This document shows positions 1 through 64,000 of a stretch of 64,000 nt of DNA, piece by piece. The notes under the pieces are model-generated. The model searched no databases. It worked only from the letters and a program-made list of their open reading frames with translations, and had not been told where the DNA came from. Every line of letters begins with the position of its first letter. Position 1 is the first letter of the stretch. The stretch is from Streptomyces sp. NBC_00178. Its GTDB lineage: Bacteria > Actinomycetota > Actinomycetes > Streptomycetales > Streptomycetaceae. The stretch lies in the NCBI RefSeq assembly GCF_036206005.1, contig NZ_CP108143.1:1364001-1428000 (forward strand), given 5' to 3'. A program made the translations under genes and the position numbers.

Positions 1-2416
1 CCTTGGCGTCGAGCGGTCGGATCCCGGCGATGGTGTCCTGGAGCAGGTCGTGCGGCTCCTCGCCGGGGAGGGCGCGGCGGCCGTACGTCTCCTCGTGGAC
101 GACCCAGGACAGCGGGCGGCGCTTGGACCAGCCCGCCTGCATCAGTTCGGGCTCCTCGGGGAACTCGTCGACGTAACCGACACAGAGGTACGCGACGACT
201 TCGAGGTGCTCGGGCAGGCCGAGGGCGCGGACCATCTCACGCTCGTCGAAGAAGCTGACCCAGCCCACGCCGAGGCCCTCGGCGCGGGCGGCGAGCCACA
301 GGTTCTCCACGGCGAGCGCGGACGAGTACGGCGCCATCTGCGGCTGGGTGTGCCGGCCGAGGGTGTGCCGGCCGCCCCGGGTGGGGTCCGCGGTGACGAC
401 GATGTTCACGGGCGTGTCGAGGATCGCCTCGATCTTCAGTTCCTTGAACTGCTTGGCCCGGGCCTTGGGGAGCGACTTGGCGTAGGCCTCCCGCTGGCGC
501 TGCGCCAGTTCGTGCATGGAACGGCGCGTCTCGGCCGAGCGGATGACGACGAAGTCCCAGGGCTGTGAGTGGCCGACGCTCGGTGCGGTGTGCGCCGCCT
601 CCAGGACGCGGAGGAGGACCTCGTGCGGGATGGGGTCCGCGCGGAAGCCGTTGCGGATGTCCCGCCGTTCCCGCATCACGCGCAGGACGGCCTCGCGTTC
701 GGCGTCGTCGTAGCCGGGTGCGGGCGGGCTCGCGGGCGCCGCATCGGCGGGCTCGAGGGCCTCGGTCCCTTCCGGCGCCCCGGCCGCCTCGGCCGTCACC
801 GGCTCCTCGGCGACTGCCGGCGCTTCGGCCGTCACGGGTTCGTCGGCGACCGCGGGCGCCGCGGCCTCCACGGGGTCCTCGGAGGGCGCGGGCTCCTCGG
901 AGGGCGCGGGCGGCGCGGGCAGATCGGCGAGGAGGGGGATCTCGGACATGTAGGCCGGCGCCGGGGCCTCGGCCGGGGCCGGGCTGACGTTGTCCTGCAC
1001 CTCGGGGGTCTCGATGATCTCGGGCCCGGTGCCGGGCTCCGGCTCGGTGAAGTCCTGGAAGCCGGTCCGGGGCTCGGCCCCCGGCGCCGGCTCGGGCTCC
1101 ACGGCGGCCGGGGCCTCGGGTGCCTGGACGGCGACCGGCTCCGCGGCCTCGGGAACCGGTACGGGCTCGACCGCGACCGGTGCCTCAGCGGAAACGGGTT
1201 CCGGCGCGGCGACGGGCTCCGGCTCGGCGACGGGCTCGGGCTCGGCGGGCACACCGGGCGCCTCGGCCGCGGCAGCGGGCGGAGCGGCGACCTGGACGGG
1301 GTGGGAGACCGGCTCGGCAGGAACGATGACCGGGGCGATCGGCTCGGCCGGAGCGGTGGCCGGGGCGATCGGCTCGGCCGGAGCGGTGGCCGGGGCGATC
1401 GGCTCGGCCGGAGCGGCCTGTGCGACCGCGGCCGGAATCCCGGCCGGAAGCTCGGCGGGGGCCTCGGCCGGAAGCTCCTCGGCGGGGGTCTCCGGAGCCA
1501 CGGCCGCCTCGGGGGCGACCGTTTCTGCGGGACCGGCCTCCACCACGGCTTCGGGGGGCGTGACCACGGCCGTGACGTCCTGGCCGGGCGTCTCCTCCGG
1601 CAGGGCGGAAAGCGCCGGTTCGGCGGTCTGCGTGGACTCGACGGGCTGCGCCGGCTCGGCGGGCTGCGCGGTGACCGCGGCCACGGTGACGGGAGCCGCA
1701 TCGGCGGAGGGCGCGGACGGGACGGGGGCGACCGGTTCCGCCAGGACGGCCTCGGATGCCGCCGGAGCATCGGGGGCCGGGGACCCGGCGGGGGCCGTGG
1801 CCGGCCCGGGCACGGCCTCGGGGGCCGCGGCCGGCTCCGGCGCACCCCACGCGGGAGCGCCCTGCGGCGGGATCTCCCCCATCTGCGGGCCGGGCAGCTG
1901 AGCCGCGTCGTCCGCGGGGACGTCGAAGTACTCGGGACCCGCCGTGGGCGGACCGGCGGGGCGTACCGGCGCAGCGGTCTGCGGGGCACCGGCCGGTCCG
2001 CGGTCCGCGAGCGAGCGGACCACTCCGGTGGCGCCCCCGTAGGAGGGTGCTTCGGTGGACGACGGGCCGCGGTGCAGCGGACGCCGGACCGGGGAGGCGG
2101 CGACCGGGACCTGGACCGGCTGGTGCGCCGGGATGCGTACGCCGTTGACCTCGGCGGCGCCGGACGGGTGCGTGCCGTTCGCCGGACCGCCCTGCGCCGG
2201 GACCTGGTGCGGCAGGACGTTCTCGTACTGTCCGGTGGCCGGCGCGTCGCTCCACGCGCCCTGCGCCGCGGGCATCAGGAGGAGGTCGTCGTCCTCGGGG
2301 GCGTGCTCGGAGGGTTCGAGGTAGGTGTAGGCGTCCGGGGCGGGTACGCCCGGCTGCTCCACCATGCCTGCGTTCTCCGGCAGTCCCTCGCCCGGGATCT
2401 GGCCGGTGTCAGTCAT
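1..2416 (-). CDS. BluB-type 5,6-dimethylbenzimidazole synthase with long disordered N-terminus, probably fused to CobT (3' end off window)
   Basis: Reads through 805 codons to the left edge without a stop, so it is partial. Residues 1 to about 565 are low complexity, dominated by Ala, Pro, Glu and Val. From about residue 566 (YDDAEREAVLRVMRERRDIR) a nitroreductase-fold domain begins, with RRDIRNGFR, HSQPWDFVVIRS and GVGWVSFFDEREM, typical of BluB, which cleaves FMNH2 to make the lower ligand of vitamin B12. In Streptomyces, as I recall, the same polypeptide continues into CobT (nicotinate-nucleotide:DMB phosphoribosyltransferase); that part would lie beyond the window. Start chosen at the ATG ending at 2416 (MTDTGQIPGE). 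cobL lies upstream on the same strand, 329 bp away, which supports a cobalamin role. Confidence 0.85.
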   Translation of the reverse strand, partial: MTDTGQIPGEGLPENAGMVEQPGVPAPDAYTYLEPSEHAPEDDDLLLMPAAQGAWSDAPATGQYENVLPHQVPAQGGPANGTHPSGAAEVNGVRIPAHQPVQVPVAASPVRRPLHRGPSSTEAPSYGGATGVVRSLADRGPAGAPQTAAPVRPAGPPTAGPEYFDVPADDAAQLPGPQMGEIPPQGAPAWGAPEPAAAPEAVPGPATAPAGSPAPDAPAASEAVLAEPVAPVPSAPSADAAPVTVAAVTAQPAEPAQPVESTQTAEPALSALPEETPGQDVTAVVTPPEAVVEAGPAETVAPEAAVAPETPAEELPAEAPAELPAGIPAAVAQAAPAEPIAPATAPAEPIAPATAPAEPIAPVIVPAEPVSHPVQVAAPPAAAAEAPGVPAEPEPVAEPEPVAAPEPVSAEAPVAVEPVPVPEAAEPVAVQAPEAPAAVEPEPAPGAEPRTGFQDFTEPEPGTGPEIIETPEVQDNVSPAPAEAPAPAYMSEIPLLADLPAPPAPSEEPAPSEDPVEAAAPAVADEPVTAEAPAVAEEPVTAEAAGAPEGTEALEPADAAPASPPAPGYDDAEREAVLRVMRERRDIRNGFRADPIPHEVLLRVLEAAHTAPSVGHSQPWDFVVIRSAETRRSMHELAQRQREAYAKSLPKARAKQFKELKIEAILDTPVNIVVTADPTRGGRHTLGRHTQPQMAPYSSALAVENLWLAARAEGLGVGWVSFFDEREMVRALGLPEHLEVVAYLCVGYVDEFPEEPELMQAGWSKRRPLSWVVHEETYGRRALPGEEPHDLLQDTIAGIRPLDAK
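1331..1416. repeat. Three tandem copies of a 30-bp unit inside the bluB-cobT linker
   Basis: Copies begin at 1331, 1361 and 1391; the first two are identical over 30 bp and the third matches for 26 bp. On the coding (minus) strand each unit encodes the decapeptide ATAPAEPIAP. The unit length keeps the frame, so copy number can change without breaking the gene. Confidence 0.9.
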
Positions 2417-2745
2417 GCGTACCCCTCGCCCATCGTGAGTGCTCCTTCGCCCTTCGCCCGGGATGGCCGAACCACGGCACGCCGGCGCTCGTCAACAAGA
2501 ACGAGCGGGCTCGCCGCGCGGCACGAAACGCGCGCGGAGCTACATTCTCGCGGGCGATCACCGCCGCGACGGACGGTTCCGCCTCGGCTCGCTGTGGACT
2601 GCGCCACGTTGCGCGTCCCCCGGTTGCGCTGTACCACATCGCGGACCAATACGGTCCACTTTTCCGGACATTGACGAACGAATGATCGAACACCCGGGCG
2701 CGGTACAACAATCGGTCAGCCTACCCCGCGTACCGCCGCGAACGT
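2417..2745. other. Non-coding interval between bluB-cobT and cobL; no recognised signal
   Basis: The 329 bp upstream of the bluB gene hold no convincing gene. I looked for a cobalamin riboswitch and found no B12-box-like GCCACTG on either strand. The interval is somewhat less G+C-rich near 2640-2720, which may be the bluB promoter, but I cannot point to clear -10/-35 elements. Confidence 0.4.
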
Positions 2746-3969
2746 TCAGGGGGCGAGGTCGGAGCGCACCGCCGCGAGCAGGAACACGACGGACCGTTCG
2801 CGCTCCGTCCAGGCGGAGGTGTCCAGTTCGACGGACTGGATGAGCGCGCACTCGACCGTGTAACCGTTCTCCGCGAGTGCCGCCCCCAGGGCTTCCGCCT
2901 CGTCCCGGTTCGAGGCGTGGGTGACGATACGTTCCGGCCGCCGGTCGGCGACCGCGATGGCCACCGGCACGCCCCCGCCGCCTATCCGTACGACGTCGGG
3001 CTCGGGCAGGCTCTCCAGGACGTGCGGGGCCGAGCCGCGGACGACCTGGACGGCGACCTGGAAGGTGCGGGCCGCGGCCGCCGTGCGCGCGCAGGCGTCG
3101 GGGTCGCTGTCGACGGCGAGCACGGCGGCGCCGAAGCGGGCCGCCTCGACGGCCAGCGCGCCGCCGCCCGAGCCGATGTCCCAGACCAGGTCGCCGGTGC
3201 GCGGTCCGAGGCGCGCGAGCTGGGCGGCGCGCAGGCCCGGGGACTCCCCTTCGCCGCCGTCCCCCGCACCGCCGTAGGCGGCGCCGGGCAGTGCCCAGCC
3301 CCTGACGTCCTCGCGCTGGGCGGGGCGCCGCCCCGCGATCCAGGCGCCGTTGGCGGTGGCCTCCGGTCCGCCGCCGACGACGATGACGACGTTCGGGTCG
3401 CGCCACGTGTGGTCGGCGGTCTTGTCCGAGGTGAGTACGGTGACGCGCTCCCGCGCGGTGCCGAGCTCCTCGCAGATGACGAAGGTGCGGTGCACGCCGT
3501 CGAGGAGGAGGGCCAGCTCGGCCGGGCCCGCGCCCGGGGACGTGAGCACGGCGACCTTGTGGTGGGCGCGGATGACGTTGACCGCGCGGCGCAGCGTGCG
3601 CGGGTGCGCGACGACGACCTGCGCGTCGTCCCACGGCATGCCGGCGCGGGCGAAGGCGGTGGCGACGGAGGAGACCGCGGGGACGACCTCGACCTCCAGG
3701 CCGTGTTCCGGCTTGCGGAGCGTGCGCACCACGCCGAAGAAGCCCGGGTCGCCGTCGGCGAGCACGACGGCGCTGCCCCGGTGACCGGCGATCCTGCGGG
3801 CGGCCAGGTCGACGCTGCCGAGGCGGATGCGTTCTGCCGGGCCGGGGACCTCGGGGAGCGCGAGGTGATGGGCGGCGCCGGCGACGAGCGTGGCGGCCGA
3901 GAGGGCGGCCGTGGCCGCTCTGGACAGGGGCGAGCCGTCCCAGCCGATCACCGTGACGCGGTCGGCCAT
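2746..3969 (-). CDS. cobL: Precorrin-6Y C5,15-methyltransferase (decarboxylating), CbiE-CbiT fusion
   Basis: 407 aa, the usual length of the fused CobL of aerobic cobalamin synthesis. Residues 1-200 are a CbiE-type tetrapyrrole methylase (MADRVTVIGWDGSPLS near the start, VVLADGDPGFFGVVRTL, VPAVSSVATAFARAG). Residues about 220-400 are CbiT, with a class I SAM-binding loop VWDIGSGGGALAVEAARFG and a D-S-D after beta-2. Family knowledge: it methylates C5 and C15 of the corrin ring and removes the C12 acetate carboxyl. ATG start at 3969. Its transcript would run toward the bluB gene, consistent with B12 biosynthesis. Confidence 0.92.
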   Translation of the reverse strand: MADRVTVIGWDGSPLSRAATAALSAATLVAGAAHHLALPEVPGPAERIRLGSVDLAARRIAGHRGSAVVLADGDPGFFGVVRTLRKPEHGLEVEVVPAVSSVATAFARAGMPWDDAQVVVAHPRTLRRAVNVIRAHHKVAVLTSPGAGPAELALLLDGVHRTFVICEELGTARERVTVLTSDKTADHTWRDPNVVIVVGGGPEATANGAWIAGRRPAQREDVRGWALPGAAYGGAGDGGEGESPGLRAAQLARLGPRTGDLVWDIGSGGGALAVEAARFGAAVLAVDSDPDACARTAAAARTFQVAVQVVRGSAPHVLESLPEPDVVRIGGGGVPVAIAVADRRPERIVTHASNRDEAEALGAALAENGYTVECALIQSVELDTSAWTERERSVVFLLAAVRSDLAP

Positions 3970-4090
3970 CGTCGTCAGTCTCCTGGGGTGTCGCAGGCGG
4001 GAGCCGTCCGCGGGATGTCGCGGAGCAAGGGGGAGCGTATCCGGTCCGTACCAGCGCCCCTCGGGGGGCTCCCCGGGCCCGGTGTCCGGA

Positions 4091-4729
4091 TCAGTTCCAG
4101 TCCTGGTACGCGCCGTATCCGCCCGCCTCCGCCAGTTGCTCGGCGACGCCCTCCAGGTCCTCCGGCAGGAGACCCCAGACGATGAGGTCGGTCCTGATGT
4201 CGGTCCAGCCGCCGTCCTCGGTCGCGGTCCTGGCTATGCGGGCGTTGCGCAGGACGCCCTCGCTGATGCAGCCCAGTTTCTGGGCGACCTGCTGGGAGGC
4301 GGTGTTCCCGGCCGGGGTGCGCAGTTCGATGCGCTCGAACCCCTGGTCCCGGAAGAGCCATTCGGCGACGGCCAGCACGGATTCCGTGGCGTACCCCTCA
4401 CCGCGGGCCCAGGGGGCGGTGATGTAGCGGACCTCGGCGGCGAGGGTGCGGCGGTCCGTGTTGAGGAGGCGGACCGATCCGACCAGGCGCTGCGTGAGGA
4501 ACTCGGTGACGGCGAAGACGATGCCGTGCCCCTGGGAACGCTCGGCGGGGGCGATCCTGCGCACCCAGCGCTCGGCGTCGGTCCGGGTGTAGGGGTGCGG
4601 TGCCTCGGTCCAGGCGACGACCAGTTCGTCGTTCATCATCTCGATGTAGGCGGGTACGTCCGCCATGTCGAAGGGGCGCAGCACCAACCGGTCCGTGCTG
4701 ATGGAGATGGACGGGAAGGTGAGAGTCAT
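4091..4729 (-). CDS. GNAT family N-acetyltransferase (RimJ/RimL type)
   Basis: 212 aa. Opens with the RimJ/RimL signature STDRLVLRPFDMADVPAYIE and has the acetyl-CoA-binding loop WARGEGYATESVLAV (R-G-x-G-Y-A) followed by ASQQVAQKLGCISEGVLRNA, as in ribosomal-protein-type N-acetyltransferases (Acetyltransf_3). The substrate cannot be deduced. I chose the ATG ending at 4729 because GGAG sits six bases upstream; in-frame starts further upstream lack a ribosome site. It lies between cobL and metQ without clear functional links. Confidence 0.8.
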   Translation of the reverse strand: MTLTFPSISISTDRLVLRPFDMADVPAYIEMMNDELVVAWTEAPHPYTRTDAERWVRRIAPAERSQGHGIVFAVTEFLTQRLVGSVRLLNTDRRTLAAEVRYITAPWARGEGYATESVLAVAEWLFRDQGFERIELRTPAGNTASQQVAQKLGCISEGVLRNARIARTATEDGGWTDIRTDLIVWGLLPEDLEGVAEQLAEAGGYGAYQDWN

Positions 4730-4804
4730 GCGCAGCTCCATGCCGAAGACCGTGTGAAGACACAGCATGCAGCATCGGGCGGGCGGCGCGCATGGGCGGG
4801 TCCG

Positions 4805-4852
4805 CACGGCGGAGCCCCGCACACCGTGTGGGGGTGTGCGGGGCTCGCCGTG
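4805..4852. terminator. Strong bidirectional hairpin terminator after metQ
   Basis: Arms AGCCCCGCACAC and GTGTGCGGGGCT flank a short G-rich loop, and the stem extends outward through CACGGCG/CGCCGTG with one mismatch. It lies 18 bp beyond the metQ stop and upstream of the acetyltransferase, so it probably ends the metNIQ transcript. Confidence 0.85.
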
Positions 4853-4869
4853 CAAGTGGCGCCCTGGGG

Positions 4870-5736
4870 TCAGGACTTGGCGGGGGCACCGAAGGCGGGG
4901 ATGATCGACCCCTTGTAGGTGTCCTCGATGAACTTCTTGACCTCGTCGGAGTTCAGGAGCTTGGCGAGCTTCTCGACCCGGGGGTCCTTCTCGTTGCCCT
5001 TCTTGACGGCGAGGAGGTTGGCGTACGGGTTGCCCTCGGCCTTCTCCAGCACCAGGGAGTCCTTGCCCGGCTGGAGGCCGGCCTCGATCGCGTAGTTGCC
5101 GTTGATGACGGCGGCGTCGACGTCGCCGAGGGCGCGCGGCACGGTCGCTGCCTCGAGCTCCTTGAACTCCAGGCCCTTCTTGTCCGTGATGTCACTGAGC
5201 TTCGCGTTCGTACCGACGCCGTCCTTGACGGTGATCAGTCCGTTCTCGGCGAGGAGCTGGAGCGCGCGGCCCTCGTTGGTGGTGTCGTTGGGGACGGCGA
5301 CGGTCTGGCCGGGCTTGATGTCCTTGAGTGCCTTGACCTTCTTGGAGTAGAGGCCGAGGGGTTCGAGGTGCACGTCGACGACCGGGACGATGTGGGTCCC
5401 GTTCTTCTTGTTGAAGTCGTCGAGGTAGGGCTTGTGCTGGAAGAAGTTGGCGTCGACCTGGCCGTTCTCGGTGGCGGTGTTCGGCAGGACGTAGTCCGTG
5501 AACTCCTTGACCTCCAGCTTGAGGCCGGCCTTCTGCGCCAGGTTCTTCTTGACGAAGTTCAGGATGTCGGCGTGCGGCGTCGGGGACGCGGCGACGACGA
5601 GGGCCTTGGAGGTGTCCGCGTCGGCACCCGTCGCGCCCTTGGCGGACGGGTCGGAGTCCGTACCGCAGGCGCTGAGCCCGAGGGCCAGGGCGGCGGTGAC
5701 GGCAGCGGCGGCGGAGAGCTTGATGTTCTTGCGCAC
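4870..5736 (-). CDS. metQ: Methionine ABC transporter substrate-binding lipoprotein MetQ (NLPA family)
   Basis: 288 aa lipoprotein. The signal peptide ends in a lipobox L-S-A-C at residues 21-24, so the mature protein is anchored outside the membrane. The NLPA fold is evident from VVAASPTPHADILNFV, NTATENGQVDANFFQHKPYL, VAVPNDTTNEGRALQLL and INGNYAIEAGL. Known members bind L- or D-methionine and deliver it to MetI/MetN. GTG start at 5736 with AGAGG upstream. It is the last gene of metN-metI-metQ, 82 bp after metI, and is followed by the 4805-4852 terminator. Confidence 0.93.
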   Translation of the reverse strand: MRKNIKLSAAAAVTAALALGLSACGTDSDPSAKGATGADADTSKALVVAASPTPHADILNFVKKNLAQKAGLKLEVKEFTDYVLPNTATENGQVDANFFQHKPYLDDFNKKNGTHIVPVVDVHLEPLGLYSKKVKALKDIKPGQTVAVPNDTTNEGRALQLLAENGLITVKDGVGTNAKLSDITDKKGLEFKELEAATVPRALGDVDAAVINGNYAIEAGLQPGKDSLVLEKAEGNPYANLLAVKKGNEKDPRVEKLAKLLNSDEVKKFIEDTYKGSIIPAFGAPAKS

Positions 5737-5818
5737 GAAGAGTGCCTCTTTCCGGTGGTGATGGTGGTGCGCCCGGACAAGGAGTTCGGGGCTTCTCGGG
5801 TGGGGGGAGGATCAGGGG

Positions 5819-6490
5819 TCAGGAGGTGGTGCGTCCCCGGCGTGCCAGCAGGCGTACGGCTCCGTCGCCGATCAGCTGGACCGCGGTCACGATGACGATC
5901 AGCAGCGCGACGGTGATGAGCATGAACTGGTTGTCGAAGCGCTGGAATCCGTAGGTGACGGCCTTGGAGCCGAGTCCTTCGCCGCCGACCGCGCCGGCCA
6001 TCGCGGAGTAGCCGACGAGGACGATCACGGTCGTGGTGACACCGGAGACGATCGACGGCAGCGCCTGGGGCAGCAGGACCTTGCGGACGATGGTCGGGAT
6101 GGATCCGCCCATGGACTGGACGGCTTCGACGAGTCCGTGGTCGACCTCGCGCACCGCGGTCTCGACGAGCCGCGCGAAGAAGGGGATGGCGCCGATGGCG
6201 AGCGGCACGATCATCGCGGACGGCCCGATGAAGGTGCCGACGACCCAGGTGGTGAACGGGATCAGGGCGATCAGCAGGATGATGAAGGGCAGCGAGCGGC
6301 CGATGTTCACGATCACGCCGGTGACCTTGTTCACCACGGTGTTCTGCAGCAGTCCGCCCTTGTCGGTGAGGACGAGCAGGATGCCGAGCGGCAGCCCGCC
6401 GAGCGCGGTGACGAGGGTCGACCAGAACACCATGTAGAGCGTGTCGACGGTTCCCTGCGAGAGCAGTGGCTGCATTTCGGACCAGGTCAC
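5819..6490 (-). CDS. metI: Methionine ABC transporter permease MetI
   Basis: 223 aa with about five membrane segments (TALGGLPLGILLVL, GRSLPFIILLIALIPF, MIVPLAIGAIPFFARLVE, TTTVIVLVGYSAMAG, MLITVALLIVIVTAVQ). The EAA-type loop VEAVQSMGGSIPTIVRKVLL contacts the ATPase. Starts at GTG 6490, and the stop of metN overlaps it (GTGA, 6487-6490), so translation is probably coupled to metN. Confidence 0.93.
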   Translation of the reverse strand: MTWSEMQPLLSQGTVDTLYMVFWSTLVTALGGLPLGILLVLTDKGGLLQNTVVNKVTGVIVNIGRSLPFIILLIALIPFTTWVVGTFIGPSAMIVPLAIGAIPFFARLVETAVREVDHGLVEAVQSMGGSIPTIVRKVLLPQALPSIVSGVTTTVIVLVGYSAMAGAVGGEGLGSKAVTYGFQRFDNQFMLITVALLIVIVTAVQLIGDGAVRLLARRGRTTS

Positions 6491-7548
6491 TTCGCCACCT
6501 CCTTGGTGAGATCTGCGGGGGTGCGGTCGGCAGTGCCGGCGGAGTCGCCGTGCACGACCTCGGCCTGGAGGCCCTGCTCGCGCAGGAAGCCGATCGGTAC
6601 GACGTTCTCCTCGAAACGGCCGGGCAGTTCGATGCGCATGCGGCCGATCTGCTTGCCCCCGACGGTGTCCATCGCCGCGCCCAGGATCGAGATGTCGATG
6701 TTGTAGGTGCGGGAGAGCTGCGAGATCACCGGCCGGGCCGCCGACTCCCCGTGGAAGGTGACGTCGACGACCGTCTGCTCGGGACCGGAGGCGGAGCCGC
6801 CCACGGGGAACAGCTCGTGGGCCAGCTCGGAGCCGGGGGTGGCCAGCAGGTCGCCGACCGTGCCCGACTCGACGATGCGGCCCTTCTTCATCAGGGCCGC
6901 CGAGTCGCAGACCGTCTTGACGACGTCCATCTCGTGTGTGATGAGCAGGACGGTGAGACCGAGTTCCTGGTTGAGGTCGCGCAGGAGCTGCAGGATCGAA
7001 CGGGTCGTCTCGGGGTCGAGCGCCGACGTGGCCTCGTCGGAGAGGAGCACCTTCGGGTCACCGGCCAGCGCGCGGGCGATGCCGACGCGCTGCTTCTGCC
7101 CGCCGGAGAGCTGACCGGGGTAGGCCTTCGCCTTGTCGGCGAGGCCGACGCGGTCGAGGAGTTCCAGCGCCTTGCGGGTGCGCGCCTTCCCGTCGATGCC
7201 GAGGATTTCCAGGGGGAGCTCGACGTTGTCGCGGACGGTGCGTGAGTCCAGCAGGTTGAAGTGCTGGAAGACCATGCCGATGCGGCTGCGGGCCCGGCGG
7301 AGTTCCTTGCCTGCCCGGCGGCCGCGGCCCGCCAGGGCGGTGAGGTCCTGGCCGTCGACGGTCACGGTGCCCGAGGTGGGGCGTTCGAGGAGGTTGACGC
7401 AGCGGATGAGGGAGGACTTGCCGGCGCCGCTCTGTCCGATGACGCCGTGGACCTCGCCCTCGCGGACGTGCAGGTCCACGCCGTCCAGGGCGGTGACGTC
7501 ACGGCCGCGTGACTGGTAGACCTTCGTGAGGCCCGAAGTGGTGATCAC
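6487..7548 (-). CDS. metN: Methionine ABC transporter ATP-binding protein MetN with C-terminal NIL domain
   Basis: 353 aa from the GTG at 7548. The ABC domain has Walker A GQSGAGKSS, signature LSGGQKQR, Walker B KVLLSDEATSALD and switch LITHEMDVV. The C-terminal part from VVDVTFHGESAARPVISQLS is the NIL (ACT-like) domain that in MetN binds methionine and feedback-inhibits the transporter (family knowledge). I chose GTG 7548 because homologues begin VITTSGLTKVYQ; an in-frame ATG at 7602 would add 18 residues but has no better ribosome site. First gene of metNIQ, behind the leader peptide at 7761-7847. Confidence 0.92.
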   Translation of the reverse strand: MITTSGLTKVYQSRGRDVTALDGVDLHVREGEVHGVIGQSGAGKSSLIRCVNLLERPTSGTVTVDGQDLTALAGRGRRAGKELRRARSRIGMVFQHFNLLDSRTVRDNVELPLEILGIDGKARTRKALELLDRVGLADKAKAYPGQLSGGQKQRVGIARALAGDPKVLLSDEATSALDPETTRSILQLLRDLNQELGLTVLLITHEMDVVKTVCDSAALMKKGRIVESGTVGDLLATPGSELAHELFPVGGSASGPEQTVVDVTFHGESAARPVISQLSRTYNIDISILGAAMDTVGGKQIGRMRIELPGRFEENVVPIGFLREQGLQAEVVHGDSAGTADRTPADLTKEVAK

Positions 7549-7760
7549 AGGGTTTCCGTCGCTGTCGAGTGCACGGCGCGGTGTCCGCCGGGCACGGGGC
7601 ATTCGTCTGATGAGACTGTTCTCAGTGGTCGACCGGTGGGAGTCTCGGCACGGTCCGGCCCCGGGCGGGCTCGGAGACATGCGGGAGCAGGCTCGATCCG
7701 CAGGGCGCGGACGGCGCGGGCTCGGTCTCGCTTCGGGGCGCGAGGCTCAGGCGGGGGCCC
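7549..7760 (-). promoter_or_regulatory. Untranslated leader between the leader-peptide stop and metN, with an inverted repeat
   Basis: 212 nt with no other gene. It holds the perfect inverted repeat TGAGA-CTGT-TCTCA at 7611-7624, about 60 nt before the metN start, and several G+C-rich potential stems (for example CTCGC/GCGAG around 7722-7739 on the minus strand). If the upstream peptide controls an attenuator, the alternative RNA structures must lie here. No SAM-riboswitch core is recognisable. Confidence 0.4.
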
Positions 7761-7847
7761 TCAGAAGGCGCGCATTCGACACATACAACGAGCACCGGGC
7801 GTCGTGATCGCCTCGGTCGCAGGGATGCGGTAGCTCGTCGTGGTCAT
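7761..7847 (-). CDS. Putative Cys/Met-rich leader peptide of the metNIQ operon
   Basis: 28-codon reading frame MTTTSYRIP... ending ...GARCMCRMRAF, followed by TGA at 7761-7763, 212 nt upstream of metN on the same strand. Four sulfur amino acids (C-M-C-R-M) fall within five residues near the end, as in attenuator leader peptides where ribosome stalling senses the amino acid. The ATG at 7847 has only a close GGGA before it, so it may be leaderless or weakly translated. The position before a methionine importer supports a regulatory role; no experiment is implied. Confidence 0.55.
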   Translation of the reverse strand: MTTTSYRIPATEAITTPGARCMCRMRAF

Positions 7848-8110
7848 GTCCCAAGTAAAACAGACGTAATTTTCGGTCCGGACGCGCCGTCCGCATCCCG
7901 GACAGCCGTGGACGCGCCGCTCCCGCCCTCCGGATTTCCGGGCGCACCGCTGTGACCTGCATAAACGCCAGATCATCGGCGTGGGCCCGGCCGGCTGGGG
8001 AAGGGGCGGGCTGCGCCGGCGCTGTGGCAAAGGCCACGGTACGTACACGGGGACCGCACTCCGGTCGGCCCGCACGCGGGGGCCCGTGCCGTCCGTAATA
8101 CCCTCGCTCC

Positions 8111-8470
8111 ATGCTCGATGCCCTGACGGTCGCGGTCTCCGTGACCGCGCTCGCCCTCGCCGCCTGGTGCGGACACGCCGCCTACCGGGACCAGCCCACG
8201 AAGGACTGGCACTTCATCGGCATGGCCGTCGTCTCCGTGCTGGCTCTGGCGCAGCTGGCCGTGGGGATCGTGCAACTGGCGCGCGGTGAGCGGCCCGACC
8301 AGGGCATGACGATCTTCATCGCCTATCTGATCGGCGCCGCGGCCGCCGTGCCCGCGGCGGGTTTCCTGTCGCTGACGGAGCGGACGCGGTGGGGTTCGGT
8401 GACGGTGGCGGCGGGCGCGGTCGTGCTCGCCGTCCTCGAAGTGCGGCTCTACGACATCTGGGGAAACTGA
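8111..8470 (+). CDS. Small hypothetical membrane protein, four predicted TM segments
   Basis: 119 aa, not recognised as a named family. Hydrophobic segments at about residues 3-24, 37-58, 67-86 and 93-113 (LTVAVSVTALALAAWCGHAA, GMAVVSVLALAQLAVGIV, IFIAYLIGAAAAVPAAGFLS, VTVAAGAVVLAVLEVRL) suggest a four-helix bundle. ATG at 8111. Its stop lies two bases before the ATG of the next membrane protein, so the two are very likely cotranscribed and may form one complex. Confidence 0.75.
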   Translation: MLDALTVAVSVTALALAAWCGHAAYRDQPTKDWHFIGMAVVSVLALAQLAVGIVQLARGERPDQGMTIFIAYLIGAAAAVPAAGFLSLTERTRWGSVTVAAGAVVLAVLEVRLYDIWGN

Positions 8471-8472
8471 GC

Positions 8473-8919
8473 ATGAGCGACACCGACCGCACGGAGACGC
8501 CCGCGGCCCCTGCCCCCCGGCAGAAGCAGCAGTTCGAGCTCGGCACCGGGCCGGGCCGGGTACTGGTCTGGTTCTACGGGGTGTTCACCGTGGCCGCCGC
8601 GTCCCGCTCGATCGTCGAGATGATCCTGGACTTCGGGAAGGCGCCGCTCGCCTACACCCTGTCGGCCGTCGCCGCGGTCGTGTACGGCTTCATCACGTAC
8701 TCGCTGGTGCGCGGCGGCGAGAAGGCGCGCAGGGCGGCGCTGATGTGCTGCGCCGCCGAGCTCGCGGGCGTCCTGATCGTCGGCACGTGGACGCAGGTGG
8801 AGCCGTCCGCCTTCCCGGACAGCACCGTGTGGTCCGGGTTCGGCATGGGCTACCTGTTCATCCCGGTGATCCTGCCGGTCACCGGGATGCTCTGGCTGCG
8901 CCGGGCACGTCGCGCCTGA
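8473..8919 (+). CDS. Hypothetical integral membrane protein cotranscribed with the preceding gene
   Basis: 148 aa. A hydrophilic N-terminus of about 30 residues (MSDTDRTETPAAPAPRQKQQ) precedes four hydrophobic segments (VLVWFYGVFTVAAASRSIVE, APLAYTLSAVAAVVYGFITY, ALMCCAAELAGVLIVGTW, MGYLFIPVILPVTGMLWLRR). The ATG at 8473 follows the preceding stop by two bases, which fixes the start better than any upstream in-frame codon. The layout resembles small Streptomyces membrane proteins of unknown function. Confidence 0.78.
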   Translation: MSDTDRTETPAAPAPRQKQQFELGTGPGRVLVWFYGVFTVAAASRSIVEMILDFGKAPLAYTLSAVAAVVYGFITYSLVRGGEKARRAALMCCAAELAGVLIVGTWTQVEPSAFPDSTVWSGFGMGYLFIPVILPVTGMLWLRRARRA

Positions 8920-8941
8920 CGCCCTCCGTCACAGGCGGTGT

Positions 8942-9445
8942 TCAGGCACTGGCCACGAAGTCGGGCGCGTCCGCGTCCTTCTCCAGCAGGACCAGCCGCA
9001 CGCCGTCCCCTCCGGTCGTGCCGCCCACCCGGGAGTACCCCGCCTTGCGGTAGAGCCTCAGATTGCGCTCACTGCGCTCGCCCGTGTGCAGCCTGAAGCG
9101 GGTTGCCGAACGTCCGTCCGCGAGGCCCGACTCGGCGGCGGCCAGGAGCCGTGTGCCGAGCCCGTGGTTGCGCAGCCTGGGGTGGACGCAGAGCTTGCCG
9201 ATCCGGCCGACGCCGTCGTCGTCGGTGAAACCGCGTACGGAGCCGACGACTTCCTGCCCGAGCCGGGCCACGTACACGAGATCCGTGGCGACTTCCTCGC
9301 GCACCGAGTCGAGCGTCTGGACGAGGGGATCGATCCGGTAGTTGCCGTACAGCTCCGCCTCGCTCTGGAAGCAGAGGTACTGGAGTCTGAAGATCTGCTC
9401 GACGTCCTGCGCCGTCGCCGCCGAGATGGTCACACTCATGCCCAT
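8942..9445 (-). CDS. GNAT family N-acetyltransferase
   Basis: 167 aa with the GNAT core: VYVARLGQEVVGSVRGF (beta 2-4), then GRIGKLCVHPRLRNHGLGTR, where RNHGLGTR is the acetyl-CoA pyrophosphate loop (R-x-x-G-x-G), and LRLYRKAGYSRVG at the end. Substrate unknown. I chose the ATG ending at 9445 because GGGAGG lies nine bases upstream; the next Met (9439) is too far from it. It converges with the membrane-protein pair, leaving 22 bp between stops. Confidence 0.8.
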   Translation of the reverse strand: MGMSVTISAATAQDVEQIFRLQYLCFQSEAELYGNYRIDPLVQTLDSVREEVATDLVYVARLGQEVVGSVRGFTDDDGVGRIGKLCVHPRLRNHGLGTRLLAAAESGLADGRSATRFRLHTGERSERNLRLYRKAGYSRVGGTTGGDGVRLVLLEKDADAPDFVASA

Positions 9446-9482
9446 GTGTGCATGCCTCCCGCTCACCTGCTCCACCGGTTGT

Positions 9483-10121
9483 CTACCGCTCCATTCCCCG
9501 CGGTTCAGGAGCTACAACCTCCGCCGCGAGCATTCTGCGCAGACATCCAAGGCATCGGGAACGCATAGGACCCAAACTGCCCTGTGACATACCCAACTCC
9601 CCTGCGATTTCCCGGTAGGTCGGATCGTGGGGGGCGAGCATCGCCTCGAGTAACCGGCGGCAGCGTCCCGGCAGTCGTCCCACCGCGCGGCGCACGGCCC
9701 GGCGTTCGTCCGCGCCCACCGCGATCCGCTCGGGGCATCCGGCCCAGTCCGCGGGGGACTCGCCCGACGCGTAGGCGCGCTCGTTGCGGACCCTGCGGCG
9801 GGCGGTGCGCGCCTCCGCCCGTACCGCGGCGCGGACCCGGCGGGCGGGGTCGGCGAGGGCCGATGCCCCGGCGTCCCGGCGCTCCAGCAGGCGCAGCCAG
9901 ACCGCCTGTTCGAGGTCGGCCGCCTCGATGCCGGCGGCGTACGCCTCGGCCGTCGCCTCGGCCCGGACCAGGGCGTGCAGGGCGCCGACCAGGTCCCGCC
10001 CTTCGCCGCGGGCCAGGTCCGTCCGGGCCACGGCCGGGCGCCCGGCCGGTCCGAGTCCGGGTTCGTCGCCGCGGCTCCGGTGCCGGACCGGGCCCTGCGG
10101 AACATGATCAAGGAGTTTCAT
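9483..10121 (-). CDS. Sigma-70-like (ECF-type) RNA polymerase sigma factor, divergent
   Basis: 212 aa. The C-terminal half has a region 4-like helix-turn-helix: RRAVGRLPGRCRRLLEAMLA, then TYREIAGELGMSQGSLGPMR, then SRCLGCLRRML. The N-terminal half has a weak region 2 (ADLEQAVWLRLLERRD) and is extremely Arg/Ala rich. No anti-sigma gene is adjacent; the neighbours are an acetyltransferase and a phosphodiesterase gene on the same strand. I recall a sigma factor at this position in S. coelicolor. The ATG at 10121 is the longest supported start; it lacks a good ribosome site, so the true start may be downstream. Confidence 0.72.
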   Translation of the reverse strand: MKLLDHVPQGPVRHRSRGDEPGLGPAGRPAVARTDLARGEGRDLVGALHALVRAEATAEAYAAGIEAADLEQAVWLRLLERRDAGASALADPARRVRAAVRAEARTARRRVRNERAYASGESPADWAGCPERIAVGADERRAVRRAVGRLPGRCRRLLEAMLAPHDPTYREIAGELGMSQGSLGPMRSRCLGCLRRMLAAEVVAPEPRGMER

Positions 10122-10229
10122 GTCCCGTCAACGCTCCCCGGACGCGGCCGGTTGCCGCGCGCGGGGAGCTCCACCCGACCGGGGCATCCTGGCCGGGCGG
10201 CTGACGTGTCCGTGGACGTGGCGGGAGCC

Positions 10230-11393
10230 TCAGGCCTCGCCGAAGTCGGCCGCCGCGAGCAGCGCGGTGTCCGGGTTGTCCGAGAAGACGCCGTCGATGC
10301 CCGTCGCGAAGTACGTACGGAAGGCGCCGAACGCGTCGCCGTAGGCGTTGGGGTCGGTGCCCCGCCGGAAGTCGGCCGGCAGGAAGCTGTTCTCGTTGCG
10401 CATGGTGTACGGGTGCAGGATCAGGCCCCGCGCGTGCGCGTCGGCGACCAGCGTGGTCGGGGCGGTGAGGCGGCCCGAGGCGTCCTTGGGGATGACCAGG
10501 TCGAGGGTGGGGCCGATGCCCTGGGCGAAGGACGCGATCCACTTCAGTCCGGCGGGCGTCACCAGGTCGGCCACCGTGCGGGGGTCGCCCGCCTCCACGA
10601 AGTCCCAGGGCCTCTCCTTCGGTCCCGACAGCAGGACGACACGGGGTGTGGCCACGAGCTTGGCCAGCCGCTGGATCGAGCCCGGCTCGAAGGACTGCAG
10701 GATCAGCGGGGAGTCCGCGCGGTGCCGGCCGTGGCGGCGCAGCAGCCGGGCCAGCGGCTCCTCCAGGCCGAGCCCGAGCCCCCTGAAGTAGGTGGGGTGC
10801 TTGGTCTCGACGTACAGCCAGACGGGGCGGCCGCGGCGGCGGCCCTCCTTGTCGGCCCAGCGCAGGACCTCCTCGAACGTCGGGATCTCCCACCGGCCGT
10901 CGTACAGGGTGTTCTTCTGGCGGTTGCCCGGGATGCGCTCCTCGGCCCGGAGGGTCTTCAGCTCCGCGAGGGTGAAGTCCTCGGTGAACCAGCCGGTGAG
11001 GGAGACGCCGTCCACCTTCTTGGTGGTCCTGCGGCCGGCGAACTCGGGGTGGTCGGCGACGTCCGTGGTCGCGGTGATGTCGTTCTCGTGGCGGCAGACG
11101 AGGTGCCCGTCCCTGGTCGGCACGAGGTCCTGCTCGACGATGTGCGCACCCATGTCGAGTGCCAGCTGGTAGGAGCCGAGCGTGTGCTCGGGGCGGTAGC
11201 CGCTCGCTCCGCGGTGACCGATGACCGTGGGTACGGGAAGGTCCCGGAGGGAGCCGTGTCCCCCGCCCCTGGCGTCGGGCGCGCCACGCCCGGCCGCGGC
11301 GGCCGTTCCGGTGATTCCGAGGGCCGCCGAGCCGAGGACGGCCGCCCCGAGGAGGGTCCGCCGCCCGGGACCCGACTGCGCGCGCTCTGTCAT
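10230..11393 (-). CDS. Secreted glycerophosphodiester phosphodiesterase, Tat signal
   Basis: 387 aa. The N-terminus MTERAQSGPGRRTLLGAAVL is a twin-arginine signal (GRRTLLGA plus a hydrophobic stretch ending near AAAAG), so export is probably by Tat. The GDPD core is clear: VIGHRGASGYRPEHTLGSY, the metal-site pair EQDLVPTRDGHLVCRHENDI, and WLYVETKHPTYF. Family knowledge: it hydrolyses glycerophosphodiesters to glycerol-3-phosphate and an alcohol, releasing phosphate and carbon from phospholipid debris. Start at ATG 11393, with GAGGAG six bases upstream. Length is normal for secreted GlpQ. Confidence 0.92.
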   Translation of the reverse strand: MTERAQSGPGRRTLLGAAVLGSAALGITGTAAAAGRGAPDARGGGHGSLRDLPVPTVIGHRGASGYRPEHTLGSYQLALDMGAHIVEQDLVPTRDGHLVCRHENDITATTDVADHPEFAGRRTTKKVDGVSLTGWFTEDFTLAELKTLRAEERIPGNRQKNTLYDGRWEIPTFEEVLRWADKEGRRRGRPVWLYVETKHPTYFRGLGLGLEEPLARLLRRHGRHRADSPLILQSFEPGSIQRLAKLVATPRVVLLSGPKERPWDFVEAGDPRTVADLVTPAGLKWIASFAQGIGPTLDLVIPKDASGRLTAPTTLVADAHARGLILHPYTMRNENSFLPADFRRGTDPNAYGDAFGAFRTYFATGIDGVFSDNPDTALLAAADFGEA

Positions 11394-11625
11394 GGATGCT
11401 CCTCGCCTGTGATGTCCTGCCCCTTCGGGGAAGGCTTGATCGTAGGCAGCTACGCCATCGGCGGGGCGGCCCGTGGACGAACATGGCGGAAACACACGTC
11501 AACACTGCGTATCCGCTCCGTGAACCCGATGTGCGCGGAGGGCATACCCGCGAGTATCGTCCTCACCTGCACAGACCCTCATGAACATCCGCACCGGCCG
11601 CCCGGCCACGACACCGGAGGAAGCG

Positions 11626-12297
11626 TTGTCCCGACTCACGGTCATCAAGGCAGTGCTCGGACCCATCCTGCGCCTGCTCTTCCGGCCACAGGTGGAGGGT
11701 GTCGAGAACATCCCCGGGACCGGTCCGGTGATCCTCGCGGGGAACCATCTGACGTTCATCGACTCGATGATCATGCCGGTCTGCTGCGACCGGCCGGTGT
11801 TCTACATCGGCAAGGACGAGTACGTCACGGGCAAGGGCTTCAAGGGCCGGCTGATGGCCTGGTTCTTCACCGGCTGCGGCATGATCCCCGTGGACCGGGA
11901 CGGTGGCCGGGGCGGCGTCGCGGCGCTCATGACGGGTCGCCGAGTGCTGGAGGGGGGCAACGCCTTCGCGATCTACCCGGAGGGCACCCGCTCGCCCGAC
12001 GGCCGCCTCTACCGCGGCCGTACGGGCATCGCGCGGCTGACGCTCATGACGGGCGCCCCGGTCGTGCCCTTCGCGATGATCGGCACCGACAAGCTGCAGC
12101 CGGGCGGCGCGGGCCTGCCCCGTCCGGGCAAGGTCACGGTCCGGTTCGGTGAGCCGATGGAGTTCTCCCGGTACGAGGGCATGGACCGCGACCGCTATGT
12201 GCTCCGGGCGGTCACGGACTCCGTGATGGCCGAGGTGATGCGCCTGTCGGGCCAGGAGTACGTCGACATGTACGCCACCAAGGCGAAGGCCGCCTGA
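11626..12297 (+). CDS. 1-acyl-sn-glycerol-3-phosphate acyltransferase (PlsC-like)
   Basis: 223 aa from a TTG start. The PlsC block shows the HX4D motif NHLTFIDS, IYPEGTRSPDGRLYRG (EGTRS) and TGAPVVPFAMIG, so the enzyme probably acylates lysophosphatidate at the inner membrane. I chose TTG at 11626 because GGAGGAAGCG directly precedes it and homologues begin xSRLTVIKAVLGP; an upstream in-frame ATG at 11581 would add 15 residues without a ribosome site. Transcribed divergently from the phosphodiesterase gene; both act on phospholipid metabolism. Confidence 0.88.
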   Translation: MSRLTVIKAVLGPILRLLFRPQVEGVENIPGTGPVILAGNHLTFIDSMIMPVCCDRPVFYIGKDEYVTGKGFKGRLMAWFFTGCGMIPVDRDGGRGGVAALMTGRRVLEGGNAFAIYPEGTRSPDGRLYRGRTGIARLTLMTGAPVVPFAMIGTDKLQPGGAGLPRPGKVTVRFGEPMEFSRYEGMDRDRYVLRAVTDSVMAEVMRLSGQEYVDMYATKAKAA

Positions 12298-12314
12298 GCC
12301 GGACGAGTGTCTTC

Positions 12315-12348
12315 GAGGGGCCCGGCGCGCGCACGCGCCGGGCCCCTC
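12315..12348. terminator. Bidirectional terminator between the acyltransferase and MFS genes
   Basis: Perfect 15-bp stem (GAGGGGCCCGGCGCG / CGCGCCGGGCCCCTC) around the tetraloop CGCA. It lies between two convergent genes and overlaps the last two bases of the MFS gene. Confidence 0.9.
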
Positions 12349-13894
12349 ACTCGTCGGCGATGATCCCCTCTTCCAGCTTCTCGTTGCGCAGCAGGAACCA
12401 GGCCGCCCCGGCGGTCGCGAGCAGCACGACGGCGCCGACCGCCGCCGACACCCGCAGCCCGTTGACGAATGCCTCCTGAGCCGCCGTGACCAGCTCGCCC
12501 GCCAGGGGTGCGGGCAGGCTGTCGGCCATCTCCACGGCTCCCCCGAGCGACTCGTGAGCGGCAGCGGCGGCCCGGGGCGATACGCCCTCGGGCGTGGCGA
12601 AGCCCTGGTAGACGCCGGTGACGATGGAGCCGAGCAGCGCGATCCCGAGGGCGGCGCCGAGTTCGTACGCCGTCTCGGAGACCGCGGAGGCCGAGCCCGC
12701 CTGTTCCTTCGGGACGCTGGAGAGGATGACGTCGGAGGTGACGGTGAACGCGAATCCCGCACCGACGCCCACCACCAGGAGCAGGGCCCCGATCAGCGGA
12801 TAGCCCGTCTCCTTGTGGATCACGGTGACCACGGCGAGCGACACCCCGATGGCCCCCAGACCGCCGGCCACCACGGAGCGCACGGTGAAGCGGCGGGCGA
12901 CGTTGCCCGCCATCAGTCCCGCCGTCACGGCGCCGACCGCCGCGGGCAGTTCGGCGAGCCCGGCCTCGAGCGGGCCCCTCCCCTGGACCAGTTGGAGGAA
13001 CTGGGAGAGGAAGAAGACGATTCCGGACAGGCCCAGGATCGTCAGGAGGTCGGCGAGGACGGCTCCGGAGAACCCCCTGTGGTGGAAGAGCCGCATGTCC
13101 AGCAGCGGGGCGGGCAGCTTGAGCTGGCGTCGTACGAACCAGACGAGCGCCCCGATGCCGACGAGGACCACCACGACGGTCTTCCAGCCCACCCCGTGGG
13201 CGGCCGCCTCCTTGATGGCGTACACGACGCCGATCAGGCCGATCATGGACAGCCCCACGCTGGGGAGGTCCCAGGGGCCCGGTGCCGGGTTCTTCGACTC
13301 GGGGATGATCTTGATGCCGACGGCGACCAGGACCGCCATCACCGGCAGGTTGATGAGGAAGACCGATCCCCACCAGAAGTGCTCCAGAAGGAGGCCGCCC
13401 ACGACCGGCCCCACCGCGGCTCCGGCCGAGGCCATCGCCCCCCAGATGCCGACGGCGAGGCTGCGTTCGCGCGGGTCGTGGAAGAGGTTGCGGATCAGGG
13501 CGAGGGTGGACGGCATCAGGGTGGCGCCGGCGACGCCGAGCAGGGCCCGGGCCAGGATCATCATCTCGGGGCTGGAGGCGTAGGCGTTGAGCACCGACAC
13601 CGCGCCGAACGCCGTGGCTCCGGTCAGCAGCAGTTTCTTGCGTCCGATGCGGTCACCGAGGCTGCCCATGGAGACGAGGAGCCCGGCGATCACGAAGGAG
13701 TAGACGTCGCCGATCCAGAGCAGCTGGGTCCCCGTCGGTTCGAGGTCCTCGCTGAGGAAGGGTGTCGCCAGACCGAGGACGGTGGCGTCGACGGCGACGA
13801 GCAGCACGGCCAGGACGAGGACGGCGAGGGCGATCCACCGCCCCGGATCACGCACGTTGCCGGTGGTGTCCGCCGACTTGTCGGTGCCGCTCAT
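12347..13894 (-). CDS. MFS drug efflux transporter, DHA2 (14-TM) type
   Basis: 515 aa with about 14 hydrophobic segments. It has a cytoplasmic loop SLGDRIGRKKLLLTGATAFG (MFS motif A) and the DHA2-type segment LDMRLFHHRGFSGAVLADLL after helix 8, so it is probably a proton-driven multidrug or antibiotic exporter. The ATG at 13894 overlaps the TetR stop (ATGA, 13891-13894), so it is translated with the regulator gene. The adjoining TetR protein probably represses the pair. Substrate unknown. Confidence 0.9.
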   Translation of the reverse strand: MSGTDKSADTTGNVRDPGRWIALAVLVLAVLLVAVDATVLGLATPFLSEDLEPTGTQLLWIGDVYSFVIAGLLVSMGSLGDRIGRKKLLLTGATAFGAVSVLNAYASSPEMMILARALLGVAGATLMPSTLALIRNLFHDPRERSLAVGIWGAMASAGAAVGPVVGGLLLEHFWWGSVFLINLPVMAVLVAVGIKIIPESKNPAPGPWDLPSVGLSMIGLIGVVYAIKEAAAHGVGWKTVVVVLVGIGALVWFVRRQLKLPAPLLDMRLFHHRGFSGAVLADLLTILGLSGIVFFLSQFLQLVQGRGPLEAGLAELPAAVGAVTAGLMAGNVARRFTVRSVVAGGLGAIGVSLAVVTVIHKETGYPLIGALLLVVGVGAGFAFTVTSDVILSSVPKEQAGSASAVSETAYELGAALGIALLGSIVTGVYQGFATPEGVSPRAAAAAHESLGGAVEMADSLPAPLAGELVTAAQEAFVNGLRVSAAVGAVVLLATAGAAWFLLRNEKLEEGIIADE

Positions 13895-14442
13895 TTCTCC
13901 ACGCTCCGGCGTGCTCCGCCGAGGAGCAACTCGACAATCATGTAGGGGAAGTCCTGTGCCGCGACCCTGCCCGTCTGGACGGACCACGCGCAGCTGCCGA
14001 TCAGGCCGTAGAGGGCCTCGGTGAGCCAGGCGGGTGTGAGGTCGATCCGGAGCTCGCCGCGTTCCTGCCCGCGCCGGAAGAAGGCGGCGACCCTGGCGTC
14101 CAGACGGCTCCACCCCTCGTTGACGTGGTCGCCCTCGAAGAGCTGGTTCTCGGTCACGAGGAAGGACACCAGGCCCGCGCTGGGTTCGACGTGCGCGATC
14201 AGCCGGCGCAGTCCGTCCTCGGAGGTGCCCTCGTCGAGTGCGGCGGCGTCCAGCGCGGACTCGAACTCCCGGATTCCGAGGTCCTCCAGCGCGCCGACCA
14301 GGGCGTCCCGCCCGGCGAAGTGCCGGTGCAGGGTGGCCCGGCCGATGCCCGCGGCCCGGGCGACCTCGTCCATGGTCGCGGTGGATCTGCGGCTGAGCAG
14401 TGCGGCGGCGCTGCGCAGCACCTGCTCGCGGTCGAGTGCCAT
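13891..14442 (-). CDS. TetR family transcriptional regulator of the adjacent MFS pump
   Basis: 183 aa. N-terminal helix-turn-helix at about residues 5-48: EQVLRSAAALLSRRSTATMD, then EVARAAGIGRATLHRHFAGR and DALVGAL, the TetR_N signature. The remaining 130 residues are helical and would form the ligand pocket and dimer face. ATG at 14442; first gene of a two-gene operon with the exporter. The palindrome at 14465-14476, just upstream, is a likely operator, implying autoregulation. Confidence 0.88.
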   Translation of the reverse strand: MALDREQVLRSAAALLSRRSTATMDEVARAAGIGRATLHRHFAGRDALVGALEDLGIREFESALDAAALDEGTSEDGLRRLIAHVEPSAGLVSFLVTENQLFEGDHVNEGWSRLDARVAAFFRRGQERGELRIDLTPAWLTEALYGLIGSCAWSVQTGRVAAQDFPYMIVELLLGGARRSVEK

Positions 14443-14464
14443 GAGACGACACTAACCCGATTGA

Positions 14465-14476
14465 GACATTGATGTC
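14465..14476. promoter_or_regulatory. Candidate TetR operator
   Basis: GACAT-TG-ATGTC inverted repeat in the 83-bp gap between the divergent TetR and HAD genes, 23 bp upstream of the TetR start. Size and position suit a TetR dimer site; binding is inferred, not shown. Confidence 0.5.
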
Positions 14477-14525
14477 CCACCGGGGTGTCGTGTCGCCGGG
14501 GCGCCCGAAAGGGCACCATGGCGCC

Positions 14526-15029
14526 ATGAAGCCGCTGCTGATGATCGACATCGACGGTCCGCTCAATCCGTACGCGGCGCTCGCCCGCCGCCCCGTCCCG
14601 GAGGGCTACTCCCTCCACCGCATGCGGCCGACGGGGTGGAAGGAGGGCACGCCGCTGCCGGTCCTGCTCAGCGCGGACCACGGCGCCGAGCTGCTGGCCC
14701 TGACCGCACGCTACGAGCTCGTCTGGGCGACCACCTGGAAGGACGAGGCGAACGAGTGGGTCGCCCCGCACCTCGGGCTTCCCCCGCTGCCGTACGTCGA
14801 CTGGCCCTCGATGCACGCCGTCACGGCGGACGGCACCTACTGGAAGACGCGTCACGTCGTCGACTACGCCGGTGGGAGGCCGTTCGCCTGGGTGGACGAC
14901 GAGATCTCCGACCTCGACACGGCGTGGGTCGCGGCGCACCACCCGGGGCGCGCCCTGCTGCGGCGGATCGACCCGTGGGTCGGCCTGTCACGGGCGGACT
15001 TCGACGCGCTCGCCGACTGGGCGGCCTGA
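14526..15029 (+). CDS. HAD-fold hydrolase-like protein (HAD_SAK_2 type)
   Basis: 167 aa. Begins with the HAD motif I LLMIDIDGPLNPYA (D-x-D) and has FAWVDDEISD as motif IV. The middle, ELVWATTWKDEANEWVAPHL, matches the small HAD domain found alone in actinomycetes and, in other taxa, in multi-domain RNA-repair proteins. Catalysis on a phosphoester is plausible but the substrate is unknown. ATG at 14526. It stands alone between the TetR gene (divergent) and the aldo/keto reductase gene (convergent). Confidence 0.75.
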   Translation: MKPLLMIDIDGPLNPYAALARRPVPEGYSLHRMRPTGWKEGTPLPVLLSADHGAELLALTARYELVWATTWKDEANEWVAPHLGLPPLPYVDWPSMHAVTADGTYWKTRHVVDYAGGRPFAWVDDEISDLDTAWVAAHHPGRALLRRIDPWVGLSRADFDALADWAA

Positions 15030-15081
15030 GCGGGAGGGCGCGCGCTCCGCGACCGGCCGCCCGGTGCCGGACGGCGGGCGC

Positions 15082-16053
15082 TCAGCTCCAGGGCAGCGAG
15101 GCCCGGTGGCGCCAGTAGGCCTCCGGCTCCTCGACCAGGGCGGACAGCCGGTCGAGCCGTTCCGGGTCGAGGTCGAGCAGCGGGGAGTGCAGATTGGCGG
15201 CCAGCTGTGTGACGGTCACCGCCCCGGACAGGACGACGCCCGCCCACGGCTGGTGGAGCACGAGCGCCAGGGCGACGGCGTCGGCGTCCAGGCCCGCGTC
15301 GGCGCCGATCTCCTGGACGACGGCGGGCGCCTCGGTGCCGGCGAGCCGGCCGTTGGCCATGGCCTCCTTGACGATGACGGTGAGCCCGGCGTCGTGCGCG
15401 TCGGAGAGCGCCGGCCCGGCGGAGGTCTCCAGCGCGTTGTACGTCGCCTGGACCGTGCGGAAGAGGGGTTCGCCGTCCACGGTCACCGCGAGCGCGGCCC
15501 GGATGGCTTCGGCCTGCGCGGGCCCGCTGGCCGAGAAGCCGACCGTGGTGCCGCTCGCGGCCAGTTCGGCGAGGCGGGCGTGCAGGTCCTTGTCGCCGAG
15601 CGCCGGACTGTCGGCCGTCAGCGAGTGGATCTGGTAGAGGTCCAGCCGGTCGCCGAGGAGGCCGGTGGTCTCGCCGTACTGCCGTTCGAAGGCGGCGAGG
15701 GCGTGGTCCTTCACCTCGGGCGTCTCGGCGTCCACCTGCCAGTCGGCGGTGTAGGTGTAACCCCACTTGCTGCCGATGACCATGTCCGTCGCGTCGGGGC
15801 GCGCGGCGAGCCATTCGGCGAGGAACTCCTCGGCGCGGCCGTAGGACCGGGCCGCGTCGATGTAGCGGACACCCTGGGCGTAGGCGGCGTCCAGCAGTTC
15901 GTGCGTGCGGGCCCGGAGCGTGTCGACGCCGCGGTCGGCCGGGAGGTCCCGGTCGCGCCGCAGGGTGATGTAGCCGGGCCTGCCGACCGCGGCCAGGCCG
16001 AGCCCGATGTGGGAGGTCGGGGTGGTCGCCCGGTTCAGGCGGGTGAAGGGCAT
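15082..16053 (-). CDS. Aldo/keto reductase
   Basis: 323 aa, normal for the family. The (beta/alpha)8 AKR tetrad is visible: Asp and Tyr in YIDAARSYGRAEEFLAEWL, Lys in VIGSKWGYTY, and His in LDLYQIHSLT. The later blocks VGFSASGPAQAEAI and LALVLHQPWAGVVLSGA form the NADPH face. It would reduce an aldehyde or ketone with NADPH; substrate unknown. ATG at 16053. It lies 63 bp after argH on the same strand but need not be related to arginine synthesis. Confidence 0.88.
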   Translation of the reverse strand: MPFTRLNRATTPTSHIGLGLAAVGRPGYITLRRDRDLPADRGVDTLRARTHELLDAAYAQGVRYIDAARSYGRAEEFLAEWLAARPDATDMVIGSKWGYTYTADWQVDAETPEVKDHALAAFERQYGETTGLLGDRLDLYQIHSLTADSPALGDKDLHARLAELAASGTTVGFSASGPAQAEAIRAALAVTVDGEPLFRTVQATYNALETSAGPALSDAHDAGLTVIVKEAMANGRLAGTEAPAVVQEIGADAGLDADAVALALVLHQPWAGVVLSGAVTVTQLAANLHSPLLDLDPERLDRLSALVEEPEAYWRHRASLPWS

Positions 16054-16116
16054 CGCGGGCTCCTCTGGGTCGGTTCCGAACGCCTTCCCGTCAACGTAGC
16101 CCGCGATGCCTGCCGA

Positions 16117-19187
<3,071 letters not shown>

Positions 19188-19229
19188 GAACCACCGGCCC
19201 GGAGCAGGGTCGCGCGGGATACTCCGATC

Positions 19230-19829
19230 ATGGGAAAGACACATGAACGCATCGACGGACGGCTGAGAACCTTCATCGAGGAACAGCACATGTTCTTCAC
19301 GGCGACGGCGCCGCTGGGCGAGGAGGGCACGGTCAACCTCTCCCCCAAGGGCATGAGCGGGTCCTTCGCGGTGGTCGACGACCGCACCGTGGCCTACCTC
19401 GACTTCGCGGGGAGCAACGCCGAGACCATCGCCCACCTGCGCGAGAACGGACGCATCACCCTGATGTGGTGCGCGTTCCAGGGGCCCCCGAACATCGTCC
19501 GCGTGCACGGCCGCGGCGAGCCGGTCTTCCGCGACGACCCCCGGTTCCCCGCCCTCCTCGGCCACTTCCCCGCCGTGGACCACACGCGGCACGGGCTGCG
19601 CGCGGTCATCGTGGTGACGGCCGACCTGATCCGGGACACGTGCGGCTACGCGGTGCCCTTCATGTCGTACGACGAGGACCGCTCCCTGCACTCCGGCCGC
19701 TTCGCGCGGGAGGACGACGAGAGCCTGAGCCGCTACTTCGAGGGCAAGGCGCACATCGCCACCAGCATCGACGGCCTGCCGGGGCTCCCCCTGCCGCTGC
19801 CCGCGCTGCCGTCCCCGCCCGCGGGGTGA
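19230..19829 (+). CDS. Pyridoxamine 5'-phosphate oxidase family (split-barrel flavin) protein
   Basis: 199 aa. The N-terminal half is the FMN-binding split barrel: MFFTATAPLGEEGTVNLSPK, FAVVDDRTVAYLDFAGSNAE, ITLMWCAFQGPPNIVRVHGR. The last 50 residues include VPFMSYDEDRSLHSGRFARE. It need not make PLP; many relatives bind F420 or FMN and reduce other substrates. ATG at 19230, in the same direction as the HEAT protein and 42 bp beyond its stop. Confidence 0.82.
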   Translation: MGKTHERIDGRLRTFIEEQHMFFTATAPLGEEGTVNLSPKGMSGSFAVVDDRTVAYLDFAGSNAETIAHLRENGRITLMWCAFQGPPNIVRVHGRGEPVFRDDPRFPALLGHFPAVDHTRHGLRAVIVVTADLIRDTCGYAVPFMSYDEDRSLHSGRFAREDDESLSRYFEGKAHIATSIDGLPGLPLPLPALPSPPAG

Positions 19830-19893
19830 TCCGCTGGGCCGTACGGAGCAGGCGCGGTGGGGGCCTCCCCCCGCGCCCCGTACGGTCCGGAGC

Positions 19894-20595
19894 ATGCGCG
19901 GATTCCTGGTGACCGGGACGGTCCTGCTGGCACTCTCCGCTTCTCCCGGGGTGGCTCCGGCGGGGCCCGTCCCGCTGCCCGGGCGGATGGCGGACACCGG
20001 TGGCGGCACACAGCTGATCACTGCCGAGGCCCCCGGCACGGGATCCACCACGGGCAGGCTCACCTGGTGGGACCGGGACGAGGAGGGGTGGGCGCAGGCG
20101 GGTTCGGCGCCCGCGCGCTTCGGGGCCGGCGGCCTGACCGAGGGGACCACAAGGGTCCAGGGCACGAACACCACACCGACCGGGCTCTACGACCTGCCCT
20201 ACGCGTTCGGGACCGAGACGGCCCCGCCCGGGACCCGCTATCCGTACCGCCTGGCCGACGACGGCGACTGGTGGTGCCAGGACAACGAGTCCACCGCCTA
20301 CAACCGGTGGGTCCGGCCGCTGCCCGCCGACTGCAGGGCGCAGGAGTCCGAACACCTGGTGGCCTACTCCACGCAGTACGCCCGCGCGCTCGTCATCGGC
20401 TTCAACTACCACCGGCCGGTGCGCGGCAGGGGTGCCGGGATCTTCCTCCACGTCGACGGGAAGGGCGCGACCGCCGGCTGCGTCTCCGTGCCGGCGGCCG
20501 CCATGGACCGGATCCTGGCCTGGGCCGATCCGGCCCGCCGCCCGCACATCGCGGTCGGGACGGAGTCCGGCCCGACCGCGGTCACCCGGTACTGA
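19894..20595 (+). CDS. Exported L,D-transpeptidase (YkuD fold)
   Basis: 233 aa with an N-terminal Sec signal (FLVTGTVLLALSASPGVAPA). The C-terminal half holds the active-site pattern FLHVDGKGATAGCVSVP, i.e. H-x-x-G-x(5)-G-C, with Cys as nucleophile, and NTTPTGLYDLPYAFG upstream as in YkuD/ErfK domains. Likely acts on peptidoglycan stem peptides outside the membrane. ATG at 19894, 64 bp after the oxidase gene. Catalytic His and Cys both present, so probably active. Confidence 0.82.
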   Translation: MRGFLVTGTVLLALSASPGVAPAGPVPLPGRMADTGGGTQLITAEAPGTGSTTGRLTWWDRDEEGWAQAGSAPARFGAGGLTEGTTRVQGTNTTPTGLYDLPYAFGTETAPPGTRYPYRLADDGDWWCQDNESTAYNRWVRPLPADCRAQESEHLVAYSTQYARALVIGFNYHRPVRGRGAGIFLHVDGKGATAGCVSVPAAAMDRILAWADPARRPHIAVGTESGPTAVTRY

Positions 20596-20597
20596 CG

Positions 20598-20629
20598 GCC
20601 GCCCGGCAGGTGCGTGAGGGCCGGGCGGC
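20598..20629. terminator. Bidirectional terminator between the L,D-transpeptidase and argR genes
   Basis: Perfect 10-bp stem GCCGCCCGGC / GCCGGGCGGC with a 12-nt loop, placed between two convergent stop codons. Confidence 0.82.
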
Positions 20630-20652
20630 GCGGCCGTTCGGCGCTCCCTCCT

Positions 20653-21189
20653 TCAGCGGTCGTTCTGCGCGAGCCTCAGGAGGTGGTCCGCCAGTGCCTG
20701 CCCGCCGTTCGGATCGCGGCTGATCAGCATCAGGGTGTCGTCCCCCGCGATCGTGCCGAGGATCGCCCGGAGTTCGGCCTGGTCGATGGCCGAGGCCAGG
20801 AACTGCGCGGCGCCCGGGGGCGTGCGCAGCACCACCAGGTTGGCCGACGCCTCCGCGGAGATCAGCAGCTCGGCGGAGAGCCTGCGCATCCGCTCCTCCT
20901 TGGCGGACCCGCCGAGCGGCGCCTGCGGGGTACGGAACCCGCCCTCGCTGGGCACCGCGTAGATCAGCTCGCCACCGGTGTTGCGGATCTTCACCGCGCC
21001 GAGCTCGTCCAGGTCCCGCGAGAGCGTCGCCTGGGTGACGCTCAGCCCGTCGTCCGACAGCAGCCGCGCCAGCTGACTCTGCGAACGCACCGGCTGCCGG
21101 TTGAGGATGTCCACGATCCTGCGGTGGCGTGCGGTGCGGGTCTGCGGCACCGACGGCCCGCCGTGGTCCGTGTCCTGCGCCTCGGTCAT
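20653..21189 (-). CDS. argR: Arginine repressor ArgR
   Basis: 178 aa. An N-terminal winged helix ([20 protein letters not shown], then [20 protein letters not shown]) binds ARG boxes. The C-terminal hexamerisation and arginine-binding domain contains [17 protein letters not shown]. In the family, arginine-bound ArgR represses the arg genes. Start at ATG 21189 ([10 protein letters not shown]) with GAGG eight bases upstream. Last gene of argCJBDR, 25 bp after argD, so the repressor is made under its own control. Confidence 0.95.
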
Positions 21190-21214
21190 CGTCGTCGCCT
21201 CATTCTCCGGAACG

Positions 21215-22411
21215 TCACTCTCCGGATCGTCCGTCCCCGTAAGCCGCGTCGAGAGCTCCCGGCAGAATACGCAGGAACGCGTCCACCTCCGCGTCACCGA
21301 TGATCAGCGGCGGCATGAGTCGCACGACGTCGGGGGCGGGTGCGTTCACCAGGAGCCCCGCTGCCTGCGCCGCCTGCTGCACCTTCGGTGCGAGAGGCCC
21401 GGTGAGGACGACACCCAGCAGCAGTCCGGAGCCCCGGACATGGGAGACCAGCGGATGGGCGAGGCCCTCCACCTCGTCCCGGATGCGCTCGCCGAGCCGC
21501 TTGACCTGGTCGAGGGTCCCGTCCGCCGCGAGGGTGTCCAGGACGGCGAGACCGGCGGCGCACGCGACGGGGTTGCCGCCGAACGTCGTGCCGTGCTGAC
21601 CGGGCTTCAGGAGGTCGGCCGCCGCGCCGAACGCGACGGTGGCGCCGATCGGCAGGCCGCCGCCGAGCCCCTTGGCGAGGGTGACCACGTCGGGCTCGAC
21701 CCCTTGATGCGCCTGGTGCTCGAACCAGTGCCCGCACCGGCCGATCCCCGTCTGCACCTCGTCCAGGACGAGCAGGGTGCCGGTGGCCCGGGTGATCTCC
21801 CTGGCCGCCTCCAGATAGCCCTTGGGCGGTACGACGACACCGTTCTCGCCCTGCATCGGTTCGATGATCAGCAGCGCGGTGTCGGTCGTGACCGCGGCCC
21901 GGAGGGCCTCGGCGTCGCCGTACGGCACGTGGGTGACGTCACCGGGCAGCGGCAGGAACGGCTCGCGCTTCGCCGGCTGGCCGGTCAGGGCGAGGCTGCC
22001 CATGGTCCGGCCGTGGAAGCCGCCACCGGTGGCGACCATGTGCGGGCGCCCGGTCAGCCGGCCGATCTTGAAGGCCGCCTCGTTGGCCTCGGCGCCGGAG
22101 TTGCTGAAGAAGACCCTGCCGGTACGGCCGAAGAGCTGCAGCAGCCGCTCGGCGAGCGCGATGGGCGGCTCGGCGGTGTACAGGTTGGAGACGTGCCCGA
22201 GGGTGGCGATCTGGGTGGAGACGGCGCTGACCACGGCGGGATGGGCGTGCCCGAGCGCGTTGACCGCGATCCCGCCGACGAAGTCGAGGTACTCCGCGCC
22301 CTCCGCGTCCCACACCCTGGCGCCCTCGCCGCGCACCAGCGGCAGTTGCGGGGTCCCGTAGTTGTCCATCAGCGCGCCCTGCCAGCGGCGCGCGAACTCC
22401 TGGTTGCTCAT
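21215..22411 (-). CDS. argD: Acetylornithine aminotransferase
   Basis: 398 aa, class III PLP aminotransferase. Blocks: [55 protein letters not shown], and the PLP lysine in [13 protein letters not shown]. It converts N-acetylglutamate semialdehyde to N-acetylornithine. The ATG at 22411 overlaps the argB stop (ATGA, 22408-22411). Confidence 0.95.
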
Positions 22412-23334
22412 GACTCCCCCTTGATGTCCGTCTGCGCGGCGGGGGCCGCGTCGGGCACGACCATCGTGCCGATCCCCTCGTCGGTGAAGATCTCCAGCAG
22501 GATCGAGTGGTGGACCCGGCCGTCGAGGACGCGGGCGGTCCCGACGCCGTTGCGTACGGCGTGGAGGCAGCCCTGCATCTTGGGCACCATGCCGCTGGAG
22601 AGGGAGGGAAGCAGCTTCTCCAGTTCGGTGGCGGTGAGGCGGCTGATCACGTCGTCGCTGTGGGGCCAGTCCTCGTAGAGGCCCTCGACGTCCGTGAGGA
22701 CCATCAGCGTCTCGGCACCGAGCGCGGCCGCGAGCGCGGCGGCGGCGGTGTCGGCGTTGACGTTGTAGACGTGGTTGTCCTCGGCGGACCGGGCGATGGA
22801 CGAGATGACCGGGATCCGGCCGTCGTCCAGCAGCGCCTGGATGGCCCCGGCGTCGACGTCGGTGATCTCGCCGACCCGGCCGATGTCCACGGCCTCGCCG
22901 TCGATCACCGGACGGTGCTGGGTGGCGGTGATCGTGTGGGCGTCCTCACCGGTCATGCCGACGGCGAACGGGCCGTGCTGGTTGAGCAGGCCGACGAGCT
23001 CGCGCTGCACCTGTCCGGCCAGCACCATCCGCACGACGTCCATGGCCTCGGGCGTCGTGACGCGGAGCCCGGCCTTGAACTCGCTGACCAGGCCGTGCCG
23101 GTCGAGCTGGGCGTTGATCTGCGGGCCGCCGCCGTGCACCACGACCGGCTTGAGGCCGGCGTGCCGCAGGAAGACGACGTCCTGGGCGAAGGCGGCCTTC
23201 AACTCCTCGTCGATCATGGCGTTCCCGCCGAACTTGATGACGATGGTCGCGCCGTTGTGCCGGGTGAGCCAGGGCAGCGCCTCGATGAGGATCTGGGCCT
23301 TGGGCAGCGCGGTGTGCTTCCTCGCGGCGCTCAT
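22408..23334 (-). CDS. argB: Acetylglutamate kinase
   Basis: 308 aa, amino-acid kinase fold: [13 protein letters not shown] (ATP loop with Lys), [46 protein letters not shown]. It phosphorylates N-acetylglutamate. The N-terminal helix ([20 protein letters not shown]) is the type seen in hexameric, arginine-inhibited NAGKs (family knowledge). Start at ATG 23334, overlapping the argJ stop (ATGA, 23331-23334). Confidence 0.95.
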
Positions 23335-24485
23335 GAGCTGTACGCGCTGTTCTCGTGGACGTACTCGGCGGTGAGGTCGTTGGCCCAGATCACGGCCGAC
23401 TCGTCCCCTGCCGCCAGGTCCGCGGTGATCCTGACCTCCCGGTAGCGCATGTCGACGAGGTCGCGGTCCTCGCCTACGCCGCCGTTCTTGCACACCCAGA
23501 CGTCGTTGATGGCGACGCTCAGCCGGTCCGGCTCGAAGGCTGCCTTCGTGGTGCCGATCGCCGACAGGACGCGGCCCCAGTTGGGGTCCTCGCCGTGGAT
23601 GGCGCACTTGAGGAGGTTGTTGCGGGCGATGGTCCGCCCGACCTCGACGGCGTCGTCCTCGGTCGCCGCGTTGACCACCTCGATGCGGATGTCCTTGGAC
23701 GCGCCCTCGGCGTCGCCGATCAACTGCCGGGCCAGGTCGGCGCAGACGCTGCGGACGGCCTCGTCGAAGTCGGCCTTCGCGGGGGTGATGCCGCTCGCCC
23801 CCGAGGCGAGCAGCAGCACGGTGTCGTTGGTCGACATGCACCCGTCGGAGTCGACCCGGTCGAAGGTGGTGCGGGTGGCGGCGCGCAGCGCGGTGTCCAG
23901 CGCGGGCGCCTCGACGTCGGCGTCGGTGGTGAGGACGACCAGCATGGTGGCGAGGCCGGGGGCCAGCATGCCCGCGCCCTTGGCCATGCCGCCGACCGTC
24001 CAGCCCTCGCCTTCCGCGACGGACGTCTTGTGGACCGTGTCCGTGGTCTTGATCGCGATGGCGGCCCGCTCGCCGCCGTGCTCGCTGAGGGCGGCCGCGG
24101 CCTGCTCGACTCCGGGCAGGAGCTTGTCCATCGGGAGGAGCAGACCGATCAGGCCGGTCGACGCGACGGCGATCTCACCGGCGTTGTGGCCGGGCAGCAC
24201 CTCGGCGGCCTTCTCGGCCGTGGCGTGGGTGTCCTGGAAGCCCTGGGGGCCGGTGCAGGCGTTGGCGCCACCGGAGTTGAGCACGACGGCGGTCACCTCG
24301 CCGCCCTTGAGCACCTGTTCCGACCAGAGGACCGGGGCGGCCTTGACGCGGTTGGAGGTGAAGACGCCCGCGGCGGCGCGGCGCGGCCCGTTGTTGACCA
24401 CGAGGGCCAGGTCGGGGCCGCCGCTCTCCTTGATCCCGGCGGCGATGCCCGCCGCCGTGAATCCCTTCGCTGCCGTGACGCTCAC
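23331..24485 (-). CDS. argJ: Bifunctional glutamate N-acetyltransferase / ornithine acetyltransferase
   Basis: 384 aa. The autoproteolytic site is evident: [20 protein letters not shown], cleaved in the family before the Thr of A-T-M-L to give alpha and beta chains and a Thr nucleophile. The N-terminal [20 protein letters not shown] and C-terminal [12 protein letters not shown] blocks also fit. It recycles the acetyl group from N-acetylornithine to glutamate; whether it is also acetyl-CoA dependent cannot be told here. ATG at 24485, 85 bp after argC. Confidence 0.95.
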
Positions 24486-24570
24486 TGCATCTCCTCGTTC
24501 GCTTCTCCGCCGGCGTGGCCCGGCCCTGCTGCGTGGTCCGCCGTCCGCGGCCGGGCGGCCCGTACGCCGC

Positions 24571-25611
<1,041 letters not shown>

Positions 25612-25625
25612 TCATCGATGGCATG

Positions 25626-25655
25626 ACTATACGCAGCTATGCAGTTTTATGCAAA
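25626..25655 (-). promoter_or_regulatory. argC promoter overlapped by an ARG box
   Basis: Minus strand: TTGCAT (25654-25649), exact 17-nt spacer, TATAGT (25631-25626). The direct halves TTGCATA and TGCATAG occupy the -35 element and the spacer, the form of ArgR operators in Streptomyces, so ArgR would block RNA polymerase here. Confidence 0.8.
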
Positions 25656-26215
25656 GATCGGCGGTCGCCACCACCGCGTTGATCGAGGCCGTCAGGATCT
25701 CCACCCCGCCCACCGGGCGCAACACCCCCAACGGTCGCGCACTGGACGGGCACCGGCGCCACCGCCGCCCTCGCCCTGATCGGGAACGTGCCCGGCGGCG
25801 AACAGCACCGGTGCGCCCTCTCTGCGGGGTGGAGCGTCCGCGCGTACGACGACTCCCTCGACCAAGCCCTGTTCGAGCGGCGATCCGCTTCGCCTGCCAC
25901 GAGGCCCGTGTGCACGGGGTGTGCCGCCCGGGTCGGCCCCGCAGTCCTTCGATCGCCCACGCGGTACTCCGACGCCGGCACCGGTCCGGCCCGGGACCTG
26001 CCGGCACCCTCCGCGCGGTGACCCCCGTAGCGATGCCGCGGGGGTAGCGGACCGCCGTCGCGGCATACGGCATCCGTCGGCCTGCTCCTGGGGGCGGCGG
26101 ATTGCGGTCGGCGCCCGGCACTCGAACGCCGCGCCGGGCCGCCCGGGTCCCTGGCGCCCCCGGACCCGGCCCCCGCCCACGGCACCGAGCCGGGGCTGCC
26201 CGGTTCACACCTGGA
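25656..26215. other. 560-bp interval without a credible gene
   Basis: Upstream flank of argC and downstream flank of the DUF5997 gene. Open frames exist on both strands but none has a ribosome site, a recognisable family or consistent codon bias. Small G+C-rich inverted repeats occur, for example ATGCCGCG/CGCGGCAT around 26032-26066. It may be a decayed gene; I cannot identify a parent. Confidence 0.4.
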
Positions 26216-26617
26216 TCAGGCGTCGCGGTCGGCCTGCTCGGCCCTGGCCGCGTTCCGCTCCTTGATGCGGACGGTCTCCTTGCGGACCTCGGCCTGGGTG
26301 GCGCGCTCCTTGGCCAGCCACTCGGGACCCTCCTCCTTGAGGGCGTCGATCTGCTCGGTGGTGAGCGGCTCGGTGACGCCGCCGCGCGCGAGGCCGGCGA
26401 TGGAGACGCCCAGCTTCGAGGCGACCACCGGACGGGGGTGCGGGCCGTTCTGGCGCAGCTCCTGCAGCCACTGGGGCGGGTCGGTCTGCAGCGCGTTCAG
26501 CTCGGCGCGCGAGACGACGCCCTCCTGGAACTCGGCGGGGGTGGCTTCGAGGTACACACCCAGCTTCTTCGCCGCCGTGGCGGGCTTCATGGTCTGGGTG
26601 GTCTGGTGCGACGTCAT
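26216..26617 (-). CDS. DUF5997 family protein
   Basis: 133 aa, charged and without membrane segments: KPATAAKKLGVYLEATPAEF, QEGVVSRAELNALQTDPPQW, VVASKLGVSIAGLARGGVTE. The size and blocks fit the actinobacterial DUF5997 family, function unknown; the pattern VASKLGVSIAGLARGG suggests a small helical, possibly DNA- or protein-binding module. ATG at 26617. Divergent from the LysR-effector-like gene, with 57 bp between starts. The two are neighbours in related genomes as far as I recall. Confidence 0.75.
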   Translation of the reverse strand: MTSHQTTQTMKPATAAKKLGVYLEATPAEFQEGVVSRAELNALQTDPPQWLQELRQNGPHPRPVVASKLGVSIAGLARGGVTEPLTTEQIDALKEEGPEWLAKERATQAEVRKETVRIKERNAARAEQADRDA

Positions 26618-26674
26618 GGTTCCAGGGTATCGAGCGTGTGCGCCGCCTCCGACCACGGCCGGTAACCTGGCGGG

Positions 26675-27436
26675 GTGACTGGCTCGGAAGTACCCCCTGC
26701 GTTCCGGCTCGCCTACGTTCCCGGCGTGACCCCGACCAAGTGGGTGCGGATCTGGAACGAGCGCCTGCCCGGCACCCCCCTGTCCCTCGTCGGCGTGCCC
26801 GCCGCCGAGGCGGCGGAGCTGCTGCGCGACGGCGGCGCCGACGCCGGTTTCGTCCGTCTGCCCGTGGACCGCACGGATCTCAGCGCGATCCCGCTCTACA
26901 CCGAGACGACGGTCGTCGTGATCCCCAAGGACCACGCCGCGGTCGCCGTCGAGGAGAGGTCGGTGGAGGACCTCGCCGAGGAGATCGTGCTGCACCCGCT
27001 CGACGACGTCCTCGACTGGGAGCGCCCGCCGGGCCGGCCGGCCTTCGAGCGGCCCGCCACGACGGCGGACGCGGTCGAGCTGGTCGCGGCCGGGGTGGGG
27101 CTGCTCGTCGTGCCGCAGTCGCTCGCCCGTCTGCATCACCGCAAGGACCTCACCTACCGGCCGCTCGCCGGTGTCCCGGAGTCGCGGATCGCACTGGCGT
27201 GGCCCGAGGAGGAGACCACGGACCTGGTGGAGGAGTTCATCGGGATCGTCCGCGGCCGGACGGTGAACAGCACCCGGGGGCGTCCCCCGACACCGCCGCA
27301 GCCGAAGGCGAAGCGCGCGGACAAGAAGACGCCCGCCCCGCGGAAGCAGGCGGGGGGCAGGAACGCGCGCGGCGCCTCCGGTGCCAAGAACCCCAAGGGC
27401 GCGGCCAAGCGGGGAAAGCCGCGGCGGAGGCCGTAG
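26675..27436 (+). CDS. LysR-type effector-binding domain protein lacking the DNA-binding half, with a basic tail
   Basis: 253 aa from GTG 26675. Residues 10-190 look like a LysR substrate-binding domain: FRLAYVPGVTPTKWVRIWNE, GGADAGFVRLPVDRTDLSAI, LYTETTVVVIPKDHAAV, ELVAAGVGLLVVPQSLARLH. There is no N-terminal winged helix. The last 50 residues are very Lys/Arg/Gly/Ala rich (KAKRADKKTPAPRKQAGGRN) and probably disordered and nucleic-acid binding. Role unknown; perhaps a ligand-responsive partner of the divergent DUF5997 protein. Confidence 0.75.
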   Translation: MTGSEVPPAFRLAYVPGVTPTKWVRIWNERLPGTPLSLVGVPAAEAAELLRDGGADAGFVRLPVDRTDLSAIPLYTETTVVVIPKDHAAVAVEERSVEDLAEEIVLHPLDDVLDWERPPGRPAFERPATTADAVELVAAGVGLLVVPQSLARLHHRKDLTYRPLAGVPESRIALAWPEEETTDLVEEFIGIVRGRTVNSTRGRPPTPPQPKAKRADKKTPAPRKQAGGRNARGASGAKNPKGAAKRGKPRRRP

Positions 27437-27456
27437 CGGGGTACGCGCCCCCTACC

Positions 27457-27561
27457 CGTAGTACTCGAGAGCTACGCGGCAGGTGCGCTCCCGCGCGGGA
27501 TGCCGGCCGCACGGGTCGGTCCGTAGCTTCGGTACCGGATCCGACGAGCACCATCCGGTAC
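27457..27561. promoter_or_regulatory. Two inverted repeats upstream of the two-component operon
   Basis: CGTAG-N10-CTACG at 27457-27476, and a perfect 9-bp repeat GTACCGGAT-N12-ATCCGGTAC at 27532-27561. Both lie in the 208-bp gap before the sensor kinase gene. The first could be a response-regulator site; the second could form a stem in the leader. Neither role is demonstrated. Confidence 0.4.
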
Positions 27562-27644
27562 GGAAGGACATTCCATGGCGTCCTGCTCACGGCTCACCCG
27601 CGCGCCCGGGCCTCGACGGACCCGCCCGGACCGGGAGTCGCACC

Positions 27645-28952
27645 ATGCCTAGGCTGGGGGCCATGACGGGGGCGGCGGGGGCAGGGAAGGGACTGGTGTC
27701 CGGTCTGCGAGGGCTGTGGCGCAGGCTGTACGAGGATCTGTGGGCCACACCCGTGGACGCGATCCCGGCCCCGGGGCAGCCCGGGGCGCCGGTCTGGCGG
27801 CCCGCGTTCGCCATGCTGCTCACGCTCCTGACGGCGGTCGTCGCCGTGTGGCACGTGCCCGATCTGATCCCTGACGGTGCCGCTGTGCCGGAGCACGTGG
27901 TGGTCCTGGTCGTGCTCCAGGCGACGGCCCTCCTCGCCGGGATGTGGCGGCCCCTGTACGCCTGGTGGGCCTCGCTGGTCCTGATGGTCATCAGCGTCCG
28001 CGTCGCCGGGTCCGCGATGCCGTCGGGCGGACTCCTCCCGTGGACGGGTCCGGAGATCGCACTGCAGAGCGGGGCGCTCCTCCTGCTGACGCTGCGGGTC
28101 CACCCGCGCCGGGCGCTCCTCGCCCTGGCGGTGAGCCTGCTGGCGGGGCTGGCGGCCGGCGGCTTCACCACCGGGGCCGACGCCGTGACCCCGGGGGTCG
28201 CCGCGACGGCCGTCGGCACGGCCGTCGTGACCGGGGCCGCCCTGCGCGCCCTGCGGGTGGCGCGCACCGAGCTGGTGGAGCAGTCGGAGCTGACCGAGGA
28301 GGAGCGGGCGCGTCGCACGCTGCTGGAGGAGCGCAACCGGATCGCCCGCGAGCTGCACGACGTGGTCGCCCATCACATGTCGGTGATCTCCATCCAGGCG
28401 CAGGTCGCCCCGCACCTGGTCGAGAACCCGTCGGACGAGCTCAGGGAGAACCTCGCCGGGATACGGGAGAACGCGGTCGAGGCGCTGGCCGAGCTGCGCA
28501 GGGTGCTGGGCGTCCTGCGCTCGGAGGACGCCGCGGCGGACGGGCTGCGCCACGCACCGCAGCCGACCCTCGGCCGGCTCGAGGAACTGGCCGGCAAGGT
28601 GCGCGGCGCCGGCGTCGCGGTCGACACGGAGACGACGGGCAGGCCGCGTCCCCTGCCGCCGGGTGTGGAGCTGTCGGCCTTCCGCATCGTGCAGGAGGCG
28701 CTGAGCAACGTGATGCGGCACGCTCCCGGTGCGCGCGCCAGGGTGGAGGTCGGCTACCACTCGGCGGCCGTCACCGTCCGGATCACGAACACGGCCCCCG
28801 ACTCACCTCCCGCGGACACCGGCGGAGTGGGGCACGGACTGCTCGGCATGCGGGAACGCGCCGCGATGCTGCGCGGCGATCTCACGCACGGCCCCGCCCC
28901 CGGCGGAGGCTACGAAGTAGTGGCGACGCTTCCCCTGGAGGAACCCGCATGA
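27645..28952 (+). CDS. NarL-type sensor histidine kinase
   Basis: 435 aa. About six hydrophobic segments fill residues 40-195 (MLLTLLTAVVAVWHV, VVVLVVLQATALLAGMW, ALLALAVSLLAGLAAGGF). The HisKA_3 dimerisation box follows: LLEERNRIARELHDVVAHHM, His being the phosphoacceptor. The ATPase part has ALSNVMRHAPG (N box) and VGHGLLGMRERAAMLRG (G box). No large extracellular sensor, so the signal is probably within the membrane. Start at ATG 27645, with GGGAG seven bases upstream. The stop overlaps the response regulator start (ATGA), so the two are a pair. Confidence 0.9.
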   Translation: MPRLGAMTGAAGAGKGLVSGLRGLWRRLYEDLWATPVDAIPAPGQPGAPVWRPAFAMLLTLLTAVVAVWHVPDLIPDGAAVPEHVVVLVVLQATALLAGMWRPLYAWWASLVLMVISVRVAGSAMPSGGLLPWTGPEIALQSGALLLLTLRVHPRRALLALAVSLLAGLAAGGFTTGADAVTPGVAATAVGTAVVTGAALRALRVARTELVEQSELTEEERARRTLLEERNRIARELHDVVAHHMSVISIQAQVAPHLVENPSDELRENLAGIRENAVEALAELRRVLGVLRSEDAAADGLRHAPQPTLGRLEELAGKVRGAGVAVDTETTGRPRPLPPGVELSAFRIVQEALSNVMRHAPGARARVEVGYHSAAVTVRITNTAPDSPPADTGGVGHGLLGMRERAAMLRGDLTHGPAPGGGYEVVATLPLEEPA

Positions 28953-29617
28953 CGATCCGTGTGCTGATCGCCGACGATCAGATGATGGTCCGTCAAGGAT
29001 TCACGGTGCTGCTGGACGCCGAGCCGGACATCGAGGTCGTCGGCCAGGCCGTGGACGGACTGGACGCGCTGGAGAAGGCGGCGGAACTCGGCCCGGACGT
29101 CGTCCTGATGGACATACGCATGCCGCGTCTGGGAGGCATCGACGCCACCCGGCGCCTCACCGGAGCCCCGGGGGCGACGGTCCGCGTCCTGGTACTGACC
29201 ACCTTCGACCTCGACGAGTACGTGTACGAGGCGCTGCGCTCGGGCGCCTCCGGGTTCCTGCTGAAGGACGCGTCGGCGGCCGAACTCGCCGAGGCCGTGC
29301 GGGTGGTGGCGGCCGGTGACGCCCTGCTGGCACCGAACATCACCAAGCGCCTGATCGCGGAGTTCTCGCGGGTGAGCTCCGGTCCGCGCGCCCCGGTCAG
29401 GGAGCGTGCCGGCGATCTGACGGAGCGCGAGACGGAGGTGCTCTCCCTGATCGCGCAGGGCCTGTCGAACGCGGAGATCGCGGTGCGCCTGGTGGTGGCC
29501 GAGCAGACGGTGAAGACGCATGTGAGCCGGATCCTGGTGAAGCTCGGCCTGCGCGACCGCACGCAGGCCGCTGTCCACGCGTACGAGTCGGGGCTGGTGC
29601 GGCCGGCCGGCTACTGA
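28949..29617 (+). CDS. NarL/FixJ-family response regulator
   Basis: 222 aa. Receiver domain: IRVLIADDQMMVRQGF, phospho-acceptor Asp in DVVLMDIRMPRLGG, Thr in VLVLTTFDLDEY, Lys in GFLLKDAS. LuxR-type helix-turn-helix: DLTERETEVLSLIAQGLSNA, then VKTHVSRILVKLGLRDRTQA. All phosphorylation residues are present. ATG at 28949 overlaps the kinase stop. Its targets probably include the 27457-27561 region by autoregulation (inference). Confidence 0.92.
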   Translation: MTIRVLIADDQMMVRQGFTVLLDAEPDIEVVGQAVDGLDALEKAAELGPDVVLMDIRMPRLGGIDATRRLTGAPGATVRVLVLTTFDLDEYVYEALRSGASGFLLKDASAAELAEAVRVVAAGDALLAPNITKRLIAEFSRVSSGPRAPVRERAGDLTERETEVLSLIAQGLSNAEIAVRLVVAEQTVKTHVSRILVKLGLRDRTQAAVHAYESGLVRPAGY

Positions 29618-30774
29618 GTCCGCGGGAGCGCGCCGTACACCGCGTCGACGAGGGCCATCTTGCGCGGGTCGTCGGCGATGTTCGGGCCCATGCGGTTCAT
29701 GACGTATCCGAGGGCGATCCCGGCCTCGGGGTCGGCGAGGCCGCAGGAGCCGCCCGCGCCGTCGTGGCCGACCGCGCGGGGGTTGGGGCCGTAGGAGCCG
29801 TTCGGGCCGCTCAGCCAGAGGCCCAGGCCCAGTTCGGTGTCGTGGGTGAAGCCCGCTCCCAGCACCAGGTCGCGGCAGCTCCCCTGGCCCTCGCGGACCC
29901 GCTCGGCCGCCTCCCGGGACAGGATCCGACGGCCGTCGAGCGATCCGTGTCCGGCGAGGATGCCGTAGAGCGCGGCGACCGCGCGCGCGGTGCCGTGACC
30001 GTTGGCCGCGGGGATCTCGGCGGCACGCCAGCCGGAGGTGTTGGCCGCGGCGATGCCCGTGCCGGGGTTCAGCAGGGAGGCCAGGGCGACGGGCTCCATC
30101 CGGGCGAAGAGGGCGGCCTGTTCCCGTGCGACGGACTTCGGCTGGACGAGTTCGGCGACCCGCCCGGCGTCCTTCTCCGGGTACCCGAAGCTGAAGTCGA
30201 TGCCGAGCGGCCCGGTGATCTCCTGCCGCAGGAACTCCCCCGGCAGCATGCCGGTGACGCGGCGGACGACCTCGCCGACGAGGAAGCCGTACGAGATCGC
30301 GTGGTAGCCGGAGCGGGTGCCGGGCTCCCACCACGGGGCGGTGGCCGCCAGGCGGGCCGTGGTCAGTTCCCAGTCGTAGAGCTCGGCCAGGGTGTGCGGA
30401 TCGCGCAGACCCGCGACGCCGGAGCGGTGCGAGAGGAGGTGGCGTACGCGTACGGACTCCTTGCCCTCGGCGGCGAACTCGGGCCAGTAGTCCGCGACCG
30501 GGGCGTCCAGGTCGAGGAGTCCGCGGTCGACGAGGAGGTGGGCGCAGAGGGCCGTCGGTCCCTTGGACGTGGACCACACGTTGACCACCGTGTCACGCTC
30601 CCACGGCCGGGTCCGGCCGCCGTCCGCCCAGCCGCCCCACAGGTCCACGACGGGCGCGCCGTCGAGCAGGACGGTGACGGCCGCGCCCAGTTCGCCGCGC
30701 TCGGTGAAGTTCGCCGCGAACGCGTCGCGCACCGCCGTGAAGCGGTCGTCACAGTGGCCGTGGATCTGCGGCAC
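29611..30774 (-). CDS. Beta-lactamase-fold serine hydrolase (EstB / class C type)
   Basis: 387 aa. Serine nucleophile in VNVWSTSKGPTALCAHL (S-x-x-K) and Tyr in SGYHAISYGFLVGEVV (Y-x-N-like position Y-G-F), the pattern of family VIII esterases and class C-like penicillin-binding proteins. No signal peptide, so probably cytoplasmic and more likely an esterase than a beta-lactamase. The C-terminal GYVMNRMGPNIADDPRKMAL is usual for the family. ATG at 30774. Its end overlaps the response regulator gene by 7 bp, tail to tail. Confidence 0.85.
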   Translation of the reverse strand: MPQIHGHCDDRFTAVRDAFAANFTERGELGAAVTVLLDGAPVVDLWGGWADGGRTRPWERDTVVNVWSTSKGPTALCAHLLVDRGLLDLDAPVADYWPEFAAEGKESVRVRHLLSHRSGVAGLRDPHTLAELYDWELTTARLAATAPWWEPGTRSGYHAISYGFLVGEVVRRVTGMLPGEFLRQEITGPLGIDFSFGYPEKDAGRVAELVQPKSVAREQAALFARMEPVALASLLNPGTGIAAANTSGWRAAEIPAANGHGTARAVAALYGILAGHGSLDGRRILSREAAERVREGQGSCRDLVLGAGFTHDTELGLGLWLSGPNGSYGPNPRAVGHDGAGGSCGLADPEAGIALGYVMNRMGPNIADDPRKMALVDAVYGALPRTQ

Positions 30775-30807
30775 GGGTCTCTCCTCGTCTCGGTGGCTCG
30801 CACCATA

Positions 30808-30819
30808 CCGACTGGTCGG
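30808..30819. promoter_or_regulatory. Candidate TetR-family operator upstream of the serine hydrolase gene
   Basis: CCGAC-TG-GTCGG perfect palindrome 33 bp upstream of the hydrolase start, with the extended ACCGACTGGTCGGA context common at TetR sites. No tetR gene is adjacent, so the regulator would be encoded elsewhere. Confidence 0.45.
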
Positions 30820-30927
30820 ACCGGCGGATAGGCGCCGGGGCCCCGTTCGTTCGACCGGGGGACTCCCGGAACGCCCTCGCGACCGTACGGCCGGGGGTTC
30901 CGGATCACCCTCGCGACGCGCTCGCCG

Positions 30928-31503
30928 TCAGTGCGGAAGCGCTTCGAGGCTGAGGGTCCAGCGGCCGGGCAGTCCGACGAGCGTCACCGTGGACAGCGGG
31001 CGCGCCTCGACGCTCCAGTACGTCATCGGCGGGGCCTTGAGCGCGTACACGAGGGCGGCGCGGACGACGGCGGGTTCGGCGACGGCCACGATCGCGCCGT
31101 CCTGCAGGGGACGGGTGTCGAGCCAGCCCCCTATACGGGAGATGAAGGCGAGCAGCGACTCCCCTCCGTGCGGGGCGGAGCGCGGATCGGTGAGCCAGGT
31201 GTGGACACCGGCCGGCTCGCCGGCGGCGACCTCGGAGAAGGTGTAGCCCCGCCATCGGCCCATGTCGCAGTCGCGCAGGGCGGGCTGGACCAGCGGCGCG
31301 TAGCCGAGGGCGTCGCCGGTGGCGCGGCTGCGCGGGGTGGGTGAGCAGTAGCGCATCTCGGCGGCGCCGAGCGGGACCAGGGCGTGCGCGGCGAGCCTCA
31401 CCTCGTGCCAGCCCGTGTCGTCGAGCGGCCGGTCGTCGTCGAAGCGCTCGGCGAGCAGGGCGGAGCTGCGTGCTGCGGCGACCAGTGAGACGCGAACACT
31501 CAT
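30928..31503 (-). CDS. Histidine-phosphatase-fold protein without the catalytic histidines
   Basis: 191 aa. The overall pattern is that of the phosphoglycerate mutase-like superfamily: RPLDDTGWHEVRLAAHALV, EMRYCSPTPRSRATGDALGY (S-P-x-x-R-x), LRDCDMGRWRGYTFSEVAAG. But the N-terminal R-H-G is replaced by VSLVAAARSSALL, and the second His-Gly by AIVAVAEPAVVRAAL. With both catalytic His lost it is probably not a phosphatase; it may bind a phospho-ligand. Start placed at ATG 31503; an in-frame TTG 36 bases upstream has no better ribosome site. Confidence 0.7.
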   Translation of the reverse strand: MSVRVSLVAAARSSALLAERFDDDRPLDDTGWHEVRLAAHALVPLGAAEMRYCSPTPRSRATGDALGYAPLVQPALRDCDMGRWRGYTFSEVAAGEPAGVHTWLTDPRSAPHGGESLLAFISRIGGWLDTRPLQDGAIVAVAEPAVVRAALVYALKAPPMTYWSVEARPLSTVTLVGLPGRWTLSLEALPH

Positions 31504-31570
31504 GGGCGCGATCGTGGGGGCGAACGCCCCGCCGGTCAAGAGGGCCGGACGGCGCCGCGCAAGCGCTTCC

Positions 31571-32008
31571 TCAGCCCGTCTGGAGAGCCATCCACATGTC
31601 CGGGATCTCGAGAGGCGCGAAGCCGATCTTCGCGTACACCCCGTGGGCGTCCTTCGTGGCGAGAAGGAACCTGGTCACGCCCATGGGCGCCAGGTGGTCC
31701 CGCACGGCGGTGACGAGCCGGGTGCCCAGCCCGCGGCCCCGCGCCGCGTGGTCGACGTAGACGTCACAGATCCACGCGAAGGACGCGTGGTCGGTCACCA
31801 CGCGCGCGTAGGCGGCCTGTTCGCCCGTCGCGAGGTCGTAGGCACCGAAGTTGAGGGAACCGGCGATCGCGCGGTCCTGCTTCTCGCGGGTACGCCCGAG
31901 GGCCCAGTAGGCGTCCGTGGAGAGCCAGTGGTGGATGCGGGCGTGGTCGAGGCGTGCCGGGTCGTGGGAGATCTCGTGGCGCGGCGCGGATATACCGGTG
32001 TCGGTCAT
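31571..32008 (-). CDS. GNAT family N-acetyltransferase
   Basis: 145 aa, single GNAT domain: AYARVVTDHASFAWICDVYV, the acetyl-CoA loop HAARGRGLGTRLVTAVRDH (R-G-x-G-L-G), and VYAKIGFAPLEIPDMWMAL. The C-terminal block resembles the small acetyltransferases often annotated as arsenic-resistance or YjaB-like, without evidence for either. ATG at 32008. It lies between the phosphatase-like gene and the MocR gene, all on the minus strand. Confidence 0.82.
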   Translation of the reverse strand: MTDTGISAPRHEISHDPARLDHARIHHWLSTDAYWALGRTREKQDRAIAGSLNFGAYDLATGEQAAYARVVTDHASFAWICDVYVDHAARGRGLGTRLVTAVRDHLAPMGVTRFLLATKDAHGVYAKIGFAPLEIPDMWMALQTG

Positions 32009-32018
32009 GGGCGGGAGG

Positions 32019-33464
32019 CTATCGCCCCCGCGCGGGCAGTTCGTCCCAGGCCGCACGGAGCCTGCGCACGCCCTCCGCGATCTCGGCCGGCCCGGACACG
32101 GCGGCGAAGCTCAGCCTGATGTGACCGGCCGGCGGTTCCGCGCAGTGGTAGGGGCGGCCCGGTGCCACGGCGACGCCGGCCCTCAGCGCGGCGGACACCA
32201 GCGCGGCTTCGGTCTCCGGGCCGGGCAGGCGGAGCCAGACGGTGGCGCCGCCCGACGGCAGGTGCGGCAGGGCGAGTTCGGGCAGCCGGGTGCGCAACGC
32301 GGCCGCCAGGTGGGTGCGCCGGCGGCCGAGTTCGGCGGCGACCGTACGCAGATGGCGCTCCCAGGCGGGCGAGCCGACGAGTTCGAGCGCGGCCTCCTGG
32401 AGCGGGCGCGGCACGAAGAAGCTGTCGACGACCTGGATGGCGCGCAGGCGTTCCAGGACGGGGCCGCGCGCGGCGAGGGCCCCCACGCGCAGGCTGGGGG
32501 ACGTGATCTTGGTGAGGGAGCGCACGTGGATGACGATCCCGTCCGGGTCGTGGGCCGCCAGCGGCTCGGGCGACGGGCCGGCGTCGTCGTGGACGAGGTG
32601 GCGGGCGAAGTCGTCCTCCACCACGAACGCGCCGGCCGCGCGGGCCGCCCTGAGGATCCGCTCACGCCGCCCGGGGGCGAGCACCACACCCGTCGGATTC
32701 TGGAACAGCGGCTGGCAGACGAACACCCGGGCCCCGGTGGCACGGAACGCCGCCTCCAACAGGTCCGGCCGGACCCCGTCGACGTCCACGGGCACGGGTA
32801 CGGGCCGCAGGCCGGTGGCCCGGGCGGCGGCCAGCATGCCCGGATAGGTGGGCGACTCGACGAGGACGGGGGCGCCCGGCGGGGCGACGGCCCGCAGCGC
32901 GGTGGCCAGGGCGCTCTGGCCGCCGGCCGTGATCAGGACGTCGGACCCGCGGAGCGTGCCGCCGATCTCGCGGGCGAACCAGTCGCGGAGTCCGGTGAGC
33001 CCGTCGGTGGGCGGCCTCCCCCACGCCCCCGGCCGTCGGCCGGCCCGGGCGAGCGCGGCGGCCATCGCCCGCTCGGGCTGGAGACCGGGATGCAGGTAGC
33101 CGCCGTTGAACTCCACGACCCCGGGCGGCGGGGCGGCGAGCGTGACGAGGACTCCGGAGGCGTCGACGGTACGCGGCACGACCTCGGGCCCGCTGTCGCC
33201 GCTGAGGGACACCTCCTGCCACGAGGTGTCCCCGGTTTCGGGAACGCTCGCCGGTGGCTGCGCGCGGAACGCCCCGGAACCGGGCCGGGTCACGACGAGC
33301 CCTTCTGCCGCGAGCAGGGCGACGGCCCGGGAGACGGTCACCGGACTGACCTTGTAGCGCTCCACCAGGGTCCGACTGGACGGCAGCTTTCCACCCGGAG
33401 AGTAGCGGTCGAGTTCGTCCCGCAGGGATTTCGCCAGTTCCAACACGCTGCTACGCTCTTGCAT
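32019..33464 (-). CDS. MocR-type GntR / PLP-aminotransferase-fold transcriptional regulator
   Basis: 481 aa. N-terminal GntR winged helix: ELAKSLRDELDRYSPGGKLP, then LVERYKVSPVTVSRAVALLA. A linker leads to an aminotransferase class I/II domain of about 370 residues: LITAGGQSALATALRAV, VFVCQPLFQNPTGVVLAPGR, AFVVEDDFARHL, and the PLP lysine context HVRSLTKITSPSLRVGALA. Such regulators sense PLP or an amino-compound. The ATG at 33464 overlaps the start codon of the divergent EamA gene (CATG), so it probably controls that exporter. Confidence 0.92.
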   Translation of the reverse strand: MQERSSVLELAKSLRDELDRYSPGGKLPSSRTLVERYKVSPVTVSRAVALLAAEGLVVTRPGSGAFRAQPPASVPETGDTSWQEVSLSGDSGPEVVPRTVDASGVLVTLAAPPPGVVEFNGGYLHPGLQPERAMAAALARAGRRPGAWGRPPTDGLTGLRDWFAREIGGTLRGSDVLITAGGQSALATALRAVAPPGAPVLVESPTYPGMLAAARATGLRPVPVPVDVDGVRPDLLEAAFRATGARVFVCQPLFQNPTGVVLAPGRRERILRAARAAGAFVVEDDFARHLVHDDAGPSPEPLAAHDPDGIVIHVRSLTKITSPSLRVGALAARGPVLERLRAIQVVDSFFVPRPLQEAALELVGSPAWERHLRTVAAELGRRRTHLAAALRTRLPELALPHLPSGGATVWLRLPGPETEAALVSAALRAGVAVAPGRPYHCAEPPAGHIRLSFAAVSGPAEIAEGVRRLRAAWDELPARGR

Positions 33465-33505
33465 GAGAGCCGAGAATAGCGCTACCGACCGTCTGGCGAT
33501 AGCGG
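33452..33505. promoter_or_regulatory. Overlapping divergent promoters of the MocR and EamA genes, with MocR-like direct repeats
   Basis: The two start codons share CATG at 33462-33465. On the plus strand TACGCT (33452-33457) lies six to eleven bases before the EamA ATG; on the minus strand TATTCT sits eight bases before the MocR ATG. Both messages would be nearly leaderless. ATAGCG occurs twice in direct orientation, at 33476 and 33499 (23 bp apart), the geometry seen for MocR operators. Confidence 0.55.
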
Positions 33506-34464
33506 TCACCACGCCCGACAGCAGCGCCGCGTCACCCAGGACGCCCGACAGCGGCGTGCTGCTCGCCGGGCTCGGCGTGGTCGCCTTCTCCCTGACCTTC
33601 CCCTCGACCGTCTGGGGGCTGGAGAGCTTCGGCCCGTGGTCGCTCGTCGCTCTGCGCAGCCTGCTGGCCGCCCTGATCGCCGCGGGTGCGCTTCTCGCGG
33701 GCCGGGTCCCGCCACCCGCCCGACACCACTGGCCGGGCCTCGCGGTCGTCGCGGGCGGGGTCGTGGTGGGGTTCCCGCTGCTGACCACACTGGCGCTGCG
33801 GACCTCCACCAGCTCGCACGCGGCCGTCGTCGTGGGGCTGCTGCCCCTGACGACCGCGCTCCTGTCCGCCCTGCGCACCGGTGCGCGGCCGTCGAGGGCC
33901 TTCTGGGCGGCGGCCGCGGCGGGCGCCGCCGTGGTGATCGCCTTCACGCTCCAGCAGAGCGGCGGCGCGCTCTCCGGGGGCGACGCGTACCTGTGCGGGG
34001 CGCTGCTGGTCTGCGCGGCCGGCTACACCGAGGGCGGCCGGCTGGCGAAGGTGATGCCGGGCTGGCAGGTGATCGGCTGGGCCCTGATCCTCGCGCTTCC
34101 CCTCGCGGTGGCGGGCGCGGCCGTGGCCCTGCCCTTCGAACCGGTGCACCCGACGGCGCGCGGGATCGCCGGGCTGGTCTGGGTGGCCGCGGGATCGACC
34201 TTCCTCGGCCTCTACGTCTGGTACCGGGGGATGGCGCGGATCGGGGTTCCGCGCGCCAGCCAGCTGCAGCTGGCACAGCCGCTGCTGACGCTCGTCTGGT
34301 CCTTCCTCGCGCTCGGCGAGGAGGTGTCCGTGGCGGCCCCGGTGGCGGCTGTCGCCGTACTGCTCTGCATCGCCGTCACCCAGTGGTCCGGCAGCCGGGA
34401 GAGGAGCCCGGCGGCGGGCCGGTGCTCACGCTCCACAGGACGCGTGGACCGCCTCCGGTCATAG
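33463..34464 (+). CDS. EamA (DMT) family transporter
   Basis: 333 aa with ten hydrophobic segments in two EamA repeats (GVLLAGLGVVAFSLTFPS, LPLTTALLSALRTG, GLYVWYRGMARIGVPRASQL, QPLLTLVWSFLALGEEVSVA). The YRGMxRIG...SQLQLAQPLL block is typical of drug/metabolite exporters for amino acids or related compounds. ATG at 33463 overlaps the MocR start. The first about 30 residues are hydrophilic and may be cytoplasmic, or the real start may lie at a later codon. Probably regulated by the MocR protein. Confidence 0.88.
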   Translation: MRAENSATDRLAIAVTTPDSSAASPRTPDSGVLLAGLGVVAFSLTFPSTVWGLESFGPWSLVALRSLLAALIAAGALLAGRVPPPARHHWPGLAVVAGGVVVGFPLLTTLALRTSTSSHAAVVVGLLPLTTALLSALRTGARPSRAFWAAAAAGAAVVIAFTLQQSGGALSGGDAYLCGALLVCAAGYTEGGRLAKVMPGWQVIGWALILALPLAVAGAAVALPFEPVHPTARGIAGLVWVAAGSTFLGLYVWYRGMARIGVPRASQLQLAQPLLTLVWSFLALGEEVSVAAPVAAVAVLLCIAVTQWSGSRERSPAAGRCSRSTGRVDRLRS

Positions 34465-34506
34465 ACTTGTCGACAAGGAAAGCCATCCGTGAGGAGGTCA
34501 CTCCCG

Positions 34507-34710
34507 ATGGAGGCACATGAGGGCGACCGGCTGCTGACGCACGGCAGGACCGTGGGACAGCACGACCGGGTCGCAGAGATCGTCGAGGTGCTCGGTGACG
34601 GCGGCGGCCCCCCGTACCGGCTGCGCTTCGAGGACGGGCACGAGTCGATCAGGTCCCCGGGACCCGACAGCGTCGTACAGCACGCGACTCCGGAGGACCG
34701 GGACAGGTAG
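34507..34710 (+). CDS. DUF1918 family protein
   Basis: 67 aa. A small beta-rich domain: DRLLTHGRTVGQHDRVAEIV, VLGDGGGPPYRLRFEDGHES. This matches the actinobacterial DUF1918 family, function unknown, related in shape to SH3-like barrels. I chose ATG 34507 because GAGGAGG lies nine bases upstream. It follows the EamA gene by 42 bp and may share its transcript. Confidence 0.82.
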   Translation: MEAHEGDRLLTHGRTVGQHDRVAEIVEVLGDGGGPPYRLRFEDGHESIRSPGPDSVVQHATPEDRDR

Positions 34711-34760
34711 GACGCGCGTGCGCCGGGGGCACGAGTGGCCCGCGGCGCACGCGCCGGACG

Positions 34761-34807
34761 GCCGCGCGGTCCGCGCGCCGGGTCAGCGCCGCGCGGTCCG
34801 CGCGCCG
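34761..34807. repeat. 20-bp direct repeat at the 3' end of the GHL10 gene
   Basis: Two perfect copies of GCCGCGCGGTCCGCGCGCCG at 34761-34780 and 34788-34807, seven bases apart. The second copy encodes the Arg-rich C-terminus of the minus-strand gene; the first lies just beyond its stop. Each copy is partly self-complementary, so it could also fold as a terminator. Confidence 0.85.
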
Positions 34808-36060
34808 TGTCGGCGCGGCGCGCGGGCCCGCGTCGCGTAGTGGTCGGCCACCACCCGGGCCATGGCCCCGATGCGGTCCGCCTTCACGTGCTTGGCGGAG
34901 AAGTAGACGTGCCCGCCCACCTCCGGGTGACCGGCCGCGAGGTCCAGGTGCCGCGAGAGTTCGGCCGGGTCCTGCCAGGCGGCGGGCTGCGCGGGGTCAC
35001 CGGCCTTGTGCAGGGCCTCCCCCACGTAGAGGTCCACCCCCGTGCCCTCGACCGTCCCGGCCCACCACGACAGCAGCTTCGCGTAGTCGGCGGCGGCGTA
35101 GCCGATGTTCCAGTAGATCTGCGGGCAGATGTAGTCGATCCAGCCCTCCTCGACCCACTTGCGGGTGTCGGCGTGCAGATCGTCGTACGTCTGCACACCC
35201 GCCGCCGTGTCGGAGCCGGCCGGGTCGGTCGAGGCGTTGCGCCACACGCCGAAGGGACTGATCCCGAACCGTGTACCGCTCCTGACCTCCTTGATCCGCG
35301 CGGCGGTCTCGCGCACCAGCCGGTCGGTGTTGTCGCGGCGCCAGGCGTCCTTGTCGGTGAAGTCCCCGCCGTGCTCCGCGAACGCGTCGTCGTCGTCGAA
35401 GTCCTGGCCGGCCACCGGATAGGGGTAGAAGTAGTCGTCCCAGTGCACCGCGTCGATCGCGTAGCGGCTGACCGCGTCGAGCATCGCGTCCTGGACGAAC
35501 GTGCGGACCTCGGGCAGTCCCGGGTTGTAGTAGAGCTTCCCGCCGTACGGAAGAACCCATTCCGGGTGAATCCTCGCCGGGTGGGTGGCGACCAGTTTCG
35601 AGGGGTCCGTGTGGTTGGCCACCCGGTAGGGGTTGAACCAGGCGTGCAGTTCCAGACCGCGCGCGTGCGCCTCACGCACCGCCGTCCCCAGCGGGTCCCA
35701 GCCCGGATCCTTGCCCTGGACGCCCGTGAGGCACTCGGCCCACGGCTCGAACGACGACGGCCACAGCGCGTCGGCGGTCGGCCGGACCTGGAGGACGACG
35801 GTGTTCAGCTTCAGGTCCACCGCCCGGTCCAGATGAGCGATCAGCTCCGCCTCCTGGGCGGCCGCGCTCAGACCGGTCGCCGAGGGCCAGTCGATGTTCG
35901 CGACCGTGGCGATCCACACCCCGCGCATCTCCCCCTCGCCTGCCCTGCGGTGCCGGCCGGCACCCGGCCGGGGCACGGCGACGGCATCACCCGCGGTCAT
36001 CAGCGCGGCCACCGTGCTCACCGCACCCATCACGAACGACCTACGGCCCAAACGACTCAT
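34783..36060 (-). CDS. Secreted glycoside hydrolase-like protein (GHL10 / YngK type)
   Basis: 425 aa. The N-terminus MSRLGRRSFVMGAVSTVAAL has twin Arg followed by a hydrophobic stretch, so export by Tat is likely. The GHL10 TIM barrel is evident: MRGVWIATVANIDWPSATGL, LELHAWFNPYRVANHTDPSK, AIDAVHWDDYFYPYPVAG, RFGISPFGVWRNA, and GWIDYICPQIYWNIG. Likely hydrolyses a polysaccharide, perhaps from the cell wall; substrate unproven. ATG at 36060 with GGAAGG upstream. The Arg-rich end (RAPRRHGARTARR) lies in the direct repeat at 34788-34807. Confidence 0.88.
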   Translation of the reverse strand: MSRLGRRSFVMGAVSTVAALMTAGDAVAVPRPGAGRHRRAGEGEMRGVWIATVANIDWPSATGLSAAAQEAELIAHLDRAVDLKLNTVVLQVRPTADALWPSSFEPWAECLTGVQGKDPGWDPLGTAVREAHARGLELHAWFNPYRVANHTDPSKLVATHPARIHPEWVLPYGGKLYYNPGLPEVRTFVQDAMLDAVSRYAIDAVHWDDYFYPYPVAGQDFDDDDAFAEHGGDFTDKDAWRRDNTDRLVRETAARIKEVRSGTRFGISPFGVWRNASTDPAGSDTAAGVQTYDDLHADTRKWVEEGWIDYICPQIYWNIGYAAADYAKLLSWWAGTVEGTGVDLYVGEALHKAGDPAQPAAWQDPAELSRHLDLAAGHPEVGGHVYFSAKHVKADRIGAMARVVADHYATRARAPRRHGARTARR

Positions 36061-36245
36061 GTATGCACCTTCCGCTTCTCTGTTCCCTTTTGTCACGTCC
36101 GGAGTGCGTGACACAGATCATGCCTGCCCCGATTCCGTGAGACCCGCAGCTCACCGGAGCCTCGTCGCGGAGTAACGTCGTGGGGTCGAGGCGGACACCG
36201 GAATCAAACGGGAACTGCCACACGAAGATCAGCGAAAGGCACGAG

Positions 36246-37115
36246 GTGACGGACTCTATGGCCGACATTGCACGCGTCGGAGTGGTGGGCTGTGGCCAGA
36301 TGGGCGCAGGCATCGCGGAGGTGTGTGCCCGCAGCGGCCTCGAGGTCAAGGTGGCCGAGACCACCGGCGAGGCCCTGGAGATAGGGCGTACCCGCCTGCA
36401 CAACTCCCTTTCCAAGGCCGCCGAACGCGGCAAGATCACCGCTGAGGAGCGGGACGAGACCCTCGCCCGCCTCAGCTTCACCACCGACCTCGGCGAATTC
36501 GCGGACCGTGATCTCGTGATCGAGGCCGTCGTGGAGAACGAGCAGGTCAAGACCGAGATCTTCCAGGTACTCGATCAGGTGGTGACCCGTCCGGACGCCA
36601 TTCTCGCCTCGAACACCTCGTCCATCCCGCTGGTGAAGCTGGCCGTGGCCACCTCGCGCCCGGACCAGGTCATCGGCATCCACTTCTTCAACCCGGCCCC
36701 GGTGCAGCGGCTCGTCGAGCTGATCCCCGCGCTGACGACGTCCGACGAGACCATAAAGCGTGCGGAGGCGGTCGTGCAGAACGTGCTCGACAAGCACGCG
36801 ATCCGCGCCCAGGACAGGTCCGGCTTCGTCGTCAACGCCCTGCTGATCCCGTATCTGCTCTCCGCGATCCGGATGTTCGAGTCGGGCATCGCCAGCCGCG
36901 AGGACATCGACAACGGCATGGAGATGGGCTGCGCCCACCCGATGGGCCCGCTCAAACTCGCCGACCTGATCGGCCTGGACACCGTGGCCTCGGTCGCCGA
37001 CTCGATGTACGCGGAGTACAAGGAGCCGCTGTACGCCGCTCCCCCGCTGCTCCAGCGCATGGTCGACGCGGGCCGGCTCGGCCGCAAGACGGGGTCGGGG
37101 TTCTACCCGTACTAG
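36246..37115 (+). CDS. fadB2: 3-hydroxybutyryl-CoA dehydrogenase
   Basis: 289 aa. NAD-binding fold RVGVVGCGQMGAGIAEVCAR, catalytic His in VIGIHFFNPAPVQRLVELIP, ASNTSSIPL, and C-terminal GRKTGSGFYPY. It oxidises (S)-3-hydroxyacyl-CoA with NAD(P)+, or runs in reverse for butyryl-CoA supply to polyketides. GTG at 36246 preferred (GAAAGG six bases upstream); ATG at 36258 is an alternative. Strong terminator at 37139-37175. Symbol by analogy to the mycobacterial gene. Confidence 0.9.
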   Translation: MTDSMADIARVGVVGCGQMGAGIAEVCARSGLEVKVAETTGEALEIGRTRLHNSLSKAAERGKITAEERDETLARLSFTTDLGEFADRDLVIEAVVENEQVKTEIFQVLDQVVTRPDAILASNTSSIPLVKLAVATSRPDQVIGIHFFNPAPVQRLVELIPALTTSDETIKRAEAVVQNVLDKHAIRAQDRSGFVVNALLIPYLLSAIRMFESGIASREDIDNGMEMGCAHPMGPLKLADLIGLDTVASVADSMYAEYKEPLYAAPPLLQRMVDAGRLGRKTGSGFYPY

Positions 37116-37138
37116 CAAGTGCGGCCGGGCCACCGAGT

Positions 37139-37175
37139 GGCGCCGTTCCGGAGTGAGTCCATCCGGAACGGCGCC
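37139..37175. terminator. Terminator of the 3-hydroxybutyryl-CoA dehydrogenase gene
   Basis: Perfect 14-bp stem GGCGCCGTTCCGGA / TCCGGAACGGCGCC with a nine-base loop, 24 bp after the stop. Confidence 0.9.
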
Positions 37176-37252
37176 CCGGCGGCGCGGCCGTCGGACCGCT
37201 CTCGCGACACCCGCCGGCCGGCGTCGTCATGGACGCCCGTGCGGACCTCACC

Positions 37253-37284
37253 GGCCTGCCGGGCTTGCGCACGGCCGGCAGGCC
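37253..37284. terminator. Second hairpin, probable terminator for the minus-strand small gene
   Basis: Perfect 10-bp stem GGCCTGCCGG / CCGGCAGGCC with a 12-nt loop, downstream of the gene at 37509-37880. Confidence 0.55.
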
Positions 37285-37508
37285 GCGCACGGCGCGGCCG
37301 GACCGATGACGCTCGCGCCGCCCACGGCGCCGGTCCGGTTCCGGCGTCGGCCCCTGTGACGATCCCCAGGCGTGCAGACAGGTCCCACCCGCGCTGCGGT
37401 GCCCAGGGCGATGCGTCCGGTGCGGTGTCAGCGGCGCTTCCGTCCAGGACCACGGATGCCCCGCGCGAAGCGGCAAGGTCGACATAGCGGATGGCACGCG
37501 CTGCGGAG

Positions 37509-37880
37509 TCAGGCGTCGTTCATCAGAGCGGTCAGCTCGGCGTCGGTGGCCTCGGGCCCGAGCCGGACGTCGAAGGTGTAGCCCTCGTCGCAGAAGATCA
37601 GGTCGAGGTCCGCCGGAGCGAGCCTGCGGAAGGTGGTCGCCAGGCGGACGGCGTCCTCGTGACGAACGTCCAGGTACAGGCAGGTCCCGTCCTGATGCAG
37701 ATACGCCTCGCCCGGACCCTTCCCGGTCTCGAAGCGCCAGCAGCCGCTTCGCGCCTCGCCTCGGTGCGCCGCGTCGGCCTCGGCGTCCGGCCACCGGGAC
37801 CGGATCGCCGCAGTGAGCGCATCGCGGTCGACCCGCCATCCGCGCGCCCCACCGTCGACCAGCACCAGGTACTGCGCCAT
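37509..37880 (-). CDS. Small hypothetical protein
   Basis: 123 aa, not recognised. Begins MAQYLVLVDGGARGWRVDRD; the middle has RWPDAEADAAHRG and a Trp-rich stretch CWRFETG, then YLHQDGTCLYLDVRHEDAVR and DLDLIFCDEGYTFDVRLGPE. It looks like a compact alpha/beta protein, not membrane-bound. ATG at 37880. Frame and codon bias are good, but the start has no strong ribosome site. Isolated between convergent and divergent neighbours. Confidence 0.65.
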   Translation of the reverse strand: MAQYLVLVDGGARGWRVDRDALTAAIRSRWPDAEADAAHRGEARSGCWRFETGKGPGEAYLHQDGTCLYLDVRHEDAVRLATTFRRLAPADLDLIFCDEGYTFDVRLGPEATDAELTALMNDA

Positions 37881-38613
37881 GCCGGGTATCCCATCACACG
37901 GCTCCGACACTCGGCCCCGCGCCGTCGGGCCGGGGCCGGAAAGGCTCCGTGTTCCGAGGCAAATCGAAAGCATGGCGGCCGACGGTTGTGAACGTCCCGT
38001 CATATCGCTTGCCTGCCTGGTGAATTACGTGCCCCTGCGACGCCGGGCACCCCTGGACCGGGTCGAGAGGCAGGCATCCCACTACGGCGCCGAAGTCCGC
38101 GGGGAACCGGCCGCACCGCGTCGCGCGCGAGCCGGCAGCGCCGGTGCCGCCGGGCCTGAGCCGTCCCCGGCTCCGGTCGCGGCCGCGGGCCCGCTCGCGC
38201 TCCCTCCCCCGCTCGCCCGCCCCCGCGCGGACGGCAACAGCGGCGGCGGCAGCGGCGTGGGCGAGGACCCTGGCAACGGCGGGACCCGGAGGGCACCTCC
38301 GGAATCCGGAGCGGTTAATCCCCATAACTCCCTTACGGCAGCGTCTGCCTGGATGCATCTGACGGCCACTCAAACATTGACAGTGCACTCACATCCCTCA
38401 TAAAATTGATACATCAAGCGTTTTCTGTGTGTACGAACTCCAGGGGCGGCCACGTTCGACCGCGTCGAACCATCAGGACGCAACCACGTGTTCACTTGTA
38501 CGCCCAATTTCTGAGCATCAGGTCAGTCGATAGCACTGCCGCTATGTCGACACGCTGACCCACCACCGTGCGTGCCAGGTACGCGGCCGCATCGATTACT
38601 GGAGAAACTTCCC
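37881..38613. other. 733-bp region upstream of the solute-binding protein gene; no gene seen before the promoter at 38377
   Basis: The part up to about 38330 is G+C-rich with no credible gene. From about 38330 onward the sequence becomes clearly more A+T-rich, holding the promoter at 38377-38406 and a roughly 200-nt leader to the ATG at 38614. I tested short frames in the leader (for example one at 38544 of four codons) and see no plausible leader peptide. Confidence 0.5.
38377..38406 (+). promoter_or_regulatory. Near-consensus sigma-70-type promoter for the solute-binding protein gene
   Basis: TTGACA at 38377-38382, 18-base spacer, TAAAAT at 38401-38406. This is unusually close to consensus for Streptomyces and predicts a start site near 38413 with a 200-nt untranslated leader. 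Confidence 0.7.
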
Positions 38614-40194
38614 ATGAACCGCAAACTTCTGGTGCTTGCAGCTGCGGTCAGCCTGCTTCCTCCGACTCTTTCCGCCTGCGGAAAAGAGGAGAGCGTGTCC
38701 ATAGTCGTCGCCACGACCGACCAATTCGTCGCCACCGAGGACGCCCCGGCGCCACTCGACCCCGCGTACACATATGACACCAGCACCTGGAACCTGCTGC
38801 GGCAGACGATGCAGACTTTGATGATTCAGCCCAAGGGTCAGGGCGAACCGGTTCCGGAAGCCGCCGAGAAATGCCTCTTCACCGATAAGGGGAATGAACG
38901 ATTCGACTGCAAGCTGCGCGAGGGCCTGCAATTCTCCGATGGCACCCCGATCACTGCCACCGACGTGAAGAATTCCATCGAACGTTCCCTCGCCATCAAC
39001 GCCGACACGGGTGTCGCCGCCCTGCTGAACACCATCGACACGATCGAGACCAAGGGTAGTCGCGAGGTCATCTTCCATCTCAAGACGGCCGATGCCACTT
39101 TCCCCTACAAGCTCACCACGCCCGTCGCGAGCATCGTCAACCCAAAGAAATACGACAAGAAGAACCTGCGTGACGGGTTCGAGGTCGACGGCTCCGGCCC
39201 CTACACCTTCAAGGCCGACGTCCGGGACAACGCGATCACCGACGTCACCTACGCGAAGAACCCCCGCTATCGCGGAAGCCTGAAAGTGAACAACGACCAG
39301 GTGGTCCTGCGCGTCCACAAGGACTCCGAGGCCATGGGCGCCGCGATCGACAGCGGCAAGGTCGATGTCATGGTCCGCACGATGTCGCCGTCACAGATCG
39401 ACGCGCTGGACACCGGCACCGACAAGAACGCCGAACTCGTGGACCTTCCCGGCCTGGAGATCCGCTACCTCGCTTTCAACACCGCAGCGCCGACCGTGAA
39501 GTCCAAAGCGGTCCGCCAGGCGATCGCCCAGGTCATCGACCGCGACGAACTGGTCGCCGCCGTCTACAGCGTGCAAGCCGATGCGCTGTACTCACTCGTC
39601 CCGGCGTTCGTCACCGGTCACACCAACTCGTTCTTCAACAAGTACGGAGAGCCGAGTGACGCCAAGGCGAAATCCCTGCTGACCGATGCCGGGGTCGGTC
39701 TTCCGCTGAAGTTGAAGCTGCATTACACGACGGATCACTACGGATCGGCCACCAAGCAGGAGTTCGAGGTCCTGCGCAAGCAGCTCAACGACAGCGGCCT
39801 GTTCCAGGTCACCATTCAGGGCCACCCCTGGGCGACCTTCAGACCGGCCGAGCAGAAGGGCGAGTACGACGTCTTCGGCATGGGCTGGTTCCCGGACTTC
39901 CCGGACGCCGACAACTTCGTCGCCCCCTTCCTCGACAAGAACAACTTCCTCGGCCTGCCCTACTCGAACACGACCATCCAGCACACGCTGATCCCGCGGA
40001 CCCGACGTGAGGCGGACCGGGCGTCGGCCATGGCGCCCCTGGCCGAGATCCAGGACACGGTCGCCGAGGACGTCCCCATCCTTCCCCTCTGGCAGGGCAA
40101 GCAGTACGTCGCCGCACGACGTGACGTCACCGGCATCGCCTACGCCATCAACTCCTCCTCGGTGCTCCAGCTCTGGGAGCTCGGCCGCGGCTGA
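38614..40194 (+). CDS. ABC transporter solute-binding lipoprotein (oligopeptide/nickel type, SBP_bac_5)
   Basis: 526 aa. Signal peptide MNRKLLVLAAAVSLLPPTLS then lipobox L-S-A-C, so it is a lipoprotein. Family 5 SBP features: LREGLQFSDGTPITATDVKN, VDGSGPYTFKADVRDN, FNTAAPTVKSKAVRQAIAQV, GMGWFPDFPDADNFVAPFLD, ILPLWQGKQYVAARRD. Ligand probably a short peptide. ATG at 38614 with GGAG nine bases upstream. No permease or ATPase gene is adjacent, so it must share a transporter or act as a sensor. Codon use is less G+C-biased than its neighbours. Confidence 0.88.
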   Translation: MNRKLLVLAAAVSLLPPTLSACGKEESVSIVVATTDQFVATEDAPAPLDPAYTYDTSTWNLLRQTMQTLMIQPKGQGEPVPEAAEKCLFTDKGNERFDCKLREGLQFSDGTPITATDVKNSIERSLAINADTGVAALLNTIDTIETKGSREVIFHLKTADATFPYKLTTPVASIVNPKKYDKKNLRDGFEVDGSGPYTFKADVRDNAITDVTYAKNPRYRGSLKVNNDQVVLRVHKDSEAMGAAIDSGKVDVMVRTMSPSQIDALDTGTDKNAELVDLPGLEIRYLAFNTAAPTVKSKAVRQAIAQVIDRDELVAAVYSVQADALYSLVPAFVTGHTNSFFNKYGEPSDAKAKSLLTDAGVGLPLKLKLHYTTDHYGSATKQEFEVLRKQLNDSGLFQVTIQGHPWATFRPAEQKGEYDVFGMGWFPDFPDADNFVAPFLDKNNFLGLPYSNTTIQHTLIPRTRREADRASAMAPLAEIQDTVAEDVPILPLWQGKQYVAARRDVTGIAYAINSSSVLQLWELGRG

Positions 40195-40206
40195 ACCGGG
40201 CAGCGC

Positions 40207-40286
40207 CATCCCGCGGGCCGCCGGATCCCTCGCCGGAGCGGGCACCCGCCCGCCCGGCGACGGCGGATGCGGCGGCCCGCGGGATG
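40207..40286. terminator. Long-stem cruciform after the solute-binding protein gene
   Basis: Perfect 17-bp arms CATCCCGCGGGCCGCCG (40207-40223) and CGGCGGCCCGCGGGATG (40270-40286), 46 nt apart; the apex contains a further G+C-rich stem. It begins 12 bp after the stop. Confidence 0.75.
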
Positions 40287-40346
40287 TGTGCGCCGGCCCG
40301 GAGCCGGCGCCCCTCCCCCACCGGGGAGTGGGACCGCGGAGGTAGC

Positions 40347-41117
40347 GTGTTCGACATGAACCTTCGTACCACCGTTGAGCGCGCTCAACTCTTCAAGAAG
40401 CTGCACGCCGAGCGCAGCCCGCTCGTGCTGCCGACCGTCTGGGACGTCTGGTCGGCGCGGACGGCGGTCGACGCCGGATTCCCGGCGCTGACCATCGGAA
40501 GCCACCCGCTCGCCGACTCCCGTGGTGCCGCCGACCACGAGGGGCAGACCTTCGCGGAGGTCCTCGACGCGGTGAGGCCCATCATCGCGGCGGTCGACGT
40601 TCCCGTCTCCGTGGACCTGGAGGCCGGATACGGTCAGGACCCCGCGGACCTGATCGCGGGCCTCACCGACGCCGGAGGCGTCGGCCTGAACATCGAGGAC
40701 ACCGTGCACTCCGAGGGCGGGCGCGTGCGCAGCACGCAGGAGCACGCGAGCTACGTCGGCGCCCTGCGCGCGGCGGCCGACGACGCGGGGGTCCCGGTCT
40801 GGATCAACGGGCGTACCGACCTCTTCCTGCACGCGGAGGACTCCTCCTCCGTCCTCGACGAGGCGATCGAGCGGCTGCGTGCCCTGGAGCAGGCGGGCGC
40901 CGACAGCGTCTACCCGGTGACCATCCAGGACGACGACGACCTGCTCGCAGCGGTGACGGGTGCCCTCAGCGTTCCCGTGAACTCGACGGCCCACCCGGTC
41001 AAGCACGACCTCGACCGCTTCCGCCGCCTCGGCGTCGGCCGGATCACCTACGGCCCTCTCCTGCAGTTCGCGATGACGGATGCCATGAGGGACATGCTCA
41101 AGCCGTGGGCGCTCTGA
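40347..41117 (+). CDS. Isocitrate lyase/PEP mutase family protein
   Basis: 256 aa. TIM-barrel enzyme of the PEP mutase superfamily: PTVWDVWSARTAVDAGFPAL, IGSHPLADSRGAADHE, VPVSVDLEAGYGQDPADLIA (metal Asp), GVGLNIEDTVHSEGGRVRS, WINGRTDLFL. It lacks the KKCGH motif of true isocitrate lyase, so it is more like 2-methylisocitrate lyase, oxaloacetate hydrolase or an unknown lyase. I used GTG 40347, because GGAGG sits four bases upstream; ATG 40356 (MNLRTTVERAQ) is the alternative. The cruciform at 40207-40286 separates it from the solute-binding protein gene. Confidence 0.85.
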   Translation: MFDMNLRTTVERAQLFKKLHAERSPLVLPTVWDVWSARTAVDAGFPALTIGSHPLADSRGAADHEGQTFAEVLDAVRPIIAAVDVPVSVDLEAGYGQDPADLIAGLTDAGGVGLNIEDTVHSEGGRVRSTQEHASYVGALRAAADDAGVPVWINGRTDLFLHAEDSSSVLDEAIERLRALEQAGADSVYPVTIQDDDDLLAAVTGALSVPVNSTAHPVKHDLDRFRRLGVGRITYGPLLQFAMTDAMRDMLKPWAL

Positions 41118-41165
41118 CAACCGCCTGCACGGCATCGCGGCGGGGCCTCCAAGGGGCCTGCCCAG

Positions 41166-41205
41166 CCACGGTGCTCGCGCCCGGGGCCTGATCCCCGGGC
41201 CGTGG
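41166..41205. terminator. Hairpin after the PEP-mutase-like gene
   Basis: CCCGGGG-CCTGAT-CCCCGGG (41180-41199) nested in the outer arms CCACGG (41166-41171) and CCGTGG (41200-41205). Lies 48 bp beyond the stop in a 252-bp convergent gap. Confidence 0.65.
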
Positions 41206-41369
41206 TGCGCTGCTACGGGCCGTCAGGCCGGCCGTGGCCCCACGGTGTGGACCGTGCGGGCCGCGGCCGGGGTGCGTACACCGGCCCCCACTTCCCGCCC
41301 GAACGTCTGAGCACCTCCCCGTGCGGCGGGCCGGCCTGTCCGGTCGTCCCGCCACACGGGAACACGCCG

Positions 41370-41900
41370 TCAGCCCTGCAGCATGTGATGGAGCATCAGC
41401 AGCCCGGCCGCCGTGTTGGCCGCCGGGATCTCACCGCGCGCGATCATGTCGGGCACGAGCTTGAGCGGGACCCACTCGCGGCGCGAGGACTCGAAGTCGT
41501 CCGCCGGATGCCCGGTGTACGTCGCCTCGCGCGACCAGAAGAGATGGTGCCGGGCGTCGATGAGGCCGTTGGCCGGCTCCACCGTCATCAGCGGGAGCAG
41601 TTCGCCGGGGCGCCAGCCGGTCTCCTCCTCCATCTCCCGTGCGGCAGCGGCTGCCACGTCCTCGCCGTCCTCGACCACACCTGCGGCGAACTCCCAGCCC
41701 CAGCTGTCGGTGATGAACCGGTGCCGCCACAGGAGCAGGACCTCGTTCGCCTCGTTGACGGCCGTCGCCGCGGCGACGGCGCGGAGCCGGATGAGGAAGT
41801 GGTCCAGGTGCCGGCCGTCGGGGAGTTCGACATCCGCCAGATTGACCCGGAACCAGCGGTTCTCATATACGGTCTGTTCGTTTAAGTTCGCCCACTGCAC
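41370..41900 (-). CDS. NUDIX hydrolase with a TTA codon
   Basis: 176 aa. A full NUDIX box, GVVEDGEDVAAAAAREMEEE then TGW (G-x5-E-x7-R-E-x2-E-E-x-G), in a beta-sandwich protein of the ADP-ribose pyrophosphatase type (FLIRLRAVAAATAVNEANEV, LLLWRHRFITDSWGWEFAAG). GTG at 41900 with GAAAGGTGG seven bases upstream. Codon 6 is TTA (41885-41883), the only in-frame TTA I could find in this window, so translation should need the bldA leucyl-tRNA. Lies next to the TPR regulator gene on the same strand. Substrate unknown. Confidence 0.88.
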   Translation of the reverse strand: MQWANLNEQTVYENRWFRVNLADVELPDGRHLDHFLIRLRAVAAATAVNEANEVLLLWRHRFITDSWGWEFAAGVVEDGEDVAAAAAREMEEETGWRPGELLPLMTVEPANGLIDARHHLFWSREATYTGHPADDFESSRREWVPLKLVPDMIARGEIPAANTAAGLLMLHHMLQG

Positions 41901-41987
41901 AGTTCTGCCACCTTTCGACTGGTCGATGGCAACATCGCAGCAGGATCCGCCTCGCAGGGGAACGTGCGGAGGCGCCGGGTGCACGGC

Positions 41988-43328
41988 TCACAGGGGCACG
42001 CGCAGCGTCCCTTCGATGACACCGGCCGCCGCTTCGGCCTCGGCGCTGCCGCTCGCGGCCAGATGGTCACGGACGGAACGCATCCGGTCCCGCAACCGCT
42101 GCGAATCCATGCCCCGGGCGCGTTCCGCCATCTCGCACGCGGTACCGGCCGCCCTGTCCGCCTCGCCCTGCAGCAGTTCCAGGTGGCTGAGCATGGCCAG
42201 CCGGTGCACCGTCCCGCGGTCGTGCGCCGGGGAGCGTACGGCCGCGGCGGCGTGCTCCCGGGCTCCGGCGACGTCTCCCAGGTTCAGCAGCGCCTCGGCC
42301 ACCTGGACGTTGACCAGGCCCGGCTGGACGTATCCCGTCTCCTCGGGCTCGCTGCCCGTGCCGATGCGGTCCGCCTCGGCCTCGGCCCGGCGGATGCACT
42401 CCAGGGAGCCGCGGTGGTCGCCCAGTTGCGCGTAGGCCTTGGCCTGCATGGCGTGCAGGTCGGCGGCGAGTGCCGGGGTGATGTGCGGTCCCGCCGCCCT
42501 CAGGGCCGCCTCGGCGAAGGCGACGGACCGGCGGAAGTCGGCCAGGTACAGCGCCTGGTTCACGAGCAGCGCGATGACGTAGCCGCCAAGGCCGCGGTCC
42601 CCGCTGGCCTTGGCCAGGCGCAGGGCCTGGTGGAAGTAGCGCTGCGCTAGCCCGTGGGCGTCCGAGTCGTACGCGCAGATGCCGGCGACGGCCACCAGTC
42701 CGGCGGTCGCGCGGTGCAGTTGACGGCCGGTCGCGTCGCTGTAACCGCCGCGCAGCAGCGGAGCGGTCTCGGCGTTGAGGAATCCGACGACCCGGGACCT
42801 GGTCGCCATGCCTCCCGCTTTCCGGTACATCTGTTCGTAGTGGGCGCGGGCGGCCCGGAGCATCGCTATGTCGGCCATGCTCACCCGTGAGGGACCGGGA
42901 CGGGACACGTCCGTGTCCTCGGGCGGGTTCTCCCACTCCCAGACAGGCATCACCGCCGTGGTGCCCGTGACGGCCGGCACGGCGGCGAGGTCCGGGCGCT
43001 GCTGGTCGTCGGAGCGCCACAGGGCGGTCGCGTGCTCGACGAAGCCCGGCAGCCCGCCGCCGTGGGCCGCGCTGTGCGCCCCCAGGACGCCCATGCCGAT
43101 GTCGTCGAGGGTGACCGACCGGTGCAGCCTGCGGCCGAGGACCTCGCACAGCAGGTCGGGGACCTGTCCGCGCGGGCGCTGGCCCTTGAGCCAGCGGGCG
43201 ACCGCCGTGTGTTCGTACCGCAGGGTCAGCCCGCGGGCGCGGCCGGCCTGGTTGACGTGTCCGGCGAGTCCCGCACGGGACACACCCGCCTCGTCGATCA
43301 GGGTTTCGAGCAGGACGTTGGGCTCCAT
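41988..43328 (-). CDS. Helix-turn-helix / TPR regulator of the NsdA-like type
   Basis: 446 aa. N-terminal 70 residues, MEPNVLLETLIDEAGVSRAG, AGHVNQAGRARGLTLRYEHT, VARWLKGQRPRGQVPDLLCE, look like the unusual DNA-binding head of Streptomyces developmental regulators such as NsdA. The C-terminal 250 residues are TPR-like helical pairs (DRGLGGYVIALLVNQALYLA, LHAMQAKAYAQLGDHRGSLE, RLAMLSHLELLQGEADRAAG). NsdA represses sporulation and antibiotic synthesis; equivalence is not certain. ATG at 43328 after a G-run. 87 bp upstream of the TTA-containing NUDIX gene. Confidence 0.78.
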   Translation of the reverse strand: MEPNVLLETLIDEAGVSRAGLAGHVNQAGRARGLTLRYEHTAVARWLKGQRPRGQVPDLLCEVLGRRLHRSVTLDDIGMGVLGAHSAAHGGGLPGFVEHATALWRSDDQQRPDLAAVPAVTGTTAVMPVWEWENPPEDTDVSRPGPSRVSMADIAMLRAARAHYEQMYRKAGGMATRSRVVGFLNAETAPLLRGGYSDATGRQLHRATAGLVAVAGICAYDSDAHGLAQRYFHQALRLAKASGDRGLGGYVIALLVNQALYLADFRRSVAFAEAALRAAGPHITPALAADLHAMQAKAYAQLGDHRGSLECIRRAEAEADRIGTGSEPEETGYVQPGLVNVQVAEALLNLGDVAGAREHAAAAVRSPAHDRGTVHRLAMLSHLELLQGEADRAAGTACEMAERARGMDSQRLRDRMRSVRDHLAASGSAEAEAAAGVIEGTLRVPL

Positions 43329-43513
43329 TGCCCCCCCATGTGCGTGTCGCGACGAGCCTAAGGGATGTCCCGTCGTCCCTGGCGGGCGTGCGACGACGGC
43401 CACGGCGCCTCGCCGCGTCGCCGGCGTCCGGACACGTCCCGTACGCGGACGTCCCCGCGCCGTGCGATGCGCCGTGTGGGACGCCGCCCGCCGATCCGTC
43501 ACGAGCGACGGGG

Positions 43514-43540
43514 CATCCCTCAGTGGTCATCCCTCAGTGG
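43514..43540. repeat. Tandem 13-bp repeat CATCCCTCAGTGG
   Basis: Copies at 43514-43526 and 43528-43540, separated by one T; both are perfect. Confidence 0.85.
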
Positions 43541-43547
43541 AGCACGA

Positions 43548-43564
43548 TTCACACGGGGTGTGAA
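43548..43564. promoter_or_regulatory. Perfect palindrome TTCACAC-GGG-GTGTGAA
   Basis: Seven-bp arms around GGG, eight bp past the tandem repeat. It is operator-like; the binding protein is unknown. Confidence 0.45.
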
Positions 43565-43811
43565 CGGAATGCCCGAAGGGTCCGGCTGTGCACTCTGCCG
43601 CGCCGGGTCACCGCTCGCTTGAATAAGTGCCTCGCAAGAGGCGGCCGGGTCGTCGGCTCCCCCTCGTACAGTTCGACGACCCGCACCCGCGCCGTTCGTC
43701 CCGCCGGCCTGCCCGACACTCCGTGGCGGAACGGACGGCGCCGGACCGTACAGGCCCACTGCCCCGATGACAGCCGGGTTCGTGTGCGGTCACCGGGCCG
43801 TCCGCGAGAAC

Positions 43812-43854
43812 GGGGAGAGGGGCGTGTCCGGTGGCCGGACACGCCCCTCTCCCC
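43812..43854. terminator. pheST operon terminator
   Basis: Perfect 20-bp stem GGGGAGAGGGGCGTGTCCGG / CCGGACACGCCCCTCTCCCC with a TGG loop, eight bp past the pheT stop. Confidence 0.95.
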
Positions 43855-43862
43855 ACGCGTGC

Positions 43863-46373
43863 CTAGGCGCCGCGCAGCACCGCGCCGGTGCGCTCGGCGG
43901 CCAGGGCGACCGCCGTGTCACGGGCCGCGGAGGCCTCCTCGACGGTGAGCGTGCGGTCGGGGGCACGGAACCGCAGCGCGTACGCCAGCGACTTGTGGCC
44001 CTCACCGATCTGCTCGCCGGTGAACACGTCGAACAGACGCAGCGATTCGAGCAGGTCGCCGGCGCCCTCGCGCAGGGCCTTCTCGACCACGTCGGCGGAC
44101 ACGTCCTCGGCGACGACGAGGGCGACGTCCTGGGTCGCCACCGGGAAGGTGGAGATCCGGGGAGCCTGGAGCGCGCCGTCGACGGCCTGCTCCAGGACGT
44201 CGAGTTCGACCTCCATGGCACAGGTCCGCTCGGGCAGGTGGAGCTCCTTGACGACGCGCGGGTGCAGTTCGCCCGCGTGCCCGAAGAGCGTCTCCCGGCC
44301 GTCGACCGTGACGTACAGGGCCGCGCAGCGGCCGGGGTGCCACGGGGCGTGGCGGTCGGCGCGGACCGTCACCTCGACGCCCGCCTCGCGGGCGATCGTG
44401 CGCGCCGCCTCGACGGAGTCGGCCCAGCCGGACGGGCGGCCCTCGCCCCACCAGCCGGCCTGCTCGCGGGCGCCCGCGAGGACGACGGCGGCACGGCGGG
44501 GCTGGCGCGGCAGCGTGGCGTCCAGTCCGGCGATCTCCTCGTCGGTGGGCCGGCGGTCGACGGGCAGCCGGACGGCCTTCGTCTCCTCGCCGGTGGGCCG
44601 GAAGACCAGCCCCGTCTCGAAGAGCGCCAGGTCGTGGCTGCCACGGCCGTCGTTGCGCCGCAGTGCGCCGAGCAGTCCCGGCAGCAGCGTGGTGCGCAGC
44701 GCCGGCTCCTCGTCGGAGATCGGGTTGACGAGGTCGACCGTGCGGCGGCGGGCGTCGTCCTCTTCCAGGCCGAGCTGGTCGAGGACGGCCTGCCCGATGA
44801 ACGGGTAGTTCAGCGCCTCGACGTAACCGGCGCCGGCGAGGGCCCGGCCGATGCGGCGGTGCAGCCGCTGGCGGTCGGTGAGCCCGCGTCCCGAGGGCGG
44901 CGTCGGCAGGGTGGACGGGAGGTTCTCGTACCCCTCCAGCCGGATGACCTCTTCGGCGAGGTCGTTCGGCGCGGTGAGGTCGGGACGCCAGGACGGCACG
45001 GTGACGATCAGCTCGTCCTGCCCGTAGACGTCGCAGCCGACCTCCTGCAGGCGGCGTACGACGGTCTCGCGGCCGTACGCGACCCCCGCCACCCGGTCGG
45101 GGTGGCTCGCGGGCATCGCGATGGTGCGGGGCGCGGACGGTGCGGTGATCTCCGTGACCCCCGCCTCGGCCGTACCGCCCGCCAGCAGGACCAGCAGGTC
45201 GACGGTGCGCTGCGCGGCAGCGGCGGCGGCCTGCGGGTCGACGCCGCGCTCGAAGCGCTTGGACGCCTCGGAGCTCAGCTTGTGGCGGCGTGCGGTCCGG
45301 GCGATGGTGATCGCGTCGAAGTGCGCGGCCTCGATGACGACCTCGGTGGTACCGGCCTCCTCGGCCGTGTCCGCGATCTCCGTGTCGGCGCCGCCCATGA
45401 CGCCCGCGAGACCGATCGGCCCGCGGTCGTCGGTGATGACCAGGTCCTGGGCGTCCAGGACGCGCTTGGTTCCGTCGAGCGTGGTGAGCTTCTCGCCCTG
45501 CTGGGCACGGCGGACGCCGATCGGCCCCTCGACGCGGCCGCGGTCGTAGGCGTGCAGCGGCTGGCCCAGCTCGAGCATCACGTAGTTCGTGATGTCGACC
45601 GCGAGCGAGACGGTGCGCATCCCGGCCTTCTGCAGCCTGCGCTGCATCCAGATCGGGGAGCGCGCCTCGGGACGCAGGCCCGTCACGGTGCGGGCGGTGA
45701 AGTTGCTGCAGCCGATCGGGTCGGACACCTTCACCGGGTAGCCGTGCGCGTTGGGCGGGGGGACGTCCAGGAGCGCCGGGTCGCGCAGCGGCAGCCCGTA
45801 CGCGGTGGCCGTCTCGCGGGCGACACCGCGCATCGACAGGCAGTAGCCGCGGTCCGGCGTGACGGCGATGTCGAGGACCTCGTCGACGAGCTCCAGGAGC
45901 TCGATCGCGTCGGTGCCGGGCTCGAACTCCGGCGGCAGCACGATGATGCCGTGCGTGCCGTCGTCGCCCATGCCGAGCTCGTCGGTGGAGCAGATCATGC
46001 CGTGGGACGTCTTGCCGTACGTCTTGCGCGCGGCGATCGCGAAGTCGCCGGGCAGCACGGCGCCCGGGAGGACCACGACGACCTTGTCGCCGACGGCGAA
46101 GTTGCGGGCGCCGCAGACGATCTCCTGCGGTTCGCCGGTTCCGTTGGCGTCGCCGACGTCCACGGTGCAGAAGCGGATGGGCTTCTTGAAGCCCTCCAGC
46201 TCCTCGATGGTCAGCACCTGTCCGACGACCAGGGGGCCCTTGAGCCCCGCGCCGGTCTGCTCGACGGCCTCGACCTCGAGGCCGACGCCGACGAGCTTGG
46301 TCTGTACGTCACGGCCGGATTCCGTCACCGGCAGGTCGACGTACTCCCGCAGCCAGGAAAGCGGGACGCGCAT
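43863..46373 (-). CDS. pheT: Phenylalanyl-tRNA synthetase beta subunit
   Basis: 836 aa, typical for bacterial PheT. N-terminal tRNA-binding/EMAP-like domain ([36 protein letters not shown]), B3/B4 editing domain ([20 protein letters not shown]), B5 domain, and a C-terminal anticodon-binding FDX-ACB domain ([20 protein letters not shown]). It forms the alpha2-beta2 enzyme with PheS and clears mischarged Tyr. ATG at 46373, whose A is also the last base of the pheS TGA (TGATG), so translation is coupled. Confidence 0.97.
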
Positions 46374-47500
46374 CAGATCTCCATCCCGAACGGCCGGGTG
46401 AACCGGACGTCACCCTCGACCATGTCTCGCATGTCCTCTACGTTGTGGCGGAACATCAGCATCCGCTCGATGCCGAACCCGAAGGCGAATCCGCTGTACT
46501 TCTCGGGGTCCACGCCGCAGGCGACGAGCACCTTCGGGTTGACCATGCCGCAGCCGCCGAGCTCGATCCAGCCTTCGCTGCCGCAGGTGCGGCAGGGGCG
46601 GTCGGGGTTGCCGACGGACTCGCCGTGGCAGACGTAGCAGACCATGTCCATCTCGGCGGACGGCTCGGTGAACGGGAAGAAGTTCGGCCGCAGCCGGGTG
46701 CTCACCTCCGGGCCGAAGAGCGCCTGGACCATGTGGTCGAGGGTGCCCTTGAGGTCGGCCATGGTGAGGCCCTCGTCGACGGCCAGCAGCTCGATCTGGT
46801 GGAAGACCGGGGTGTGCGTGGCGTCGAGCTCGTCGGTGCGGTAGACCCGGCCCGGGCAGACCACGTAGACGGGGGGCTTGCGGCTGAGCAGCGAGCGCGC
46901 CTGGACGGGTGAGGTGTGCGTCCGCAGCACGACACCGGACTCGTCGTTCCTGGCGCCGTCCGCGCCCTGGACGAAGAAGGTGTCCTGCATCTGGCGTGCC
47001 GGGTGGTCCGGCACGAAGTTCAGGGCGTCGAAGTTGAACCACTCCGCCTCGACCTCGGGGCCCTCGGCGATCTCGTAGCCCATGGCCACGAAGACGTCGG
47101 CGACGCGCTCCATGATGGTCGTCAGGGGGTGGCGCGCGCCGGCCGGGGTGCGGTCGTAGGGCAGCGTGACGTCCACGGCCTCCTCGACGAGCACCCGGGT
47201 GTCACGCTCGGCCTCCAGCTCGGCCTGCCGGGCGGCCAGCGCCTTGGAGACGGCGCCGCGGGCCTGGCCCACGCGCTTGCCGGCCTCGGCCTTGGCCTGC
47301 GGGGGCAGCGCCCCGATCTCGCGGTTGGCGAGCGACAGGGGGGAGGTACCACCGGTGTGCGCGGTCTTCGCCTGGGCGAGCGCGTCGAGGTCGCCGGCGG
47401 CGGCGAAGGCGGCGAACGCCTCGTCCCGCATGCGCTCGATCTCTTCCGGTTTCAGTGCCTCGACCTCGACTGGGTCGTACGACTTGTTCGGTGCCGACAT
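46373..47500 (-). CDS. pheS: Phenylalanyl-tRNA synthetase alpha subunit
   Basis: 375 aa. Class II aaRS core: [20 protein letters not shown], motif 2 [20 protein letters not shown], motif 3 [19 protein letters not shown] Cys4-type pair ([18 protein letters not shown]) may bind zinc, as in some PheS proteins. N-terminal coiled coil for tRNA binding. ATG at 47500 with GGAAGAG upstream. I could not see a T-box or phenylalanine leader peptide in the 144 bp before it. Confidence 0.97.
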
Positions 47501-47644
47501 CTCTTCCCGTGCTTCCGATTGGCTGATACTGCGCTGAACCGGGGACACCCCGGACCTCGCGGTCCCCGCTCGACGACCGAGGGCGCGAAGGTGCCAAAGG
47601 TCGAGTCTACGGTCCGCGGGGCGGCGACGGAGCCCGTGGGCGGC

Positions 47645-48808
47645 TCAGGCCCCCTGGGTCAGGTAGGCCGGCGCGCTCACGGGCAGGATAAATCGGAACT
47701 CGGCTCCGCCGCCGGGGCCGCGGGCGACGGTGATCGTGCCGCCGTGCGCCTCGACGATGCCCTTGACGATGTACAGGCCGAGGCCGGTCCCGCCCCGTTT
47801 GCTCCCCCGCCAGAACCGGGTGAAGACGCGGGCCATCGACTCCTCGGGGATGCCGGGTCCTTCGTCGCTCACGGTGACTGACGTTCCGCTCTCGTCGCTC
47901 TTCGCCGGTGCGGGCGCAGGGGCGATCTCAATGGTGACGGTTCCCTCGCCGTGGCGCACCGCGTTTTCGAGGAGGTTGCCGAGGACCTGGTCGACCTTGT
48001 CGGGGTCGGCCCAGAGCATGGGCAGCGGCCGGCGGGTGTGCACGAGGAAGCGGCCGGGCGCCTGGCCGTTCGCGGTGTGCGCCTGGATGTGGCGTTCGAC
48101 GGCCGCGGAGATGTCCACGGGCTGTCGGCGCAGCTCCAGCCGCCCGGAGTCGATCCGGGAGATGTCGAGGAGTTCGGCGATGAGCCGGGTGACGCGGTTG
48201 GCGTCCGCGTCGACGGTCTCCAGCATGAGGCGCTTCTGGTCGTCGGTGAACCGCTCCCACTTGGCCAGCAGGGTCGCGGTGAAGCCCTTGACCGAGGTGA
48301 GCGGGGAGCGCAGTTCGTGGGCGACGGTGGCGATCAGTTCGGCGTGGCTGAGCTCGGTGCGGCGCCGGGCCTCGGTGCCGCGCAGCGAGACGACGAGCCG
48401 GCGGACGGGCCCGGTGGGGCTCTCCCGCACGTAGCGGGCGGAGACGAGGGCCTCGCGGCCACCGGGCAGCAGCAGGTTCTGCTCGGGCTGGCCGGTGCGG
48501 GTGGCGAGCCCGCCGTACGGATCGGTGAGGGTCCACCAGCGGCGCCCCTTGAGGTCCTCGAGGGGCAGGGCCTGCTCCAGCGGCAGGCCGATGGCGGTGG
48601 CGGCGGGCGTGGCGGTGATCCGGGCGGCGGCCGCGTTGAAGCAGACGACGCGTCCGGCGCCGTCGGCGACGACGAGGCCGTCGGGCAGGTCGTCCGGACC
48701 GATGTCCACGGCGGGGCTCCCGGTGGCCGGGTCCCGCCCGGCTCCGTCGGTCAGGGCGCGCGCGGGGGGCGTGTGCGCCGCTCGCGACCCGCTCGTGCCG
48801 ACAGCCAT
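47645..48808 (-). CDS. PAS-domain sensor histidine kinase
   Basis: 387 aa, soluble (no membrane segment). Residues 48-100 form a PAS-like domain (LPDGLVVADGAGRVVCFNAA). HisKA: AELIATVAHELRSPLTSVKG with the phospho-His; HATPase: VLGNLLENAVRHGEG (N), SDEGPGIPEESMARVFTRFW (G1, F), GTGLGLYIVKGIVEAHGGT (G2). No response-regulator gene is adjacent, so it is an orphan kinase. ATG at 48808. Lies 144 bp upstream of pheST on the same strand; in S. coelicolor I recall a sensor kinase in the same place. Confidence 0.9.
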   Translation of the reverse strand: MAVGTSGSRAAHTPPARALTDGAGRDPATGSPAVDIGPDDLPDGLVVADGAGRVVCFNAAAARITATPAATAIGLPLEQALPLEDLKGRRWWTLTDPYGGLATRTGQPEQNLLLPGGREALVSARYVRESPTGPVRRLVVSLRGTEARRRTELSHAELIATVAHELRSPLTSVKGFTATLLAKWERFTDDQKRLMLETVDADANRVTRLIAELLDISRIDSGRLELRRQPVDISAAVERHIQAHTANGQAPGRFLVHTRRPLPMLWADPDKVDQVLGNLLENAVRHGEGTVTIEIAPAPAPAKSDESGTSVTVSDEGPGIPEESMARVFTRFWRGSKRGGTGLGLYIVKGIVEAHGGTITVARGPGGGAEFRFILPVSAPAYLTQGA

Positions 48809-48952
48809 ATCCCGTACCCCACCTCTCGAACCGGTGCAGTGGGCCCCCGAGTTCGTCACCCTACTAGGCGTCGGCGGACGAGCGACACCCTGCGGGTGCG
48901 CACCGGCGTCCGTGGCCGGTATCGAGCGGCCGGGTCCCGGCCGGCGGGGCTC

Positions 48953-49792
48953 TCAGGCGGTGCGGCGCGGGCGCTGGGCGCGGGCGGATGCGTAGAGGCA
49001 CACCGCTGCGGCGGTGGCGAGATTGAGGCTCTCGGCCTTGCCGTGGATCGGCACCCTGACCACCGCGTCCGCCAAGGCGCGCGTCTCCTCCGGCAGACCC
49101 CAGGCCTCGTTGCCGAACACCCAGGCGGTGGGCCCGCCCATCGTGCCGGCGTCGAGTTCGTCGTCGAGGTCCCTGTCGCCCGCGCCGTCCGCCGCCAGGA
49201 TGCGCACTCCGGCGTCCCTCAGGCCCTGGACCGCCTGCTCCACGGGGACGCCGACGGCCACCGGGAGGTGGAAGAGGGAGCCGACGGAGGCCCGTACCGA
49301 CTTGGGGTTGTAGAGGTCGACGGAGGCGTCGGTGAGGACGACGGCGTCCGCCCCGGCGGCGTCGGCGCAGCGCAGGACCGTGCCCGCGTTGCCGGGGTCG
49401 CGGACGTTCGCGAGGACGGCGACCAGGGTGGGCTTCGCGGCGAGTACGTCCGCGAAGGGCGAGTCCAGGAAGTGGCAGACGCCGATCAGGCCCTGCGGGG
49501 TGACGGTCTGCGAGACGTCGGCGAGCACGTCGGCGTCCGCGAGGCTCACCCGTGCACCTGCCTCGTGGGCGGCGCCGATGATGTCGGCGTACCGCTCGGC
49601 CGCCTCGACGGTGGCGAAGAGCTCCGTCAGCGTGGGCCGGCCGTCGCCGCCGCGGTGCGCGGCCGCCTCCCGCACGGCCTGCGGCCCCTCGGCGATGAAC
49701 CTGCGCTCCTTGCCGCGGAAGTTGCGCCTGGCCAGCCGTCGGGCGGCGGCGATTCGCGGCGATCGCGCGGAGATCAGTTCGGGGGTGCCCAT
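48953..49792 (-). CDS. TrmH/SpoU-family RNA 2'-O-methyltransferase
   Basis: 279 aa. N-terminal substrate-binding domain (ARRNFRGKERRFIAEGPQAV) and C-terminal SPOUT knot: VLANVRDPGNAGTVLRCADA (motif 1), WVFGNEAWGLPEE (motif 2), KAESLNLATAAAVCLYASAR (motif 3). Methylates a ribose 2'-OH in 23S rRNA or tRNA; the exact base cannot be told. ATG at 49792. Located between rplT and the sensor kinase; its place beside ribosomal genes is conserved in Streptomyces as far as I recall. Confidence 0.9.
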   Translation of the reverse strand: MGTPELISARSPRIAAARRLARRNFRGKERRFIAEGPQAVREAAAHRGGDGRPTLTELFATVEAAERYADIIGAAHEAGARVSLADADVLADVSQTVTPQGLIGVCHFLDSPFADVLAAKPTLVAVLANVRDPGNAGTVLRCADAAGADAVVLTDASVDLYNPKSVRASVGSLFHLPVAVGVPVEQAVQGLRDAGVRILAADGAGDRDLDDELDAGTMGGPTAWVFGNEAWGLPEETRALADAVVRVPIHGKAESLNLATAAAVCLYASARAQRPRRTA

Positions 49793-49884
49793 GGTCGGCG
49801 GCGAGCCTCTCTGCGTGGTTCGGCTTCTCTGCGTACGGTGCCGCGTGAAGGGCTGACCGCGTACGCGACACGTGGTGGAACGCA

Positions 49885-49919
49885 CCGGACCCGCAGACGG
49901 CACACGCCTGCGGGTCCGG
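49885..49919. terminator. infC-rpmI-rplT operon terminator
   Basis: Perfect 12-bp stem CCGGACCCGCAG / CTGCGGGTCCGG with an 11-nt loop, 36 bp past the rplT stop. Confidence 0.88.
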
Positions 49920-49954
49920 CTCGAAACGCTGGAACGTCGGAAGTGCTGCCTGGG

Positions 49955-50338
49955 TCAGGCGGCCTTCGGGGCGTTGACGTCGCTCGGGAGGGCCTTCTGG
50001 GCGACCTCGACGAGGGCGGCGAACGCGTTGGCGTCGTTGACCGCGAGCTCGGCCAGGATCTTGCGGTCCACCTCGATGTTGGCGGCCTTCAGACCCTGGA
50101 TGAGGCGGTTGTACGTCATGCCGTTCTGGCGGGCGGCCGCGTTGATGCGCTGGATCCAGAGCTGACGGAAGTCGCCCTTGCGCTTCTTGCGGTCGTTGTA
50201 GTTGTAGACCAGGGAGTGGGTGACCTGCTCCTTGGCCTTGCGGTACAGGCGCGAACGCTGACCGCGGTAACCCTTGGCGGCCTCGAGGATCGCCCGGCGC
50301 TTCTTGTGGGCGTTTACTGCCCGCTTGACGCGTGCCAC
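49955..50338 (-). CDS. rplT: 50S ribosomal protein L20
   Basis: 127 aa, highly basic: [80 protein letters not shown]. Needed for 23S rRNA folding and early 50S assembly. GTG start at 50338, with AAGGAG seven bases upstream. In some bacteria L20 also represses its own operon by binding the infC leader. Confidence 0.98.
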
Positions 50339-50425
50339 TTTTAACTCCTTGCAGCGGGGCTGGGAATCACGTTGTCGACTCACCAAGCCCGGAAACGAAT
50401 TGGTCCCGGTCGGATCGAGGGCGCG

Positions 50426-50444
50426 CCTCCGGTAGAACCGGAGG
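50426..50444. terminator. Small hairpin between rpmI and rplT
   Basis: CCTCCGGT-AGA-ACCGGAGG, eight bp past the rpmI stop. Without a U-run it may only pause polymerase or protect the upstream mRNA. Confidence 0.5.
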
Positions 50445-50452
50445 ACGCGGCC

Positions 50453-50647
50453 TCACTTGCCGAGAAGCTTCTTGATCTTCTTGGCGTCGGCCGGAGCCAC
50501 GACGACCGTGCCGGTCAGCGAGCGGGTCTTCTTGGACGACTTGTGCTCGAGCAGGTGGCGCTTGCCGGCCTTCTCACGGAGCACCTTGCCGGAGCCGGTG
50601 ATCTTGAAGCGCTTGCTGGCACCGCTGTGCGTCTTGTTCTTCGGCAT
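50453..50647 (-). CDS. rpmI: 50S ribosomal protein L35
   Basis: 64 aa, basic: [60 protein letters not shown]. The complete family signature at the usual length. ATG at 50647. Middle gene of infC-rpmI-rplT. Confidence 0.98.
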
Positions 50648-50767
50648 AGCGCCGTTATCTCCTCGTCAGTGGCGCCCCTCGCGGTGCGGGCACCGGAATG
50701 CAGGGGCGTCAGATCTTTGGGTGGTTCCCGAGGGACACGGGGGCGCCTGGATGGCGGCCCCCGGAGG

Positions 50768-51430
50768 TCACGCCTCGGAAGGTGTCTCGGCCGGAGCCTC
50801 GGCCGCTGCGGCCGGGGCCTCAGCGGTGTCGCCCTCGGACTCGGCGTCGGGGGTGACCCCCTGGCGCTCCGCCTTGCGGGCGGCCTGGGCCTCACGGGCT
50901 TCGGCCATGGCTTCGGTCTTCTTCTTGTGCGGGCCCAGAACCATGATCATGTTCCGGCCGTCCTGCTTCGGGTTCGACTCGATGAAGCCGAGGTCCTCGA
51001 CGTCCGAAGCGAGACGCTGAAGCAGTCGGAAGCCCAGCTCGGGACGGGACTGCTCACGACCGCGGAACATGATCGTGATCTTGACCTTGTCCCCCTGCTT
51101 GAGGAACCGGACGACGTGACCCTTCTTGGTGTCGTAGTCGTGCGGGTCGATCTTCGGCCGGAGCTTCATCTCCTTGATGACCGTGTGCGCCTGGTTCTTG
51201 CGCGCCTCACGGGCCTTCATGGCCGACTCGTACTTGAACTTCCCGTAGTCCATGAGCTTGCACACGGGGGGACGGGCTGTCGCCGCCACCTCGACCAGGT
51301 CGAGGTCGTACTCCTGTGCGAGCTCCAGGGCCTTGGCAAGCGGAACAATCCCGACCTGCTCGCCGCTGGGACCGACAAGTCGCACCTCGGGAACGCGAAT
51401 CCGGTCGTTGATGCGGGGCTCGGCGCTGAT
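50768..51430 (-). CDS. infC: Translation initiation factor IF-3, apparent ATC start codon
   Basis: 220 aa. IF3 N domain: [40 protein letters not shown]; linker [21 protein letters not shown] domain [40 protein letters not shown]. Ala/Glu-rich tail of about 40 residues. A Shine-Dalgarno GAGGAGG (51441-51435) stands four bases before ATC (51430-51428), giving (M)SAEPRINDR; no ATG, GTG or TTG is suitably placed in frame. Non-AUG starts on infC mediate autoregulation in other bacteria, because IF-3 rejects them. Confidence 0.93.
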
Positions 51431-51812
51431 GGATCCTCCTCGGTAGCACCACGCGACCGCCTGGCGGACAGCCACGTAACGTCTTCTGTGAGACCAACCG
51501 AGCCGGGAAAACAGAGAAGCCCCGGACGGGACACAGGCGGGGCTCCTGGAAATACCGGAACACCGCCGCGTCTGGCACGGGGCGCATCGGGCAGCTCCAT
51601 CGTCCGTACGGAACGATGGTCGCCACCAGACCGGTGACCCGCCATCCGCGAGGACGGTCGGGTGGGAGATCGGAGCCTCCACTTGTGGGCCGAGCACATA
51701 GGTGTCCGGCCGGTCGTTACCCAAGGCTAGCAGCCCGGTCGCGCGTGCGCTAATTCGTCCCCCGGCGGCTCCCGCGGGAGGGGCTCGCGCGGTCTGGCCT
51801 TATCGTGTGGGC
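51431..51812. other. infC leader and divergent promoter region
   Basis: 382 bp. On the minus strand it carries the hairpin at 51518-51544 and further G+C-rich stems; on the plus strand, TATCGT at 51801-51806 may be the -10 of the nearly leaderless DUF1844 gene. No credible gene is present. Confidence 0.5.
51518..51544 (-). terminator. Attenuator-like hairpin in the infC leader
   Basis: Minus strand AGCCCCG, 13-nt loop, CGGGGCT, then the U-rich stretch TCTCTGTTTT. It sits about 90 bp before the infC start, where intrinsic termination could adjust IF-3/L35/L20 synthesis. Confidence 0.5.
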
Positions 51813-52178
51813 ATGAGCGACACGACCTCCCCCAGCACCGACAACCCCGGCTTCGACGACATGGCCCGCGACATCGCGGAGGTCCCCGCCGTCGAGGTGA
51901 TCGTGACCGTGGCGGTCAATCTGATGAGCGCGGCGGCCGTGAAGCTCGGCCTGACCGAGGAGGGCGAGGAGCACAAGGACCTCGACGAGGCCCGCAAGCT
52001 GGTCCACGCGCTGGGCGGGCTGCTCGACGCGAGTGCCACCGAGATCAGCACCTTCCACGCGTCGCCGCTGCGCGACGGCCTGAAGTCGCTCCAGCTCGCC
52101 TTCCGTGAGGCGTCCCTCGTGCCGGACGAGCCCGGCCAGGGCCCCGGCGAGAAGTACACGGGCCCCGTCTACGGCTAG
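51813..52178 (+). CDS. DUF1844 domain-containing protein
   Basis: 121 aa: PAVEVIVTVAVNLMSAAAVK, LGLTEEGEEHKDLDEARKLV, HALGGLLDASATEISTFHAS. Helical, acidic, no signal peptide; this is the actinobacterial/proteobacterial DUF1844 family, function unknown. ATG at 51813, with TATCGT seven to twelve bases upstream, so the mRNA may be leaderless. Followed by a strong terminator at 52211-52244. Confidence 0.88.
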   Translation: MSDTTSPSTDNPGFDDMARDIAEVPAVEVIVTVAVNLMSAAAVKLGLTEEGEEHKDLDEARKLVHALGGLLDASATEISTFHASPLRDGLKSLQLAFREASLVPDEPGQGPGEKYTGPVYG

Positions 52179-52210
52179 ATCCGGCGACCCCGCCCTTCGC
52201 ACGTCACCCC

Positions 52211-52244
52211 GAGCCCGCCGCCTGTTCCGACAGGCGGCGGGCTC
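52211..52244. terminator. Bidirectional terminator between the DUF1844 and SseB genes
   Basis: Perfect 15-bp stem GAGCCCGCCGCCTGT / ACAGGCGGCGGGCTC with loop TCCG. Confidence 0.93.
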
Positions 52245-52251
52245 GCGTGCG

Positions 52252-52980
52252 TCAGCGGGTGAACAGCGGTTCGCCGGGGGCCTCGGCGCCCGCGGGCAGC
52301 AGCGCCAGATCGAGCCCGCGCACCAGCCGGGCACGCAGGACCTCGCTCGCGGACAACGCGTCGGCGACGCGGCGCGCCGCCTGGGCCACCACCGCGTCCG
52401 GCGCGAGGACCAGCGCGAGGGTGCCGTCGGCCCGCCCGGGGCCCAGGTGCGCGCGGAGCACCGCGGGCTCGGCGGCGACGGCCTCCCGCACGGCGCCGAC
52501 CACGGCGGGGTCGTCGAGCGGGTCCGTGCTGGTCCGGTTCTCGGCCAGTGCCAGAAGGGCCGGACCGGTCAGCTCGAAGGCGACCGGCCCCGCCAGGTCG
52601 AGCACCACGGTGTCGGCCTTCTCGTGCACGGCGGCCTGCAACGCCTGGTGCAGGGGGACGGCGACGGGGCGTGCCTCGGGGTCCCAGAGAGCCAGCGAGG
52701 CGGTGGAGGTGAAGGCGGGCAGGGCGCGCCGCTCACCGGCCTGCAGCGTGGGCACGGCCATGTCGCTGGTCTTCTCGCGGCGCAGCCCGTTCCCGTCCTC
52801 CTCCACTTCGCCCAGCACGGCGACGACCGGCACGAGGAGCCGGGCGTCGCGGAGGGCAGCGAGGACGGGGCCGACGGCCGTCCGGTCCTCGGCCCAGGCG
52901 GCGAGGGCCGCCGTCAGTGCGGGCGAGGCGGTGCCGTCGTCGTCGGAGAAACCGGAGTCCGGGATGTTCTTGAGCGCCAC
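52252..52980 (-). CDS. SseB family protein
   Basis: 242 aa. The SseB core is recognisable: ALAAWAEDRTAVGPVLAALR, DARLLVPVVAVLGEVEEDGN, ALPAFTSTASLALWDPEARP, VPLHQALQAAVHEKADTVVL. Despite the name (from an enterobacterial protein), Streptomyces members are cytosolic proteins of unknown function. ATG at 52980. The terminator at 52211-52244 follows it closely. Confidence 0.85.
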   Translation of the reverse strand: MALKNIPDSGFSDDDGTASPALTAALAAWAEDRTAVGPVLAALRDARLLVPVVAVLGEVEEDGNGLRREKTSDMAVPTLQAGERRALPAFTSTASLALWDPEARPVAVPLHQALQAAVHEKADTVVLDLAGPVAFELTGPALLALAENRTSTDPLDDPAVVGAVREAVAAEPAVLRAHLGPGRADGTLALVLAPDAVVAQAARRVADALSASEVLRARLVRGLDLALLPAGAEAPGEPLFTR

Positions 52981-53114
52981 AGGACGAGCCTAGTGGGTCC
53001 GTTCCCCCACCTCGGCGACAGGTCGGGCACAGGCCGCCGCCAGGAGCGCTGCCCGGGGCCGTCCCTCACTGAGCCCGCGGGCCCTCGCCGTCCTCCCTCG
53101 GCACCGCAGCCACC

Positions 53115-53963
53115 GTGGTGCCGGCCGGCTCCGCCGCGGGAGGTGTGCGTCCGGTGGGTCGTTCGCCGGACGACGCGCAGGCGGCCGCGGCCGCCGTATC
53201 CTCCGCGGCGAGCCCGTCGGCCGCGGCGGGCCGGAGCGAGGAGCCCCAGGTGGATCTCGACGCCGAGCTGGCCGGCGCGCTGGCGCCCCTTGCGGACGGT
53301 GCCGACGTGTCGGTGGCCGTCCTGGACACGGGGAGCGGCGCGGGCGCCGTGTACGGCGACGGGGCGTACGACACCGCCAGCATCGTCAAGGTCGACATCC
53401 TGGCGGCGCTCCTGCTGAGGGCGCAGGACGAGGGGCGGAAGCTGAACGGCGCGGAGCTGGCGTACGCGGAGGCCATGATCCGGCGCAGCGACAACACCTC
53501 GGCCACCGAGCTGCTCAAGGCGGTCGGTGGTCGGGAGGGTCTCGACGCGGCCAACGGGCGGCTGGGGCTGACCACGACGAGCGCCGCCCACGCGTGGGGC
53601 CTGACGCAGACCACCGCCGCCGATCAGGTGCGTCTGCTGCAGGCGGTGTTCGGTGCGGACTCGGAGCTGTCGGCCGCCTCCCGGACGTACCTGGCCGGGC
53701 TGATGGAGCAGGTGGAGACGGACCAGGGGTGGGGGGTTTCCGCGGCGGGCACGGGCTGGGCGCTGAAGAACGGCTGGATGCCCCGCACGACGACGGGACT
53801 GTGGGACGTCAACAGCATCGGCCGGGTGGTGAGCGGCGGTCGCACCCTGCTGGTGGCCGTGCTGTCGCGGGGACACACGACGAAGGAGGCGGGTGTCGCC
53901 GTCGTGGAGTTCGCCGCCGAGGCGGCGGCCGGGGTGATGGGAGCGGTGGCGGCGTCGGGCTGA
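53115..53963 (+). CDS. Class A beta-lactamase-like serine hydrolase, signal peptide apparently disrupted
   Basis: 282 aa from GTG 53115. Catalytic pattern: YDTASIVKVDILAALLL (S-x-x-K), MIRRSDNTSATELLKAVGG (S-D-N), GWALKNGWMPRTT (K-N-G in place of K-T-G). It is a penicillin-recognising enzyme; lactamase activity is unproven. The family is normally exported, yet no hydrophobic signal precedes residue 45. Upstream in another frame stands LSPRALAVL, which joins LGTAATVVPAGSAAGG if one C of CCTCCCTCGG (about 53092-53101) is dropped, so a frameshift may have removed the signal. Confidence 0.75.
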   Translation: MVPAGSAAGGVRPVGRSPDDAQAAAAAVSSAASPSAAAGRSEEPQVDLDAELAGALAPLADGADVSVAVLDTGSGAGAVYGDGAYDTASIVKVDILAALLLRAQDEGRKLNGAELAYAEAMIRRSDNTSATELLKAVGGREGLDAANGRLGLTTTSAAHAWGLTQTTAADQVRLLQAVFGADSELSAASRTYLAGLMEQVETDQGWGVSAAGTGWALKNGWMPRTTTGLWDVNSIGRVVSGGRTLLVAVLSRGHTTKEAGVAVVEFAAEAAAGVMGAVAASG

Positions 53964-54119
53964 CGCCGCCAGGCCGGTTCGGCGGCGCCCACCGGGCTGG
54001 TGCGGGCGAAGGTGCACGCGACGGCATGCCTCGCGCCCGGGGACCCGGGACCCTCGGGCGTCCCGCGTCACCAGGCACGCCTCGGTCGGCGGGAAGCGCC
54101 GGGCCGGGCACGCCCTCGG

Positions 54120-55334
54120 TCAGCGGGAAGCGCCGGCGCCGGGCGCGTACGCCGTGTTCCGGCGGCCGGCGGTGTTCCTGCCCCGCCAGAGCACGACGGC
54201 CAGGGCGAGGAGTACGGCTCCGAGGCCGCCGGCCGTGGGCGCGAGCCAGCCGGCCGGGTCCTCGTCGCGGCGCTCCGGGGCGGGACCGGTGCCGAAGTAC
54301 CGCTTGCCGTAGCCGGCCGCGGCGGACCGCGCCCTCGGATCCTCGGTGCGGATCTTCGCGCCGGCCTCGATCGCGGCGGCGGGGTCGACCAGGCCGTGAC
54401 CGCGGGCGTCGTCGCGGCCGCCGGTGGGTGGGTTGCGGGCGGTGTCCGCGAGCAGGGTCTTGATCTGGGCGGGCGTCAGGCCCGGGTGGGCGGCGCGCAC
54501 GAGCGCGACGGCGCCGGAGACGAAGGCCGAGGCGGCCGAGGTGCCCCACTCGATGTAGTAGTGCCGGTCGGGGTTGGCGACGACGATGTCGACGCCCGGG
54601 GCGCTGACGGTGGCGTACCAGCGGCGGGTCGAGAAGGCGGCGTGCGTGCCGTACTCGTCGACGGCGGCGGCGGCGATCACACCCGGGTAGGCGGCGGGGT
54701 AGGAGACCCTGTCGCCCTTCTCGCCGCTGTTGCCCGCGGACGCGACGACGGCCACGCCCTTGCCCAGGGCGTACTGCACGGCGGCGTCCTCGCCCGGCTC
54801 GGGGTGGGCGGACTTGCTGTCGTCGCCGAGGGAGAGGTTGATGACGTCGGCGCCGTGGTCCGTGGCCCAGCGGATGCCCTCCGCGAGGGCGGTGCCGCGT
54901 GACTCGCGGGCCTTGGCGCGCGAGGGGTCGTTGGATTCGAGGATCACCCGGACCGGCAGGATCTTCGCGCCGGGCGCGACGCCGAGGACGCCGTCACCCC
55001 GCCCGGGACCGTTCCCGCGGCCCGCGATGATGCCCGCCATCGCCGTGCCGTGCAGGGCCCACGAGCGGTCGCCCCGACCGGCCCCGAAGCCTATGAAGTC
55101 CTTGCCCGGCAGCACCTGCCCGGCGAGGTCGGGGTGCTGGTCGTCGACCCCGGTGTCCAGGACGGCGACGGTGATCCCCTCCCCCTTGGTGGTCTGCCAG
55201 GCCCGGTCGGTGTGCAGGGCCTGAAGGCCCCACTGCTGGTCACGGATCGCGTCCGCCCGGGCGGGCACGGCGGGCAGGACCGCGAAGGCGGCGGCCGTGG
55301 CCGCCGCGACGAGCGCCCGGCGGGGGCGGGTCAC
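54120..55334 (-). CDS. Mycosin-like subtilisin-family serine protease (type VII secretion-associated type)
   Basis: 404 aa. Sec signal (RRALVAAATAAAFAVLPAVP), peptidase S8 triad: ITVAVLDTGVDDQHPDLAGQ (Asp), WALHGTAMAGIIAGRGNGPG (His), YYIEWGTSAASAFVSGAVAL (Ser). The oxyanion region VAVVASAGNSG is present. A C-terminal membrane helix (GGLGAVLLALAVVLWRGR) anchors it, as in mycosins. GTG start at 55334 overlaps the stop of the membrane protein gene (GTGA). No esx/ecc genes are in the window. Confidence 0.9.
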   Translation of the reverse strand: MTRPRRALVAAATAAAFAVLPAVPARADAIRDQQWGLQALHTDRAWQTTKGEGITVAVLDTGVDDQHPDLAGQVLPGKDFIGFGAGRGDRSWALHGTAMAGIIAGRGNGPGRGDGVLGVAPGAKILPVRVILESNDPSRAKARESRGTALAEGIRWATDHGADVINLSLGDDSKSAHPEPGEDAAVQYALGKGVAVVASAGNSGEKGDRVSYPAAYPGVIAAAAVDEYGTHAAFSTRRWYATVSAPGVDIVVANPDRHYYIEWGTSAASAFVSGAVALVRAAHPGLTPAQIKTLLADTARNPPTGGRDDARGHGLVDPAAAIEAGAKIRTEDPRARSAAAGYGKRYFGTGPAPERRDEDPAGWLAPTAGGLGAVLLALAVVLWRGRNTAGRRNTAYAPGAGASR

Positions 55335-56425
55335 CGCGGCTTCTCCGTGAGCACGGCCACGGTCCTGCGCAGGGCACGCTCGATCCGGTCGGCGACGCCC
55401 TTCGCCTCGTGCCCGAGCCCGGCCTGGGCGGGGACCGTGGCGGCACCGGCCGCCATGGCTCCGGCGGCGGGCTGCGGCTCGGCGACGGTACGGCCGTCGG
55501 CGAAGCCGGAGACCGCGAACACCACAACGGGCACCTCGGTCAGGACGTGGACCGTCCAGCTGGCGCGTTGCCGGTCCCCGAAGTCCTCGGCGACGGTGCC
55601 GGGTACGGGGTAGGTGCGGGGCATGAGGTCGGCCCGGTCGCCGAGCTTCTGCGTGTCGAACCGTGTGCCCAGCGCGCTCATCGACGCCGCGTCGCCCTCG
55701 GTGAAGACCAGGCCGACGGTCGTGACGCTGCTGCGGGTGGCGTCCGTGTAGGTCGCGCGCAGCAGGCGCTCGCAGCCGACCGGACCGAGGGTCCTGAGCA
55801 GCAGCGGGTCGAGTCCCGTCGCACATCCGGCGTCGCGGGCGACGCCGACGCGGGTCCAGACCCGGTCGGTGGCCCCGGGCCCGGCGCCGTCGCCCTTGAG
55901 GGTGCGCGGGAAGAGGGTGTCGACGGGCACGCTGTGCCAGGCGGAGCGGCTCGCCGCGTACGCGTCGTCGGCGCCGGACTCCGCCGCGGAGTCCCCGATG
56001 AGCCAGCTCCCCGTTGCGGCGCCGCCGATGAGGCCGAGGCCGAGGACCGCGCAGACCGCGGCGAGGGCGGTCCTGACCGGGCTTCCCGCCCTGACGGGAC
56101 GCAGTCGCGTGGTGGTCTCGGCGGGTGTCTCCGCGTAGGCGTAGGGGGCCCCGGGCGGGGGCGGGGCGGCACCGGGGCGCGGGGTGAGGTCCACCGCGCC
56201 GACGGGACGGCGCCGGGTGGCGGGCGGGTTCACGGGTACGGGCGGCACGGCCCGCAGACGGGTGGTGGTCTCCGCGGGGCCGGGCTCCGGCCACGGGCCG
56301 GGCTGTGTCGTCTCCGCGGGCGTCCGGGGCGGTGCGGGTTCGGTGCGCGGGGGCGGCGGGCCCGGTACGGCGGGCGGGGAGGAGGGGCGGGGCGGCACGG
56401 GAGCGCGCTGCGCTTCGGTACTCAT
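55331..56425 (-). CDS. Pro-rich single-pass membrane protein coupled to the mycosin-like protease
   Basis: 364 aa. Residues 1-130 are Pro-rich and presumably cytoplasmic, with two copies of PAETTTRLR and a third degenerate copy AETTQPG. One membrane helix follows (ALAAVCAVLGLGLIGGAATG), then an extracellular domain of about 200 residues with VGPVGCERLLRATYTDATRS, LVFTEGDAASMSALGTRFDT and ASWTVHVLTEVPVVVFAVSG. Two Cys (CATGLDPLLL, VGCERLL) could pair. ATG at 56425; its stop overlaps the protease GTG. No family recognised; a receptor or substrate adaptor role is conceivable. Confidence 0.78.
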   Translation of the reverse strand: MSTEAQRAPVPPRPSSPPAVPGPPPPRTEPAPPRTPAETTQPGPWPEPGPAETTTRLRAVPPVPVNPPATRRRPVGAVDLTPRPGAAPPPPGAPYAYAETPAETTTRLRPVRAGSPVRTALAAVCAVLGLGLIGGAATGSWLIGDSAAESGADDAYAASRSAWHSVPVDTLFPRTLKGDGAGPGATDRVWTRVGVARDAGCATGLDPLLLRTLGPVGCERLLRATYTDATRSSVTTVGLVFTEGDAASMSALGTRFDTQKLGDRADLMPRTYPVPGTVAEDFGDRQRASWTVHVLTEVPVVVFAVSGFADGRTVAEPQPAAGAMAAGAATVPAQAGLGHEAKGVADRIERALRRTVAVLTEKPR

Positions 56426-56606
56426 CCGTCCCCCTGGTCCGCGTCCCCGTACCGCACGGACCATCGTCGGGCACGGGCCCGTCCGTCCGTCGCGTGCGGT
56501 CACTCTACGGGGTGGACGGCCCCCGGTGGGCACGGGAAGGGGGCTCCGGGGGATCTGTACCGAACATCCCCTACCCACTGGTACGGCGGTCTGGCAAGCT
56601 GCGGCC

Positions 56607-57809
56607 ATGACTGTCCGCACCGCTGACCGGGGCCGCTACGACCGGGCCACCGCCCCTCTCGACGCGCCGCTGGCCGTCGTCGACCTGGAGGCCTTCGACG
56701 CCAACGCCGACGACCTCGTGCGCCGGGCAGGCGGGAAGCCCGTCCGGGTGGCGAGCAAGTCGGTGCGCTGCCGCGCGCTGCTGGAGCGGGTGCTGGCGCG
56801 TCCGGGGTTCGCCGGCGTCATGTCGTTCACCCTGGCCGAGTCGCTGTGGCTGGCCCGGGCGGGGTTCGACGACGTGCTGCTGGCCTATCCGTCGGCCGAC
56901 CGGGCCGCCTACGCCCAGCTCGCGGCGGACCCCAAGCTCGCGGCCGCCGTGACGGTGATGGTCGACGACCAGGCGCAGCTGGAACTGATCGACGCGGCGC
57001 GGGCCGGGGGGACCGAGGAGATCCGGGTCTGCCTGGAACTGGACACGTCGCTCCGGCTGCTCGGCGGCCGCGTCAGGATCGGCGCGCTGCGCTCCCCGCT
57101 CCGCTCCCCCGCCCAGCTGGCGGATCTGGCGCGCTCGGTGGCGCGCAGGCCCGGTTTCCGGCTGGTGGGTCTGATGGCGTACGAGGGCCATGTGGCCGGT
57201 GTCGGCGACTCGGTGGCCGGCAGTCCCCTGCGCTCGCGTGCCGTGAGGCTGATGCAGGCGGCGGCCCGTAAGGAGCTGGCGGCCCGGCGCGCGGAGGTCG
57301 TGCGGGCGGTCCGGGCGGTGGCGCCGGACCTGGAGTTCGTGAACGGCGGCGGCACCGGGAGCGTGCAGCACACCGCGGCCGAGGCGGCGGTGACCGAGAT
57401 CGCCGCCGGGTCCGGCCTCTACGTGCCCCGGCTGTTCGACAACTACACGTCGTTCACGGGCCGTCCGGCCGCCCTCTTCGCCCTGCCGGTGGTGCGGCGG
57501 CCGGGGGTCGGCGTGGTGACCGTGCTCGGCGGCGGCTACCCGGCGTCCGGCGCGCCGGGCCCGGACCGGCTGCCGGTGCCGTATCTGCCCGAGGGGCTGC
57601 GCTACGACCCGCAGGAAGGCGCCGGAGAGGTGCAGACGCCCCTGCTCGGCGCCCCCGCAGACGATCTGCTGATCGGCGACAAGGTGTGGTTCCGGCACGC
57701 CAAGGCCGGTGAACTGTGCGAGCGCTTCGACGAGTTGCGGCTGATCGAGGGAGACCGGATCACCGCGACCGTGCCGACCTACCGCGGCGAGGGCCTGACG
57801 TTCCTCTGA
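56607..57809 (+). CDS. PLP-dependent alanine racemase-fold enzyme (amino acid deaminase/aldolase family)
   Basis: 400 aa. N-terminal TIM barrel with the PLP lysine in GGKPVRVASKSVRCRALLE, then MSFTLAESLWLARAGFDDVL, FRLVGLMAYEGHVAGVG, DLEFVNGGGTGSVQHTAAE. C-terminal beta domain with VVTVLGGGYPASGAPGP and LLIGDKVWFRHAKAGELCER. Resembles D-threonine aldolase and D-serine dehydratase relatives. ATG at 56607. Alone between the mycosin unit (divergent) and the ethanolamine-type unit (convergent). Confidence 0.86.
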   Translation: MTVRTADRGRYDRATAPLDAPLAVVDLEAFDANADDLVRRAGGKPVRVASKSVRCRALLERVLARPGFAGVMSFTLAESLWLARAGFDDVLLAYPSADRAAYAQLAADPKLAAAVTVMVDDQAQLELIDAARAGGTEEIRVCLELDTSLRLLGGRVRIGALRSPLRSPAQLADLARSVARRPGFRLVGLMAYEGHVAGVGDSVAGSPLRSRAVRLMQAAARKELAARRAEVVRAVRAVAPDLEFVNGGGTGSVQHTAAEAAVTEIAAGSGLYVPRLFDNYTSFTGRPAALFALPVVRRPGVGVVTVLGGGYPASGAPGPDRLPVPYLPEGLRYDPQEGAGEVQTPLLGAPADDLLIGDKVWFRHAKAGELCERFDELRLIEGDRITATVPTYRGEGLTFL

Positions 57810-57827
57810 ACCGCTTCCGCCGGGGCG

Positions 57828-57860
57828 GGGCCGCCCGGTCCGGGTGTCCGGACGGCCCCG
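57828..57860. terminator. Hairpin between the deaminase/aldolase and SDR genes
   Basis: Arms GGGGCCG and CGGCCCC with further CCGG/TCCGG pairing inside; in the 57-bp convergent gap. Confidence 0.6.
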
Positions 57861-57866
57861 GGACCG

Positions 57867-58655
57867 CTACAGCGGGGTGACGTAGGCCCCCGAGATCCCG
57901 CCGTCGACGAGGAAGTCGCTGGCGTTGACGAACGAGGAGTCGTCGCTCGCCAGGAAGGCGACGGCGGCCGCGATCTCCGTCGCCTCGGCGAACCGGCCGA
58001 CGGGGATGTGCACGAGCCGGCGCGCCGCCCGCTCCGGGTCGGTGGCGAACAGTTCCTGGAGCAGGGGTGTGTTGACCGGGCCGGGGCACAGGGCGTTGAC
58101 CCGGATCCCCTCGCGGGCGAACTGCACCCCGAGTTCGCGGGACAGGGCGAGGACGCCGCCCTTGGACGCGGTGTACGAGATCTGGGAGGTGGCGGCGCCC
58201 ATCCGGGCCACGAAGGACGCCGTGTTGATGATGGAGCCGCGGCCCTGGCGCCGCATGTACGGGAGAGCCGCCTTGCAGCAGAGGTAGACGGAGGTGAGGT
58301 TGACGTCCTGGACCCGCTTCCAGGCCTCCAGTCCGGTCGTGAGGATCGAGTCGTCGTCGGGCGGTGAGATGCCGGCGTTGTTGAAGGCGATGTCGACGGA
58401 GCCGTAGGTGTCGTGCGCCGCCGCGAAGAGCGCCTCGACCTGGCCGGGGTCGGTCACGTCGACCTTGACGAAGGTGCCTCCGACGTCCTCGGCCACGGCC
58501 CTGCCCGCGCTCTCGTCGATGTCGCCGCACACGACGTGGGCTCCTTCCGAGGCGAGCCGGTGCGCGGTGGCGAGGCCGATGCCGCTGCCCGCCCCGGTGA
58601 TGACGGCGGTGCGGCCGGTGAGACGGCGGCAGATGTTCCCGGTGTCGGTGCTCAT
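57867..58655 (-). CDS. Short-chain dehydrogenase/reductase
   Basis: 262 aa, classical SDR: TAVITGAGSGIGLATAHRLA (NAD loop T-G-x3-G-x-G), FNNAGISPPDD, catalytic Ser in SIINTASFVARMG, YTASKGGVLALSRELG (Y-x3-K), and WKRVQDVNLTSVYL (Asn). ATG at 58655, six bp after the aldehyde dehydrogenase stop; third gene of glnA4-ALDH-SDR. It may act on the alcohol or aldehyde of the gamma-glutamyl intermediate, but this is not established. Confidence 0.9.
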   Translation of the reverse strand: MSTDTGNICRRLTGRTAVITGAGSGIGLATAHRLASEGAHVVCGDIDESAGRAVAEDVGGTFVKVDVTDPGQVEALFAAAHDTYGSVDIAFNNAGISPPDDDSILTTGLEAWKRVQDVNLTSVYLCCKAALPYMRRQGRGSIINTASFVARMGAATSQISYTASKGGVLALSRELGVQFAREGIRVNALCPGPVNTPLLQELFATDPERAARRLVHIPVGRFAEATEIAAAVAFLASDDSSFVNASDFLVDGGISGAYVTPL

Positions 58656-58661
58656 GGCTGT

Positions 58662-60038
58662 TCAGGCCTCCGTGCCGATGAAGACGTTCTTGGTTTCGGT
58701 GAAGGCCGCGAGGGCGTCGGGCCCCAGTTCACGGCCGAGTCCGGACTGTTCGTAGCCGCCGAAGGGGGTCCAGTAGCGGACGGCGGAGTGGGAGTTGACG
58801 GACAGGTTGCCGGCGCGGACCGCCCGGGAGACCCGCACCGCCCGGCCCACGTCGCGGGTCCAGACGGAGCCGGCGAGGCCGTACTCGGTGGCGTTGGCCA
58901 GCCGGACGGCGTCGGCCTCGTCGTCGAAGGGCAGCACGACGGCGACCGGGCCGAAGACCTCCTCCATGGCGACGGGCGCGTCGGGGGCGACGCCGGTGAG
59001 CACGGTGGGCGGGAACCAGAATCCGGGGCCGGTGGGTGCGCTGCCCCGGATGCCGTCGGCGTCCTCGGGCACGAGGGCGCGGACGCGGTCCAGCTGGGTC
59101 CGGGAGATCAGCGGGCCCATCTGGGTCTTCTCGTCCGTGGGGTCCCCGACGACCACCGCGGCGACCGCGGGCAGGAGGAGTTCGAGGAAGCGGTCGTGGA
59201 CGGAGCGCTGGACCAGGATGCGGGAGCGTGCGCAGCAGTCCTGGCCGGCGTTGTCCAGGAAGGACATGGGCGCGGAGGCCGCGGCGGCCTCGATGTCGGC
59301 GTCGGCGAAGACGATGTTGGGGCTCTTGCCGCCGAGTTCGAGCGTCACCCGTTTCACCCGGTCCGCGCACCGGGCCATGACCTGCCTGCCGACTCGGGCC
59401 GATCCGGTGAAGACGATCTTGGCGACACCGGGGTGTTCGACCAGGGCGTTGCCCGCCACGTCCCCGGCGCCGGGGAGCACCTGGAAGAGGTGCTCGGGCA
59501 GTCCCGCGTCGAGTGCCAGCCGGGCCAGGTGCAGCGCGGTGAGCGGAGTGGTCTCGGCCGGTTTGAGGAGTACGGCGTTGCCGGCCGCGAGGGCGGGGGC
59601 GGCGCCCCACGCGGCGATCGGCATCGGGAAGTTCCACGGGGCGATCACGCCGACGACACCGAGCGGTTCGAGGAAGGTGAGGTCGATCCCGCCCGGCACG
59701 GGGATCTGGCGTCCGGTCAGGCGCTCCACTCCCCCGGCTGCGTAGTCCAGCAGGTCCCGGACGTTCGCGGCCTCCCAGCGGGCGTTGCCCAGGGTGTGGC
59801 CGGCCTCGGTGACCTCCAGCCGGGCCAGTTGTTCGCCGTGCTCGTCGACGAGCACGGCGAAGCGGCGCAGCAGCCGCGCCCGGTCGGCGGGAGCCAGTGC
59901 GGCCCAGGTCCGCTGGGCGGCGGCGGCGCGCGTGACGGCCGTGTCGACCTCGGCGGCGGTGGTGGCGGGGACGGTGGCGACGAGTTGCTCGGTCGCGGGG
60001 TCGAGGACGCGGTGCTCGTGGATCAAGGGTTTCCTCAC
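58662..60038 (-). CDS. Aldehyde dehydrogenase of the GlnA4 operon
   Basis: 458 aa. Rossmann GVVGVIAPWNFPMPIAAWGA, glutamate in VTLELGGKSPNIVFADADIE, catalytic Cys in NAGQDCCARSRILVQRSVHD, and EEVFGPVAVVLPFDD. GTG start at 60038 overlaps the glnA4 stop (GTGA, 60035-60038). It probably oxidises the aldehyde of a gamma-glutamylated amine (as PuuC does for gamma-glutamyl-aminobutyraldehyde). No permease is present in the unit. Confidence 0.92.
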   Translation of the reverse strand: MRKPLIHEHRVLDPATEQLVATVPATTAAEVDTAVTRAAAAQRTWAALAPADRARLLRRFAVLVDEHGEQLARLEVTEAGHTLGNARWEAANVRDLLDYAAGGVERLTGRQIPVPGGIDLTFLEPLGVVGVIAPWNFPMPIAAWGAAPALAAGNAVLLKPAETTPLTALHLARLALDAGLPEHLFQVLPGAGDVAGNALVEHPGVAKIVFTGSARVGRQVMARCADRVKRVTLELGGKSPNIVFADADIEAAAASAPMSFLDNAGQDCCARSRILVQRSVHDRFLELLLPAVAAVVVGDPTDEKTQMGPLISRTQLDRVRALVPEDADGIRGSAPTGPGFWFPPTVLTGVAPDAPVAMEEVFGPVAVVLPFDDEADAVRLANATEYGLAGSVWTRDVGRAVRVSRAVRAGNLSVNSHSAVRYWTPFGGYEQSGLGRELGPDALAAFTETKNVFIGTEA

Positions 60039-61396
60039 AGGCGTTCGAAGGAGCGGCGGAGTTCCCAGTCGGTGACCGCGGCGTCGAAGGCCTCCAGCTC
60101 GACGCGCGCCATGTTGCGGTAGTGCGCGACGGTCTCCTCGCCGAAGGCCTCCCTCGCGATCTCGCTGGTCTCCCAGACGCCGGCGGCTTCGCGGAGCGTG
60201 GTGGGCACCTGGTCGTATCCGGCGGTGTAGGCGTTTCCCTCGCAGGCCTCGGGGAGTTCGAGCGCGTGCTCGATGCCGTGGAGTCCGGCCGCGACGAGTC
60301 CGGCGACGGCGAGGTAGGGGTTGACGTCGCCGCCGGGCAGCCGGTTCTCGAAGCGCAGGGAGCGGCCGTGGCCGACGACACGCAGGGCGCAGGTGCGGTT
60401 GTCGTGGCCCCAGGCGACGGCGGTCGGGGCGAAGGAGCCGGGCTGGAACCGCTTGTAGGAGTTGATGTTCGGCGCGTACAGCAGGGAGAAGTCACGCAGG
60501 GCCGCGAGCTGGCCCGCGAGGAAGTGCCGCATCAGGGGGGACATCGTCCCGTCGCCGCCCGCCATGACGCTGTGTCCGCCGGTGTCCTGGAGCGAGAGGT
60601 GGATGTGGCAGGAGTTGCCCTCGCGCTCGTTGAACTTGGCCATGAAGGTGAGCGAGACGCCCTCCTGCGCGGCGATCTCCTTGGAGCCGGTCTTGTAGAC
60701 GGCGTGCTGGTCGCAGGTGACGAGGGCTTCGTCGTAGCGGAAGACGATCTCGTGCTGGCCGGGGTTGCACTCGCCCTTCGCGGACTCGACGGTGAGTCCG
60801 GCGGCGGCCATCTCGTTGCGGATGCGGCGCAGCAGCGGCTCGATGCGGCCGGTGCCGAGGACGGAGTAGTCGATGTTGTACTGGTTGGCCGGTGTGAGGC
60901 CGCGGTAGTCGCGGTCCCACGCCTCCTCGTAGGTGTCCTTGAAGACGATGAACTCGAGCTCGGTGCCGACGTGGGCGGTGAGTCCGTGCGCGGCGAGCCG
61001 TTCCAGCTGCCGCCGGAGGATCTGGCGGGGCGCGGCGACGACGGGCGTCCCGTCCTCCCAGGACAGATCGGCCAGGACCAGCGCCGTGCCGTCGTGCCAG
61101 GGGACGCGGCGCAGGGTGGCGAGGTCGGGGCGCATCGCGAAGTCGCCGTAGCCGTCGGCCCAGGAGGACATCGCGAAGCCGTCGACGGTGTTCATGTCCG
61201 TGTCGACGGCGAGCAGGTAGTTGCAGCCCTCCGTGCCGTGTTCGAGCACCTCGTCCAGGAAGAACGTCGCCGCGAACCGCTTCCCCTGCAGTCTGCCCTG
61301 CATATCGGGGAAGGCGAGGACGACGGTGTCGATCTCACCGCTCGCGACGAGCCGGCGGAGCTCCTCGACCTGGAGCGGGGGTGTTCGGTCTGCCAC
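60035..61396 (-). CDS. glnA4: Glutamine synthetase-like gamma-glutamylamide synthetase (GlnA4 type)
   Basis: 453 aa. GS fold: AHVGTELEFIVFKDTYEEAW (metal Glu), GECNPGQHEIVFRYDEALVT, SLTFMAKFNEREGNSCHIHL, LLYAPNINSYKRFQPGSFAP, RLPGGDVNPYLAVAGLVAAG. It belongs with the GS-like proteins that ligate glutamate to amines, and by position and neighbours to GlnA4 of S. coelicolor, reported as gamma-glutamylethanolamide synthetase. GTG at 61396 with GAGGAG six bases upstream. First gene of a three-gene operon divergent from its likely repressor. Confidence 0.88.
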   Translation of the reverse strand: MADRTPPLQVEELRRLVASGEIDTVVLAFPDMQGRLQGKRFAATFFLDEVLEHGTEGCNYLLAVDTDMNTVDGFAMSSWADGYGDFAMRPDLATLRRVPWHDGTALVLADLSWEDGTPVVAAPRQILRRQLERLAAHGLTAHVGTELEFIVFKDTYEEAWDRDYRGLTPANQYNIDYSVLGTGRIEPLLRRIRNEMAAAGLTVESAKGECNPGQHEIVFRYDEALVTCDQHAVYKTGSKEIAAQEGVSLTFMAKFNEREGNSCHIHLSLQDTGGHSVMAGGDGTMSPLMRHFLAGQLAALRDFSLLYAPNINSYKRFQPGSFAPTAVAWGHDNRTCALRVVGHGRSLRFENRLPGGDVNPYLAVAGLVAAGLHGIEHALELPEACEGNAYTAGYDQVPTTLREAAGVWETSEIAREAFGEETVAHYRNMARVELEAFDAAVTDWELRRSFERL

Positions 61397-61434
61397 GGGA
61401 TACTCCTCGTTCGGTCAGCCGGAAGGCTTAAGGT

Positions 61435-62205
61435 ATGGGAGAAAACCATTGGGGGGAAGGGGATCGTGACGTGGCGGAGGAGACCGGGGAAGCGGAGCCG
61501 TCCGAGCGGCTGCTGCCCGCGCTGAGACCGGTGCGGGCGGGCAACGGCTTCGAGGAGGCTCTGGAGCGGATACTCCAGGTGGTCCGGCTCGGCCTGGTCC
61601 CCGCGGGCGGCCGGCTGCCCTCCGAGCGTGAATTGGCCGGCCTGCTCGGCGTCAGCCGCGTCACCCTGCGCGAGGTACTGAAGGTGCTCCAGGACCAGGG
61701 GCTGCTGGAGGCCAGACGCGGTCGGTACGGCGGCACGTTCGTGCTCCCCCGGGCCGGGGGCGACGGGGGCGAGCTGCGCCGCAGGGTGGCCGGCACCGAC
61801 ATCGAGGACGTGCTGCTCTTCCGCGAGGTGCTGGAGGCGGGCGCGGCCGAGCTGTGCGCGTCGCGCGGGCTCGACGACGCGGGGGCGGACCGGCTGCGCA
61901 CGGCTCTGGCGGCGACACACGAGGCACCTCTGCCCGACTACCGCAGGATCGACACCCTCTTCCATCTGACGCTGGCCGAGCTCTCGGGTTCCCCGTCACT
62001 CGCCGCCCGGTACGCGGCGGTCCGGGCGACCGTCAACGACCTGCTGGACTGCATACCCCTGCTCGTGCGGAACCTGGAGCACTCGCAGGCCCAGCACACG
62101 GCCCTCGTCGAGGCGGTGCTCGACGGCGACGAGGAGGCGGCCCGCGCCGTGACGCGCGAGCACTGCGCCGGGACGGCCGCGCTGCTCAGGGGTTTCCTGG
62201 CTTGA
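61435..62205 (+). CDS. FadR-subfamily GntR regulator, probable repressor of the glnA4 operon (EpuRI-like)
   Basis: 256 aa. Winged helix RLPSERELAGLLGVSRVTLR, EVLKVLQDQGLLEARRGRYG. Effector FCD domain: DIEDVLLFREVLEAGAAELC, RRIDTLFHLTLAELSGSPSL, LEHSQAQHTALVEAVLDGDE, with His residues for a metal site. Divergent from glnA4 with 38 bp between start codons; the S. coelicolor protein in this place (EpuRI, as I recall) represses glnA4. Start at ATG 61435 (GGAAGG eight bases upstream); GTG 61471 with GAAGGGG is an alternative. Confidence 0.88.
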   Translation: MGENHWGEGDRDVAEETGEAEPSERLLPALRPVRAGNGFEEALERILQVVRLGLVPAGGRLPSERELAGLLGVSRVTLREVLKVLQDQGLLEARRGRYGGTFVLPRAGGDGGELRRRVAGTDIEDVLLFREVLEAGAAELCASRGLDDAGADRLRTALAATHEAPLPDYRRIDTLFHLTLAELSGSPSLAARYAAVRATVNDLLDCIPLLVRNLEHSQAQHTALVEAVLDGDEEAARAVTREHCAGTAALLRGFLA

Positions 62206-62317
62206 TCCCGCTCTTCCGGATCACCGCTCTTGCGCGGCGGCCCGCCACGAACAAAGGTGTGTCGCGACACCATTGCACCGGGCCGGCCCGCAGACCGGCC
62301 ACCGGAGGGACCGCACC

Positions 62318-63046
62318 ATGCACGAACCGCTGATCGGCGTGACGACCTATCTGGAGCCGGCGGCTCGCTGGGGCGTCTGGGAACTACCGGCGGCGGTGCT
62401 CCCCTCCGCGTATCCGAGGCTGGTGCAGCGCTCCGGCGGCCTGGCCGCGCTGCTGCCGCCGGACGCCCCGGAGCGTGCCGCGGACGTCGTGGCCCGTCTG
62501 GACGGACTGGTCATCGCGGGCGGTGCGGACGTCGACCCCGGGCTGTACGGCGCCGAACGCGACTTCCGGACGGGCCCGCCCGCGCACGAGCGGGACTCCT
62601 GGGAGGTCGCCCTGCTGCGCGCGGCGAGGGCCGCGGGCACTCCGGTGCTGGGCATCTGCCGGGGCATGCAGCTGCTGAACGTGGCATTGGGCGGCACGCT
62701 GACCCAGCATCTGGACGGCCACGCGGGCCCGTTCGGCAAGGCGGGGGTCCTCGGCGAGCACACGGTGACCCCGGTGCCCGGGACGCTGTACGCCTCGCTG
62801 GTCCCCGAGGAGGCCTCCGTGCCGACGTACCACCACCAAGCCGTCGAACGTCTCGCGCCGGGCCTGGTGGTCTGCGCCCACGCGGCGGACGGCACGGTGG
62901 AGGCGGTCGAGCTGCCGGGCGACCAGTGGGTGCTGGGCGTGCAGTGGCACCCGGAGATGGGCGACGACCTGCGGATCATGCGGGCCCTGGTGGAGGCGGC
63001 CCGCGCGGCCTCGGGAGCGGCGCTGTCCTTGGCGGAGCGGGCCTGA
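62318..63046 (+). CDS. Gamma-glutamyl-gamma-aminobutyrate hydrolase (PuuD-like class I GATase)
   Basis: 242 aa, peptidase C26 fold: LVIAGGADVDPGLYG, nucleophile Cys in VLGICRGMQLLNVALGGTL, His/Glu in VLGVQWHPEMGDD. It hydrolyses a gamma-glutamyl amide. ATG at 62318 with GGAGGGA seven bases upstream. Codirectional with the regulator, 112 bp beyond its stop. In this setting it would release glutamate from the oxidised gamma-glutamyl product, the last step of the pathway. Confidence 0.88.
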   Translation: MHEPLIGVTTYLEPAARWGVWELPAAVLPSAYPRLVQRSGGLAALLPPDAPERAADVVARLDGLVIAGGADVDPGLYGAERDFRTGPPAHERDSWEVALLRAARAAGTPVLGICRGMQLLNVALGGTLTQHLDGHAGPFGKAGVLGEHTVTPVPGTLYASLVPEEASVPTYHHQAVERLAPGLVVCAHAADGTVEAVELPGDQWVLGVQWHPEMGDDLRIMRALVEAARAASGAALSLAERA

Positions 63047-63094
63047 CACGACCGCGCGGCAGCGACGGTCGGTGTGTCCCCGCCCCGCGCAGGT

Positions 63095-63997
63095 TCAGCC
63101 GCGCGCGGGCCCCGAGGGGTGGGCGGTCAGGGAGAGCAGGTCCCGGGCCGGGCCGGTGGGCCGGTGCCCGGCGGGCCAGACCGCGCGCAGTTGCCGGCGC
63201 AGGCGCACCCCCGCGACGGGGATCTCGACCAGGCGCCTGGCCGCCAGTTCCTCGTCGAGCGCGAGTTCGCTCAGTACACAGGGGCCGGCCCCGCTCTCGG
63301 CGGCCCCCTTGACGGCCGTGGTGGAGGAGAGCTCCAGCAGGGGCCGCGCGAGACCGCCGTGCACGGCGAGCGCCGCGTCCAGCACCTGCCGGGTCCCCGA
63401 ACCGGGTTCACGCAGGATCAGCGGGGTCGCGGCGAGCTCCCGGGGAGTCAGCTGGGTGCGCCGGCGGGCCCAGGGATGCGGCGGGGCGACCACCACGACG
63501 AGGCGGTCGTGCGCGATGACGGTCCCGTCGAGCCCTTCGGGTACGGACAGGCCTTCGACGAAGCCGAGGTCGGCCTCCCCCGCGAGCAGTCGCTGCGCCA
63601 CGGCGGCGGAGTTCCCGGCGAGGAGGGACACGGCCGTTTCGGGCCGCCCGGCCCGCAGCGCGATCAGCCACCCGGGCATCAGGTATTCGGCGATGGTCAT
63701 GCTGGCGGCGACCCGCAGCCGGGAGTCCCGCCGGTCGCGCAGCGCCTGCGCGCCCGCGTCGAAGGCCTCCGCCGCATCGACGACCCGGCGCGCCCAGTCG
63801 GTGACGAGGGCTCCGGCGTCGGTCAGCCGCGAGCCGCGCGGCGAGCGGTCCAGAAGGGCGACGCCGAGCTGTCGTTCCATGGACCGGATGCGGCTCGACG
63901 CCGCGGGCTGGGTGATCCCCACCGCACGCGCGGCGCCGCCGAGGCTGCCGTGCCGGGCGACCGCGAGCAGCAGGACCATGGCGCCCAGGTCGGGCAC
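63095..63997 (-). CDS. LysR family transcriptional regulator
   Basis: 300 aa. N-terminal HTH: LLAVARHGSLGGAARAVGIT, QPAASSRIRSMERQLGVALL. Effector domain: LRVAASMTIAEYLMPGWLIA, LAGEADLGFVEGLSVPEGLD, ATPLILREPGSGTRQVLDAA. I put the start at GTG 63997; the gene may begin further left-to-right past the edge, since only three bases follow. Its target is presumably the gene beyond the window. No effector can be named. Confidence 0.85.
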   Translation of the reverse strand: MPDLGAMVLLLAVARHGSLGGAARAVGITQPAASSRIRSMERQLGVALLDRSPRGSRLTDAGALVTDWARRVVDAAEAFDAGAQALRDRRDSRLRVAASMTIAEYLMPGWLIALRAGRPETAVSLLAGNSAAVAQRLLAGEADLGFVEGLSVPEGLDGTVIAHDRLVVVVAPPHPWARRRTQLTPRELAATPLILREPGSGTRQVLDAALAVHGGLARPLLELSSTTAVKGAAESGAGPCVLSELALDEELAARRLVEIPVAGVRLRRQLRAVWPAGHRPTGPARDLLSLTAHPSGPARG

Positions 63998-64000
63998 CCG

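Follow-up and report, generated by a model that had tools for sequence, protein, structure and literature searches.

metL, a conserved Cys/Met leader frame within a structured RNA, as a candidate ribosome-mediated regulator of metNIQ in Streptomyces

A short open reading frame that ends in a cluster of cysteine and methionine codons precedes a methionine importer operon in Streptomyces sp. NBC_00178, which raises the question of whether its translation controls the operon. In the window, that is, the whole 64,000-nucleotide stretch of DNA analyzed, this frame, metL, occupies positions 7761 to 7847 on the minus strand (the strand of all leader and transporter features given below) and translates to MTTTSYRIPATEAITTPGARCMCRMRAF*, 28 codons and a stop. 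Near its C-terminal end, four of five consecutive residues are sulfur amino acids, and the codons for Cys21-Met22-Cys23-Arg24-Met25 (TGT ATG TGT CGA ATG, 7773 to 7787) form the candidate stall site. The stop codon is separated by 212 nt from the GTG start, at 7548, of metN (6487 to 7548), which encodes a methionine ABC transporter ATPase and is followed by metI (permease, 5819 to 6490) and metQ (substrate-binding lipoprotein, 4870 to 5736). MetN, MetI, and MetQ are the top NCBIfam matches for these three genes, all below the curated cutoffs (TIGR02314 ABC_MetN, 369 bits; NF008049 MetI, 198 bits against a cutoff of 212; MetQ and the MetQ/NlpA family for the third gene), and the start position of metN is conserved across the compared loci. 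Translation and the measured distance bear out what a sequence-only reading of this DNA had described, namely, a 28-codon frame on the metN strand, ending in R-C-M-C-R-M-R-A-F, 212 nt ahead of a methionine importer operon.

An ortholog of this frame has been published. In Streptomyces lividans TK24, metL (SLIV_29928) lies in the same position upstream of metNIQ and encodes a peptide of the same type, MSTTSDRTPATEATTTPGARCMCRRMCAF* (PMC8079986, Table 4; 2021). Transcription starts at its ATG according to RNA-seq, that is, the transcript is leaderless, and metL was described as an attenuator peptide of metNIQ for which a typical Rho-independent terminator was not seen (PMC8079986). The window carries the same ATEA..TPGARCMCR-type peptide in a short frame directly upstream of metNIQ, with a different tail (CMCRMRAF, compared with CMCRRMCAF in S. 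lividans). The leader peptide, the leaderless start, and the attenuation proposal are therefore already known, as annotation and prediction. The published account covers one strain and includes no RNA fold, conservation analysis, or test, and no experimental test of metL was found in the literature searched. The present analysis adds the fold and the conservation; new are the evidence of translation, the genus-wide reach, the RNA architecture, and the identification of Arg-Met plus at least one Cys as the constant feature.

Of 101 Streptomyces genomes, 19 gave a total of 20 matches in a degenerate search for the tail. These matches share the same 27 nucleotides, and a sequence-only model built from them was used for a genome survey. 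The model detects metL in 287 of 296 Streptomyces genomes, mostly as one copy per genome, a frequency that describes a sample of genomes and includes the expected matches of the model to its own training sequences. Several other Streptomycetaceae genera are matched as well. A structure model additionally gave one convincing match, from a different family of the same class (E = 5e-7); in this genome, a short frame upstream of metN ends in MGCTRCRRMCGC*, and both GAGGGCCCC and the hairpin recur after its stop. At every locus in which metN could be placed, it lies downstream of metL on the same strand. Seven Streptomyces genomes without metL were searched for metI: five also lack metI, one has only distant homologs (44% and 38% identity), and in the remaining one metN is cut by a contig end. 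Nonconservation of the short frame, which the sequence-only reading had named as grounds for doubt, is thus not what the genus presents.

The reading frame itself is preserved. Among 153 extracted leaders, the distance from the ATG to the terminal CG(A/C)ATG takes 11 values between 66 and 96 nt, and in each of the 152 leaders that bear the motif it is divisible by three. Whole-codon length changes are what a translated frame predicts, so this pattern indicates that metL is probably translated; as a peptide, metL is well supported. MetL ranges from 26 to 37 residues, and the extra codons, as in CMCRLMCRMCAF or CMCRVAPRACRMCAF, are found after the Cys-Met-Cys part but ahead of the terminal Arg-Met-Cys. 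Within the last ten residues, no leader lacks Cys and only one lacks Met. The nearly constant feature is Arg-Met plus one or more Cys, whereas the exact C-M-C varies among leaders.

Constraint extends to the codons. The Arg of Arg-Met is encoded by CGA in 147 of 150 leaders, compared with 2.7% of the Arg codons in metN and neighboring coding sequence; the Cys before this CGA is encoded by TGT in 122 of 126 cases, compared with 1.7% of the Cys codons in the same set. GCT, GGT, and CTT are further kept codons, and synonymous variation in metL is nearly absent. With synonymous sites nearly frozen, the nucleotides are held as well as the residues. Moreover, GAGGGCCCCC, which overlaps the metL stop and continues past it (7753 to 7762), is kept even when the stop moves or changes (TGA or TAG). 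The signature anticipated by the sequence-only reading, a conserved C-M-C with synonymous variation around it, is therefore not seen.

The upstream sequence is consistent with a leaderless transcript, as judged by spacing. A promoter-like element, TCTGTTTTACT (7854 to 7864), stands ∼6 nt before the metL ATG and is the only site of its type with an ATG at such spacing in the window; across nearly all loci, TCTGNTTTACT is found about 6 nt before the ATG. Together with the S. lividans data, this suggests that the transcript in the window starts at, or very near, the metL ATG. Further upstream, the palindrome GTCCGGGATGCGGAC (7889 to 7903) is a possible operator, and the corresponding GTCCGNNATNCGGAC is present upstream of the promoter element in most loci. 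A whole-genome scan found nine copies of the palindrome pattern, compared with one for a reversed control pattern, and these copies did not define a sulfur regulon, as they mark no coherent gene set. A second palindrome, GTGGC-N-TT-N-GCCAC, occurs in the window at 8023 to 8037, and in five loci where the GTCCG palindrome is missing, this second type is found close to the metL promoter.

Much of the nucleotide constraint in metL can be attributed to RNA structure. Consensus folds and pair counts define a three-way junction inside the frame (7785 to 7841), composed of P1 (7833 to 7841 with 7785 to 7793), P2 (7818 to 7829), and P3 (7794 to 7817). In P1, codons 3 to 5 (ACGACGAGC) pair with GCTCGTTGT just before Met22, with P2 and P3 in between; this places the Cys/Met codons at the 3′ foot of P1, and the closing stem ends at the first codon of Cys-Met-Cys-Arg-Met. 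The stop is followed by a hairpin, H4 (CUCGC-GCCCCGAA-GCGAG, 7727 to 7744), that lacks a U tract. In the junction and H4 combined, 92% of the cells are paired and 10 of 26 pairs show changes in both partners (for example, AGC/GCT becomes AAC/GTT in other genera), whereas none of 500 shuffles reached either value. Another hairpin, P5 (GUGC-CGGCG ... CGCCG-GCAC, 7569 to 7595), lies upstream of the metN start, with 91.7% of the cells paired, a percentage reached by none of 500 shuffles, and both-side changes in 6 of 9 pairs. For both sets of counts, the structures were derived from the same sequences that were scored, and the shuffles ignore relatedness. None of these stems, P1 to P3, H4, or P5, accounts for the TGT-CGA immediately 3′ of the junction. 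In two loci, a GC-rich hairpin (about ggggg..cccgctcgagcgaag..cgagagtgggggagcccc) located just after the leader stop appears to be an insertion within H4, in the manner of a repeat element.

Searches of the metL-metN region found neither a known riboswitch nor an intrinsic terminator. An Rfam scan, including a relaxed threshold, detected no riboswitch or other known RNA family in it; the leader matches no Rfam covariance model for a SAM or any other riboswitch, in agreement with the earlier statement that no SAM riboswitch precedes metN. Elsewhere in the window, the sole Rfam match at the gathering threshold is Scr1601 (RF02830), a Streptomyces sRNA (155 bits, 51512 to 51718, minus strand). 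A terminator search of the metL-metN leader found no site resembling an intrinsic terminator, the same remark as that made for S. lividans (PMC8079986), so termination before metN in its classical form, as the sequence-only reading had it, is unlikely. Of the leader-peptide attenuator proposed there, the conserved in-frame Cys/Met leader stands, now joined by covarying RNA; the C-M-C signature with synonymous variation falls away. In ten loci, the metL-metN interval is longer and contains a second short frame that ends in a conserved CR(L/I)AH(D/H)PQPPG motif. These loci belong to several Streptomycetaceae outside or distant from the clade of the window, whose 212-nt interval has no such frame. 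This frame may encode another leader peptide, with Pro-Pro-Gly as its stall motif.

We consider it probable that metL is a ribosome-mediated cis-regulator of metNIQ, in which a ribosome stalled at the Cys/Met codons changes the fold of the leader RNA and increases metNIQ expression. In the mechanism that we infer, the transcript would begin at or near the metL ATG, the 28-codon frame would be translated, and the nascent RNA would fold as the three-way junction, its closing stem ending at the Cys-Met-Cys-Arg-Met codons. A shortage of charged tRNA-Cys or tRNA-Met would make the ribosome pause on the sulfur codons and keep the junction open; the paused ribosome would also cover the next segment and so withhold it from an inhibitory fold, in which its partner may be the region just ahead of the metN start. 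With that fold prevented, metN would be expressed. Conversely, an ample supply of sulfur amino acids would let the ribosome finish quickly, and the leader would refold to the inhibitory state. This direction, in which starvation switches metN on, is suggested by analogy with other amino acid leader peptides. Because no terminator with a U tract is present, the output would most likely lie either in the translation of metN or in Rho-dependent termination within the 212 untranslated nucleotides.

A more elaborate version of this scheme specifies the inhibitory fold. Here, metL would be a combined Cys/Met sensor in a leaderless three-way-junction open reading frame whose end, UGUCGAAUGYGCG, reaches over ∼200 nt and locks the metN start in competition with P5, giving terminator-free translational attenuation, with the Arg-Met(-Cys) end possibly acting as a nascent-chain sensor as well. 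In many Streptomyces, this leader end is complementary at 12 of 13 positions to CGCGCACUCGACA, about 14 to 27 nt before metN; the tentative partner in the window is 7563 to 7575 (UGUCGAAUGCGCG). The best complement falls within 45 nt before metN in 113 of 150 leader transcripts, and the pairing energy of the leader end with the metN start region averages −16.7 kcal/mol, compared with −12.6 ± 2.7 kcal/mol for controls. The partner overlaps one arm of P5, so the two pairings would compete. However, P1 to P3, H4, and P5 covary and the long-range pairing does not: in 36 divergent genomes whose metN-proximal site has changed, CG(A/C)ATG persists in the leader and the own partner pairs no better than others (−12.3 and −12.5). 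Pairing of the leader end with the metN-proximal segment is thus tentative, and with no covariation, the long-range lock is kept only as a minority hypothesis; the elaborated scheme as a whole is one that we hold to be possible, at rather low probability. Codons of metN were also considered as partners of the post-stop GAGGGCCCC, for which they offer the best site in 83 of 132; this pairing is probably coincidental, as it involves ordinary Gly-Leu codons.

The pause itself could have another cause. The Arg-Met-Cys end, with its rare CGA, might arrest the ribosome through the nascent chain in response to a metabolite, such as methionine, SAM, or cysteine, rather than to tRNA charging. An Arg precedes the last internal Met in all 150 anchored leaders, three to four residues before the stop, which is more specific than a charging sensor needs, and CGA is retained almost throughout despite its rarity. 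The residue after this Met, however, is Cys in 110 of 150 leaders and Arg in 39, the window being of the Arg type; the residues upstream of Arg-Met vary in number and kind; and CGA could be retained for RNA reasons. Arrest of this kind is unlikely.

Because synonymous sites are nearly frozen, some of the conservation could also be due to RNA structure alone. Taken to its limit, this would make the frame incidental to a three-way junction that binds a sulfur metabolite as a riboswitch-like aptamer. The covarying junction and the near-invariant nucleotides, including codons rare in metN, fit such a view, but an aptamer predicts neither the whole-codon length changes in 152 of 152 leaders nor an invariant Arg-Met and an ever-present Cys in frame beside the stop, and Rfam has no match; we regard it as improbable. 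Still less probable is that MetL is a small functional protein, merely cotranscribed, that acts in trans or on the transporter. A conserved peptide adjoining metNIQ might suggest this, but the N-terminal half is largely dictated by RNA stems, the length is variable, and no NCBIfam model matches the peptide. A chance open frame, which the very short length and lack of a family match might suggest, is effectively excluded by frame-preserving conservation across hundreds of genomes and by the rarity of such an end, at least four Cys/Met in the last nine residues, in 1 of 784 frames (all frames of 15 to 50 codons in the window).

Regulation by a ribosome translating metL, the favored reading, has partial counterparts in known systems. 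Like the classical attenuators of Actinobacteria (trp, ilv, and leuS leaders; PMC1262725), metL presents a leader, probably translated, that is enriched in codons of the relevant amino acids and whose RNA folds; unlike them, it lacks a U-tract terminator hairpin. In Actinobacteria, the LEU element ahead of leuA likewise combines a leader peptide with a conserved RNA structure, and the abstract describing it reports no terminator; LEU is a pseudoknot according to its authors, whereas in metL nested hairpins covary and the pseudoknot-like long-range pairing does not (PMC1262725). A similar layout is found in mycobacteria, where conserved Cys-rich upstream frames are known (PMC4633059; earlier prediction in PMC1262725) and cysteine-responsive attenuation by leaderless polycysteine small frames has been described (Canestrari et al. 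2020, cited in PMC9031893). These systems share with metL a small leaderless frame that carries Cys codons close to its stop, a position before a sulfur-related operon, and, in the predicted cases, no obvious terminator. In metL, however, Cys is interspersed with Met and Arg (CMCRM) instead of forming a contiguous run, the target is a methionine importer, and a conserved three-way junction lies in the frame. For this genus, a warning comes from the ilvB leader peptide of Streptomyces coelicolor, where changing the candidate regulatory codons had no effect (PMC1262725).

With these results, what was an annotation in one strain becomes an element of the whole family whose codons and stems are named, so that it can be tested by a few point mutations. 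Methionine and SAM supply affects Streptomyces growth and antibiotic production. If confirmed, metL would add methionine import to the processes governed by amino acid leader peptides in Actinobacteria, together with a form of control that works without an intrinsic terminator.
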